The translations under genes were made by a program, and so were the position numbers. From positions 41,416,059-41,480,058 of the forward strand of contig CM053327.1 of NCBI GenBank assembly GCA_028583605.1: a stretch of DNA of 64,000 bases. The letters run 5' to 3'. The notes beneath the pieces are model-generated. The model did no database searches. It was given only the letters and a program-made list of their open reading frames with translations, and had not been told where the DNA came from. The stretch comes from Dastarcus helophoroides. Its lineage: Eukaryota; Arthropoda; Insecta; Coleoptera; Bothrideridae. Positions 1-64,000 of this stretch are shown in pieces. How positions within the stretch are numbered: the stretch's first letter is position 1; each line of letters starts with the position of its first letter.

Positions 1-99
1 TAACTGTTACGAAGTTAAGTGAGAGAAATAATAAATATTCTGGGACTCGAATTCTAGCATTGGTTATCTCAAAGGGTTCGAAGTTTGTCTGGCATCTGG

Positions 100-302
100 C
101 CTCACAAGCTCCATGGATTACAGACTCCTAGGAACATTCCGTATAACCGCCGATGATGCTAAAAAGCGAAACCAGGTCCGGTCATAATAAATATTTATCG
201 AAACATTTTGAAACCTTTAATATCTATTGTTGTTTTAATCGTTAATAAAGCTTAATAGTTATGAATGTTGAAGAATTCCACAAACTAACGGTTAGAAATG
301 TC
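100..302 (+). repeat. Dispersed repeat H3, copy 1 (uninterrupted reference copy)
   Basis: This segment recurs in the window. Positions 123-270 match the minus strand of 33557-33695. The whole segment matches plus-strand 33745-34183, where a foldback element interrupts it. Part of its 3' half also appears on the minus strand next to an FB copy at 31693-31735. It contains a hammerhead-like fold (143-185) and then an AT-rich tail ending near 'gaaatgtcaat'. No coding potential is visible. Repeat status is seen directly from the internal copies; the class is inferred only from the ribozyme-like core. Confidence 0.75.
143..185 (+). ncRNA. Hammerhead-like (type I) motif with altered core
   Basis: Read as RNA the order fits a type I hammerhead. 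Stem I is ATAACCG (143-149) with CGGTCAT (179-185), one mismatch. The core CCGATGA (150-156) stands where CUGANGA is expected. An extra T follows, then stem II GCT/AGC with an AAAA loop (158-167), GAAA (168-171), a short stem III ACC-A-GGT (171-177), and GTC as the cleavage triplet. The U-to-C change in the core and the extra U would be expected to impair catalysis, so this is probably a decayed ribozyme. Chance resemblance is possible but less likely, because the minus-strand copy at 33648-33690 keeps the same pairings. Confidence 0.4.
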
Positions 303-1511
303 AATGCAGAGATTAACATTCAGTTTACTTTCATTCATAGTTTCAGAAATAATTGCTAATGATTCATATGCAGATTATAGCTCTTCTAAATTTGTTATAA
401 CATAACGATCTCGACGTTAAATGAATTCTTTCCAAAATATTTCCCCAACTTTCTACTAATCCCTAAGGTCCCATGCCATGATATAATGCATGCAATTGGT
501 ACTGAAAAGCATTAACATTTTCCTAATTTTTTGTACATATTTCCTGTTGCTGTTACTGCTAATGTTACAGTTTTTTCGGTTAAAAAGTCATAGAATATTT
601 CAACGAGAAATCCTGGCGCTTTACAGCTATCATCCATGAATAGTTTCGGTTTTATCGTGGAATTGCGAAAAAAAAAAATGTAATTTTCGAGATCAAAATA
701 AAAATTTCCAGAAAACGAGACATAATGTGTGGAGGTTTAGCTTCATCTACTACGTAATGCTTGAGTGAGTGAACTGGGTCCCCATGTATCAATAAATTAC
801 AATAATAATGTTGATGAGTTGCGATAATGATAAAATTTAATGGCATACCTGATATGCAACGGTCGTTTCGCTTGAAAGGATACCAAAGGTTAAATTAAGA
901 GAATCAGGACGACGAAGGCGGGATTCACGCGGCGATATTATTAAATATCCTTGCAGTTTAAGTAAAGTTGGTGCACGTAATACCGCAGATCTCAGGGTCT
1001 TAAGGAGGCGAGCTTCTCTCCATTAGAGACACTTGGTGTAACATTCAGAGCACGGCGACTTCATCAAAAGCGTTAAACCCGCCTTGATAACAACCAGCTA
1101 ATCCTCGCTCTTGGAGAATGCAATCCCGACTCGCTAATTTATTGCATCTCGGTCCAACTACCAACCTCAATATCACCTACCATCTGCTACATTATGTTTC
1201 ATGGAGAATTTACCCGCTGCTGCTGCAACAAAGATTTTTCTTAATTGTGCACTTTGTAACTTTGTAACTGGCTTCTGAAAAACGGGTTAATTTTGTTGTC
1301 TGCCAACAGGCATTGGCTTGGAAACTTTAGGATAATCACTGTTTTAACAACGCCTTCGTCTTGTATAGACAAAAATAATTATACCATAACAGAAGTTAGA
1401 CATTGGTTTTAAGAACAAAGCGTTTTGTTGTAATTAGCTAAACATCATTTTCTGTTAGTTTTACATGGTACCAACATATTCTCTTTAAATATATTTAAGT
1501 ATTTATAAAAT
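303..1511. other. Intergenic DNA, no gene seen
   Basis: AT-rich sequence with scattered stops in all frames. The longest open frames are about 60 codons and show no recognisable domain. A somewhat less AT-rich patch lies at 880-1150. I see no tandem repeat, RNA gene or transposon protein here. Confidence 0.6.
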
Positions 1512-2095
1512 TACTAGGCGTGTACCCGATGAGATTACATTTCAGGAACTATTAATTGTTAAGGAGTTAATTTTTGGGTAACTTGCTCTGCATATACCCT
1601 TCTTTTCACCATATTTTTCTTCCTTGGCCCACATTTCTATTGTAATACGTCAAAACCCTTGGAGCCACTTTTGGTTAAATGTGTGGTTATGTATTATTAA
1701 CGTTTTTCGTTCTGTAGCAGAATAAACACTCTCAGTTTTACCGCCGTATAAAAGAAATGCGATAAGCAAAGTAAATACCGCCGCGCCGTGCCGAGAATAT
1801 GTTATTATACAAAGTGACGAGTTAACGCCTTGTATCTGAAGTACATGGTTAACGCGTACAGGCTGCTTTAAATCCAGTGGTGTGTATTATCTATTGCCTA
1901 CCTTTCTTAGGCCTTTAGAAGTTGAATTTTGGAAAATCCTTTCTTACAAGTTCTGTGCGTACGATCTAAAGATCTTCCCTTGTTGGTGCTCACTTGTGTT
2001 ACACGTAACCTTTGTGTGCAAAATTTCCATCTTTTAGAGCCATTTGTTTAAACTGTGCGTTGCCTGTCAGTCATTGTTAAGAATTTTATTAAATA
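1512..2095 (+). repeat. Dispersed ~590-bp repeat R590, copy 1
   Basis: It aligns collinearly, with divergence and small indels, to 29532-30088. Shared landmarks are the start 'actagNcgtgtac', 'aacttgctctgc', the GC-rich 'cgccgcgccgtg', 'ctttaaatccagtggtgtg' and the end 'cagtcaNtgtt'. No open frame spans it, and no terminal repeats or target duplication are visible, so its class is unknown. A small segmental duplication is the alternative to a transposon copy. Confidence 0.7.
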
Positions 2096-2444
2096 GATGG
2101 AATTGATTGCCATTTATGACCATTAACAATCGATATTAGAATGACTGATTAGGTTGTAGTTAATATATGTCTTCACTTGTTATATTTTTTACTTTTGGTG
2201 AATCTAAATCACTTCCATATTCTGCGCATCCGCTTAAATTTTAAAGTTACCTCCATGTCACTGTAATGTTGTAACTTTTTGAGTTATCATGTCCACAAAA
2301 AAAAAAAACGTTCGAAAATTAAACATTATTACCATCCTAAAGAAGATAGCAGTAATAATACATTGTTGTTTAGTTTTCTGTATTAATTACAAAAATGTGT
2401 GTGGATAAGTAGCTTGACAAACTTTGACATTCTCTGAAATAAAC
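2096..2444. other. Intergenic DNA, no gene seen
   Basis: AT-rich spacer between R590 and R610, including a short A run near 2297-2308. Nothing is recognisable. Confidence 0.5.
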
Positions 2445-3055
2445 GATATACACATCAGGAATGTCAAACTTTGTCCATAGGGAGAATGTTAATGAGAAAT
2501 TTAACATTGGGAGCTAATAGTGGGATAGAGGGGCGGCGCCTTGTATTCTCCTACACCGGTGTAAACAATTCAACGCAGAACTCAGTGATCAGTGCTGGTG
2601 GAGATTTCAGTAGTATATCATAGCTTCTAACGTGTTTTGTTGCGGGATTACTACTGGCAGGCAACAATTCTATTAAAATTTGTGTACCACATGCTGTTTG
2701 TTTTTTAGTCCGTTGATTTAATCAACGTTTGAGGCAAAATAAAACTGATATCCTTTGATAACCAAAATAAATAAACGAGATTTCTTAAATAAAATAAATA
2801 ATAATTCTAATGAAGAATATAACATAATAACTCTTTAAACATTACAGTATAAGGAGTTCAAAGAGGCCTCGAGATTGTGCTAAACAATATTCCAGTCTGT
2901 TGTAAAACTCTGGACGAGTTTTTTCTAACATCTAAACTGGAAGATAAGAGCATGCTCCGTCAAAGTAGGGGAATACGTTCAGCGGCAGTAGAAAACTATG
3001 GAAGGGACAATTCTTAGCGTTTTACATGGACAAGGAAAATTTTTCCTTATCTGTA
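2445..3055 (+). repeat. Dispersed ~610-bp repeat R610, copy A
   Basis: Near full-length match to 7531-8140 (copy B), from 'gatatacac' to 'tttttccttat'. It includes the less AT-rich stretch 'cctacaccggtgtaaac' and a short palindrome-like 'gttgatttaatcaac'. The two copies lie in the same orientation on either side of the AT-rich block at 3.1-7.3 kb. There is no long open frame. The class is unknown; it could be a non-autonomous element or a duplicated flank. Confidence 0.8.
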
Positions 3056-3071
3056 TAGGCACTGTGATACT

Positions 3072-3083
3072 GCAGCACCCCCA
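3072..3083 (+). repeat. 12-bp direct repeat, left edge of AT-rich block
   Basis: The sequence GCAGCACCCCCA also occurs at 7340-7351. The two copies bound the AT-rich block almost exactly, as a target-site duplication would. They could instead be matching ends of another element. Confidence 0.5.
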
Positions 3084-3297
3084 GTTTCGCTTACGAGTTT
3101 TTTTCTCAAAATTTTCCGAACACTTTTCATTACGCAATTTTTTGTAGAAATTTTTAATTTTCTCTGATTTCTTTTTTTAAAAAATTTAGGTTTCTTTCAC
3201 AAGGTTACGACATTCAAAAAACTATTTTATTTTTAATTTTGATCAAAATCACATTTTTAAAAACTAGTTTTTGTAAAAGTTTTGATAAGGAAATGAA

Positions 3298-3690
3298 TAT
3301 TTCGAGCAGGAATTAAAATGTTAACAAAAAACTCAAATTTCTTTCAAAATGTCAACATTTTGAGAAAATAATTCCAATTTCAAGAAAAAATCTAAATCCA
3401 ACTCAGCTCGCATTTTACTATTTCTCTAAAAAATAAGTTGATACGGTATCTTTGACTTTTTGCCTCAAATCTCATTTTGTTTAAAATTTTTTAGAGAATA
3501 TTTCGAGCAGGAATTGAAATGTTAAGAAAAAAACTCAAATTTCTTTAAAAATGTTAACATTTTAAGAAAATAATTACAATTTCAAGAAAAATCTAAATTC
3601 AACTCATCTCGCATTTTACCATTTCTCTAAAAAATAAGTTAATACGGTATTTTCGAATTTTTACATCAAATCTCATTTTGTATAAAAATT
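3298..3690 (+). repeat. 200-bp tandem duplication (2 copies) in AT-rich DNA
   Basis: Two head-to-tail copies start at 3298 and 3498, each opening with 'atatttcgagcagg' and running through 'gataCGGTAT'-like sequence to 'tctcattttgt'. They differ by a few percent. The surroundings are degenerate AAATTTTC/GAAAATTT motif DNA. The short open frames here are by-products of base composition. Confidence 0.75.
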
Positions 3691-4619
3691 GTGAGCTTTT
3701 TTCAGATATTTCGATTTTTTTAGAAAATTTTGATATTTTCAGCGAAATTTCCATTTTACTTAAATATTTTATAAAAAGAAATTTGCTCAAAATTTTCATT
3801 TTTCCTGAAAGTGTTGTTCTTAAAATTTCTTCTGGAAATTCCAACTTCTCCAGATTTTTCTTTGTGTTCCTCTCATTTGCTTTAAAAATTTTAAATGTTA
3901 ATAGTTTTTTTACGACACTGACAATTTAAAGTTCATTTTATTTTGTAGTTTTGACAAAAAATGTTTGGAAAAAATCCTGAAAGCTCTATAAAAATTTCAA
4001 CATATTGAGAAAACAAAAGTTTTCGACTTTTTTGTAAAGATATTTCAAATTTTTTTCAAATTTCGATTTTTTTCTCTAAGAAATTTTGTTTTTTTTCCCT
4101 ATGCAATTTGTGTTTTTCTCTAAACATTTAATACAAAATATTTTTTTTGAAATTTCAACTTTTCCTGGAGATTTTATCTTTAAAATATTTTTTCTTGTAG
4201 AAATTTTGATTTTTCTCCAATTTGTTTTGAGAATTTAAAAGCTTTTTAACGAAATTTTAAAATTTATTTTATTTTGTAATTTTGATAAGAAGCTAAAAAT
4301 TGTGAAGTATAAGTTTAAGGAAAATAAACTTTAAATCTGCTTAAAAATAAAAAAAAATTGGGAAAAATATGGAAATTTCAAGAAAAAATGAACCTTGCAA
4401 ATTTCAACCTTTTTTAGAATTTAATATTTTTTTAAAAAATTACTACTCCTGTAGGACCAAAGAAAATTCTGAATTGGAATTTCCAATTTTTCTAGAAATG
4501 TTAAATTTATTCTTGAAATTCTCAAATTTAAATTTAAAATTTAAATTCCGACAAAAAAAAGATCGAAATTTAAGAATTAAACTCAAAATTTCAAGAGAAA
4601 GCGGATTATATTTTTAAAA
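3691..4619. repeat. AT-rich degenerate motif DNA
   Basis: Low-complexity sequence made of loosely repeated 'tttttcNaatttcgac' words in this orientation, switching to 'gaaatttcaag' words near 4300. Open frames of about 80 codons occur on both strands but are rich in F, K, I, S and L only, as expected from composition. No gene is called. Confidence 0.6.
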
Positions 4620-6620
4620 AAAGTTTTTTAATAGTAAATAACATTCTTCAAAAAAAATAACAGTTTCAGAATTAAAGAAAAAAAAGTTTCTTTGAAATAA
4701 ATTAATTGTCATAAATATTCTTCTTATAATTTCAACTGTTAAAGTGGGAATTATTGAAATTTTGAAGAAAAAGAATCAACATTTTTAGAAGAGCCTCGAA
4801 ATTTCGACTTTAAAATTAATTAAAATTTTAAAAGAAATCCATTAACAATTTACTGTTATAATTTAATTTTTTTCTAGAAATTTTGAAGTTGCAAAGAAAT
4901 TTCAAAAATCAAATATTCCAGCTATCAAATATTCCAGCTTGAAGCCAATTTTTTTTGATTTAAATTGAAATGTTGGCAATTTATTTGTATATAAAATACA
5001 AGTTTTTTTTTAAATTTGTTTTAAAACTGTGCTCAATTTTAAAAATAGAAATTTTTGTTATTAATTTTTTTTAAATTCGAGTGTTATTTCGAAATTTTTC
5101 TCAAAAAAATGTAAAGGTAAAAAGAAAAACATTACCACTTTTAAAAAATAAAGCTAAAGTTATCAGAAAAGTCGAATTTAAAAAAAAAGTCAAATCTTAA
5201 AAAATTTTGAAATTTTCATAGGAAGTCAAATTTTCAAAAGAAGATAAGGATTTCGAAACAAATTTCAATTTTTAAAATGGTCGACATTTTTGATAATAGA
5301 AAAACTTTCTTATTAGTAAACAATATTTAAAAAAAAAATAACAGTTTGGAATTAAAGAAAAAAAAGTTTTTTTGAAATAAATTGTCATAAATATTCTTAT
5401 AATTTCGACTTTTAAAGTGGGAATTATTGAAATTTTGGAGAAAAAGAATCAACATTTTTAGAAGAGTCTCGAAATTTCGACTTTAAAATTAATTAAAATT
5501 TTAAAAGAAATCCATTAACAATTTACTGTTATAATTTAATTTTTTTCTAGAAATTTTGAAGTTGCAAAGAAATTTCAAAAATCAAATATTCCAGCTATCA
5601 AATATTCCAGCTTGAAGCCAATTTTTTTTGATTTAAATTGAAATGTTGGCAATTTATTTGTATATAAAATACAAGTTTTTTTTAAATTTGTTTTAAAACT
5701 GTGCTCAATTTTAAAAATAGAAATTTTTGTTATTAATTTTTTTAAATTCGAGTGTTATTTCGAAATTTTTCTCAAAAAAATGTAAAGTTAAAAAGAAAAA
5801 CATTACCACTTTTAAAAAATAAAGCTAAAGTTATCAGAAAAGTCGAATTTAAAAAAAAAAGTCAAATCTTAAAAAATTTTGAAATTTTCATAGGAAGTCA
5901 ACTTTTCAAAAGAAGATAAGGATTTCGAAACAAATTTCAATTTTTAAAATGGTCGACATTTTTGATAATAGAAAAACTTTCTTATTAGTAAACAATATTT
6001 AAAAAAAAATAACAGTTTGGAATTAAAGAAAAAAAAGTTTTTTTGAAATAAATTGTCATAAATATTCTTATAATTTCGACTTTTAAAGTGGGAATTATTG
6101 AAATTTTGGAGAAAAAGAATCAACATTTTTAGAAGGGTCTCAAAATCTCGAAATTAAAATTAATTAAAATTTTGAAAGAAATTCATTAACAATTTACTGT
6201 TCTAATTTAATTTTTTTCTAGTAATTTTGAAGTTCCAGAGAAATTTCAAAAATCAAATATTCCCGCTTGAAGCCAATTTTTTGTGATTAAAATTGAAATG
6301 TTGACAATTTATTTGTATATAAAATGCAAGTTTTTTTTGAAATTTGTTTCAAAACTGTGCTCAATTTTAAAAATAGAAATTTTTGTTATTAATTTTTTTA
6401 AATTCGAGTATTATTTCAAAATTTTTCCCAAAAAAATATAAAGTTGAAAAGAAAAACATTACCACTTTTAAAAAATGAAGCTAACGTTATTAGAAAAGTC
6501 GAATTTTTTAAAAAAAAGTCAAATCTTAAAAAAATTTGAAATTTTCATAGAAAGTCAAATTTTTAAAAGAAGATAAGGATTTGGAAAAAAATTTTCAATT
6601 TTTAAAATGGTCGACATTTT
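4620..6620 (+). repeat. ~670-bp tandem repeat, 3 copies
   Basis: Three head-to-tail units, about 4620-5290, 5291-5962 and 5963-6620. The anchor 'tcgacatttt' at the end of each unit lies at 5281, 5953 and 6611 (spacings 672 and 658). Shared features include 'aataacagttt', 'caaatattccagc' and 'tttgtatataaaat'. Units 1 and 2 are closest; unit 3 is more diverged and lacks one of the two adjacent 'caaatattccagct' words. Confidence 0.8.
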
Positions 6621-6752
6621 CGATAATTTTGGGAATGTCAATGAAAGACGAATTTTTGGAAAAATATCGACATTTAAAATCGTCGACATTTTCGATAATT
6701 TTGGGAATGTCAATGAAAGACGAATTTTTGGAAAAATATCGACATTTAAAAT
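6604..6752 (+). repeat. 72-bp tandem duplication
   Basis: Two nearly identical adjacent units. The anchor 'tcgacattttcgataat' lies at 6611 and 6683. They sit at the end of the 670-bp array and are probably a later local duplication. Confidence 0.75.
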
Positions 6753-7339
6753 AAATTGCAGAGTTTTTAATTAAATTTTTAAAGAAGCTGAATTTTTCGA
6801 ATATTGTAGAAAACTGAAAATTATCAAAACATTCGTAATTATTAAAAAAGTTGAAATTTTAAAAAGGTAAAATTTTGAAAAAAAGTCGAAATTTTCAATA
6901 GTTCAATTTTAAAAAGGATCTTTCCTTTTAAATCGAAGATTTAATTGGAAAGGTTTAAAAAAATGTATAAATAGAATTTTAAAAAAGTTTGAACTTTTCA
7001 AAAAAAGTCAAGTTTTCAAAAACAGTCGAAATTTTCAAAAAAAAGTCGAAGTTTTGAAATGGAGTTGAAATTTTACGAAATATTAGTCGAATATTTCAAT
7101 GACAGGTTTTAAGAAATGTCTGACTTAAAAAAAAATCACAATTTTCAAATAAAGGATCGACAGTTTGCAAAAAATGTCAAAATTTTGAAAATAATTGAAA
7201 TTAACTCAATAGTCAAAATTTTTAAGTTTTCCAACAATTTTAAATTTTGGAAAATGACTAAAATTTTCGAAAAGTAACGTTTTGAAATGCTGAAGTTTTC
7301 ATTAGAAAATTTAAACATTTTAAAACGCTAAATATTGTC
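6753..7339. repeat. AT-rich degenerate motif DNA, right end of block
   Basis: More 'gtcgaaattttcaaaa' words without a clear longer period. It ends abruptly at the 12-bp direct repeat at 7340-7351, after which base composition changes. Confidence 0.6.
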
Positions 7340-7530
7340 GCAGCACCCCCATTAGTTGTGGCTGCGAGACGCCACTGGTTAGAAGAAACGTATTTCGTTT
7401 TGTAATCAAATTCCGTTAAAGCAACATTTACTATTATGGTAGAAGATGTTACTAAAACCACGATGTAGTATCACTAAACATACCGCAACGTCGTAAAAGT
7501 CCTTTACCTCCACCATATTTGTGGTACATT
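7340..7530. other. Spacer with 12-bp direct repeat and hAT-like end
   Basis: It begins with the right copy of GCAGCACCCCCA. Read on the minus strand, 'ccagtggcgtctcgcagcc' (7352-7376 area) resembles the CAGTGGCG ends common in hAT-type DNA transposons. No transposase and no matching second end are visible, so the assignment is weak. Confidence 0.35.
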
Positions 7531-8140
7531 GATATACACGTCAGGAAAGTCAAACACTGTCCATAGGGAGAATATTAATGAGAGATTTAACATTGAGAGC
7601 TAATAGTGGGATAGATGGGCGGTGCCTTGTATTCTCCTACACCGGTGTAAACAATTTAACGCAGAGCGCAGCGATCAGTGCTGGTGGAGATTTCAGTAGT
7701 ACATCATAGCTTCTAACGTGTTTTGTTACGGGATTACTACTGGCAGGCAACAATTTTATTAAAATTTGCGTACCATGCTGTTGTTTCTTTTAGTCTGTTG
7801 ATTTAATCAACGTCTGAGGCAAAATAACACTCATATTCTTTGATAACCAAAATAAATAAACGAGATTTCTTAAACAAAATAAATAAAAATTCTAATGAAG
7901 AATATAACAAAATAACTCTTTAAACATTACAATATAAGGAATTTAAATAGGCCGCCAGACTGTGCCAAACAATATTCCAGTCTGTTGTAAAACTCTCGAC
8001 GAGTTTTTTCTAACATCTAAACTGAAAGATACAAGCATGATGCGTCAAAGTAAGGAAATACGTTTAGCGGCCGTAGAAAACTATGGAAGGGACAATTCTT
8101 AGCGTTTTACATGGACAATGAAAATTTTTCCTTATTTGTA
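7531..8140 (+). repeat. Dispersed ~610-bp repeat R610, copy B
   Basis: Direct-orientation partner of 2445-3055. Homology to copy A ends at 'tttttccttatNtgta', and a different sequence begins at 8143 with 'tgttgggctc'. No coding capacity. Confidence 0.8.
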
Positions 8141-8484
8141 GATGTTGGGCTCTTTAAAACGAAACAGAGTCAATAAATCAGCAGAGAATTATACTTCGGA
8201 AAAGCGCAGAGGTCGATTTTTAGTCGAAGGGGGACGTCCGTTCAGATAAATAATTTCTTGTTGTAGAATCTGCCCCCCCTTCCCCCATGAAGACGGTAGA
8301 AGCAACCGTCGAAAATTCCTAATAAGCAAGGAGGATTAATTGATAGATCGTTTGAAACGAATTCTAATTCTCTAAACAATCGTGTCTTATTATTGTTGCG
8401 CGTTATCGGTTCGAGGATTAAAACTGCGTGAATTGTAACCAGTTTATTTCCAAACTGAACTCGGAACACTACAATTGTAATTCA
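8141..8484. other. No gene seen; possible start of an LTR-like element
   Basis: It begins TGTTGGG at 8143, directly after R610 copy B ends. It includes a C run (8273-8288) and a 75-codon open frame on the minus strand without a recognisable domain. Together with repeat X (8485-8860, ending TTGTTACA) it could be a TG...CA solo LTR, but I found no target-site duplication or second LTR. Confidence 0.25.
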
Positions 8485-8860
8485 CTTAACTAACCAACTA
8501 ATTAACACTGCTTAATGAACTAACCTATTCATTGACTGACTAGCTGAGGGAAAGCCGACCGAAGCGTCTATTTATAGATTTCGTTTCGGGTTCTAGAAGG
8601 AACGAGCAGATAAGACTAATCGTTTGCGGAAATTTCTGGAGCGCCTATCTGCTCGGCGTCATTATCGAGGCCCCTTCCCCTTATCAAATTTCCCCTTATC
8701 AAATTTCCCCTTATCAAATTCCCCTTATCAAATTCCCCTTATCAAATTCCCCTTATCAAATTCCCCTTATCAAATTCCCCTTATCAAATTCCCCTTATCA
8801 AATTTTTCTAGAAAAATTCCTTAGGTACTAAATTCTATAATTACATTTTGTTACATTATT
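8485..8860 (+). repeat. Dispersed repeat X, copy 1
   Basis: It matches 39785-39996. Shared landmarks in order are 'ctaactaa', 'gactgagggaaag', 'tatttataga' (TATA-like), 'ttctagaaggaacg', 'atcgtttgcggaaatt', 'tttctagaaaaattcc' and 'acattttgttaca'. The TATA-like word and compact layout suggest a promoter-bearing piece of a transposon (LTR or 5' UTR). This is inference. Confidence 0.65.
8677..8806 (+). repeat. Minisatellite, 14-15-bp unit x 9
   Basis: Nine copies of CCCCTTATCAAATT(T), with TTATCAAATT at 8681, 8696, 8711, 8725, 8739, 8753, 8767, 8781 and 8795. The first units are 15 bp and the rest 14 bp. The related repeat at 39.9 kb has a single similar unit, so the expansion happened locally. 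The short open frame across it is a by-product. Confidence 0.9.
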
Positions 8861-9058
8861 ATAATTTGACAAATTAGTTTGTAAGATGCAGGTCTTTAAT
8901 ATAAAAAAAAACTACTTTTTGCGAAGCATTGTCTAAATTAGATTATATATCGGTCATTTCGTGTTCCTTTTCGTCCACCCCGCACCTCGACCAAAGGAGA
9001 CCTTTTCTGCATATCCTGATCTATGTAGTTTCACGGTTCAAACTCTTGTGGAAGTGTA

Positions 9059-9650
9059 TTATGGACCTGGGATTGAATTTTTTCCACATCTGATGGGCCT
9101 AAGGACGCCCATCCGAGTTGGAAGTGCCTTTTGCATGCAAGCGCTTCGCACAGTGTGGCTATTTAAGTTTTCTTCAAAGGAATTATCAAATTCGTACCTG
9201 GGTTGCATATAATCAATCGATCCTGATAAAATCACAGGGGTACTAGCATCAATCAGAGGATCCAAGCTGGGGGACTTCTGTCCTAGTGTGGCCAGTTTGA
9301 GAGAGGTGCAGAGGACGTTCTTTAGTTTCTCAACAAGTTTGGGTGGCTGAATGAATGACCAAGGACACCTCAATCATGGAGATAGCACAATGGGCCCGGA
9401 AAGGGTGGCCTAAGTGCTGGCCTAAACTTTAGGCACAACGAATCCAAAATCCAGAATCCAGAGGGGTCCATTCCTTGAGGATTCCAGGTGACTAGCTAAG
9501 TCTCCTTCTTGAAATTGTTTTAATTGCAGTAATCTTGAGGCTCCCTTGATTGCCTTCCTCTTCACTGAAAGGTGGAGAGGAGTTAGACCTAGCATTACTT
9601 CCATTGCTGCTGTTGGGCAAAAGCGTTGTGTAACTACAACAGATTATTAT
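9059..9650 (-). pseudogene. LINE ORF2 C-terminal fragment (I/R1/Loa-like)
   Basis: On the minus strand a first frame reads CPTAAMEVMLGLTPLHL and continues KRKAIKGASRL. This matches the segment after the reverse transcriptase of I/R1/Loa-group LINEs, where '(T)PTAALEVLLGLxPLHL' precedes the RNase H domain. After a frame break, a second frame (9059-9373) has a YMQPRYEFDNSFEE stretch, which fits the next conserved 'PRYxFDkPF' block of those proteins. The fragment is 5'-truncated, with no RT domain and at least one frameshift. It is not closely related to the jockey-like relics elsewhere in the window. The family assignment rests on motif recognition only. Confidence 0.6.
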
Positions 9651-10200
9651 TTTTAAATATCAATTAAGTATAGTTACTGGCAAGCTTACTCTTCTGATAA
9701 ATCGCAAGGGATTAATTGAAACAAATCTAATTTCTGATGTCTAAATTGTTGCTAATTAATAGTGAAACAGCTGGTACAGTAAGGTCTTACCACCCATTAA
9801 CTTAATGTGTATGGTTTTGCTAACGGATTGATGTAGGAAGTCATCAATTCATGTGGATACCATGCCCACATTATCAGTCCGCTGAACTTTAAATGATATA
9901 AATCAAGCGTGAAAGGAAATATTTTGCATAGCAGTACTTCTAGCATTCATTATTACCTTCTGCAACTAATTCATCACAGACATCAACATTTTTTTTTAAA
10001 AACTGATCATAATTGGCGATACAAATTAACGGTTCAGTGACTCCATCTGCGTTGGTTGACATACAAAACTTTTAAATGTAATGAAGTAAACGTTTACCCC
10101 TTCTTTGGATTCTCTTTCAATATCGCAAGCATACGCTTGCTCTTGAATCACTTGCACTGCAGTTTGTGATCTTTAAACATTTGGATTAACACCCTTGAGT
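9651..10200. other. Intergenic DNA, no gene seen
   Basis: AT-rich DNA with no open frame worth calling and no repeat recognised. Confidence 0.5.
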
Positions 10201-10202
10201 AT

Positions 10203-10450
10203 TTTTTGTTGGTGGAAGGAACTGGTCCTTGGTTATTTTCATAAATCCTGTCCCCTGAAACCAAGAAAGATTAAAAAAACACAACAGAGGTTGCTCTAAC
10301 GCGTTTCGATATCAAGCTATTATTTTCAGAGAGATTCTATCTCTCTAACTCTCTGAAAATGATAGCTTGCCTATCAAAACGCGTTAGAGCAACCTCTGTT
10401 GTATTTTTTAATCTGTTTTGGTTTCAGGGGACAAGATTTGTATTTCAACC
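10203..10450. mobile_element. FB foldback element, full palindrome
   Basis: Left arm: 'ttggtggaaggaactggtcc', then 'tgtcccctgaaaccaagaaa', 'aacacaacagaggttgctct' and 'aacgcgtttcgat'. After a short centre (10330-10355) the same words return inverted, ending 'tttcaggggacaagatttgt'. The arms are about 100 nt and nearly complementary, so the single strand would fold into one long hairpin. About 15 full or half copies of this family lie in the window. There is no coding capacity. It is a non-autonomous element of uncertain class. Confidence 0.85.
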
Positions 10451-11675
10451 CTTAAGTCAACAAGGAACGTATGATATAAAATAATCTTAATTGATTACAT
10501 TGAGTATGAGCTTGCTTGCTTGAGTATGTCTCCTTGCTTCTTTAAACTAGGTACATTTTTTGCAAAAATCTTAGCTGTGTAACTATAAAAAAATATCAGA
10601 TCTTCAATTGACCTGAAACATATCTTTTCGGAACTAGTTAATATAGTTTGATATAACCAGTGGCGGCTGGTCTTAAAGAGCGCAAGAGCGCGCACTCCTC
10701 GTGAAATGAGCCATCTATTCTTTTCTATTTAATGTAGAAGTCTTGGATTTATCACATTTTTAAACACAAAATAATGATATACTAATTAACTAATAATACT
10801 TGTGAGTGACTTGGAATAAAGTACGCAAACTTTTATTCCATTATATTATATACTATGAGGAAACTGAAATACGTTGGTGCGCGCAGAATTATGCACCTAG
10901 CGTGGCTGCCATGCGATGCCTATCAACGGCCTCCACGGGATACGGAAAAATAAATTACAGAACACCACGCTAAAGCTAGCCCGCGGTGCGGTACGCCGCT
11001 CCGCGCTTATGCGATATTGCCAAATGCTGAGTACGAGTCAGAGATTGAAGTGTGTGTTTAAGCTAAATGCGTAGGTACCGGCTGATTTGATTGCGATTGC
11101 TAATTGTGCCGCTTAAAGGCCTAACTGTCAATAGTACTGCTATTCACAAACAGATAGCAGTACCCATTCTAGGGTCTAATCATTCATTTGTAAATTTGGA
11201 TTTAAACAATTTTGTTGAGAAAGTAATGAACACTTTATTTCTTTAAAAGATCGTAGAGCGGATGTTGTTTAAAAAAATATTTTTTTTGTGTTTTTGTCAA
11301 GCTTAATTAGAACTTTGTAATAAAATACATTTTATCTTCAAATGCAGTTTTCATGAAAAAGTGATATAATTTTATTCCTATGAAAGCAAACAATTTTAAT
11401 TAAGTAATCTAGAACCATAATCAGGTGCAACCGCACAGAGTACTTTAAGGCGCTCAGAAATGTCCATAATGATTTTTTTTTGTACTCGATGAAAATAATT
11501 TAGACATGATAACCCAAAAATATTTTGGAGGCTATAAGATGTTATATAAATTGAATTCGTAAAAATACTATTAAATATCACAATTTTTGTATCACTTTTG
11601 TTTCTCTTAAATTTAATACCTTGCTAGGGCGGTGAAGTCACCTAAATTCTTAACTACTAATATTTTTGCACAGGG
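10451..11675. other. No gene; possible hAT-like end at 10661
   Basis: 'ccagtggcggctggtc' (10660-10675) resembles a hAT-type terminus, and 10870-11110 is less AT-rich ('gcgcgcagaattatgcacc', 'ccgcggtgcggtacgccgc'). No second terminus or transposase is visible. Open frames are about 60 codons or fewer and have no domain. Confidence 0.35.
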
Positions 11676-11975
11676 CATCGAACCTCTATTTTTTTTGTTC
11701 CGGGTTTTGGTTTTCGTTCCGGGAAAAAATCATATCGGTTCCGTTCCGGTTTTCGTTCCGACAAAATTAGCGGTTTTTTCCGGTTTTCGGTTCAGTTCCA
11801 GCTTACTCATTTTTTAATTTTGTAAATTTTTCATTTAAATTGATTTTCTAACATCATTCAGGAAATCTTCTCCCTCTTTTTTAAATATTACAGCATATAA
11901 GTTCTGTGGTAATGCTCAAAATTTGAAGGAAATATTTCTCGATTTTTCGAATTTAAAAATTTCGATTTTAGATCT
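11676..11975 (+). repeat. Dispersed repeat Z, copy 1 (TTCCGG-rich)
   Basis: It matches 40781-41070. Both copies open with several 'gttccggttttcgttccg' words and continue through 'attacagcaNataa' to 'atttttcNNNtttaaaa'. No open reading frame runs through it. Class unknown. Confidence 0.7.
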
Positions 11976-12212
11976 CGTCAGATCTCGTAACAAGATCGAA
12001 ACCGGTATTTGGTTTCCAAAGTTGAATCTAATAAATGTTCAAACCTATTGGTCTGTGCATTAGAATCCTTGTCTTTTGGGAACTTTCCTAGAGAGCAACC
12101 GCTTCGCTAGGTGGCAGTGTTTCAACTGTTGGTAGTTCAGCTACCTATGATTTACTAGACACGCCGCCTGGAAGGCTGCATGAATTTGTAGTCTAGGTTG
12201 CATTCTACTTGC
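11976..12212 (+). repeat. Retrozyme-like repeat, 5'-truncated single copy
   Basis: It matches about 235 nt of the 370-bp tandem unit at 35.3-36.3 kb, from the stem II/GAAAC part of the ribozyme ('aacaagatcgaaaccggtat') to 'ttgcattctacttgc'. CTGACGA and the 5' strand of stem I are missing or scrambled, so no hammerhead can form. It ends at the same 'ctacttgc' point as the inverted partial copy at 35093-35292. Confidence 0.75.
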
Positions 12213-12749
12213 TTATTTTCTCTGGGCAAGATAATTCAATTTTTAAAAGAATCAGATAATGAAGTGAACATATTCGACAAAAAAAAAAATACTGACCCCA
12301 CCACTGAGTCTGTCTTAGCTTGAACCTCACAAGATTCTAATGTTGCCATTGATACCTTTGGGCTTCCTGAAAGAAAAATACATCATCAGCACTGTTTCCC
12401 CTCTTTCTCATAGTTTAGCGCGAATGTAATTCAAAAGATCGATTAGATACGTGGGTTGTCAAAGTTGACCATACGTCACAATAGCGTGTAAATCAAGTGG
12501 AGGATTGGCATGTGGTGAGGCAACTTGACAAAGATTGATTCAGCTAACGCCAGGGCACGATATGCTCTCATTATTCACTGCCAGGGCAGGGCTGTCTCGT
12601 TACCTTCGGCGCGCCAAGCCGTGGCGATTCTTCCATTAAATAAACACCACCAAATCCGACTAAATCTTAATGTAAGCGATTAGTTTTAGCAAGATTTGAC
12701 AGGACCTCTTGCTATTAAATATGATCGCAACTGTAGGAATAAAGCTCTA
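12213..12749. other. Intergenic DNA, no gene seen
   Basis: Mixed-composition spacer with no open frame, transposon motif or RNA gene recognised. Confidence 0.5.
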
Positions 12750-14430
12750 AGGGTGCGTTTACACTAGACACTTTATTCCGTATATTTCCCTCTGACATGG
12801 AAGATATAAGTGTCAAATGTAGGGACAAAGTGTTTAGTGTAAACGCTCCGTTAGTGTCAACTATCCTGAGAGAAGCCATCTGAGATTTATTTACACAGCT
12901 GATGGTGCGTTTACACTAGACACTTTATTCCGTACATTTCTCTCTGACATGGAAGATATAAGTGTCAAATGTAGGGACAAAGTGTTTAGTGTATGGTGAT
13001 GGTGCGTTTACACTAGACACTTTATTCCGTACATTTCTCTCTGACATGGAAGATATAAGTGTCAAATGTAGGGACAAAGTGTTTAGTGTAAACGCTCCGT
13101 TAGTGTCAACTATCCTGAGAGAAGCCATCTGAGATTTATTTACATGGGTGATGGTGCGTTTACACTAGACACTTTTTTCCGTACATTTCTCTCTGACATG
13201 AAAGATATAAGTGTCAAATGTAGGGACAAAGTGTCTAGTGTAAACGCTCCCTTAGTGTCAACTATCATGAGAGAAGCCATCTGAGATTTATTTACACAGC
13301 TGATGGTGCGTTTACACTAGACACTTTATTCCGTACATTTCTCTCTGACATGGAAGATATAAGTGTCAAATGTAGGGACAAAGTGTCTAGTGTAAACGCT
13401 CCGTTAGTGTCAACTATCCTGAGAGAAGTCATCTCAGATTTATTTACACAGCTGATGGTGCATTTACACTAGACACTTTATTCCGTACATTTCCCTCTGA
13501 CATGGAAGATATAAGTGTCAAATGTAGGGACAAAGTGTCTAGTGTAAACGCTCCGTTAGTGTCACCTATCCTGAGAGAAGCCATCTGAGATTTATTTACA
13601 CAGCTGATGGTGCGTTTACACAAGACACTTTATTCCGTACATTTCTCTCTGACATGGAAGATATAAGTGTCAAATGTAGGGACAAAGTGTTTAGTGTAAA
13701 TGCTCCGTTAGTGTCAACTATCCTGAGAGAAGCCATCTGAGATTTATTTACACAGCTGATGGTGCGTTTACACTAGACACTTTATTCCGTACATTTCTCT
13801 CTGACATGAAAGATATAAGTGTCAAATGTAGGGACAAAGTGTTTGGTGTAAACGCTGCGTTAGTGTCAACTATCCTGAGAGAAGCCATCTGAGATTTATT
13901 TACACAGGTGATGGTGCGTTTAAACTAGACACTTTATTCCGTACATTTCTCTCTGACATGGACGATATAAGTGTTAAATGTAGGGACAAAGTCTCTAGTG
14001 TAAACGCTCCGTTAGTGTCAACTATCCTGAGAGAAGCCATCTGAGATTTATTTACACAGCTGATGGTGCGTTTACACTAGACACTTTATTCCGTACATTT
14101 CTCTCTGACGTGGAAGATGTAAGTGTCAAATGTAGGGACAAAGTGTCTAGTGTAAATGCTCCGTTAGTGTCAACTATCCTGAGAGAAGCTATCTGAGACT
14201 TATTTACACAGCCGACGGAGCTTTTACACTAGACACTTTATTCCGTACATTTCTTCTGACATAAGTATCAACTATCCTGAGAGAAGCTATCCGAGACTTA
14301 TTTACACAGTTGGGAGAAAATAGATGACACAAGTGTCCACTCACCAGATAGAAGCTATCCGAGACTTATCTGCACAGCTGGGAGGAGATAGCTTCTCTCA
14401 GGACAGTTGACACTTATGTCAGAGAGAAAA
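12750..14430 (+). repeat. 152-bp tandem array, ~11 units, each with an inverted-repeat element
   Basis: Units start (GATGGTGCG) at 12901, 12998, 13150, 13302, 13454, 13606, 13758, 13910 and 14062. A first unit lies at 12750 and a decayed last one at 14214. The regular spacing is 152 bp; unit 2 is only 97 bp. Each unit holds a ~97-bp part bounded by 'cgtttacactagacacttt' and its inverse 'aaagtgtctagtgtaaacg', plus a ~55-bp spacer ('gagagaagccatctgag'). The array ends with an inverted spacer piece (14381-14430). One further inverted end fragment lies at 40000-40033. Confidence 0.9.
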
Positions 14431-14446
14431 TATATTCTTGCGCGTT

Positions 14447-16025
14447 AGCGAGAAGTTAGTGCTCGCATCCACTCCTAGGATAGATAGATTAGATCCAATC
14501 GGAAGGATTTTATCGTCCATTAGCATTATCCCTTGATATTTTTTTTACAAAAAAAAAAAACCTTGGAAGTTCTACAGAAAAAAGAGTCTGCGTAGACAGA
14601 AGTCCTCACCGTGTCAAGCTGGACCGCACTTTGCTGCTGCCTTCGACTGTCTTGAATGCTTCAAAAATCTTGCCCTTGGGGGGATCAATCCTCTTAATTG
14701 CTGTGAGCATCTTTCATCATAGTATTTGTAGAAAAGAGACAAATTACCAACCATCCACCTGTGCTCTAGTGTTTCGAGAGAATAGGTCACAAACTCTCGT
14801 CATCAATTAGACCAATCGCTCTTCTTCGCAATTCAAAACAAAAAAAAAGGAGCTAAAGTGTGCTTTGGGGCTGAACTCCAAACATGACAATAGTATTGGT
14901 TAGTGTTGGCCTAACTTGAGGTTGGTATAGTGTGAGTAGCTGATGAGATGTGAAGTACTTTTAGCTTTAAAAAGAAAGCCCAGCTTCTGGGAAAAGGACT
15001 TGGCGCACGTGACCGTCCCAAGAGAAGTTAGTGCTCGCATTCACTCGTAGGATAAACAGATAAGGTCCCATCGGTAGGATTTTACCGTCCATTAGTAGGT
15101 ATCTTTTAATGTTTTCTTAAAGATAATCGCTGCCAGAGTTTTTGAAGCGTTGAAGTTGACCAAATTTTTCTTACCTCATTCCAGAATGATTTAAAGATCC
15201 CGATTAATCATCTGTATCTGCTGTTACCTTCGTCGATCTGAAATACCTACAGATAATGGTTTATTCTTCAAAAAAAAATAATACAGATAATGGTTTCTCG
15301 GAGAAAAAAGATGACACAAGGCTACTATCATCTGGGTAGCTGTATATAGGATTGGAAGTTGACGCTAAGATATCGTTTCTGCGTAACAGAAACAAAGTAG
15401 GAGACAGGACAGACCCCTGGGGCACCCCTTAATCGGAAATGTCTCGGATGAGATATCATCGACACCTGAAGAAATCTGTTAGCGAGAAAATTGGATATCC
15501 AATGACAGAGTCCAGGTGGAAGACCATAAGGTGTTAATTTAGAGAGAAGAGATCGGTGCCAGACTCTATCAAAAACCTTTGAGGTATCCAATGATAGCCT
15601 CACCATGTTTTTTCATAACTGAATTACAGATAAGAGTAACATATGTCAGTAGATCGCCAGTGGAGTGTTGTTGTCTGGAACCTTATTGACTATCGAAATG
15701 ATTCTATTTTCCTCCAAATATTTGAGAATCTCGATGTTAATAACCTTTTCCATCACTTTAAATATAGCGAGTAAAAAAGATATAGGGCGATAGTTGTTAG
15801 CCAGATTCCTTTTCCCTTTTTAGGGACAGGCTGCACCCTAGCAGATTTCCAAATGTTAGGGAATATACCTTTCTTGTAAAAGAGTGTGAACAATTTGCTT
15901 AGGACAGGAGTCAACTCTGGGGCGCACCTTTTAAAAACAATGTAGTGATACCATCAAGGCCAGAAGCTTTCGACGTGTCGAGCTAAAGGAGAATCTTCTT
16001 GATTGTGCGTTGTTTGATATCATGG
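14447..16025 (-). pseudogene. Jockey-like LINE ORF2 relic
   Basis: Reading from 16025 downwards, the minus strand gives KASGLDGI, VQPVPKKGKRN, NYRPISF, a VMEKVINIEILKYLEENRI block, DTSKVFDRVWHRSLLSKL and YGLPPGLCHWISNFLANR. These are RT-domain blocks of jockey-clade elements in the right order. The catalytic YADD is YPDD here (15327-15338). Further on come LTxYQPQVRPTL, RRAIGLIDDESL and the C-terminal end (14590). A second copy of the segment around 'ILPIG.NLSILGV' follows at 14447-14545, so part of ORF2 is duplicated. Frameshifts and stops abound. It is the same family as the plus-strand relic at 55.6-61.9 kb, with no intact 5' part. Confidence 0.85.
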
Positions 16026-16538
16026 TATAACCAAATAACCAATCACCAAACTCTGTGATTGCTATGGAAGTAGACACCTAACGTCACTGATTTTTTTCTG
16101 GATGTACAGTAAATCGATAACGTTGAAAAATAATTCGAATCAGACGAGTTGCCTCTGGTAACGTGACACTCCAGAGTGCACTCGATTAGCCATTATTACT
16201 TACCGAGCTTTCGGTAATCCCCTTGGCGGTCGAATAATGGTCCTGCAGCAAATTATTGTTCCCAAAGTAGCTGTCTTTTCAGACACCGCAGGTAGCGACC
16301 AAGGATTTGCACCTCCCCGTTCGCTTCTCAGATTTCCACATTGTTAATGTCGTGCAGCGATAAAAATCTGTTTCGTTTGTTACACGGGGATTAGGCCTCT
16401 ACCCTCCTTTGTGACACCTAAACGTTACACATTCTTGTGGCGGAAATAATTAATGCCGAGGATTAGTTCCTGTGTATTTCGGATAACTCTTCGTTGCCGC
16501 GTGAGTGATTTCGAAAAGCCACCACGGATTTACAAGGC
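16026..16538. other. Intergenic DNA, no gene seen
   Basis: Mixed-composition DNA after the LINE truncation point. No domain, repeat or RNA gene recognised. Confidence 0.5.
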
Positions 16539-16835
16539 GGGCAGTTTTAAAATTGTATCTTTTGATCTCAGCTTAGATGTCGATGGGAAAGCGCTTTTAG
16601 ATTAAAAAAAAGATGCTCTTGTACTAAGAGAATTAGTCCAGTACAGTGTTTCCCAAATGAGTGTGTCGCGAGCTTTCTCAGATATATCGGCAATATTGTG
16701 TAACCATTAGTAAGCTCGGACGACGATGTAAATTGTGGCCGTCGGTGGTTAACCGAAACTAAAAAACATGTGCCTTCGAGGTACACATACTACTTTTTCT
16801 GAAATTCCAATCAATATTACCTAAGTTCTCTTCTT
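16539..16835 (+). repeat. Dispersed ~300-bp repeat Y, copy 1
   Basis: It matches 39369-39675, from 'gggcagttttaaaatt' through 'ccagtacagtgtttcccaaa' and 'gaggtacacatactact' to 'caatcaatattaccta'. The word 'cagtgtttcccaaatg' resembles hAT-type ends, but no inverted partner is present. No coding frame. Confidence 0.7.
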
Positions 16836-16839
16836 CTTC

Positions 16840-19800
16840 AGGAGAATATTGATAATTTCGAAAAATCAAAAATTTTCAAAAACATCGAATTTTCAAAAAC
16901 ATCGAATTTTCGAAAAAGTCAAAATTTTGGAAGTCACTCACTGAAAGTCATAATTTTAACAAAGTTCAGGTTTTCAAATAGGGGCGAAATGTTCAAAAAA
17001 TAGGTTTCCCAAAATAAATCCAAATTTGCAAACAGTTTAGAAGTCAAAGTTTTAAAAATTGAGACTTTTTGAGAAGTCGAAATTTTGAAAAAAAATTTTA
17101 AACTTAAAATTTTGACGAAAAATTAAAATATTTAAATAGATTTTTAAAAACCCGGGTTCCGGGAAAAACTCGCAATTGGAATATTTAAAATATCGACATT
17201 TTTCTCGAGAGAGTGTCTAAATTTTCAAAAAGAAAGTCAGTATTTCGAAATAGGAATTTTTAAATAGCGAAATTTTCAAAGATTCAGAGTTCCGGTAAAA
17301 ATCAAAATTTTCAAAACGTCAAATTTATTAAAAAGTTAAATTTTGAATAAAAGTAGAAGTGAAAGAAGTGAAAATTGCCAAGAATTGGGAATTGCATCGA
17401 AATAGGAATTTTTAAATATCGAAATTTTCAAAAATTCGGAGTTCCGATAAAAATTTAAATTTTAAAAACGTCAGTTATTAAAAAGTTCAGTTTTGAGTAA
17501 AAGTAGAAATTTTGAAAGAAGTGGAAACATTTAAAAGAATTGGGAATAGCGAAATGTCAAAAATTTTCAAAAAGAATCGAAATTTTCGGAAAAGTCGCAA
17601 TTTTTGAAATTACACTTTGAAAAAGTCAGTTTTAAAAAACGCGAAACTTTCAAAAAAGGGGTTTTTAAAGAAAATCCAAATTTAAAATAAGTTTTAGTTG
17701 AAGCTGAAATTTTGAAGTCAAAATTTGAGAAAGTGTAAACATTTTGGAAACTTAAGACTTTGAGAAAAGGTTTAAACAAAAAGCTCAAATCGAAATTTTG
17801 AATTTGCAACATTAAAAAATTTTCAAAACAATTTTAAAACCCTAAAATGTTGCAAAAAAATTTTAAAATTTTAACATTCTACCTAAATTTCGAAATTTCA
17901 ATTCAATAAAATTAGAAATTTGGAGAATCTGGAACTTTTGAAATATAGACCTTTTTTTGGGACTCGAAATTTTGAAACTGAAATTTTCGCAAAAAAGTCA
18001 CAATTTAGAAATAGCAGAAATTTTGAAATGTCGAAGTTTTCGAAGACTCAAAGCTTTGTGTAAATCAGAATTTTCAAAATTACCAAAATCAAAATTTTTA
18101 AAATGTTAAAATTTTGATGAAAAGTAGAAGTTTTGAAAAATTGGAAATTTTAAAATAATTGGAAATATTGAAATGTTGTAGTTTTTAAGAATAATTCAAA
18201 TTTTCGGAAAAAGTCGATATTTTTGGGGTCACACTTTAAAAAAGTATATTTTGAAAAAGCCCAAACTTACAAAAAAGACGATATTTGGAAAGAAGAGGGT
18301 TTTTCAACGTAAGTCCAAATTTAGAAAAAGTTTAGATTAAAGTCGAAAATTTGAACTCAACATTTTGAAGGGATCAATATTTTCAAAAAAATTTTAAAAT
18401 CTTAAAATGTTGAAAAATGATTTTTAAAAACTTAACATTCCACCAAAAACTCGAAATTTCAATGCAATAAAAATGGAGATTTGAAGAAATTGGAACTTTT
18501 GAAATATCGACGATTTTTTTTGGGAATTGAAATTTTGAAACTGAAATTTTCACAAAAAAGTCCCAATTTAGAAATAGTAGAAATTTTGAAATGTCGAAGT
18601 TTTCTAAGACTCAAAGTTTTGTATAAATCAGAATATTCAAAAATTCAAAATTGCCAAAATCGAAATTTTTAAAAAGTTAAAATTTTGATAAAAAGTAGAA
18701 GTTTTGAAAAAGTGGAAATTTTAAAATAATTGGAACTATTGAAATGTTGTAATTTCTAAGAATAATCTAAATTTTTGGAATAAGTCGATATTTTTGGAGT
18801 CACACTTTAAAAAAGTAAATTTTGAAAAATCCTAAACTTACAAAAAGGAGCCACTTTGAAAAAGAGGTTTTTTTTTAAAAAGTAGGTCCAAATTTACAAA
18901 AGGTTTACGTTGAAGTCGAAATCAATATTTTAAAACAAAAAAAATGTTTGGAAATCTAAAATTTTGACGAAAAGTCGAAATTTTCAAATAGATTTTTAAA
19001 AGTTAAAATTTTAGGAAAAGCTCGAAATTTCAGTATAATAAAAATGGAAAATTGAAAAAATCGCAAATTTTGAAACATCGATTTTTTTTGGAGAAAGGGT
19101 CGACGCTTTGAAGTCGAAATTTGTACAAAAAGTTCAGAATTTAGGAATAGTAGAAATTTTAAAATAGAGAAATTTCGACAAAGTTTGTTTTGTATAAATA
19201 AAAATTTTCAAAAAGACGATAAGTGTAAATTTTGGAAAACGTGGTAATTTTGAAATGTCGAAATTTTCAAAAAGAATCGAAATCAAAGTCATCGAAGTTA
19301 CACTTGGAAAAAGTCATAAATTTGTTAAAGTTTAAATTTTCAAAAAAAGGCGAAATTAAAAAAAAGGGGTTTTCAAAAGAGGTCGAAATTTCCAAAAAGT
19401 TAAAGTTGAAGCAAAAGTCAAAATTTTCAGGAAGTCGAAATTTAAAAAAAAATTTAAATTTAAAATTTTGGGAAAGAATCGAAATTTTCAAAAATATTTT
19501 TAAAAATCTTAAAACTTTTGGAAAAACTTAATATTTCAAAATTTTCAAAAAGAACCGAAATTTTCGGGAAAAGTCGAAATTTTTGAAGTCATACTTTGAA
19601 AAATAATTTTGTAAAATTTTGTCAAAAAAAGGGGAAATTAAAAAAAAGGTTTTTCAAAGTCCAAAATTTTTAAGAATAATCTAAATTTTCGGAAAAGTCG
19701 ATATTTTTGGGGTCATACTTTAAAAAAGTAAATTTTGAAAAAGCCCAAACTTACAAAAAAGATGATATTTGGAAAACGAGGGTTTTTCCAAGTAAGTCCA

Positions 19801-21843
19801 AATTTATAAAAGTTTAGGTTGAAGTCAACATTTTGAAGGAGTCAAAATTTAAAAAAAAAATTTAAAATCTTAAAATGTTGAGAAATGATTTTTAAAAACT
19901 TAACATTCTAGCAAAAACTCGAAATTTCAATACAATAAAAATGGAGATTTGAAGAAATTGGAACTTTTGAAATATCGACAATTTTTTGGGAGTCGAAATT
20001 TTGAAGCTGAAATTTTCACAAAAAGTCTCAATTTAAAAATAGTAGAAATTTTGAAATTTTTCTAAGACTCAAAGTTTTGTATAAATCAGAATTTTCAAAA
20101 ATTCAAAATGGTCAAAATCGAAATTTTCAAAAGGTTAAAATTTTGACAAAAATTTTGAAAAAGTGCAAGTTTTAAAATAATTAGAAATTTGTAGATTTTG
20201 TAATTTTTAGGAAAAATCTAAATTTTTGGAATAAGTCGATTTTATTGGGGTCACACTTTAAAAAAGTAAATTCTGAAAAATCTAAACTTAGAAAAAAGGC
20301 GCCACTTTGAAAAAAGAGACTTTTTTTAAAGTAAGTCCAAATTTACAAACCGTTAACGTTGAAGTCAAAAATTTGAAATTTTAAAGCAAAAAAAAATATG
20401 TTTGGAAGCCTAAAATTTTGACGAAAAGTCGAAATTTTCAAAATGATTTTTAATAACTTAAAATTTTAGGAAATTTCAGTATAATAAAAATGGGAAATTG
20501 AAAAAATTGGAAATTTTGAAACATCGATTTTTTTTTGGAGAAAGACTCGACATTTTAAAGTCGACACTTTTACAAAAAGTTCAGAAGTTAGGAATAGTAG
20601 AAATTTTGAAAAAACGAAATTTTGAATAAATGAAATTTTGAAAAAGTTTGTTTTGTATAAATAAAAATTTTCAAAAGACGATGTTTTCAAAAGTCGAAAC
20701 TGAGAAAAGTGGAAATATTGGAAAACGTGGTAATTTTGAAACGTCAAAATTTTCAAAAAAATTCGAAATTTTTGAAGTCCCACTTTGAAAGATTCATAAA
20801 TTTGCTAAAGTCTCAATTTTCAAAAAAAGGGGAAGTAAAAAAAAGGGTTTTTCAAAAGAGGTCGAAATTTCCAAAAAGTTAAAGCTGAAGTAAAAATCAA
20901 AATTTTCAAGAGGTCCAAATTTAAAAAAAAAATTAAAATTTAAAATTTTGGGAAAAAGTCGAAATTTTCAAAAATATTTGTAAAAATCTTAAAACTTTTG
21001 GAAAAACTTGATATTTCAAAATTTTCAAAAAGACTCGAGATTTTTGAAGTCTCACTTTGAAAAATAATTTTGTAAAAGTCCAAATTGTTCTAAAAAGGGG
21101 AAATTTAAAAAAACGGCTATTCAAAGTCCAAATTTGCAAATAGTTAAAGTAGAAATTTTGAAGTCAAAATTTTACAGTCAATATTTTCAAGAGGTCAACA
21201 TTTTGAAAAAAAATGTACAACAACTAAAACTATTAGGAAAAACTCGAAATTTCAATACAATAAGAGTAGGAATTCGAAAAAAAACGGAAATTGTGAAATT
21301 TTGACATTTTTCCGAGAAAGTAAAATTTTGAAGTCGAAATTTTCACAAAAAAGTCAGAATTTAGGAATAGTAGAAATTTTGAAATAACGAAATTTTGAAA
21401 AAGTTTGTTTTGTATAAATAAAAATTTTCAAAAAGACGATAAGTGGAAATTTTGGAAAACGTGGTAATTTTGAAATGTCGAAATTTTCAAAAAGAATCGA
21501 AATCAAAGTCATCGAAGTTACACTTTAAAAAAGTAAATTCTGAAAAATCTAAACTTAGAAAAAAGGCGCCACTTTGAAAAAAGAGAGTTTTTTTAAAGTA
21601 AGTCCAAATTTACAAACTGTTAACGTTGAAGTCAAAAATTTGAAATTTTAAAACAAAAAAAAAATACTTGGAAGCCTAAAATTTTGACGAAAAGTCGAAA
21701 TTTTCAAAATGATTTTTAATAACTTAAAATTTTAGGAAATTTCAGTATAATAAAAATGGGAAATTGAAAAAATCGGAAATTTTGAAACATCGATTTTTTT
21801 TTGGAGAAAGACTCGACATTTTGAAGTCGACACTTTTACAAAA
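16840..21843 (+). repeat. AT-rich satellite-like block, diverged part
   Basis: Continuous degenerate repeats of 'tcgaaattttcaaaaa' words. Longer repeats are visible through the anchor 'aatttaggaatagtagaaatttt' and variants at about 17990, 18555, 19137, 20021, 20577 and 21354, with irregular spacings (about 565-880 nt). Many short open frames rich in K, F and S occur on both strands and are not genes. It grades into the regular higher-order array that follows. Confidence 0.75.
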
Positions 21844-24800
21844 AGTTCAGAATTTAGGAATAGTAGAAATTTTGAAATAACGAAATTTTGAAAAAGTTTG
21901 TTTTTTACAAATAAAAATTTTCAGAAAGACGATGTTTTCAAAAGTCGAAACTTTGAGAGAAAGTGGAAATTTCGAAAAACGTGGTAATTTTGAAATGTCC
22001 AAATTTTCAAAAAGAATCGAAATTTTTGAAGTCACACTTTGAAAAAGTCATAAATTTGTTAAAGTCTAAATTTTCAAAAAAAAAGGGAAATTAAAAAAAC
22101 GGTTTTTCAAGAGAGGTCGAAATTTCCAACAAGGTAAAGTTGAAGTAAAAGTCAACATTTTCAAGAGGCCTAAATTTGAAAAAAAAATTTTTTAATATAA
22201 AATTTTGGGAAAAAGTCGAAATTTTCAAAAAATATTCTTAAAAATCTTAAAACTTTTGAAAAACTTGATATTTCAAAAAGAATCGAGATTTCCGGAAAAA
22301 GTCGAAATTTTTGAAGTCATACTTTGAAAAATAATTTTGTGAAAGTCCAAATTGTTAAAAAAAAGGAGAAATTAAAAAAAAATGGTTTTTCAAAGTCAAA
22401 ATTTGCAAATAGTTAAAGTAGAAATTTTGAAGTCAAAATTTTACAGTCGATATTTTCGAGAGGTCAAAATTTTGAAAAAAAAAAATGTGTAATAACTGAA
22501 AATGTTAAGAAAAACTCGAAATTTCAATAAAATAAGAGTAGGAATATGAAAAAAAAACAGAAATTGTGAAATGTTGACATTTTTTCGAGAAAGAGTAAAA
22601 TTCGAAATTTTTACAAAAAGGTCAGAATTTAGGAAAAGTAGAAATTTTGAAATATAGAAATTTTGAAAAAGTTTGTTTTGTATAAATAAAAATTTTCAAA
22701 AAGACGATGGTTTCAAAAGTCGGAACTTTGAGAAAAAGTGGAAATTTTGAAAAACGTGGAAATTTCGACATGTCGAAATTTTCAAAAAAAATCGAAATTT
22801 TTGAAGTGACACTTTGAAAAGCCATAAATTTGTTAAAGTCTAAATTTTCATAAAAAAGACGAAGTTAAAAAAAATGGTTTTTCAAAAGAGGTCCAAATCT
22901 CCAAAAAGTTAAAGTTGAAGTCAAGAGTTTGAAAAGTTAAATTTTTCGAGAAGTCAAAATTTAAAACAAAAAATTTTGATTTTAAAATTTTGGGATTAGG
23001 TCGAAGTTTTCAAAAATATTTTTAAAAATCTTAAAGCTTATGAAAAATCTTGAAATCTCAAAATTTTCAAAAAGAATCGAGATTTTCGGAAAAAGTCGAA
23101 ATTTTTGAAGTCATACTTTGAAAAATAATTTTGTGAAAGTCCAAATTGTCAAAAAAAGGGAAAATTTAAAAAAAAGATTTTTCAAAGTCCAAATTTGCAA
23201 ATAGTTAATATAGAAATTTTGAAATCAAAATTTTTCAGTCAATATTTTCGAGAGGTCAAAATTTTGAAAAGAAAATGTGTAACAACTGAAAATGTTAGGA
23301 AAAACTCGAAATTTCAATACAATAAGAGTAGAAATTTGAAAGAAAAAGGAAATTGTGAAATGTTAACATTTTTCCGAGAAAGAGTAAAATTTTGAAGCCG
23401 AAATTTTTACAAAAAGGTCAGAATTTAGGAATAGTAGAAATTTTGAAATAACGAAATTTTGAAAAAGCTTGTTTTTTACAAATAAAAATTTTCAAAAAGA
23501 CGATGTTTTCAAAAGTCGAAACTTTGAGAGAAAGTTGAAATTTCGAAAAACGTGGTAATTTTGAAATGTCTAAATTTTCAAAAAGAATCGAAATTTTTGA
23601 AGTCACACTTTGAAAAAGTCATAAATTTGTCAAAGTCTAAATTTTCAAAAAAAAGGGAAATTAAAAAAAACGGTTTTTCAAAAGAGGTCGAAATTTCCAA
23701 AAAGGTACAGTTGAAGTAAAAGTCAACATTTTCAAGAGGCCTAAATTTAAAAAAAAAAATTTTAATATAAAATTTTGGGAAAAAGTCGAAATGTTCAAAA
23801 ATATTCTTAAAAATCTTAAAACTTTTGAAAAACTTGATATTTCAAAAAGAATCGAGATTTCCGGAAAAAGTCGAAATTTTTAAAGTCATACTTTGAAAAC
23901 TAATTTTGTGAAAGTCCAAATTGTTAAAAAAAAGGAGAAATTAAAAAAAAATGGTTTTTCAAAGTCAAAATTTGCAAATAGTTAAAGTAGAAATTTTGAA
24001 GTCAAAATTTTACAGTCGATATTTTCGAGAGGTCAAAATTTTGAAAAAAAAATGTGTAATAACTGAAAATGTTAAGAAAAACTCGAAATTTCAATATAAT
24101 AAGAGTAGGAATTTGAAAAAAAAACAGAAATTCTGAAATGTTGACATTTTTCCGAGAAAGAGTAAAATTCGAAATTTTTACAAAAAGGTCAGAATTTAGG
24201 AAAAGTAGAAATTTTGAAATATAGAAATTTTGAAAAAGTTTGTTTTGTATAAATAAAAATTTTCAAAAAGACGATGGTTTCAAAAGTCGGAACTTTGAGA
24301 AAAAGTGGAAATTTTGAAAAACGTGGAAATTTCGAAATGTCGAAATTTTCAAAAAAAATCGAAATTTTTGAAGTGACACTTTGAAAAGCCATAAATTTGT
24401 TAAAGTCTAAATTTTCATAAAAAAGACGAAGTTAAAAAAAATGGTTTTTCAAAAGAGGTCCAAATCTCCAAAAAGTTAAAGTTGAAGTCAAGAGTTTGAA
24501 AAGTTAAAATTTTCGAGAAGTCAAAATTTAAAACAAAAAATTTTAATTTTAAAATTTTGGGATAAGGTCGAAGTTTTCAAAAATATTTTTAAAAATCTTA
24601 AAGCTTATGAAAAATCTTGAAATCTCAAAATTTTCAAAAAGAATCGAGATTTTCGGAAAAAGTCGAAATTTTTGAAGTCATACTTTGAAAAATAATTTTG
24701 TGAAAGTCCAAATTGTCAAAAAAAGGGAAAATTAAAAAAAAAGATTTTTCAAAGTCCAAATTTGCAAATAGTTAATATAGAAATTTTGAAATCAAAATTT

Positions 24801-25790
24801 TACAGCCAATATTTTCGAGAGGTCAAAATTTTGAAAAGAAAATGTGTAACAACTGAAAATGTTAGGAAAAACTCGAAATTTCAATACAATAAGAGTAGAA
24901 ATTTGAAAGAAAAAGGAAATTGTGAAATGTTAACATTTTTCCGAGAAAGAGTAAAATCTTGAAGCCGAAATTTTTACAAAAAGGTCAGAATTTAGGAATA
25001 GTATAAATTTTGAAATAACGAAATTTTGAAAAAGCTTGTTTTTTACAAATAAAAATTTTCAAAAAGACGATGTTTTCAAAAGTCGAAACTTTGAGAGAAA
25101 GTGGAAATTTCGAAAAACGTGGTAATTTTGAAATGTCCAAATTTTCAAAAAGAATCGAAATTTTTGAAGTCACACTTTGAAAAAGTCATAAATTTGTTAA
25201 AGTCAAAATTTTCAAAAAAAAAGGGAAATTAAAAAAAACGGTTTTTCAAAAGAGGTCGAAATTTCCAAAAAGGTAAAGTTGAAGTAAAAGTCAACATTTT
25301 CAAGAGGCCTAAATTAAAAAAAAAATTTTTTAATATAAAATTTTGGGAAAAAGTCGAAATTTTCAAAAAATATTCTTAAAAATCTTAAAACTTTTGAAAA
25401 ACTTGATATTTCAAAAAGAATCGAGATTTCCGGAAAAAGTCGAAATTTTTGAAGTCATACTTTGAAAAATAATTTTGTGAAAGTCCAAATTGTTAAAAAA
25501 AAGGAGAAATTAAAAAAAAAGGTTTTTCAAAGTCAAAATTTGCAAATAGTTAAAGTAGAAATTTTGAGGTCAAAATTTTACAGTCAATATTTTCGAGAGG
25601 TCAAAATTAAAAAAAAAAAGGGGGAATAACTGAAAATGTTAAGAAAAACTCGAAATTTCAATACAATAAGAGTAGGAATTTGAAAAAAAAACGGAAATTG
25701 CGAAACGTTGACATTTTTCCGAGAAAGAGTAAAATTTTGAAGTCGAGATTTTCACAAAAAAGTCAGAATTTAGGAATAGTAAACATTTTA
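21844..25790 (+). repeat. Higher-order satellite: ~783-bp monomers A/B in 1,567-bp units
   Basis: The anchor 'cagaatttaggaa' recurs near 21845, 22621, 23417, 24188, 24985 and 25763. Spacings alternate at about 776, 796, 771, 797 and 778. Monomers 1, 3 and 5 resemble each other most, as do 2 and 4 (the latter have 'ggaaaagtagaaatttt' and 'gaaatatag'), giving an A-B-A-B-A order with a ~1,567-bp higher-order period. The same minus-strand frame reappears in every monomer, with matching stops; this reflects the repeat and does not indicate a gene family. Confidence 0.85.
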
Positions 25791-26117
25791 GAACGTCGAA
25801 ATTTTCAAATACACGAAATTTCGTAAAAGTCAAAAAGTTCAAAAATACAAAATTTTTTAAACCATAATTTTTAAGAAGTCAATATTTTCAAAAAGAAGTC
25901 CATCATCGAAAGTAGAAGAATGTTCTAAAGTCTACGTTCGCGAAAGTTTTGATAGAAGTGGAAATTTTCCGTGAAAAAAACCATTAAAAAATTCAAAATT
26001 TTAAAAAAGTCGAAATTTTGATAAAACTAGAAAATTGAAACTGGTGGAAATTTGAAATGTCGAACTGAAAAAAAAGTCGAATTAAAAAAAAATCGAAATT
26101 TTCATATTTCTTCTCTC
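25791..26117. repeat. AT-rich motif DNA, end of block
   Basis: The regular monomer order breaks down after 'gtaaacattttagaacg'. Degenerate motif words continue up to the FB fragment. Confidence 0.6.
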
Positions 26118-26196
26118 TTTTGGTGGAACGGACTGGTCTTTGGTTATCGTCAAAAATTAAAATACAGAACTTGTCCCCTGAAACTAAGAAAATATT
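26118..26196 (+). mobile_element. FB half-copy (left end only)
   Basis: 'tttggtggaacggactggtc', 'ttggttatcgtcaaaaatta' and 'cttgtcccctgaaac' match the left arm of the FB family. The rest of the arm and the palindrome are missing. Confidence 0.75.
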
Positions 26197-26530
26197 TTAG
26201 AAGTATTTTATAGAAAATTTGGGCTCTTTTTAAAAATGTTAAGTTATTGTCAAAGTTTTGACTGTTTCAAAATGTTTACTGTTTTTGATACTTTCGATCT
26301 TTTTTTATATTTCAATTGTCTCCGAAATATTCTATTTTTATAAAAATTTCAGTACTTTATTCATTTCGAAATTTTACAGGGTAGATTTTTTGAAAATCTT
26401 GACTTTTCTAAAAATTTTGACATTATTTTGCAAAGTGTCTACACTTTAACAATTTTTACTTTTTTATAAATGTAATTTTTTGGAAACTCGCTTTAAAAAT
26501 TTCAACGTTTTTTAATTTTCGACTTTTTCA
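26152..26530 (+). repeat. ~390-bp duplicated segment, copy 1
   Basis: Near-identical to 47926-48350. It starts inside an FB left arm ('ttaaaatacagaacttgtcc') and runs through 'gaagtNttNtatagaaaatt' and 'gtctccNaaatattctattt'. The two copies share the same FB truncation, so FB and flank were duplicated together. Confidence 0.8.
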
Positions 26531-26817
26531 AAATGTCGATTTTTCTATTCAATTTCAAATTTTTTTTTGAAAAGTTTCGATTAAAAAGTGATATATAAAA
26601 CTTTTAAATTTTGATAAAATACAATATTTGAAACAAACGAACATTTAAAGAACTCTTCGGTATCAACTTTCCAAAAAATTTAGAATTTTCGAAAGAGAAA
26701 GATTTTAAAAAGTCGAAATCGATATATCGAAAAAATATACTAATATCATTGTTACATCGGAACGAAAGTATCGATACAAAAATATCGAACATTAAAACGA
26801 AAACATCGATTATCTAT
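26531..26817. other. AT-rich DNA, no gene seen
   Basis: Degenerate motif DNA, plus short runs of 'tatcga' near 26719-26815. Nothing else. Confidence 0.5.
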
Positions 26818-26902
26818 AAAAATTGAAATACAAATCTTGTCCCCTGAAACCAAGAAAGATTAAAAAACGCAACAAAGGTTGCTTTAAAGAGCAACCTCTG
26901 CA
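26818..26902 (+). mobile_element. FB half-copy next to RTE relic
   Basis: 'aaattgaaatacaaatcttg', 'ccctgaaaccaagaaag' and 'caacaaaggttgct' are followed by a short inverted remnant 'gagcaacctctg'. It abuts the 3' end of the RTE relic directly. Confidence 0.8.
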
Positions 26903-26985
26903 TTTCAATTTTTCCACTTCTGAACGTAGGCCTCTTCCATGCTTTTCCATGCTGATCTGTCCTGTGCTAACTGAAACCGTCTATT

Positions 26986-27010
26986 TCCTGCTTGTATCCT
27001 GATATCATCA
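26986..27010 (+). repeat. 25-bp direct repeat, left copy
   Basis: Identical to 27187-27211 (starts 'tcctgcttgtatcctg'). It encodes the DDIRIQAG part of the RTE-like ORF on the minus strand and brackets the nested jockey fragment. Confidence 0.8.
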
Positions 27011-27186
27011 CCTTGCTGTCTCCACCTCAAAAATCTTGCCCTTGGAGGAATCAATCCTATTAGTCCCTGTGAACATCTTCCATGATAGTACTTGTAGAAA
27101 AGAGGCCACCAGCCATACGCCTGGGCTCGAGAGAATCGGTCAGACTCTCGTCATCAATTAGGCGAATAGCTCTTCTTTGAATCGAA
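27011..27186 (-). mobile_element. Jockey-like C-terminal fragment nested in RTE relic
   Basis: The minus strand reads RRAIRLIDDESL-type sequence, then a stretch corresponding to the 'PPRARF' end, as in the relics at 14640-14860 and 61540-61690. It is flanked by a 25-bp perfect direct repeat of RTE sequence (26986-27010 and 27187-27211), which looks like a target-site duplication from a short, doubly truncated insertion. Confidence 0.7.
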
Positions 27187-27211
27187 TCCTGCTTGTATCC
27201 TGATATCATCA
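27187..27211 (+). repeat. 25-bp direct repeat, right copy
   Basis: Right partner of 26986-27010. Beyond it the RTE-like reading resumes. Confidence 0.8.
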
Positions 27212-27965
27212 AGCCATCTTCTTTGAGGCCTTCCAGCGATGCGCTTGGTTTGTCTTGGTTGCCAATGTGTTACTCTAGACGTCCATTTACTTTGGTCTTG
27301 TCGAGCTACGTGTCCCACCCAACGCCATTTTAATTTTGCAGTCAGTTCTATTATATCTACGACTTTAGTTTTTTGTCAAATATCTTCATTTCTCTTCCTG
27401 TCTCTCAGACTGAGACTCGTCCCATGTTCGATAGACTCGCCCCATGTTTCGATAGAGTCGAAAGTCTTACGCAAATTTATAAATGCCAAGTGGAGGGGTA
27501 TGTTGTATTCAGTTATTTCTTCTGTTAATGTTCTAATGGTTTATAGATGGTCGATGGTGCTAAACCCCTTTCGAAATCCCGCTAGTTCTGCTGGTTGATA
27601 TGGATCCAATTTATTGCTTAGTGTATTGGTGACATCTTGGTCACCATAGATGAGAGGGAAGGCTAATTGGTCGACAGTTTTCTCCTTTTCTCCTGAGATA
27701 GAAGCTAATTGGTCAATACTTTTCCATATTTTCATTTTCTCCTGTTTTTAAAACTAAAATTACTTCTGAGTTTACCCACGCGTCAGGAACTTCTGCTTCT
27801 TGTAAACCCTTGTTTAAGAGAATTTGTAGTGATTTTTCAATGACAGCTCCTCCCATCCTTAACATTTCCCATTTTGCCTTCTCCTGGACCTTTTCGGTTT
27901 TTGCTTGAGAGCAGCCTGAATTTCTTGTCTTGATATTTTTGGAACGTCTTCAGAGCCCACGTTAC

Positions 27966-28860
27966 AGAATTAGGGAGTTTCTATAAATTCACGACGTTTT
28001 TCATTGTCATTTCATCTTCTATGAAATCATTTTTTTGATAATCACTATTTGTTTCATCTTATCCGGTTACCTAGTTACCTACTTTCTGGGCCTAGGAAAA
28101 CGCTTTCCCTGACTCTTTTCTGATGGTTCCTCGACCACTGACTAGACTGAACTACTGGACTAAACTTCTGGAATAACGTATTTTGGGGCCAGTAGTTGCA
28201 ACTATAAAAATCGGTAGTACGCCACTGTTAATGACGGTTGTGGCGGCCGCCAGAGTAAAGTGAATCTCCTCTAGTAATGCGATATAAAAGAGCGTTTGGA
28301 AAGGGACTAATGCGCCTCAATTCATTGCGGTGACAGTAGATTTAGTTGCCCATAGAAAACCGAATAGACGGAAAAACATACGCATTAAGCTCGCTTGCCT
28401 TTCCTTGACAAATACAAATGTGATATGCTGTCAGTCGACAATAAATGCGTCGACAGCTGTTGCTAATGCTAATGTAAGCTTAATTTAAAGTAGCACTACT
28501 AAATGGTTGTTATCTCCACTATGTTTGACCTGTTAGCTGCAAGTTTGATCGAGATATGTATTTAATACGACCTACGCTACATTTATGTCTACAAATTACA
28601 TGATCAGCTGTTGACTGGGAGGAACGGGTTGTGAATGAAAAACGAACTGAATTAATGTTTCCTGCAGGTGTTTATAAAAGTAAAATAACATTTCCTACTA
28701 TTATTACTAGTGTTGGACGATTATGAAAGATATATTCGAAATATTTCGATTGTGGACATATAATCGACCATTCGATCATTAGAAATGAGAAATGAATGAT
28801 GTTTCATATTCAAAATATTCAATAGCCCTACACCACTGCGTTATCGAACGACCGAGAGAG
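27966..28860. other. Unique DNA, no gene seen
   Basis: Less AT-rich DNA than the arrays. On the minus strand 'cagtggcgtactaccgat' (near 28218) resembles a hAT-type end without partner. From 28250 to 28700 the sequence looks unique, with no repeats inside the window. No exon, splice-site pattern or RNA gene could be supported. Confidence 0.4.
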
Positions 28861-29255
28861 CATTCATTTCAATACGATTATTTCGATTATGTGTGATATT
28901 TCATATTCCATATTTCAAAGTGTCCCAGAAGCAAGATATCATTTTACTCAAGCAACTAAGCACTTCTACTCATACTACTCAGAGTGATCATTCATTTCAA
29001 TACGATTATTTCGATTATGTGTGATATTTCATATTCCATATTTCAAAGTGTTCCAGAAGCAAGATATCATTTTACTCAAGCAACTAAGCTCTTCTACTCA
29101 TTCTACTCAGAGTGATCATTCATTTCAATACGATTATTTCAATTATGTGTGATATTTCATATTCCATATTACAAAGTGTCCGAGAAGTAAGATATCGTTT
29201 TACTCGACGCAAGTGCGCACTTCTACTGAGAGTGATCATTCATTTCAAAGCGGTC
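28861..29255 (+). repeat. 128-bp tandem repeat, ~3 copies
   Basis: The anchor 'cattcatttcaa' lies at 28861, 28989, 29117 and (partial last unit) 29237. Each unit continues 'tatttcNattatgtgtgat', 'catattccatatt' and 'gaagNaagatatc'. The third unit is more diverged. A 64-codon open frame through it is repeat-derived. Confidence 0.85.
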
Positions 29256-29531
29256 ATGAGGTGGCAGAATATCGTCGATAGGTTTATCGTGTTCTCAATA
29301 TTTTAGACCCGCCCCGAAGTCAAACAAAATTGCAAGAAATGATCTTCAATTCCATTCCCATTGAGTGGCATTTTCTTTGCCAATTGCTTCTTCCAAACGT
29401 CTAAATATTCAGTTGCCTTTTTTAGTTAAGGATTGTCAATATTTGATAGTTTGCCCCAGATAGCAGATCTTGTTCAAGTTTATAGCTGGTACTACACTTT
29501 TATAATTATATATTTATATATATTTATATTT

Positions 29532-30088
29532 ACTAGCCGTGTACTCGATGAGATTACACTTCAGGAACCATTAGATTTTTCAAACGTTAAGGAGTTAATT
29601 TCTGGATAACTTGCTCTGCGTATACCTCCCTTTTCACCTCGTGTGTTTTGAATCTTTGTCTTCCCTGACTGACGTGTATATTTTGATACATGAAAACCCT
29701 TGAATCTGTCAAATTGTGGTTAAAACGACGTCACGTATTATTAACCTTGTTCGTTCTGCAGCAGAATAAACACTTCCAGTTTTCCAGCTTTACAGCCGCA
29801 TGGCCACATAAGAAATGCGATAGGCAAAATAAACATCGCCGCGCCGTGACGAGAATATGTCATACAGTCAAAGCGATATATACTTTCAGCATGTAACAGC
29901 TTTAAATCCAGTGGTGTGTATTAGTTATTGCCAACCTTGTTTAGGGTTTCAAAGGCCCTTAGAAGTTGAGTTTTTTTAGTGTCCAGCCACGTTATACGTA
30001 ACCTTCGTGTGCAAAATTTCATTCTTGTAGAACCACCCGTTTAGGTTGTGCGTTGCCTGACAGTCAATGTTCGAGTTTTATTAAATAT
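29532..30088 (+). repeat. Dispersed ~590-bp repeat R590, copy 2
   Basis: Direct-orientation partner of 1512-2095. It carries an extra 'tcaaacgtt' and a longer middle. Its 3' end has since been tandemly duplicated (30031-30298). Confidence 0.7.
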
Positions 30089-30298
30089 ATTTATTTCAAT
30101 CATCAACGTTTCTGATTAATTTTGTTGAAATTTACTCTAGATAAAAACAGAAAGATTCTGGTAGCACCATCCGTTTAGGTTGTGTGTTACCTGACAGTCA
30201 ATGTTCGAGTTTTATTAAATATATTTATTTCAATCATCAACGTTTCTGAATAATTTTGTTGAAATTTACTCTAGGTAAAAACGGAAAGATTCTGGTAG
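30031..30298 (+). repeat. ~133-bp tandem duplication
   Basis: Two copies, starting near 30031 and 30165, share 'ccgtttaggttgtg', 'gagttttattaaatatattt' and 'gaaatttactctag', with few differences. This is a recent local duplication of the R590 tail. Confidence 0.85.
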
Positions 30299-31490
30299 AA
30301 AATAGCTGTGCATTTTGAAGTATATTCATAAAGACAGCTGGGAGTATAACACAATGCTCCGATATGGAACATTTGATTAAAAGGAAATATAATATCGCGG
30401 TGGGAGGTGCATGTTTGCTGAAACATCCGCTGTCCTGTGTATTTTTGCGTGTTTTTTGTTTCCATTTCGTGTTGACACAAATTGCTTGTTCATTCATCCG
30501 CTATATACAAAAAAAAAGAAGAGGGACATCCCTCGCTGCCGTTGTCACCTTTGTTGCGGCAGAAATATGAGAAATTATCAGGAAGCAAACATAATTTAAG
30601 TGAAACGATGGGTTGTTTTGTTTGTCCTGTCATCAGGTAACACGAGTCGACTTGAAACCCTGCGGCCCGTCCTAATTGACAGGGACAAGTCAACCAGACG
30701 GATGTAATACCGGTCCGCTTGTCATCTCGGAAATTCTTCGCCTCTCTTCTCATCGCCGCATTTAAGACAGCCGCCTCATGAAGAGGGTTCTTTAGCTTGT
30801 CACACGGTAGCACATAATAATAGTGATCCGATGTGGCTCGGATTAAACCAATGGAAATGCTACTTACTCCCGTTCCTTTGAAGCTTTGTTGAAAAGAATC
30901 GTGCTGACATGTTTCTTTCATTCTAACACTAGTTGCTTATTACCTTATTATTTGTTGTGTATAGGACATAACAAATCGGCCACCCTTTGAGGGATTTGCT
31001 ACTCTAGGCACCGCAGGTTTTTTTAATCCTTTCTCTACATGCCGAATATATTTTAAGAATACATCCGCCCTATCAGTATCGAGTAGTTCGAATTATGCGC
31101 TGATTCAGATAATATTCAGGCACTAGATAATGTAGGTGGCCGCTAGTCAACCTATGTACCTATATGGATATCCTATAAGTCTATTATGTACACCACAGCC
31201 AACTGACGTTACGACTGAAGACAATTCACCGACTAATTGCTTTTTTATAGACTTTTTTTTCTAATTTCTGCCATATATTACCGACAGTATTGACAGTATT
31301 ACCTATACACATGCAAAATTGCATGGACCCGTGGCGGTCCCCAAGTTGAGATGTTCAATATCAAAGTTACGAATTTGAACAAGAAAAGTCAGGGGTCGTC
31401 CACAGGCCTTTCTCAAACAATTAGTGGGTGGGCTCTTTTTTAATTGTCAATCTTCAGTAATCTATGGCCTTCAAATCTACTAGGGCTACT
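30299..31490. other. Unique DNA, no supported gene
   Basis: Relatively GC-rich between 30600 and 30900. A 143-codon minus-strand open frame (30490-30921) lies here; it has no domain I recognise and no visible splice context, so it is not called. The part after 30950 is AT-rich spacer. Confidence 0.4.
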
Positions 31491-31492
31491 AT

Positions 31493-31692
31493 TATTATAG
31501 AAATCTTGTCCCTTGAAAACTGAAAACCAAGAAAGATTAAAAAACCCAACAACCATTGCTCTGTTTTTTGGACTTTCTTGGTTTTCAGGGGACAAGTTAA
31601 AAACAAGGAAGATTAAAAAACCTAACAACAGTTGCTCTATTTTTTAATCTTTCTTGGTTTTAGGGGACAAGATTTGTATATCATTTTTTGAA
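31493..31692. mobile_element. FB compound copy (arm-core duplicated)
   Basis: The inner arm words 'ccaagaaagattaaaaaacc' and 'tctttcttggttttNagggg' alternate in both orientations twice, giving two nested short hairpins in place of one long palindrome. The hammerhead-like part is missing. It is followed by an inverted H3 tail (31693-31735). Confidence 0.75.
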
Positions 31693-31735
31693 GATAACAT
31701 AACTATTAAACTTTATTAACAATTAAAACAACAAC

Positions 31736-33340
31736 AAGTTATTTTGAAAGATAAAGCGAAAAAGTCGAGAATAAAGTGGGAATTTCGAAGAAGACGAATT
31801 CTGTGGAAGGGATAAATTTTAAACAAAGAAATGATTTTGAAAGAAAAAAAATAAATATTTCCAGGAGAAAATGAATTTCAAAAAAAAAACCGAAAACTTC
31901 AGACATGATATATTGAATATCAAAATTTTAGACTAAAAAAAAATTCAAGGAAAAACCAAATTTTTAGAGTCAAGAAATTTTTGGAAATTCAGATTTTAAA
32001 AGGTCAAATTGTTTAATAAAAGAGTCCCATTTTAAGAAAAATAACGATTTTTCGAAAAAAAAGCGAAACTAAAAAAACTGTCGAAAATTTCCAGAAAAAG
32101 TCGTTTTAAAAAAAAAGTCGAATTTAAAAAAATTTAAAAAAAGGGAAACAGTATGTGATAAAATAGTGGAAATTACGAGAAAAAGACCAATTTCAAGAAA
32201 AAAATAATTTTTGCGCACAGGAAGTCAAATTTTGAGAATAGTCGTTTATAAATTGAAGTACAAATCTTGTCCCCTGAAACCAATAAAGATTGGAAAACAC
32301 AACAAACGCGTTTCGATAGCCAAGCCTTCAGAGAGATAAAAAAAGTCGTTTATAAAAAGAAAGCGAATTTAAAAGTAATCAAAACTGCAAAAAAAACGAA
32401 TATTGAGGAAAAGTTGAGATTTTCAATGACACACAGAAATATGATTTTTGAAATAAAGTTGGTTTTAGGAAAAATAACAGATTTTGAGAAAAATGCTAAA
32501 ATTTCGACAGAAAAAATTATAATTTTCAAAAACAAAAACCATATTTGAAAAAAATTGAAAGCTTTACGAAAAAATTTCGAAAAAAGGACCAATAAAAAAA
32601 AATTAGTTATTTTAAAATATGTTAATTTAATTTCGAAATAAATATGAACATTTTGAAATATAGTCAAACTTTAAGGAAACGCTCAAAAACTCAAAAAATT
32701 CATCTTCCAAAAGTTAGACATTAAAAAAATTCTGCTTTAAGACAAATATTGCAATTTTTAAAACAAAGGATGAAATTTCGAGAAAATCAAAATTTGAAGA
32801 AAAACTTAAAGACTAAGAAAAACGGCGAAATTTTTAGAAAACAATCGCATTTAAGGAAAATGGGTGAATTTTTCGAATAAAGTCGATATTTAAAAATGCG
32901 CAATTTGAACAATAAATCAATAAAAAAAATAAATAAATATAATAAATTATGACAAAAATACCAAAATATCTACGAAAATATCAGATTTTCCAAAAATAAA
33001 AACCAATGTTAAAAAAAATTGAAAACGTTTGAAGAAAAATCAGTCATTTGGAAAAATCTCTCACGGAAAAATCAGTCATTTCGAAAAATCTTAATAATCC
33101 TGAAATTTGGAAAAAAAGACGAATATCAAGAAAAGGATGATATTTTCAGAAGAAAAAAAATGGAAACTTTACATAGAAAGTAATATTTTGAGAAATTCGT
33201 CAAATAAAATGGAAAAGGATGATTTATGAAAAAATCTTTAACAAAAAGAGGAATTTCGAAAAAAATATTAAATATTCCAGCATAATATAAAGGTTCGGAT
33301 TTTTGAACAAATAGAGTTTTCATAACTATTATATTTTTTT
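31736..33340. repeat. AT-rich motif DNA
   Basis: Degenerate 'gaaaatttcgagaaaaa' words without a clear long period. An FB half-copy interrupts it at 32252-32341. Open frames of up to about 105 codons on both strands are composed almost only of K, N, I, F and L and are not called. Confidence 0.6.
32252..32341 (+). mobile_element. FB half-copy, internally deleted
   Basis: 'acaaatcttgtcccctgaaa', 'caacaaacgcgtttcgatag' and 'ccttcagagagata' match the left arm, with a deletion that joins 'acaaa' directly to 'cgcg'. Confidence 0.75.
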
Positions 33341-33342
33341 TT

Positions 33343-33482
33343 TTGGTGGAACAGACTGCTCCTTGGTTATCTTCTAAAATTGAAATACAGAACTTGTCCC
33401 TTGAAACCAAGAAAGATTGAAAACACAACAAAGATTACTCTAACGCGTTTCCATAGCCAAGCTGTCATCTTCAGAGAGAAAA
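33343..33482 (+). mobile_element. FB half-copy (left arm complete)
   Basis: Complete left arm from 'tttggtggaacagactgctc' through 'acttgtcccttgaaacc', 'gaaaacacaacaaag' and 'aacgcgtttccatagcc' to 'catcttcagagag'. On the minus strand it shows the hammerhead-like order CTGAAGA-T-stem II-GAAACGCGTT, but stem II has a mismatch next to GAAA. Confidence 0.8.
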
Positions 33483-33556
33483 AACGTGAAAATGACTTAG
33501 AAAAGTCAGCTCCTAGATCTTTATTTATTAAGGCGGGGGTATGGTAAATCGCTAGT

Positions 33557-33695
33557 TTTCATAGCTATTAAACTTTATTAACGATTTATTAGGGAAAAAA
33601 CAACAACAGATATTAAAAATTCCACGATGTTTCTATAAATATTTGCTATGACCGGACCTGGTTTCGCTTTCCAGCATCGTCGACGGTTATAACAG
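33557..33695 (-). repeat. Dispersed repeat H3, copy 2 (minus strand)
   Basis: Reverse complement of the region matching 123-270, in inverted orientation to the H3 copy that follows at 33745. The pair could form a large imperfect hairpin. Confidence 0.7.
33648..33690 (-). ncRNA. Hammerhead-like motif, copy in H3 minus strand
   Basis: On the minus strand: stem I ATAACCG/CGGTCAT, core TCGACGA plus an extra T, stem II GCT-GGAA-AGC, GAAA, stem III ACC-A-GGT and cleavage triplet GTC. The stems match copy 1 (143-185) while the core and the stem II loop differ. This is the pattern expected of a decayed but once structured RNA. The two changed core positions argue against activity. Confidence 0.4.
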
Positions 33696-33744
33696 CAATT
33701 TGTTTAGCTATTTTTTAGTTGTTTAGTTGTTATGCTAACAAACT

Positions 33745-34183
33745 GCATGGATCACAGACTCCTACGAATATTCTATGTTATACAAAGTCTCCTCTAAAGG
33801 CTTCAATTAGAGACGTGTTCAGAAACCAGGTCCGGAATTTTTAATACCTGTTGTTGTTTTAACAAAAAATTGAAATACAAATCTTGTCTCCTGAAACCAA
33901 GAAAGATTAAAAAACACAACAAAGGTTGCTCTAATGCGTTTCGATAACCAAGCTATCATCGTCAGAGAGATATTTTGCTATCGAAACGCGTTAGAGCAAC
34001 CTTTGTTGTGTTTTTTAGTCTTTTTTGGTTTCAGGGGACAAAATTTGTATTTCAATTTTTGCAGATAACCAAGGACCAGTCCGTTTCCCAAAAAAAAAGT
34101 TGTTTTGATTGATTGATAAAGTTTAATCGTTATGATTATGAGTATTGAAGACTTCCACAAAGTAAGGGTTAGAAATGTCAATT
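33745..34183 (+). repeat. Dispersed repeat H3, copy 3, interrupted by FB
   Basis: Plus-strand H3 from 'catggatcacagactcctac' to 'ttagaaatgtcaatt', with its ribozyme region partly replaced (only 'gaaaccaggtccgg' remains at 33832-33845). An FB palindrome splits it at 33861-34098. Copy 1 at 100-302 serves as the empty site. Confidence 0.75.
33861..34098. mobile_element. FB full palindrome inserted in H3
   Basis: Left arm 'aattgaaatacaaatcttgt' to 'tcatcgtcagagagat', short centre, then the right arm to 'ccaaggaccagtccgtttcc'. It is flanked by GTTGTTTT at 33853-33860 and 34099-34106, an 8-bp direct repeat present once in the uninterrupted copy at about 229-236. This is the clearest insertion site in the window. 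Confidence 0.8.
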
Positions 34184-34802
34184 AACCAAGGATCAATCCG
34201 TTTCATTGAAAGGACGACTGTTATTTTATTCTAAATTTTTATTTCAAAATTAAAGATTTGTTCTTAAGAATCACTGAGCTTTGCTGTAAGATTTCACCTC
34301 CTACACTTTTTCAATATTTTAACGTTAATTCTTCAAAATTAAATCCAACAAATATTATTTTAAAATTTCTTGTTTACATTTTTGTTCTTTTTTCTATAAA
34401 TTTGATTGTAAATTCACTATTTAGATCTGTTTTACAATTTTTCTCCTTATTTTGTTTGAAATGTGAACCATAATTTCTAAATTTTAGCTGCAGCATTAGA
34501 ATTTTTGGAAAAAGGGGGTTTCTAGATTAAAATAGAAATATAAAAACCTCGATGTCTGGAAAGAAACTCAAAATTTTGAAAATAAAGTGGAAACTTTTAA
34601 ATAGAAAATGTACACATTTGCCGAAAAGGTTAAAATTTCAAAAATATTAACAACATTCGTGTTTAAGCACCAAATTTAAAAAAAAGTTATCCAGTTTCAA
34701 TCCCTTTCAAAAAAAAAATGTAAAAGTTCTTTGATCTTTAATAGATGTTTTGTGAAAGTTTTCAAATATTAAAAAAGCAATTTAAATTCAATATTTTTTA
34801 AA
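34184..34802. other. AT-rich DNA, no gene seen
   Basis: Degenerate motif DNA. A 71-codon frame at 34258-34473 has no domain. Confidence 0.5.
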
Positions 34803-34944
34803 TTTTGGTGGAACAGTTTGCTCCTTGGTTATCTTCAATAATTGAAACACAAATCGTGCCCCCTGAAACCAAAAAATATTAAAAAACGCAACAAAGGTTG
34901 CTCTAACGCGTCTCGATAGCCAAGTTATCATCTTCAGAGAGATA
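34803..34944 (+). mobile_element. FB half-copy (left arm)
   Basis: Left arm from 'tttggtggaacagtttgctc' to 'atcttcagagagatac'. On the minus strand the ribozyme-like part reads CTGAAGA-T-...-GAGACGCG, with GAGA in place of GAAA, so the core is broken. Confidence 0.8.
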
Positions 34945-35092
34945 CTGGGGAAATAAGTTCACACGAATTTAGGAGAACGCAAAAATTCAAAATATAGGTA
35001 CAATCAAAACTAAGAAAAGGCCGAAATGTCGATAAAAAAATTCACATGTTTATTAATTTTATTTAACATTTCTACGACCCAGTTTGCAAGTA

Positions 35093-35292
35093 GAATGCAA
35101 CCTATATTACAAATTCTTGCAGCCCTCCAGGCGGCGTGTATAGTGAATCATAGGTAGCTGAACTACCAATAGTTGAAACTCTGCCACCTAGCAAAGCGGT
35201 TGCTCTCTAGGAAAAAGTTCCCAGAAGACAAGGATTCTAATGCACAGAACAATAGGTTTGAACATTTATTAGATTCGAAGTTTGGAAACCTA
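35093..35292 (-). repeat. Retrozyme-like unit, inverted partial copy
   Basis: Reverse complement of ~200 nt of the 370-bp unit, from 'ctacttgc' back to 'ggtttccaaacttcg'. On the minus strand it begins about three nucleotides after the predicted hammerhead cleavage site and ends at the point where the single copy at 11976-12212 ends. It lies head to head with the tandem array. Confidence 0.8.
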
Positions 35293-35457
35293 TACACGCC
35301 TGGAGGGCTGCATGAATTTGTAGTCTAGGTTGCATTCTACTTGCATACGACATTGTTGGCGATGGCCATAGTTTCTCTATGGACCAATAGGTGGTAGTAC
35401 TGAGTCACACGTTTGACGTCTGTGAATTTTTTAGTACTTGTCGGAACATTTGTTAGC

Positions 35458-35530
35458 ATTCGAGTTGGCTATACCAAACTGACGAGATCTAACAAGATCG
35501 AAACCGGTATTTGATTTCCAAACTTCGAAT
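35458..35530 (+). ncRNA. Type I hammerhead ribozyme, unit 1
   Basis: Outer stem I is ATTCGA (35458-35463) with TCGAAT (35525-35530), then GTTGG with CCAAAC, an internal loop, and ACCAAA with TTTGAT (one mismatch). The core CTGACGA is at 35479-35485. Stem II is GATCT-AACA-AGATC (35486-35499), then GAAA (35500-35503), the loopless stem III ACC/GGT, and triplet GTA (35507-35509). All invariant core positions are present. Very short stem III is typical of type I hammerheads in retroelements, which tend to act as dimers. Confidence 0.75.
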
Positions 35531-35830
35531 CTAATAAATGTTCAAACCTATTGGTCTGTGCATTAGAATCCTTGTTTTCTGGGAACTTTCCTAGAGAGCA
35601 ACCGCTTCGCTAGGTGGCAGTGTTTCAACTGTTGGTAGTTTAGCTACCTATGATACACTATACACACCGCCTGGAGGGCTGCATGAATTTGTAGTCTAGG
35701 TTGCATTCTACTTGCGTCCGACGTTGTTGGCGATGGCCATAGTTTCTCTATGGACCAATAGGTGGTAGTACTAAGAGTCACACGTTTGACGTCTGTGAAT
35801 TTTTTAGTACTTGTCGGAACATTTGTTAGC

Positions 35831-35903
35831 ATTCGAGTTGGATATACCAAACTGACGAGATCTAACAAGATCGAAACCGGTGTTTGGTTTCCTAACTTCG
35901 AAT
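35831..35903 (+). ncRNA. Type I hammerhead ribozyme, unit 2 (cleavage base changed)
   Basis: Same fold as unit 1, with CTGACGA at 35852-35858, stem II at 35859-35872 and GAAA at 35873-35876. The cleavage triplet is GTG (35880-35882) where its neighbours have GTA. A G at this position is not cleaved by hammerheads, so this copy is predicted inactive although the stems are intact. Confidence 0.7.
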
Positions 35904-36205
35904 CCAATAAATATTCAAATCTATTGGTCTGTGCATTAGAATCCTTGTCTTCTGGGAACTTTCCTAGAGAGCAACCGCTTCGCTAGGTGGCAGTGTTTCA
36001 ACTGTTGGTAGTTCAGCTACCTATGAATCACTATACACGCCTGGAGGGCTGCATGAATTTGTAGTCTAGGTTGCATTCTTCTTGCATACGACATTGTTGG
36101 CGATGGCCATAGTTTCTCTATGAACCAATAGGTGGTAGTACTAAAGAGTCACTCGCTTGACGCCTGTGAATGTTTTAGTACTTACTTGTCGGAACATTTA
36201 TTAGC

Positions 36206-36278
36206 ATTCGAGTTGGATATACCAAACTGACGAGATCTAACAAGATCGAAACCGGTATTTGGTTTCCAAACTTCGAAT
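36206..36278 (+). ncRNA. Type I hammerhead ribozyme, unit 3 (best preserved)
   Basis: Stem I: ATTCGA (36206-36211)/TCGAAT (36273-36278), GTTGG/CCAAAC, internal loop, ACCAAA/TTTGGT (36258-36263) fully paired. Core CTGACGA is at 36227-36233, stem II GATCT-AACA-AGATC at 36234-36247, GAAA at 36248-36251, stem III ACC/GGT, and triplet GTA at 36255-36257. The internal loop in stem I facing the stem II loop is where natural type I ribozymes make their tertiary contact. This is the copy most likely to cleave. Confidence 0.8.
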
Positions 36279-36318
36279 CTAATACATGTTCAAACCTATT
36301 GGTCTGTGCATTAGGAGG

Positions 36319-37159
36319 ACCCAGTTTGATTAATAAAAATATAAATATTTCCAAACTGGATGGTAAAAATGTTAAACAAAATTAATAAACATAATATTTC
36401 TGATCAATAACAGTCCACCATGAAAAATAAAAAATTTACAATCACGACTGAAAAATTTAAATTTCGACTGCATAATAGAGCAAATTGATACATACGTCAA
36501 AAGTGAAGTGGCAAGTTGTTGAAAGATGTAACTAAATTTCGAATTTAAAGTAAAATTTTTAAAATTAAAATTGGAGTTCTGATATGTCATTAAAATTTAA
36601 ACTTGCACGTCGAAAAACTGATTTTTTTTTGGTAAAGAAATGTTAAAAAACATTTTTTTCTGGAAAAAGTTTGAAATTTGTAAATACCGTTTTAAGTTGT
36701 GAATAAATATAGAATTAGAAAAATATTTTGTCAAAATTTTGTGCCCTAAAGTCGAAAACTCCAGATGAATGTAGAAGTTTTCGAGAAAAGAGAATTTCAC
36801 TTATGGTAACTCGAAATTTTAGTTTAAAATGGAATCTTCGAAACGAATTTTTTTGAAATTAAGACTCTTTTAAATACTTTTAACTCGAAATTTCTACCCT
36901 AAACTCGAAAAATTTCAATTTGACAGTAAAACTTTAATGAAAATATAAAGTGATTGTTTAAAAGAATGAGAATTTGATAGTAAAGTCTACAAATTCAAAA
37001 ATTTTAAATTTCAGAGTAGAAAAAATGTTTTTTTATAAATTAAGCCTTTTTTTCTAACAGTAACTTCCAAGTAAAACTTTAAAATCTACAAAAAAATTTT
37101 CACTTAGGACATTTTTCCAAATTTCGAATTTATTAAATTTTTTTACTATAATTTGGTGA
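36319..37159. repeat. AT-rich motif DNA
   Basis: Degenerate words as elsewhere. Open frames of about 70 codons on the minus strand are composition-driven. No longer period is evident. Confidence 0.55.
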
Positions 37160-37330
37160 TTCTTTTAAAAATTAAAATATAGAACTTGTCCCCTGAAATC
37201 AAGAAAGATTAAAAAACACAACAGTTCCTCTCTGAAGATGACAGCTTGGCTGTCGAAACGCGTTAAAGCAACCTTTGTTGTGTTTTTTAATCTTTCTTGG
37301 TTTCAGGGGACAAGTTTTGTATTTCAATAT
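37160..37330. mobile_element. FB copy with best hammerhead-like arm
   Basis: A truncated left arm ('acttgtcccctgaaatcaag') is followed by a complete right arm to 'caggggacaagttttgtatt'. The right arm has CTGAAGA (37232-37238), an extra T, stem II GACAGC-TTG-GCTGTC (37240-37254), GAAA (37255-37258), the self-complementary ACGCGT as stem III and GTT as triplet. Stem I (CTCT with AAAG) has one mismatch. It directly precedes the 280-bp array, whose units carry the same right arm. Confidence 0.8.
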
Positions 37331-39366
37331 AAAAAATAACTAGAAATGAAAGAATCTCAAAATTTCTCGACAAAATGTTTCCCAAGATTTCAATTTGAAA
37401 GTAGAAATTTTGCACTTAAAATTGAAGACAACTTACGATTAAAAATTCTATATTTAAATCAAAATTTCAATAAAAAGAGTTCGATAATATTAACTTAAAT
37501 TTTTTTTTAGAAAGTTTCTGATAGCTTGGCTGTAGAAACGCGTTAGAGCAACCTTTCCCCTGTCTTTTAATCTTTTTTGGTTTGAGGGGACAAGTTTTGT
37601 ATTTCAATACAAAAAATAACTAGAAATGAAAGAATCTTAAAATTTCTCGACAAAATGTTTCCCAAGATTTCAATTTTAAAGTAGAAGTTTCGCACTTAAA
37701 ATTGAAGACAATTTAGGATTAACAATTCTATATTTAAATTAAAATTTCAAGAAAAAAAGTTCGATAATATCAACTTAAAATTTTTTTAGAAAGTTTCTGA
37801 TAGCTTGGCCGTGAAAACGCGTTAGACCAACCTTTCCCCTGTCTTTTAATCTTTTTTGGTTTCAGGGGATAAGTTTTGTATTTCAATACAAAAAATAACT
37901 AGAAATGAAAGAATCTCAAAATTTCTCGCCAAAATGTTTCCCAACATTTCAATTTTAAAGTAGAAGTTTCGCACTTAAAATTGAAGACAATTTAGGATTA
38001 ACAATTCTATATTTAAATTAAAATTTCAAGAAAAAAAGTTGAATAATATGAACTTAAATTTTTTTTTAGAAAGTTTCTGATAGCTTGGCTGTCGAAACGC
38101 GTTAGAGCAACCTTTCCCCTGTCTTTTAATCTTTTTTGGTTTGAGGGGACAAGTTTTGTATTTCAATACAAAAAATAACTAGAAATGAAAGAATCTTAAA
38201 ATTTCTCGACAAAATGTTTCCCAAGATTTCAATTTTAAAGCAGAAGTGTCGCACTTAAAATTGAAGACAATTTAGGATTAACAATTCTATATTTAAATTA
38301 ATATTTCAAGAAAAAAAGTTCACTAATATCAACTTAAAATTTTTTTAGAAAATTTCTGATAGCCTGGCTGTCGAAACGCGTTAGAGCAACCTTTTCCATG
38401 TCTTTTAATCTTTTTTGGTTTCAGGGGACAAGTTTTGTATTTCAATACAAAAAATAACTAAAAATGAAAGAATCTCAAAATTTCTCGACAAAATGTTTGC
38501 CAAGATTTCAATTTTAAAGTAGAAGTTTCGCACTTAAAATTGAAGATAATTTAGAATTAAAAATTCGATACTTAAATGAAAATTTCAAGAAAAAAAGTTC
38601 GATAATAGCAACTTGAAATTATTTTTAGAAAGTTTCTGACAGCTTGGCTGTGGAAACGCGTTAGAGCAACTTTTGTCGTGTCTTTTAATCTTTCTTGATT
38701 TCAGGGGACAAGTTTTGCATTTCAATATAAAAAATAATTAAAAATGAAAGAATCTCACAATTTCTTGACAAAATGTTTCCCAAAATTTCAACTTTAAAGT
38801 AGAAATTTTGCACTTAAAATTGAAGACAATTTAGAATTAAAAATTCTATATTTAAATCAAAATTTCTAGAAAAAATTCGATAATATCGACTTAAAATTTT
38901 TTTTAGAACATTTCTGATAGCTTGGCTGTGGAAACGCGTTAGACCAACCTTTGTCGTGTCTTTTAATCTTTCTTGATTTCAGGGGACAAGTTTTGCATTT
39001 CAATATAAAAAATAATTAAAAATGAAAGAATCTCAAAATTTCTTGACAAAATGTTTCCCAAGATTTCAATTTTAAAGTAGAAATTTCACACCTAAAATTG
39101 AAGATAATTTAGGATTAAAAATTCTATATTTAAATCAAAATGTCAAGAAAAAAAGTTGAATAATATGAACCTAAAATTTTTTTTAAAAGTTTCTGATAGC
39201 TTGGCTGTCGAAACGCGTTAGAGCAACCTTTCCCCTGTCTTTTAATCTTTTTTGGTTTCAGGGGACAAGTTTTGTATTTCAATACAAAAAATAACTAGAA
39301 ATGAAAGAATCTCAAAATTTCTCGACAAAATGTTTCCCAAGGTTTCAATTTTAAAGTAGAAATTTC
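37331..39366 (+). repeat. 280-bp tandem array (~7.3 units) containing an FB arm
   Basis: Units start ('aaaaaataa') at 37331, 37611, 37890, 38170, 38449, 38729, 39007 and 39286, so the period is 278-280 bp. Each unit combines ~185 nt of AT-rich sequence ('gaaagaatctNaaaatttct', 'ttgaagacaaNttaNgatta') with ~95 nt of FB right arm ('gatagcttggctgtcgaaac', 'ttcaggggacaagttttg'). In all units the hammerhead-like core is shortened from CTGAAGATGATAGC to CTGATAGC. The array stops where repeat Y begins. Confidence 0.9.
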
Positions 39367-39368
39367 GG

Positions 39369-39675
39369 GGGCAGTTTTAAAATTATATCTTTTAATCCCA
39401 GCTTACATGTCAATGGGAAAGCGACTAACGATTTTATATTTAAAAAAAAAGACGCTCTTGTAAAGAGAGAACTAGTCCAGTACAGTGTTTCCCAAATGAG
39501 TGTGTTGCGAAGTTTCTCAGATGTGTCAGCAATATTCTGTAACCATCAATAGTAAAAGCTCGGACAACGATGTAAAGTGTGGCCGCCGGTCGTTAACATA
39601 GAATAAAAAATATGTGCTTTGAGGTACACATACTACTTCTTCTGAAATCGCAATCAATATTACCTAAATTTTCTG
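39369..39675 (+). repeat. Dispersed ~300-bp repeat Y, copy 2
   Basis: Direct-orientation partner of 16539-16835. It interrupts or truncates the last unit of the 280-bp array at 'gaaatttcg|ggggc'. No coding frame. Confidence 0.7.
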
Positions 39676-39784
39676 TTACTTCTTTCTCGTCCGTTTTCTG
39701 TTCATTCCTGAATGTAGGCCTCCTCGATGCTGATCTGTCCTGTGCTAACTGAAACCACCTATTTCCTGCTTGTATCCTAACCTA

Positions 39785-39996
39785 ACTAACTAATTAATTG
39801 ACTGAGGGAAAGTCGACTGCGTATTTATAGATCCCGTTCCGGTTTCTAGAAGGAACGTATCGATAAGACTTATCGTTTGCGGAAATTAGTGGAGCGCTTA
39901 TCTAATTCATCATCGCAGCCACTTCCCCTTTTCAAATTTTTCTAGAAAAATTCCTTACTATTATAAATTTTGTAACCACATTTTGTTACAATATTT
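39785..39996 (+). repeat. Dispersed repeat X, copy 2 (nested in RTE relic)
   Basis: Partner of 8485-8860, without the minisatellite: a single 'ccccttttcaaatt' unit stands where copy 1 has nine. It has the same 'tatttatagat' TATA-like word and ends 'acattttgttaca'. Confidence 0.7.
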
Positions 39997-39999
39997 CAG

Positions 40000-40033
40000 A
40001 GAGGAATGTATGGAATAAAGTGTCTGGTGTAAA
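40000..40033 (-). repeat. End fragment of the 152-bp inverted-repeat family
   Basis: 'ggaataaagtgtctggtgta' and 'aacgcacc' match, on the minus strand, the terminal inverted repeat of the array at 12.75-14.4 kb. It immediately follows repeat X and may be the end of one larger element with it. Confidence 0.6.
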
Positions 40034-40383
40034 CGCACCGTAAATCAATGGTTCTCCAAATTGTCTTGGTGGCTAATGTGCTACTCTAGACATCCATTTA
40101 CTTTGGTCTTGTCGAGCCAGGTGTCCCACTCAACGCCGTATCTAAGACTTTAGTTCTTCGTCGAATATCTTCATTTCCCTTCCTGTCTCTCAGACTGATA
40201 CTGAGCATCACCCCATTTTTCATTAGAGTCAAATGAAAATCTATAAATGCCAAGTGGAGGGGAATGTTGTATTCAGTTGTTTCTTCTATTATAGTTCTAA
40301 TAGTTTGTAGGTGGTCGATGGTGCTAAACCCCTTGCGAAATCCCGCTTGTTCTACTGGTTGACATGGATTCAATTTATTGGTT

Positions 40384-40780
40384 AGTCAGTGGCGTGCACT
40401 GCCATTTGAGACAGGGTAGGCAACTACTTATTCGATGATTCCGATACAGACAAAAGTAAACGTTGGAGTAAATTATCGTGTACTTACAGAGCAAGAATCT
40501 TATTTGCACGTTTGAAAGTGGAACTAAACTTTATGAATTATTAAACTTTTTAGTCCACGTATTTTTTTTCTTTTGAAAATAATAATCTATTTGTAACTGT
40601 CATACATTTTTCTTTTACCAAAATATCCAAACACAAGTTTAAGTAGAGGAATAAGACGTCCTGTCGCGGTAGTTTCGTGTTTATGAACATCAATGAAAGT
40701 TTTTTGGCCACTGTAAGCAGTTTTCACCATGATCGCATTTTCACTGCATTTTCGTCACTAACACTCTAATTAACTCAAGG
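40384..40780. other. No gene; hAT-like end at 40386
   Basis: 'cagtggcgtgcactgcca' (40387-40404) resembles hAT-type termini. The right end is not identified, and no transposase frame is present. Confidence 0.35.
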
Positions 40781-41070
40781 CTCGCTATTTTTTTCGTTTC
40801 GGTTTTCGGGTTTTGTTCCGGCAAAAAAATTATATCGGTTCAGTTCCGGTTTTCGTTCCGACAAAAATAACGGTTTTTGGTTCCGTTCCGGGTGACTCAT
40901 TTTGTGATTTCTCAAAATTTTTTCGAATTAAAAATTGATTTTAGAACATAATTTAGAAAATGTTATGTTCTTTTTTTTTTCTTCGCATTACAGCACATAA
41001 CTACTGAGACCTTGCGTTAAATTCAAGGAAAATATTTTCTATTTTTCAGGTTTAAAAGTTTCGGGATAAA
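40781..41070 (+). repeat. Dispersed repeat Z, copy 2
   Basis: Direct-orientation partner of 11676-11975, with the same run of 'ggttttcgttccgacaaaa' words and the 'attacagcacataa' landmark. It grades into AT-rich motif DNA. Confidence 0.7.
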
Positions 41071-42895
41071 ACTTTGCATTTTTGGTTCAATTTTTGCTCA
41101 AATTTCAAGAAAAATCTGAACTTTATGAAAAAGTAAATATTAATGTCGGGTTTAGAAATTTTAAATTTAAACTTGAAATATTCATAAAAACCTTAAATTA
41201 TAAACCCAAAAAACCACGTCTTGTTCAGTTTAAGTTTTAAATTAAGATTTTGATGAAATAATCAAAACTTCGAAAAAAAAAGTTCAAGATTTAACAGAAG
41301 AGTTTTCAGACTTTCTACCTTAATTTAGAAATATTGAACTTAACCCAACTATTTAATTTCTTGCTGGAAATGTTGCTGAAAATTTCAAAATTTTTGAAAG
41401 AAAGACATTTTTCTCGAAATTATGAGTTGACAATTGCAATTGTTTGAAATTTTTGAATATTCGACTAGCTCGAAAGCTGTTAATTTGCAGAATTCGAAAT
41501 TATGAGATTAATTTAGAAATTATTCATAAATTTAGTCTATTTTTGCTCAAAATTTAGATTTTTTCCAAAAATATTGACTTTTTCCTTGAAATTTGGATAT
41601 TCTTTCAAAGTTTTGAATTAAAATTGAAAATAAAAGATAACGTAAGATACTCAAACTTAAATTAGCAGTTTTGCATTTGAAATCTAACTTCTGCTAACAT
41701 TTTGGGCACAAATTTGAAATTTGTAATCTATATTTTAAAAGTAAAAGTAAAAAAAAAATCCGCAAAAAATGCAGTTTCAATTATTTTTAAAAATGAATGT
41801 TCTAGGAAAAAATTAACATTTCAAGATTAGGGACAAATTTTCCAGAAAAAAAACGTGAATTTCAATTTTAAAAACGGAATTTTAGGAAAAATTTCAACAG
41901 TAGCTCCAAAGTTTGTAAAGAAATTTAATATTCTGAGAATCGATTTTTGACAAAACAGTTCAAGGAGCAAAGGGCCAGACTTTCGACTTTATATCAGAAG
42001 TTTCGTGAAAACAATATTTAAAAAACACAATTTTGACTCCTAAATTCTAAAAAGTTTGAAAAAATATCGCAATTTCAAGGCTTAAGTTGAAATCTTGAAA
42101 AAAATCAAAATTTTCAGAATAAATATTACTATTTTAGCGTAAGCAAACTCATTGGAAGTTTAAATTAGACATTTTCTAAGATGTCATCATTTTAAGTTTA
42201 ATTTTGCATTTTTTTCATGGAATTATAATTTGAAATTTAAAAATTTCTGGGTTAAATTTGAAATTGCGAGATTTCATTGAAAATTTTGAGAAAAAATCAT
42301 ATCTTGGAATTATAGAACGTTTTAGGAAATCGGCAGCAAAAAAAATCATAAGAATTTAAACTTGGGATTTCGAAAAAAAAATGGATGACTAAAATCAAAG
42401 TGGAATTTGAAGAAAAAAATTGCCAAAAAATTTAAAATTTAACTAAAAACTTCAAAAAATTTGGAAAGGAAAATTGACGTTTAAGGAAAGGAGTAAATTT
42501 GGAGTTTTCGAATTTGCCAAAAAGAATTGTAAGGAAAGTCGAGTTTCCCTAGCTCGAATGAAAATCACGCCACTGCTTTATTCCAAAGTTACAATAGAAG
42601 ATATTTGTTTTTATTCTAAACTCAACGAAGAAAAGAAATATTTTCAGATAAAGGTCCAAATTTGAAGATAAATTAAAAAATTTTTAAAATTGATTCAAGT
42701 TAAAATTCTAAAAATAAAGTTAATATTTTCCAGAATGTGTGGAACTTGTGAGTTTCTAATCTGATTTTTAAACAAAAATGAAATACTGAAGGACTCATAA
42801 TTTTGAGATTAAAGTTGAATGGATTTGTGTAAAATCAAATAAAATAAAAGAAATTGAAATGTCTAAAAAAACTTTCAAACGTAAAGGTAAAGTAA
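41071..42895. repeat. AT-rich motif DNA
   Basis: Degenerate words without a clear long period. The 63-codon frame at 42474-42665 is slightly more mixed in composition but has no recognisable domain. Confidence 0.55.
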
Positions 42896-43372
42896 TTCAA
42901 TACAAAAAATAACTAGAAATGAAAGAATCTCAAAATTTCTCGACAAAATGTTTCCCAACATTTCAATTTTAAAGTAGAAATTTCGCACTTAAAATTGAAG
43001 ACAATTTAGGATTAAAAATTCGATATTTAAATCAAAATTTGTAGAAAAAATTCGATAATATCAACTTAAATTTTTTTTTAGAACATTTCTGATAGCTTGG
43101 CTGTGGAAACGCGTTAGACCAACCTTTGTCGTGTCTTTTAATCTTTCTTGGTCTCAAGGGACAAGTTTTGTATTTCAATACAATACAACTAGAAATGAAA
43201 GAATATTAAAATTTCTCGACAAAACGTTTCCCAAGGTTTCAATTTTAAAGTAGAAATTTCGCACTTAAAATTGAAGACAATTTAGGATTAGCAATTCTAT
43301 ATTTAGATCAAAATTTCTAGAAAAAAGTTCGATAATTTCAACTTAAATTTTTTTTAGAAGGTTTCTAAAAAA
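42896..43372 (+). repeat. 280-bp repeat, ~1.7 units outside the main array
   Basis: Units start at about 42904 and 43184 with 'aactagaaatgaaagaat' and carry the same FB right arm and shortened CTGATAGC core. This detached piece shows that the unit moves, or was copied, as a block with the FB arm included. Confidence 0.85.
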
Positions 43373-43651
43373 AATGTTAAATAGTCTAAAACAATGTCAA
43401 CATTTAATCTTAAAAAAGCTTCAGTTTAATTCAGAATTCTTGAGGCGAAATTTCAACTTAACTTTAAAATTGAAATTTTCGGAGAGTAGTTGAAATTTGG
43501 AAATAAAATAAAATGTTCGAATAACATTTTCTCAATTTTCGATTACAGTTAATATTTTGCATTAAGTTGAAATTTGATTACCACGATAAAAGTTTAAAAA
43601 ACTTTTAAGGTTCAAAAGAATTATTTTATCAAAATTTTGAAACGTGGAAAT
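43373..43651. other. AT-rich DNA, no gene seen
   Basis: Degenerate motif DNA. Nothing else. Confidence 0.5.
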
Positions 43652-43915
43652 CAACTTTGGTGGAACTGACTAGTCCTTGGTTATCTTCAGAAATTGAAAT
43701 ACAACAACAAAGACCAACCTTTGTTGTGTTTTGAGAGCAACCTTTGTTGTGTTTTTAAAGCAACCTTTGTTATGTTTTTTCGAGCAACCTTTGTTGTGTT
43801 TTTTAGAGCATCTTTAGTTTTTAATTTGATGATAGTTTAGCTGTCGAAACGCGTTAGAGCAATCTCTGTTGTGTTTTTTAATCTTTCTTGGTTTCAGGAG
43901 ACAATTTGTGGAAAT
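43652..43915. mobile_element. FB copy with internal 23-bp expansion
   Basis: A left-end piece ('tttggtggaactgactagtc') and a right arm ('gctgtcgaaacgcgttagag' to 'tttcttggtttcaggagac') flank four copies of 'caacctttgttgtg' at 43715, 43738, 43760 and 43784 (spacing 22-24 bp). The arm-inner segment was amplified in place. The CTGANGA core is lost. Confidence 0.8.
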
Positions 43916-45878
43916 TAATGCTAAAAAAAGTTTTTAATGGAAAAACTCTCAAAAATAGATGTTAATATGAAAAAAAGAAAACAAAACAGCTTCAGGCAAA
44001 CTATTTAAGAAAATTGAGGCTAATAAAAATATCCCTCTAATTGCCAACTAATTCGCAATAGTCCGTTATTATAATTAATGTGTTTAGCGTTGTAGTCTGA
44101 ATTTCAGGCCATCAGCAGCATTTAAATAATTCATGGCCTACATATAATGCTAATTAATTATAATCATGTAAATTAAATGTCTTGAAATGTAGCCCGAAAC
44201 CATGTTAAAATAAATTAAGACCATTAATTTCTTAATACGAACTGACAAGAGTCGGTTTGGGTTTTTTATCATACACGAAATCTGTCTACTTTAAAAGTTA
44301 ATAACGTGAGCAATTAAAAATAATAAATGGTTCCATTAAATGCCAACCGGACGGAATTTATATTTTCCCGGATAAATGTGTGAAAGCGCAAAGCCAACAT
44401 CGCAGTTTCATGTCACGAAAAACGCCGCCTAAATATGCACAAAATGTATCCGACTCCTTGGAATGCGATGTCAATTAGAAGTTTATTCGGCGATGGATAG
44501 CACCATAAATTAGCCACTTTTTACTGGAACCATGTGCACCGTAATATAATTACTTGCAGAATGTACAAAAGTATCAAAATGTACATATGAAATTGAAAAC
44601 AGGAGTCAGCATAGATGGAAATTCTAATCTACAGACAGGGCGTCCCATACAAATTTTTGAAACCATTTTCTGATAAAATATAACGTTGTGTTGAAATTAA
44701 AATCAATGGTACATAAGATTATTTTTCGCAGATCCCTAAACAAATTGTTTTTAAAATAAAAAAAAATTATTATCGGCTGCGTGGACGAAGTTAATAAAAT
44801 TGTAAGAATTTTTAGATTTAAATTAATGGGTAACATAAATTATGAGAAATAGGCGCTATAAAAGCTAAGGTCAAAATACGAATGAAAAACTACAATTTTC
44901 AGCTTGGGGTAAGCAGGCGGAAAACATGCAATAACAATAATTTTGTTAAACGTCATGCTAACGTATCCATAAATAACATTTTCTACCGCGATATTACATT
45001 TAGGGTTAATTTTTCTTTGACTTAACTTACAGCTCCACGATATGATTTATAAAGGTTATTAATTTAAAAAGGCATACAAAACGGAGCCATAAAATGTAAA
45101 AAAAATACGCAGTTTTATGCCAATGCTTTAAAGAAGTTATACTGATGACTGATGACCTAATACATGGTTAAGTCCTTGGAGGAAGGAGGTATTGGCATCC
45201 GGACACCCCCTTGGAGTATAAATATACGAAATTCTTTTATTAATTTGAAATTAAGTTAGCATATTTAAAAATACCTTTCGAACATTTTGTTTGTTTATGA
45301 TTTACGTATTGTCTTGGGTAATTTTTAATGAAATTTGTGGTTAAAATGGGAATTTTAAAGGGAACAGAAATACTCATGGCAGTTTACATGGCTATTATCC
45401 AATATGGGAATCTTTCTTCATTAAGAGCAGAAAAATGCCCATTTTTTTTTATACCAGATGATTAATTTCGAGCCTGACGTTCTTTACCCATGTCAAGAGG
45501 ATCCAGATTAACCAAACAATTTATGGTATTAAGATAATGGTGCTTCTATGCAATTGTCAAAGTTAACTAGAGTCTGAATTATATGCAACATAAAAAGCTT
45601 AAAGCTTAAAATATGCATGCAAATATGCAAGTAAAATGCTTAAAATATGCTCCAAATGTGTCAAAATATGCACCAAATGTGTCAAAATATACAAATTTAA
45701 ATAATAATACTGTAATACTGTATTTTAGGAAAAAATGAGAGGATTTAATAAAAAGATTTTTGAATGAAAATACCAAAACGTAGAAGTTTGAGATTAAATC
45801 CGAATTTGAGAATAACATCCATTTTAAGAGAAAAGATCGAAATTTCGAGAAAAAACGTAAATTTCGAGGAGGAATTGT
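43916..45878. other. Unique island, no gene seen
   Basis: 44040-44600 is non-repetitive in the window and less monotonous than its surroundings ('gccatcagcagcatttaaat', 'gccaaccggacggaattta'). It could be conserved non-coding DNA, but nothing proves function. 45600-45700 has short repeats of 'caccaaatgtgtcaaaatat'. No open frame with a domain. Confidence 0.4.
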
Positions 45879-46105
45879 TTTGGTGAAACGGACTGGTACT
45901 TGGTTATCTTCAAAAATTTAAATACAAATCGAGTCCCCTGAAGCCAAGAAAGATTTAAAAAAAACACAACAAAAGTTGCCCTAACGCGCTTCGATAACCA
46001 AGCTGCCATCTTCATCTTGGCTATCGAAACGCGTTAGGGCAACCTTTGTTGTGTTTTTAATTTTTCTTTTCAGGGAACAAAATTTGCATTTCAATTTTCG
46101 AAGAG
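45879..46105. mobile_element. FB full palindrome
   Basis: Left arm from 'tttggtgaaacggactggta' through 'gagtcccctgaagcc' and 'aacgcgcttcgataacc' to 'ccatcttcatcttgg', then the inverted right arm to 'aatttgcatttcaattttcg'. The centre is very short, so the arms could pair almost fully. The ribozyme-like core is interrupted at the centre. Confidence 0.85.
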
Positions 46106-47925
46106 AAAGTCTAAATTTCCAGAATATTCAGCATTTTAATCAACATTTCTACACATCGAGATTGTAAATTAACGAAATTAAAAAAACTAATCTCTAAATA
46201 ACAGAATTTTGAAATCAAGGTAACATTTCGATAAAAATGGTCGAAATTTCGGTGGTGGACCGTCGAAATTTTTCAAAGAAAGTCAATTTTAGGAAAATGT
46301 CGAATTTTGAAATAAAATGGAAATTTGAGAACATATGAAACGAATCGAACATTCCGAAAAAGACGTAGCTCCAGCAAGATGACAAAACTTCCAGAAAACA
46401 ATAACATTTTTCCAGAGGAAGTTAATTTTAAACAAAACAATCAAATTTTGAGAATACTATTATTCTCAATTTGACTATTCCACTATTGACTATTGAAAAA
46501 GAGAATTTTGAACAAAAAAATTAAAATTTTGAGAAAAAGACGAAGTTTGAAGTAAAGTTGAGATTTGTAAGATCATAAAAGTAGAAAATTCAAAAAGACA
46601 ATTTTGAAAGACAGAAAAATGTTGAAATTTGGAGAAAAAGGCGAATTCAAAGGGAAAAAAATCCAAAAAAAAATAAATTTTGAAAAGAAATGGAATTTTC
46701 GAATAATAGATCAGAATTTCAAAACAAAAAGACCAAGTTTGAAGAAAAAGTCAATATTTCCAGAAATGGTAAATACCAAATTTTAAAATAAATATGAAAT
46801 TTTCGACAAAAAGTCATTAAGCAAATAGTCAAAATATCTGAAAGTTCTAATTTTAGCAGGAAGAAAATTTTAAAAAGGATGTAATGTTAAAAAAAATAAA
46901 CGAATTTCGAAAGAAACTTTGGAACTGAGAGAGAACATTTTGGTACAGTCAAATTAAAAAATTAAGTTCTGTGAATAAAAGTTAGATGAAAAAAGGATGA
47001 ATTTTGAAAAGAAAGAAGTCAAATTTTGGAGACGAATTCCCAGAAAAATTTTGCATAGAAAGTCAGATTTTCATGGTGTACGTTTATGAAAAAAGGGATT
47101 TTGAAAAAATCTTAAATGTTGCCAAAGAGATGAATTTTGACGAATATAATTAAAATTTCTGAAAACAAAAATGAATTATGAAAAAAAATTCCAAAAAAGG
47201 TAATACGAATAAAAGATCGAAATCTAATAGAAATTTAAAATGTCTTAGTCTTCAATTTTTTTTAAATTTCGAAATAAAATGTGTCAATTTCGAGAAAAAC
47301 TAAAATTTTTCTGGTTAATAATTTTTTTTTGACTACTCGAGACAAAGGTAGACAAGTGCCTCACCCTGACGTCAGAAAAAATTCAATATTAAAATGAATG
47401 TCCCCATTTTGAAAAATAAGTTGGAATTTTCAGAAAACTGGATTTAAAAATATCTCGAAAGATTTGAAATTTACAAAGCTTTCTAGAATTTTCGTCTCTT
47501 AAGAAAAATTGAGAATTTCCAAAAAAAAAATAATTTTTCAAAGTTTCTTCTTTTTTATCAAAAATCGTCCAGATTTTAAGGAAAAGGCAAATTTTGATAA
47601 ACACTTCGAAATTTGCGGAATACGGATTTTAAAAAAATGGTAATTTTCAAAAAACGCCGAATTGGGAAAAATGAAATTTTGTAGAAAAAACCGAAAATTT
47701 GGTGATTCTTTTAAAATTTTGTTTGAAAATTTCAACCTTTTCAAAATATCGACTTTTCTTTTTCAAAATTGTGTTTTCTTCAAAATCGTATCTTTTTCAA
47801 AATTTTCGATTACAACATTTAAATAATCAACTTTTCCAAATTTCAACCTTTTCTAAAAATTTCGACTTTTCTGGTCATTTTGACTTTTCTTCAACATTTA
47901 GTCTTCGAAAATTTCGTATTTTATA
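46106..47925. repeat. AT-rich motif DNA
   Basis: Degenerate words, mostly 'gaaattttgagaaaaa'. The orientation switches near 47700 to 'tttcaaaattttcgac', which continues to 50340. Open frames on both strands are composition-driven. Confidence 0.6.
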
Positions 47926-48350
47926 AATTAAAATACATAACTTGTCCCCTGAAACTAAGAAAATATTTTAGAAGTGTTGTATAGAAAATTTGGGCTCTTT
48001 TTAAAAATGTCAAGTTATTCTCAAAGTTTTGACTGTTTCAAAATGTTTACTGTTTTTGATACTTTCGATCTTTTTTTTTATATTTCAATTGTCTCCAAAA
48101 TATTCTATTTTTATAAAAATTTCAATACTTTATTAATTTCGAAATTTCACAAGGTAGATTTTTTGAAAATGTTGACTTTTCTAAAAATTTGAACATTATT
48201 TTACAAAATGTCTACCCTTTAACAATTCTTACTTTTTTATAAATGTAATTTTTTAAAAGCTCGTTTTAAAAATTTCAACGTTTTTAAATTTTCAACTTTT
48301 CCAAAATTTCACATTTTTTATAAATGTCGACATTTTTATTCAAAATTTTA
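47926..48350 (+). repeat. ~390-bp duplicated segment, copy 2
   Basis: Near-identical to 26152-26530, including the FB remnant 'cataacttgtcccctgaaac' at its start. The FB piece itself (47926-47970) has no other arm. Confidence 0.8.
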
Positions 48351-48429
48351 AATTTTTTTTTAAATTTTCCATTAAAAACTATTAATTATACAAACATTTT
48401 AAGTTTTTAAAATTACTACCCCTTTGATA

Positions 48430-49604
48430 ATTTCGACTATTCTCATAATTTTAGCTTTTCTTCAATATTTAAACTTCCAAAATTTTGGATTTTATTGAAA
48501 ATTTGATCAACATTTTTTTTAAATCTAGTCTTTTTGAAATTTAAGAGTATTTTTCAATATTTCATTTTTTCAAATTTTGGATTGCTTTTGACAATGCCTT
48601 ATTCTTTCAAATTCCATAATTTTTAGTAATGTTGACTTTTCAAAATTTTGGATTTTATTGAAAATTTGTCCAACTTTTTGTGTAATCTAGACTAATTTTG
48701 AAATGAATTAGTATTTTCCAATCGTCTTTTTCAAAATTTGGATTGTTTTTTTGACAATGCCTTATTCTTTCAAATTCGATAATTTTTTGTATATGTTGAC
48801 TTTTCAAAATTTTGGATTTTATTGAAAATTTGGTTAACTTTTTGTTTAATCCAGACTATTTTTTAAATTTAATAGTATTTTTTAATCATCTTTTTCAAAA
48901 TTTGGATTGTTTTTTTGACAATGCCTTATTCCTTCAAATTCGATAATTTTTTGTATATGTTGACTTTTCAAAATTTTGGATCTTATTGAAAATTTGGTTA
49001 ACTTTTTGTTTAATCCAGACTATTTTTTAAATTTAATAGTATTTTTTAATCATCTTTTTCAAAATTTGGATTGTTTTTTTGACAATGCCTTATTCTTTCA
49101 AATTCGATAAATTTTTGTATATGTTGACTTTTCAAAATTTTGGATCTTATTGAAAATTTGGTTAACTTTTTGTTTAATCCAGACTATTTTTTAAAGTTAA
49201 TAGTATTTTTTAATCATCTTTTTCAAAATTTGGATTGTTTTTTTGACAATGCCTTATTCCTTCAAATTCGATAATTTTTTGTATATGTTGACTTTTCAAA
49301 ATTTTGGATCTTATTGAAAATTTGGTTAACTTTTTGTTTAATCCAGACTATTTTTTAAATATAATAGTATTTTTTAATCATCTTTTTCAAAATTTGGATT
49401 GTTTTTTTGACAATGCCTTATTCTTTCAAATTCGATAATTTTTTGTATATGTTGACTTTTCAAAATTTTGGATTTTATTGAAAATTTGGTTACCTTTTTG
49501 TTTAATCCAGACTATTTTTTAAATTGAATAGTATTTTTCAATTATCTTTTTCAAAATTTGGATTGTTTTTGACAATGCCTTTTTCTTTCAAATTCCATAA
49601 TTTT
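48430..49604 (+). repeat. 164-bp tandem array (~7 units)
   Basis: 'acaatgcctt' lies at 48591, 48754, 48918, 49082, 49246, 49410 and 49572 (period 162-164). Units share 'ttttggatNttattgaaaat', 'aactttttgtttaatccaga' and 'caaaatttggattgttttt'. Inner units are nearly identical and outer ones more diverged, the usual pattern of unequal exchange. The array is cut by an FB insertion. Confidence 0.9.
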
Positions 49605-49770
49605 GTTTTGGTTGAACGGACTGGTCTTTGGTTATCTTCAAAAATTGAAATACACACACAAATACAGTTTCTCTCCGAAGATGACACCTTGGCTGTCGAA
49701 ATGCGTTAGAACAACCTTTGTTGTGTTTTTTAATCTTTCTTGGTTTCAGGGGACAAGTTCTCTATTTCAA
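49605..49770. mobile_element. FB copy inserted in 164-bp array, with 11-bp flanking repeat
   Basis: A short left end ('ttggttgaacggactggtct'), a central deletion, then a right arm ('gctgtcgaaatgcgttagaa' to 'ggggacaagttctctatttc'). TCCATAATTTT flanks it at 49594-49604 and 49771-49781; the uninterrupted 164-bp units have a single 'tcgataattttt' there. The ribozyme-like core reads CCGAAGA, one base off. Confidence 0.8.
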
Positions 49771-49781
49771 TCCATAATTTT

Positions 49782-50386
49782 TTGTAAATGTTGACATTCA
49801 AAGTTTTGACATTTTTTCCAACACATTGATTTTTTTAAATCGTAGCTTATTTACTTGTTTATTTTTTAATTTTAACTTTCCATAAAAACTTCGTTAAAAA
49901 ATAAGACTTCAAAATTTTAGATTTTATCAACATTTTAACCTTTTTTTAATAATTTTGAGTATTTTCAAAGTTTGCGACTTTTTTCAAATTTGCCAATTCT
50001 TTTTGAAAATATCAACTCCAGAATTTCGTTTAATTTTCAAAATATCGACCTGTTTTTAAAATTTGGAATTTTTTAAAAATTTTGCCTTATTTTTAAATTA
50101 TTATTTAATTTGAAAGCATCGTTTGATTCAAAATGTCAACATATTTGTAATTTCAGCCTTTTAGGGAGTTTCAATGTTTCAAAATATTAATATTTTTCAA
50201 AATTTTAATTAACTGTTACTATTTCGACGTTATTTGAAAATGTTTATCCTTTTTTAACGTACGCTTTTTCAAATTTTCGAATTTTATGTTGAGTTCCAAC
50301 TTTTTAAAAATTTTGAAAATTTTCAAATTTTTTTTAATTTCGAAATTTTTTCGAAAATCGTGATTGTTTTTCAAAATTTAAATGTG
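49782..50386. repeat. AT-rich motif DNA
   Basis: It continues the interrupted array, then degenerate 'tttcaaaattt' words without a clear period. Confidence 0.55.
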
Positions 50387-50388
50387 TA

Positions 50389-50923
50389 CAGAGTGAGCGA
50401 AACTCAGTGTCTCTGCTCCATTATAAGAAAAGCAAAAACGATATAAGAGAAGAAGTTCTTAAATTGGATTAAATAAAGTCTACTTTAAGTCAAAGCATAC
50501 TGTAACAAATTTGGAACCCAAAGTAATGACGTCATTGAACTTTTTTTTTCCAGAAACATACCTGTATTTTCGCAACCTTAAAAAAAGCTAGTTTTTCTAA
50601 ACAAATTTTGTAAAGAAAAAAATTTGGTATCGTTTTCGACTAAAGAGTTAAAAAAAGTTAAAAAATTCAATTACGTCATTGCTTTAGTTTACAAATCTTG
50701 AAAAATACGTAAATTTAATCAAAAATAGACCTTATTGAATCCAATGTAAGAACTTTTTTCAGAATTCTTTTATCGTTTTTGTTTTTCTTATGATATTGAA
50801 AAATATGTAAATTTAATCAAAAATAGACCTTATTGAATCCAATGTAAGAACTTTTTTCAGAATTCTTTTATCGTTTTTGTTTTTCTTATGATAGCACCGA
50901 AACATCGAGTTTCGCTCACCCTG
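50389..50923. mobile_element. Mariner-like MITE, 535 bp
   Basis: The ends are inverted: CAGAGTGAGCGAAACTC at the left and GAGTTTCGCTCACCCTG at the right. Imperfect pairing continues about 100 nt inward ('aaaacgatataagag' against 'ttatcgtttttgttt'). TA dinucleotides flank both ends (50387-50388 and 50924-50925), as expected for Tc1/mariner-type insertion. There is no transposase, so it is non-autonomous. A ~98-bp internal segment is tandemly duplicated (50698-50891). The class is inferred from TA plus the terminal inverted repeats. Confidence 0.75.
50698..50891 (+). repeat. 98-bp tandem duplication inside the MITE
   Basis: Two nearly identical units share 'ttgaaaaataNgtaaattta' and 'cgtttttgtttttcttatga'. 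The duplication includes most of the right terminal inverted repeat, so the right arm is doubled and the left is single. Confidence 0.85.
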
Positions 50924-50929
50924 TACTTG

Positions 50930-53255
50930 GGGAAATATTTTAGTGTTTATTTTTTTTTAATAAATATCGAATTATTTGAGGGTTGCTGCGTCCACGTAGA
51001 AAAAAAATGACTCGATGGTAAAGAGCACTTGTTTAAAAAATATCTGATAGTGTTACCTGGTTCCCTCATAGATTCACAAAACTCAAGACATTTCTATTTA
51101 GTGACTCGGCTCTTTTTTTTCAAAATATTCCGCACTGTTCGCAGCTTAAAATTAAATTTTTACAGAATCTTCTGTCGAAGTAAAAATTAATAACCAGTGA
51201 CTTATTTAAAACATAAATCGCTGTAAAAAAACGACATTCTTTTCCAATTATCCTCATATAAAATGGATTTTAAAGTATCATGTAATGTATATATTATGGG
51301 TTTTTCAGGTACATATATTGTATTTAATCGGCATCCCACTGGTTCGTAATTAATAATCAACATCAAGTATATTTTGTTTTAGATAAGCCGCCTTACGAAG
51401 AATAAATTTTCCTACCAGACATTCTACACGCCGATACTTCGTCCTTTTTCAGCTCGACTAATTTACTATAGCGAGAAAGAGTTGGCGTTAAAGAAGAAAG
51501 CTTCGAAATCTCTCAAGCCGTTGGGTTAGTCGCCATAAGGAGCGGCTGAGCATGTTGATAGCCTGCTGTCACTCTTAAGTAGTTTTCTCAATTATAATAC
51601 ATGTCAGACATGTACATTAGTGTTGCTAAATATACCTCGTAACACGTCCAATTTATAACCTTTCTATAAGGGGACACTAACTTATTAACATTACGTTTTT
51701 TATTGACCATTAACTGATAAACTATTTACGTTGGAGGTATAAACTTGGTCGTGTTTATTGTTATAGTTGTCAAGTGTCAGTTGAAAATGCGATAGTTGAG
51801 CAGCTGCAGCTGTTCTGTTAAAACTTGATAGTTATCGACTCACGGCGACATGTATAGAAACGAAATGAGTGTTCGTCTCCCCGACATAAAACCTTTTCGT
51901 TGACAATGGCATTATCTTGTTTATCGAGGCATTTTTCAGATTTAAATACACCAAACTTCAACCTCCGGAACGATAATAAAACCAGAATAAATATTTCGGA
52001 GCGTAATTTACAAGAGGATAAAAGCTATTTACCGAAGACAGAAGAGAAGAATGGGAGATTATTTATTACAATCCATTTGTTTAGCCCACTTTTCAGGGCA
52101 GGGGACGCTTGTCAGCGCTGCTTAATGTGAAAGATGCTTTTAAAGTGCAGGTTTTACTTTATTCTAGGATGCAACGCTCAGTTTACGTTAATCGATGTCA
52201 TTCGCCTTTTGTTGATCTTTTGTCAACACATTCACTCAGATTTGGTAGTAGTTTTGTTCTTTCAATGAGCAATATAAAAGGAAAAAATGCGTTTTGCACA
52301 TTACAATGCACAAGCAGTCTGCTAACACTGCACAAGCAGTCTACTAAACTGTAAGAGCCTCTGTTGAACTTTCTTGACACGGTTTTATTAGTTATGTTGT
52401 GTTACAAGAGTAATCAGGCCACCTGACAGTTATGAAGACAGTTGGTGACATTTTGGGGCATTCGGAAAGAAGCGAGGTGCTTCATCATTTTTACGATTGC
52501 AGAACCAGGAGTGGATGGCGTAGTCTCGCAGATAGCCGGAACGGATGTCATACATTCAAGAAAATAAGCTTACTTTATCTTCACCATAAAACATAATTTA
52601 TGAGCGGCCTCGGCGATGAGATCGGCGGCCGCGCGGGAATTTGTTTTACTTCATTTGTATAAAGCCGCATCGGGAGAGTGCTCGGCGATATTACCTTCAT
52701 CCCCAGAGCCATCTAGCGCCATATAGCTTCCTTAGCCGCCACTTTCCACCCTATCCGATGGAGTGCAGAGAATATCCTATACATCAGTCGCCCGTTTATG
52801 TTATACGATACTGCTTTCAGAAATTGGCACTAGCATACATATAAAAGATAGCGATATGAAACATTATAGCGGCAGGGGCTTAAACCTGTCAAGTATATCT
52901 GCCCCCTTTTCCAGAAATGTGAACATAAGACCTCCGCAAACGACTTCTCCGAATATTTTATAACGCTTTTATATTTTACTCACTGCACATTGATGATTTA
53001 TAACTAGAAACACTTACCAGCAAAATAACATTTTTACTATGTTACAAGCTTCTAAATTTTCTCTTATACGTACACGGGTGCCTTACATATAAATCGGAGA
53101 GAATTTAGAAAATTTGGTTTTGCAGGATCAATTTTAGTATGATAATATATTGCCTTTTCTTCTTCCAAATCATCATTTCTTCGGGGGTTCAATTCACTCA
53201 CGTCTACTTGGGATTTTAAAGTTCACTAAACCAAATATAAATAAATATATAAAAA
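50930..53255. other. Unique island, no supported gene
   Basis: Mixed composition with GC-richer spots ('cggcggccgcgcgg' near 52623). Open frames of 60-81 codons overlap in several frames, with no recognisable domain. 51420-51900 and 52380-52960 are the parts least like repeats and could be distal regulatory or untranslated DNA of a gene outside the window. This is inference only. Confidence 0.35.
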
Positions 53256-53259
53256 ATAT

Positions 53260-54615
53260 ATAAATATACAAAAAAAGTCAAAATTTTGAAAAATTGTAGG
53301 TACCTTTCAAAAAAGTTCAGAAAAAACGAAGTTTATAACAAATGGTCGAAATTGACAAAAAATGGTCGAAATTTCCAGAGAAAATCAAATCTGGAGCAAC
53401 AAGGGTAAACTCTTCTTAATATAAAAATAGAAATCTTCAAAAAAAGTATGAACTTTCAAAAAAGTCAAATTTTTCAAACTCAATTTTCAAGAAAATTAAA
53501 ATTTTCGAAAAAGAATGTTCCAAAAAATAAGCCAAATTTACAAAAAATGTAGAATTGTTAAAAAATAGTCGTTTTCAAAACAAAATAGTATGTTTCAAAA
53601 AATCCAAATTTACAAGAAGGCGAAATTCTGAAAAACAATATTTTTCAAAAAACTTTAAGACAAATCGAAATTTAAAAAAATAAGGTTGAAAAATTTCTAA
53701 ATTTTCAGAAAAATCGAAATTTTCAAAAAAGTAGTTTTCCAATAAAAACCAAATTTAGAAAAGAGTCAAAATTTTGAAAAATAGTCGTTTTCAGAAAAGT
53801 TCAAGAAAAATCGAAATTAACAAAAAGATCGAAATTTTCAGAACAGCTGAATTTTCAAGAACACCAAAATTTTCGAAAAAGTAGAATTTTCCAAAAAATA
53901 AGCCAAATTTACAAAAAATAGACATTTTAAAAAACAGTTGTGTTCAGAAAGAAATATTATTTTTCAAAGAAGCCAAATTTACAAGAAGTTAAAATTCTGA
54001 AAAACAGCATTTTTTAAAAAAGTTTCTGACAAATCGAAATTTCAAAAAGAAGGTCGAAATTTCTGAGCTTTCAAGAAAATTGAAATTTTCAAAAAAGTAG
54101 TTTTCCAACAAAGGTCAAATTTACAGAAGTCGAAATTTTAAAAAAAAGTCGTTATAAGAAAAGTTCAAGAAAAATCGAAATTTAAAAAAAGATCAAGATT
54201 TTTAAAAGAGCTGACTTTTCAAGAAAATCGAAATTTTCGAAAAGTAGAATTTTCCAAAAAATAAGCCAAATTTACAAAAAGGTAGGAATTTTAAAAAATA
54301 GTCGTTTTCAATAAGAAATAGTATTTTTCATAAAAACCAAATTAACAAGAAGCCAAAATTCTGAAAAACATTATTTTTTCAAAAAAGTTTAAGACAAATC
54401 GAAATTTAAAAAAGAAGGTCGAAATTTCTGAGCTTTCAAGAAAATCGAAATTTTCAAAAAAGTAATTTTCCAACAAAAGTCAAATTTAGAGAAGAGTCGA
54501 AATTTTTAAAAATAGTCGTTGTCAGAAAAGATCAAGAAAAATCGAACATTAAAAAAAGATCAAAATTTTCAAAACAGCAGAATTTTCAAACAAATCGAAA
54601 TTTTCAAAAAAGTAT
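53260..54615 (+). repeat. ~365-bp tandem repeat in AT-rich motif DNA (~3.5 units)
   Basis: 'ttccaaaaaataagcc' lies at 53518, 53889 and 54253 (371 and 364). 'tttccaacaaaNgtcaaatt' variants are near 53737, 54103 and 54467. Units are built from the same 'gaaattttcaaaaaagt' words as the other AT-rich blocks. Confidence 0.8.
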
Positions 54616-54739
54616 ATCAAGTTCTGGTTCTGTAATAGTGTTATCATTTTGGAGGACAGCCCATAAGTTTAAAGATATTAGGAGCAGTACTCCCTCAACC
54701 AATGGAGCCGCATGCCATGAAAGGTAGGGTTACGTGATT

Positions 54740-55110
54740 ATCTCATATTTATCCACGACGGTGACGGATCTATTTTTGTTATTTTCAGGCTCCTGAGACG
54801 CTCATGGAAATCTACAACGGTGACGGTTCTGTTTTCGTTATTTTTAGCCTCCTGAGATGCTCATAGAGATCCACGTCGGTAACGGTTCTGTTTTCGTTAT
54901 TTTTAGGCTCCTGGGATGCTCATAGAGATCCACGTCGGTAACGGTTCTGTTTTCGTTATTTTCAGGCTCATGAGATGCTCATAGAGATCTTCGATGGTGA
55001 CGGTTCTGCTTTCATTATTTTCAGGCTCTTCTGATGTTCATAGAGATCCACGAAGGTGACGGTTCTATTTTCGTTATTTTTAGGCCCCTGAAATGCTCAT
55101 AGTAATTACG
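54740..55110 (+). repeat. 59-bp tandem repeat, 6 units
   Basis: 'ggtNacgg' lies at 54760, 54819, 54878, 54937, 54996 and 55055, exactly 59 bp apart. Units share 'gctcatagagatccacg' and 'ttctgttttcgttatttt'. It lies just upstream of the large LINE relic. Whether it derives from that element's 5' part could not be decided. Confidence 0.9.
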
Positions 55111-55559
55111 TAATAGTGCTCTGGAAAATCTACTTTCTTCTTTTCAAGCGGAATCCAATTCAGGTATTCCTATGGCTTTCCGGCTGCATAACGCATCCTC
55201 TTTTCCTCTTAGGGGAAAGTATAATACCCTGAGAAGTTTAATTAACTTCATGCAAAACCTGGATAAGTATAACTTTTATTTTAATCGCAATCGATGCCTC
55301 TGTATCTCTTTAGATTTTTTTTGAGGATGTTTAAATGTTATTATCGGTTGTATTTGACAGAATGAAAATCTATGCCTACTTATTTCATATTACCCACTCA
55401 AGAAAAAAAAATGAGAATCCATAACGTCGTGGAAGAACCCAAAAATATGAATCATGTGGCAGCTTTCTATTGCCTAATGTGTGGAAGCTGTAAAGACAAA
55501 GTCAAGTGGAATAACTAACAGGATACTACTACTAACTACTACTACTAACTAAGAACCAA
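55111..55559. other. No gene seen; possible upstream LINE sequence
   Basis: Spacer with a short 'actactact' run (55526-55550). It may be decayed 5' sequence of the LINE relic, but no ORF1 or endonuclease motif is recognisable. Confidence 0.35.
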
Positions 55560-55700
55560 GAGAAACATCATTAATAAATAGCAAGGTCCCAGGTTCTTTT
55601 GGGGATTTGCCAAGTCGATTGGAAAAAATTTTATATTTCCAAATTTTCCACCTTTACTAAACAACAACAATACTGTGACTACTTCCAAGAAAAAGGCTCA

Positions 55701-57860
55701 CCTGCTAGTCCTAATGTTTGCTGAAAATTCCAACCTTGATCTTTGAAACACAGAACCTCCTATTCTTCCTAAGGTTGTCATTTCGTTGCCTGAAGTTATT
55801 ATCAGACAACAAAAAGTCAGGAAGATTCTACTCGGGCTCGATATATAGAAAGCTTTTGGCCTTGATGCTACCTCCGCTATTGTTCTTAAGAGGTGTGCTC
55901 CAGAGCTGACTACAGAGTTGCCACTACTTCCAAGGAAACAGCTGATCTGCTAGTCTTCAATTTTGCTGAAAATTCCAACCTTGATCTTTGAAACAGAACA
56001 ACAGAACAGAGCCTCCTATTATTCCTAAGGTTGTCACTTCCTTGTCTGAAGTTATTATCAGACAACACAAAGTCAGGAAGATTATCCTCGACTCGATACA
56101 TAGAAAGCGTCAGGTCTTGATCCTATCTCAGCTATTGTTCTTAAGAAATGTGCTTTAGAGTTAACTACATAGTTGCAACTATTTCCAAGAAAACAGCTGA
56201 CCTGCTAGTCTTAAGGTTTTTTGAAAATTCCAACCTTGATTCTTGAAACAGAGAACCTCAAATTCTCCCTAAAGTTGGCACTTCCTTCCCTGAAGTTATT
56301 GTCAGACAACAGGAAGTCAGGAAGATTATCCTCGAACTCGACACGTAAAAAGCTTCTGGCCTTGATGCTCTTCCCTCTATTGTTCTTAAGAAGTGCGCTC
56401 TAGAGTTGAGTACAGAGTTGCAGCTACTTCCAAGACAACAGCTCTGACCTGCTATTCTTAAGGTTTGCTGAAAATTCCAACTTTGATCTTTGATACATAG
56501 AACCCTCTATTCTTGCTAAGGTTGGCACTTCCTTGCCTGAAGTTATTATCAGACAACAAGAAGTCAGGAAGATTCTCCTCGAGCTCGATACTTAGAAAGC
56601 TTCTGGCCTTGATGGTATCTTGCTATTGTTCTTAAGAAGTGCGCTTCAGGGTTGACTACAGAGTTTCGACTACTACCAAGGAAACAGCTGACCTGCTAGT
56701 CTCAAGGTTAGCTGACAATTCCAACCTTGATTCTTAAAACAGTGAACCTCCAATTCTCCCTAAAGTTGGCACTTCCTTGCCTGAAGTTATTATTAGACAA
56801 CACAAAGTCAGGAAGATTCTCTTCAAACACGATACATAGCAAGCTTCTAGCCTTGATGCTAACCCCGCTATTGTTCTTAAGAAATGTGATCCATAGTTGA
56901 CTACAGAGTTGCAACTACTTCCAAAAAAACAGCTGACCTGCTGATCTTAAGGTTTGTGGAAAATTCCAACATTGATTCTTGAAACAGAGAATTTCCAATT
57001 CTTCCTAAAGTTGACACTTCCTTGCTTGAAGTTATTATCAGACAACAGGAAGTTAGGAAGATTGTCATCGAGCTCGATACGTAAAAAATCCTGGCTTTGA
57101 TGCTATTCCCGCTATTGTTCTTAAGAAGTGCGCTCCAGAGTTGACTACAGAGATGCAACTACTTCCAAGAAAACAGCTGACCTGCTAGTCTTAAGGTCTG
57201 TTGCAAATTCTAACCTTGATTCTTAAAACAGAGAACCTTCAGTTCTTCCTAAAGTTGGCACTTCCTTGCCTGAAGTTATTATCAGACAACAGATAGTCAG
57301 GAAGATTTTCCTCGAGCTCGATACTTAGAAAGCTTTTAGCCTTGATGGTATCCTGCTATTGTTCGTAAGAAGTGCGCTTCAGAATTGACTACAGAGTTGC
57401 AACTACTTCCAAGAAAACAGTTCTGACCTGCTAGTCTTAAGGTTTGCTGAAGATTCAAACCTTGATCATTGAAACAGGGAACCTCCAATTCTTCCTAAAT
57501 TTGGCACTTCCTTGCCTGAAGTTATTTTCAGACAACACAAAGTCAGGAAGATTCTCCTCGACTCGATACATAGGAAGCAGCTTCAGGCCTTGATGCTATC
57601 CCAGCTGTTGTTCTTAAGAAGTGCGTTCTAAAGTTGACTACAAAGTTGCGACTACTTCCAAGGAAGCAGCTGACCTGCTAGTCTTAAGGTTTGCTGACAA
57701 TTCCAACCTTGATTCTTGAAACACAGAATATCCAATTCTCTCTAAACTTAGCACTTCGATTATTGAACTTGTTTTCAGACAATGCACAGTTAGAAAGATT
57801 CTCCTCAAGCTCGACACATCACAAACTTCTGGCTTTGATGACATCCCTACTAATGTTCTT
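55701..57860 (+). repeat. ~245-bp tandem repeat x 9 (LINE linker/early RT segment)
   Basis: 'cctgctagtc' and variants start units at 55701, 55946, 56201, 56448, 56692, 56937, 57181, 57427 and 57674 (spacing 244-255). Each unit encodes the same stretch of ORF2, from ADLLVL...FAENSNLD to ...IVLKKCAPELTTELQLL, in scattered frames with stops. Short minus-strand frames across them are by-products. Divergence between units suggests an older expansion than the two downstream arrays. Confidence 0.9.
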
Positions 57861-57863
57861 CAG

Positions 57864-58500
57864 ATGAGTGTTCCAGAGTTGAGTAGTGTCCTAAGCATGA
57901 TTCTCCTCAAGCTCGACATATCCAAAGCTTCTGGCTTTGATGAAATCCCTACTATTGTTCTTCAGAAGAGTGCTCCAGAGTTGAGTAGTGTCCTAAGTAT
58001 GATTCTCCTCAAGCTCGACATATCCAAAGCTTCTGGTTTTGATGAAATCCCTACTATTGTTCTTCAGAAGAGTGCTCCAGAGTTGAGTAGTGTCCTAAGC
58101 AAGATTCTCCTCAAGCTCGACACATCCAAAGCTTCTGGCTTTGATGAAATCCCTACAATTGTTCTTCAGAAGAGTGCTCCAGAGTTGAGTAGTGTCTTAA
58201 GCAAGATTCTCCTTAAGCTCGACATATCCAAAACTTCTGGCTTTGATGAAATCCCTCCTATTGTTCTTCAGAAGAGTGCTCTAGAGTTGACTAGTGTCCT
58301 AAGCAAGATTCTCCTTAAGCTCGATACATCCAAAGCTTCTGGCTTTGATGAAATCCCTACTTTTGTTCTTCAGAAGAGTGCTCCAGAGTTGAGTATTGTC
58401 CTAAGCAAGATTCTCCTCAAGCTCGATACATGCAAAGCTTCTGGCTTTGATGAAATCCCTACTATTGTTCTTCAGAAGAGTGCTCCAGAGTTGAGTAGTG
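57864..58500 (+). repeat. 102-bp tandem repeat x 7 (RT 'KASG' block), in frame
   Basis: 'ttgagtagtg' or a close variant lies at 57879, 57981, 58083, 58185, 58287, 58389 and 58491, exactly 102 bp (34 codons) apart. Each unit encodes LLKLDxSKASGFDEIPTI and VLQKSAPELSSVLSK. The frame stays open for 232 codons (57864-58562) and ends at a TAG that replaces a Gln codon of the ancestral VQPVPKKG. Units are highly similar, pointing to recent expansion. Confidence 0.9.
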
Positions 58501-59639
58501 TCGTAAGCAAGTTGTTTACATATTCTTACGACCCTAAAATCTGGAAATCTGCTAGGGTGTAGCCTGTCCCTAAAAAGGGAAAAAGAAATCTGGATAAGAA
58601 CTACGCCCTGTATCTTTGTTGCCTGTTATATCTAAATTGATGGAAAATGTTACCAACGTTGAGATTTTCAAATATCTGGAGAAGAATAGAATCATCTCTC
58701 GGTTTCAGACAACAACGCTCAACTGGCGATCTAGTGGCTTATGTTACTCACATTTGTAATTCAGCTATTAGAAAACATGGCGAGACCAGGATTGTGACAT
58801 TGGACATCTCAAAGTCTTTGACAGGATCTAGCATCGATCTCTTCCCGCCAAATTAACGTCTTATGGTCTTCCTCCTGGAGTCTGTCATTTTGTCGTTTTC
58901 TCACTGATAGATATCTTCAGGTTGTCGTTGATGGTGTCTCATCCGAGACATTTGCGATTAATGCGATTAAACAAATAATTGCGCGATTTCACCAGCAGGC
59001 GCGGCATTTTCAATTGCGCTAATCTTAATTGATTAGCAATGGTCTTTCTCCTGGACTTTTTATTTGATATCTGACAACATGACATGATATCTGATATTTT
59101 TCGCTGACAGATCTCTTCAGGTCGTCATCGATGGCATCTCATCATTTGTGATTAATGCAGGGATGCCTCAGGGATCTGTTCTGTCTCCTCCTCTGTTTCT
59201 GTTGGACATAATCGATCTTTTAGCTTTAACTTCCAATCCGATATACGACTACGCAGATGATAGTAGCCTGGAGTCATCTTTTTTCTCCAACAAATCATCA
59301 TTCGTCGGTGCTTCAAATCAAGGGAACAGCAGGTACAGATGGTTAATCGGGATTTGGAAATCATTTTGGAATGGGATGAGCAAAATTGGGTCGACTTCAA
59401 TGCCTCAAAAATTTAGGCAGCGGTTTTCTCTAAGAAAACATCAAGGAATAATGCAACAATCATACTGATAGGCAGCAAAATCCTCCCAATGGGATTTAAT
59501 CTATCCTAGGAGTACATGTGAGCACCAACTTCTCTTGGGACGATCATGTGTGCGCCATTGCTAGAAGCTAGAGCTAAAAAGTACTTTACATTTTATTAGC
59601 TGCTCACTCTATACAAAGCTCAAGTTAGGCCAATACTAG

Positions 59640-61540
59640 CCAATACTGTTCTCATCTTTGGAGTTCAGCCCCAAAGCACACTTTAGCTCTTTTGGATTCA
59701 ATTCAAAGAAAGAAAGTACTTCACATCTCATTATTTGCTCATTTTATAAAAAGCTCAAGTTCTCATCTTGGGAGTTCAGCCCCAAAGCACACTTTAGCTG
59801 TTTTGGATTCAATTCAAAGAAAGTACTTCACATCTCATTATTTGCTCACTCTATACAAAGCTTAAGTTCTCATCTTTGGAGTTTGGCCCCAAAGCACACT
59901 TTAGCTCTTTTGGATTCAATTTAAAGAAAGAAAGTACTTCACATCTCATTATTTGCTCACTCTGTACAAAGCTCAAGTTCTCATCTTTGGAGTTCAGCCC
60001 CAAAGCACACTTTAGCTCTTTTGGATTGAATTCAAAGAAAGAAAGTACTTCACATTTCATTAGTTGCTCCCTCTATACAAAGCTCAAGTTCTCATCTTTG
60101 GAGTTCAGCCCCAAAGCACACTTTAGCTCTTTTGGATTCAATTCAAAGAAAGAAAGTACTTCACATCTCATTATTTGCTCACTCTATACAAAGCTCAAGT
60201 TCTCATCTTTGGAGTTCAGCCCCAAAGCACACTTTAGCTCTTTTGGATTCAATTCAAAGAAAGAAAGTACTTCACATCTCATTATTTGCTCACTCTATAC
60301 AAAGCTCAAGTTCTCATCTTTGGAGTTCAGCCCCAAAGCACACTTTAGCTCTTTTGGATTCAATTCAAAGAAAGAAAGTACTTCACATCTCATTATTTGC
60401 TCACTCTATAAAAAGCTCAAATTCTCATCTTGGGAGTTCAGCCCCAAAGCACACTTTAGCTCTTTTGGATTAATTCAAAGAAAGAAAGTACTTCACATTT
60501 TATTATTTGCTCCCTCTATACAAAGCTCAAGTTCTCATCTTTGGAGTTCAGCCCCAAAGCACACGTTAGCTCTTTTGGATTCAATTCAAAGAAAGAAAGT
60601 ACTTCACATCTCATTATTTGCTCACTCTATAAAAAGCTCAAGTTCTCATCTTGGGAGTTCAGCCACAAAGCACATTTTAGCTCTTTTGGATTCAATTCAA
60701 AGAAAGAAAGTACTTTACATCTCATTATTTGCTCATTCTATACAAAGCTCAAGTTGGGTCAATACTAGCTAATACTGTTCTCATCTTTGGAGTTCAGCCC
60801 CAAAGACACTTTAGCTTTTTGGATTCAATTCAAAAAAAGAAAGTACTTCACATCTCATTATTTGCTCACTGTATAAAAAGTTCAAGTTCTCATCTTTAAA
60901 GTTCAGCCCCAAAGCACACTTTAGCTCTTTTGGATTCAATTCAAAGAAAGAAAGTGTTTCACATCTCATTATTTGCTCACTCTATACAAAGCTCAAGTTA
61001 GGTCAAACTAGAATACTGTTCTCATGTTTGGAGTTCAGCCCCAAAGCACACTTTAGCTCTTTTGGATTCAATTCAAAGAAAGTACTTCACATCTCTATAT
61101 TTGCTCACTCTATACAAAGCTCAAGTTCTCATCTTTGGAGTTCAGCACCAAAGCACACTTTAGTTCTTTTGGATTCAATTCAAAGAAAGAAAGTACTTCA
61201 CATTTCATTTTTTGCTCACTCTATACAAAGCTCAAGTTCTCATCTTTAGAGTTCAGCCCCAAAGCACACTTTAGCTCTTTTGGATTCAATTCAAAGAAAG
61301 AAAGTACTTCACATCTCATTATTTGCTCACTCTATAAAAAACTCAAATTCTCATCTTGGGAGTTCAGCCCCAAAGCACACTTTAGCCCTTTTGGATTCAA
61401 TTCAAAGAAAGAAAGTGTTTCACATCTCATTATTTGCTCACTCTATACAAAGCTCAAGTTAGGTCAACACTGGAATACTGTTCTCATGTTTGGAGTCAGC
61501 TCCAAAGCACACTTTAGCTCTTTTGGATTCAATTCAAAGA
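59640..61540 (+). repeat. ~111-bp tandem repeat x ~17 (LINE C-terminal segment)
   Basis: 'gttcagccccaaagc' recurs about 17 times, from 59663 to about 61495. Most spacings are 111 bp, a few are 107, and three are 132-135. The long form keeps the ancestral 'caatactNgaatactgtt' (encoding the RPxLEYC part), which is missing from the short form. A unit runs from the KYFTxHxLLTLYKAQ block through SHLWSSAPKHTLALLDSIQRK and then returns to the KYFT part, joined through AAAGAAAG. Frames of up to 298 codons across it are products of the 3n unit length. Confidence 0.9.
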
Positions 61541-61900
61541 AGAGCGATTTGCCTAAGTGATGACGAGAGTTTAACTGATCATCTCGAAACACTCGAGTAT
61601 AGGTGGATGGTTGGTGACTTATCTCTTTTCTACGTATTTTCATGGGAGATGCTTGCAAGAACTAATAGGATTGATCCCCCCAAGTGTAAAATGTTTAACG
61701 CATAGCAAGCAAATCATGCGTGGTCCACAGTGGGGACTTCTGTCTATGGAGCCTCTTTTTCTATAGAACTTCTAAGCTATGGAATTCGTTAAGGAACACA
61801 ATTTTTCCCAAAAATTACAACCTATCCTTGTTTAGGAAAGTGGTTCATCGCCTACCTTGTTTCTGAATCATATTCAGTGTGCTCTGAATGAGGTTGTCCT

Positions 61901-62120
61901 TTGCAAGTGGATTGAAGTTAAGAAAAACCTGCACTCTGAATATCTCCTCAGTTCTGAATGACGAAATGTTGACAGGCCAACATACTTGACACTAGTTCAA
62001 CCCAGAAAGCAGTAAGTCTCTCACAATTCTCTTTTTTGTTCGAATCTAAATATTTTTGCAAATTGGTGTGATTAACGTTCCCGCGCATATTTGTAAAATT
62101 ATTTTAATTATGTCCATCCT

Positions 62121-62122
<2 letters not shown>
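61901..62122. other. LINE 3' flank, no gene seen
   Basis: Possible decayed 3' untranslated tail of the LINE, then unique DNA. No poly(A) tail or target-site duplication is identified. Confidence 0.35.

Positions 62123-62175
<53 letters not shown>
62123..62175. repeat. (AT)n microsatellite, ~53 bp
   Basis: An uninterrupted run of about 26 AT dinucleotides. A minus-strand frame reading poly-(Ile-Tyr) through it is a by-product. Confidence 0.98.
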
Positions 62176-62176
<1 letters not shown>

Positions 62177-63883
62177 TGTCTTTATCAGGTCGATGGTCAA
62201 GAAAATGAATTCTTCGACCGCAGCTAGGAAGGTTGGTGGACAACTATTTATAAGATTGCATTAAGGATAAACGTCGTGACAGTAAGTTATATGACAAGTT
62301 TATGTTATAGTTCATGTGCGCTTGATTGAAATACGACTTGATGTTAGCACTTTATCATTGCCAGTTTAATGCCGGTTGAAAGTTGCATGACGGCTTCTCT
62401 CTTATTTAGTCTGGATGTTATGATAATAGCTGCCAAGGAACGGTAACTACATACAGTTGCATGATTAACAACTTCCTTGCAGTGGAAACGTTTCACACTA
62501 ACTACTTCATTTTTATGAGAAATGGTCGTTTTTATTCTCGTAAATGAGGATCATAAAATTACGCTGCAGAAACCCATCTAATTCAGCGGGACATAAATTT
62601 TGTTCAAAGGAATCATCTGCACTTAATCTGCACACTGGTATGCTAAATATCAAATATTACAGTAAACTGTGTTAACTGGATTGTGAGTAAAAACTCGAAC
62701 ATTATCAAAACGATTGTATGGCTTACGTATATTTAAAACGATCCAGGAAAGCTCTTCCTGGGGGCATTACAGTACACTTTCTTTCATGAACTACGTATTC
62801 ACTTATTAAATGAATAGTTCGTTTTGATAGTTCCAAATGAGCTCATGAAAAATGTAAAGTAGAGGCAATTATTTTTATAATTTAATTCGAAGTATTGGCT
62901 TTAATCTCTAAATTTCGAGCTTTAGTCTTTAAATTCTTTCTTATTTTTGATTTCTCGTATTGCTTTTACTTCGGGTGCAACACTGAGATTCGTTGAGTTG
63001 TTTAAATCCAACTAAATTTTTTGTGTTATAAACCATTTATAAAAGAACGAAAGTATTGCCGTAACCAGTAATTTATACTTAAGTATGTATATATTTAATA
63101 AAACAGTTTGAAATTCTTGTGGAATCAAATGTATATAGGAAAAACACCGATACCAATAAAAACCGACTAAGAACACACTAACAATAACCCTAACGCAGAT
63201 AGAAAAAAAAAACGTAAACCCAACTTGCAATCACAGCTTTGCAAATCGTCAGAAACTAGTAACTTATTGTAAAATCTTAATAAAAAAACAGTGAATTTGC
63301 GCCTTAGTCAACAAAAATCAAAAGCTTTGTCTGAATCGACGCAAATCGAAGCTTCCCCAAAGATGGTGGTGTTTGGTCGATCGCCGAGATGGAAGGATTT
63401 GTTAATTTGATTTATCTTTGATGTAGAATCCCTAAAAGATGTTTTCCCGTATGAGTTGAGGATAATAAATGAACTTCTTTCAAGCAGTCAGAAGTGATTG
63501 ATCACGGAAGATAAACAAGGACATGTTTGATCTTTAGTGCGAGAGGGACGGCGGCAGTGGAAGAGTGATGAATCGCAATGGGTCGTCATTAATACGTGTC
63601 AGGATGCGTATTGGAGCTGCCACTCAGCCGGAGCGAGTCCCGAGCCTCCCGTTCTTGTTGAATGTGCCTGTGCCGACGCCGTTCCCGGATGTTCAAGGCA
63701 TCACAAACAAGTCGCTCGGCCACTTTCAGCTTAATCCATTTCATCTGTTTTATCCCCAGCGCGTTATGCCCTCTTGTCACATGACATATGAGTGTTATGG
63801 CCATTTTACATTAGACTCGTAGTTCGAGATGTAGTCCCATTTGGAACGTTCTGTGACATTTTGATTTTAGGAGTTCAGTCATT
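62176..63883. other. Unique island, no supported gene
   Basis: Non-repetitive within the window. 63530-63780 is the most GC-rich part ('gagagggacggcggcagtgg', 'cggagcgagtcccgagcc') and has overlapping open frames of 65-85 codons on both strands, none with a recognisable domain. It may be an exon, a promoter or conserved non-coding DNA of a neighbouring gene; the sequence alone does not decide. Confidence 0.35.
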
Positions 63884-64000
63884 GAAATACAAATGTTGTC
63901 CTTTGAAACCAAGAAAGATTAAAATAACACGACAAAGGTTGCTGTAACACGTCTCGATAGCCAAGATATCATCTGAGATTCAACATCGCATCATCTGAAG
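63884..64000 (+). mobile_element. FB left arm, cut by window end
   Basis: 'attgaaatacaaatgttgtc', 'gaaaccaagaaagattaaaa', 'acaaaggttgctgtaac' and 'gtctcgatagccaagatatc' match the FB left arm. The rest lies beyond 64000. The GAAA of the ribozyme-like core is GAGA here. Confidence 0.8.

Follow-up and report, generated by a model that had tools for sequence, protein, structure and literature searches.

The closest described systems are the metazoan non-LTR retrozymes and the Penelope-like elements. According to the available part of the report by Cervera and de la Pena (2020; PMC7229834), the former carry a type I hammerhead ribozyme in non-coding, dispersed tandem units of 150-450 bp with target duplications of more than 4 bp, have no LTR, PBS or PPT, and give rise to self-cleaved RNAs, both linear and circular. 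Mussel units measure 350-390 bp; low G+C and a circle predicted to be highly self-paired are further features of these retrozymes. The enzyme that moves them was left undecided in 2020 between LINEs and Penelope-like elements, Penelope being a strong candidate (same part of PMC7229834). Penelope inserts as head-to-head pLTRs with duplications of 8-10 bp and a 'tail' on one inverted copy (available part of PMC3846280); two internal starts of reverse transcription bound this tail, and both target strands are cut and extended (PMC11167929). Minimal hammerheads occur in Penelope pLTRs (PMC7761336, in part; PMC11167929), and amphibian and Penelope hammerheads are reported to pair as two sharing stem III (PMC7761336, in part).

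We analysed a 64,000-nt stretch of Dastarcus helophoroides DNA (the window), in which an earlier note had described a direct tandem array of ~370-bp units, each with a type I hammerhead, and had assigned it to the retrozymes. The tandem units were confirmed, as positions 35285-36314 form a repeat with a period of 373, 2.8 copies and a match of 93%. The picture of a direct tandem was incomplete, because the array is one part of an insertion that is built head-to-head and has two recurrent ends; the extent first given covered the array without the inverted arm (35087-35289), the 11-bp duplication and a second copy at 11960-12212. The whole insertion, larger than the note had it, occupies 35087-36317 between 11-bp target duplications. 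Its features and those of its surroundings are listed here, with unit coordinates (u) numbered from the base following the predicted ribozyme cut and with sites A and B as defined below.

34805-34946, minus strand: pLTR fragment of Penelope-like family 2, close to the retrozyme, 1 of 31 matches in the window
35076-35086, no strand: left copy of the target duplication, GACCCAGTTTG; its last bases overlap the element end (microhomology)
35087-35289, minus strand: inverted arm, beginning at the site A end (u206, CTACTTGC) and running back to u6
35290-36314, plus strand: direct arm, from u149 through three hammerheads to u57 (site B end, GCATTAG)
35461-35532, plus strand: hammerhead of unit 1, RF02275 at 30.0 bits, predicted cut after A35509
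35833-35906, plus strand: hammerhead of unit 2, RF02275 at 34.7 bits, N17 = G35882, predicted inactive
36209-36280, plus strand: hammerhead of unit 3, RF02275 at 34.4 bits, predicted cut after A36257
36315-36317, no strand: junction bases GAG at the B end, matching neither the unit nor the duplication
36318-36328, no strand: right copy of the target duplication, GACCCAGTTTG
11960-12212, plus strand: second, rearranged copy of the retrozyme family
10209-10448, 33865-34085, 45880-46107 and 49608-49771: examples of Penelope-like family 2 pieces

The inverted arm (~0.2 kb) is joined head-to-head to the direct array, and its inner limit, u6, lies near the predicted hammerhead cut (u1). In the second copy a short inverted hammerhead piece (11960-11981) stands on the left, and the direct part runs to a site A end on the right (12212). 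At the retrozyme position, the ORF list of the window contains none of 110 aa or longer. The two full units of the window copy differ by 5%, and units 1 and 2 have no private variants in common; hence an origin from a single circle gets no support from this copy.

When the joined flanks served as query, at least 95 matching places or parts were found (40 scored of 2,428 candidates), and by our own count 18 places among the matches listed span the flank join (query position 87/88). Seven loci were inspected. Four of them (L072, L073, L075 and L076) have the site but no retrozyme, and their alignments cross it with small gaps, while L071 and L077 likewise contain retrozyme sequence, the latter with a 9-nt gap at the site, and L079 covers scarcely beyond one side of the join. 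In the empty sites of this host repeat the sequence of the left duplication is single-copy. The window insertion has a rearranged, inverted duplicate 25 kb past the window, L071 (G000:C3:41504982), with two B-type ends and a match of 92% over 1.2 kb. The host target itself (35046-35086 and 36346-36392) belongs to a palindromic repeat family that occurs many times in the genome.

Each of the three units carries, in order, a two-part stem I round an internal loop, CTGACGA, stem II (GATCT-AACA-AGATC), GAAA, ACCGGT and the cleavage-site base N17. For all three, the best Rfam family in cmscan was RF02275 (Hammerhead_HH9), with E-values of 4.4e-5, 1.4e-6 and 1.7e-6 for units 1, 2 and 3 respectively (for 1.6 kb searched). 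The type I hammerhead that had been reported in every unit was thus borne out by three RF02275 matches with the core bases present, and the covariance-model check proposed at the time gave significant matches throughout, though below the gathering score: no unit attained that score (52 for RF02275), nor did a match of any family in the window. A cleavable triplet had been claimed for units 1 and 3 and GTG for unit 2, in agreement with N17 being A, G and A at 35509, 35882 and 36257. The 96-nt piece including the third hammerhead folds at -29.5 kcal/mol (z -5.9), a value equalled by 0 of 200 shuffles. A scan with the hammerhead pattern gave 0 matches in the viral collection and 0 in the prokaryote collection.

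We then aligned 40 of the 57 distinct junction copies of the hammerhead, at a mean column identity of 96%. In 32 of these 40, the catalytic core bases tested are intact together with the 15.1-16.1 pair, and N17 is cleavable. N17 is A in 32, C in 7 and G in 1, so it is cleavable (A or C) in 39/40, and the lone G is that of window unit 2. Stem III reads ACCGGT in 32/40, and standard pairs occupy 99.1% of the cells. Pairing-preserving changes, which the earlier note had set as a test, did not appear: neither the 40 hammerheads nor 39 whole units held compensatory changes beyond those of shuffles. As the copies are 94-96% alike and their changes mostly private, this test is weak, and its null result neither proves nor disproves the structure. 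Scores below the Rfam gathering threshold and the lack of covariation could also speak for a chance hammerhead-like match in an unrelated repeat; this explanation is barely credible in the face of a best unit E-value at the 1e-6 level, the full set of catalytic residues, the extended stem I and the cleavable N17 in 39/40 copies.

Stem III is palindromic (ACCGGU) and lacks a loop, and one molecule is therefore unable to close it as a 3-bp hairpin. Because the stem is loopless and self-complementary, two hammerheads should share it, and cleavage should need paired (double) hammerheads, judging from the sequence. The RF02275 model, in contrast, has a stem III loop, and most invertebrate retrozyme hammerheads are reported, in the available part of PMC7229834, to cleave as monomers. 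The dimeric hammerhead repeats of the newt and axolotl type (PMC7229834, in part) resemble the present ones in their very weak stem III and in the double-hammerhead cleavage expected of them, but differ in unit length and insertion anatomy.

The genome searched comprises 539 Mb in 50 contigs. With one unit as query, at least 135 matches were found on 12 contigs; as only 40 of 1,937 candidates were scored, the copy number is a lower bound. We dissected 42 distinct insertions, namely 41 loci plus the second window copy, after four duplicate loci had been removed; being drawn from the best-scoring matches, they favour young and full copies. Whole-unit identity averaged 94.4% between loci and ranged from 93 to 99.5% within loci, and G+C was 42%. 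None of the 42 insertions, as delimited by unit matches, contains a stop-free stretch of more than 123 aa. The circle of the consensus unit is predicted to be highly self-paired, at -133.0 kcal/mol (z -7.7 against 60 dinucleotide shuffles). Private variants common to tandem units were strong in L008 (8 sites) and were found in one unit pair each in L042 and L011 (5 sites), while none occurred in the window copy or in L045. Such variants were therefore discarded as proof of a circular template, since the loci disagree.

The family shares with metazoan retrozymes the type I hammerhead in each unit, the unit length, the non-coding, dispersed tandem copies, the low G+C, the target duplications of more than 4 bp and the self-paired circle. 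The assignment made earlier on the ribozyme type and the ~370-nt non-coding tandem unit was strengthened by the dispersal, the duplications above 4 bp and the G+C of 42%, and the sequence features support the element as one copy of a dispersed non-coding retrozyme family of the metazoan type. It inserts head-to-head and has two recurrent internal ends, which the available part of PMC7229834 does not describe for retrozymes. A plant LTR retrozyme, with type III hammerheads in LTRs, a 4-bp duplication and PBS/PPT, was rejected, the ribozyme here being type I and the duplications 7-14 bp.

The 42 insertions possess 68 ends of the 3' (cDNA) type, which cluster at two sites. Site A (u204-220, after CTACTTGC(ATA)) accounts for 40 of them and site B (u56-69, after GCATTAG) for 22, and 6 lie elsewhere; hence 62/68 correspond to internal starts of the kind known from Penelope. 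The base after u206 is A in 27 of 28 A ends, followed by T in 23 and A in 24, and the unit itself reads ATAC at this place. As A ends continue like the unit, the true start is either about u207-210 or makes use of microhomology with the target. Head-to-head insertions with two 3'-type ends numbered 26 of 42, and 19 of these 26 combine one A with one B end, an arrangement like the Penelope pair with a tail on one copy. Among the 21 in which both ends could be classified there were 19 AB, 1 AA and 1 BB (permutation p 0.0004). The A/B pair is absent in L007, L025, L030, L031, L032, L033 and L041 (7/26); L007, L025, L030, L031 and L033 have an end at neither site, and in L032, the AA case, a Penelope insertion divides the retrozyme in two. 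The other 16 insertions are of single orientation by BLAST segmentation, and all 16 end at A; one of them, the second window copy, shows a 22-nt inverted piece under finer decoding.

Words of 7-14 bp shared by the two flanks were found in all 19 AB insertions and measured at least 8 bp in 16 of them. The word lies within 6 nt of both ends in 14/19, and 8-16 nt off an end in 5/19. Over the whole set, a word of at least 8 bp was present in 22/42 insertions compared with 5.6% of mismatched flank pairs; among the single-ended insertions only 5/16 had one of at least 7 bp. These results bear on the idea that the repeat is a degenerate satellite or tandem duplication, carrying the remnant of a hammerhead, which has lost RNA-based mobility or never had it. 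The window copy is indeed old, with full units that differ by 5% and a predicted inactive triplet in unit 2, and a rearranged duplicate lies 25 kb off; we nevertheless regard the idea as highly improbable in view of the 12 contigs, the target duplications, the empty sites and the recurrent ends.

None of the 68 3'-type ends could be confirmed as a start at the 3' end that the ribozyme would make (u373). By BLAST, L033 has an end at u372, which extends to u23 under finer decoding. The cut site was read through 92 times in 72 arms. Together, the read-through and the lack of starts at the ribozyme-made end indicate internal priming on a template that was a circle or had stayed uncut.

LINE insertions can acquire inverted 5' ends through twin priming, and a LINE-type (non-LTR) enzyme could have moved the retrozyme with the head-to-head form as ordinary twin priming. 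Target duplications of 7-14 bp are compatible with LINE and Penelope alike, and a tandem repeat in the window (57795-58562) resembles, by eye, a fragment of a LINE reverse transcriptase, a reading that concerns the translation of 57864-58562. This repeat has a 102-bp period, looks coding and is open for 232 aa; its Pfam matches look spurious. In LINE twin priming, however, only one end is the 3' end of the RNA, and the inverted part begins at variable internal places, whereas both ends here are recurrent internal sites of the RNA. Moreover, poly-A or simple-repeat tails were seen by eye at none of the 68 ends, and the rule of one A and one B end is common to a Penelope family of the same genome. 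We consider a LINE enzyme quite unlikely; compared with the Penelope families of this genome, the insertion ends favour a Penelope enzyme.

A helix is predicted between u49-60 and u194-206, with A facing B and most pairs at a probability of 0.85-0.97, and is kept in 24 of 39 single copies. That A and B lie on opposite strands of this predicted helix is taken as a hint only, since 7% of random position pairs fall in a common helix; the arrangement fits Penelope family 1 and not clearly family 2. In post hoc counts, cDNA 5' ends fell at u369-6 in 7/54 cases against 1.7 expected, and at u310-361 in 19/54 against 7.5 expected. The palindromic stem may bias joins toward the surroundings of the hammerhead cut. 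For the single-ended insertions, 5' ends lay at u53-79, near B, in 7/16 (also post hoc).

Penelope-like elements are present in this genome, with at least 91 GIY-YIG matches (150 scored of 1,070 candidates). Both proteins scanned have RVT_1 and GIY-YIG in one frame, over 417 and 393 aa between stops. The pieces retrieved contain no full-length open Penelope ORF, the longest stop-free stretch being 417 aa, and no solved structure matched a Penelope protein by sequence at E 0.001. In family 1 (L066 type) the copy ends fall at roughly two positions, separated by ~25-40 nt; three copies (L069, L049 and L047) are head-to-head and pair a longer end with a shorter one. Family 2 (L068 type) provided 21 head-to-head pairs: 16 AB, 1 BB, 0 AA and 4 with an unclassified end. 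The A/B rule therefore holds in 16 of 17 classified pairs (p 0.0006), and flank words of at least 8 bp occur in 10/21 compared with 7.6% of mismatched flanks. In the window, the 31 matches of family 2 amount to about one per 2 kb, as short pieces that are often head-to-head. A 280-bp tandem array at 37164-39367 (7.6 copies from 37239) derives from the family 2 pLTR and holds a hammerhead-like stretch, TGATAGCTTGGCTGTCGAAACGCGTT; the Rfam hammerhead models gave no match to this array at E up to 1.

Two family 2 insertions were found exactly at retrozyme site A, in L032 (906-1145) and L004 (837-1040). In L032 the piece lies inside the retrozyme, and its 14-bp duplication (ATACGACATTGTTG) begins at the A boundary; in L004 it lies at the retrozyme's own A boundary. 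About 0.01 such events were expected and 2 were seen, a rough post hoc estimate with n=2, for which we took ~141 kb of loci that contain 12 such insertions and ~90 A sites.

The retrozyme thus resembles Penelope in its head-to-head copies, the 3' extension on only one of them, the internal starts of reverse transcription and the 5' truncation, and its duplications measure 7-14 bp against 8-10 bp in Penelope. It differs in being non-coding, in a stem I that is longer and has an internal loop, and in the spacing of its starts: ~150 nt, compared with 30-40 nt in Penelope and ~25-40 nt in the Penelope families of this genome, a distance that counts against the Penelope explanation, as does the lack of nucleotide similarity between the unit and the 24 Penelope loci compared. 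Membership in Penelope was rejected, as the retrozyme has no ORF for a reverse transcriptase or GIY-YIG and none of its 42 insertions exceeds 123 aa without a stop. The retrozyme is not a Penelope element, yet it inserts like one.

The shared insertion anatomy may also be read in another way, with the 373-bp unit as the pLTR of a Penelope family not found here, that is, a non-autonomous deletion derivative and no separate retrozyme. The hammerhead-like motif of family 2, with its palindromic ACGCGU, points in this direction, and our comparison covered 24 Penelope loci only. Against it, the unit shows no nucleotide similarity to these 24 loci at E up to 1, the stop-free stretches are short as noted, and the unit is larger and highly structured. 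On balance we judge such a derivative unlikely.

The explanation that we prefer, with a probability of roughly three in four (about 0.74), is a retrozyme moved in trans by a Penelope-like enzyme from two internal RNA starts. Transcripts of the tandem units would carry the type I hammerhead, and two hammerheads would pair through ACCGGU to cut. The retrozyme RNA, as a circle or an uncut multimer, would be taken in trans by a Penelope-like reverse transcriptase with its GIY-YIG endonuclease. Each end of the staggered target would then serve as a primer; cDNA would start at site A of the RNA, just past CUUGCAUA (about u206-210), from one of them and at site B, GCAUUAG (about u57-63), from its partner. 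Joining of the two cDNAs head-to-head and filling of the gaps would leave the 7-14 bp target duplication, and use of the A start alone would give a simple 5'-truncated insertion. Because all 16 single-ended copies end at A, this site is presumably the first, obligatory start, and B the one that follows, with the other target strand as primer.

A further-reaching reading, to which we would give even odds, is that retrozymes and Penelope-like elements use one integration machine with two obligatory partner starts, one per target end. Every complete insertion would then be AB, the retrozyme RNA would mimic the start structure of Penelope, and the genomic A site would be a Penelope cut site. Penelope cutting at the genomic A site, if true, would also account for the growth of the array.

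The clustering of 3'-type ends at two sites, and their pairing in head-to-head insertions, is new here: at the level of titles and abstract openings we found no report of mapped retrozyme insertion ends, and full texts may hold more. Paired recurrent ends in common with a Penelope family turn the old choice of enzyme into a testable claim that specifies the RNA starts and the DNA cut site. The combination of an A end with a B end is, moreover, a simple signature by which retrozyme insertions can be checked in other genomes.
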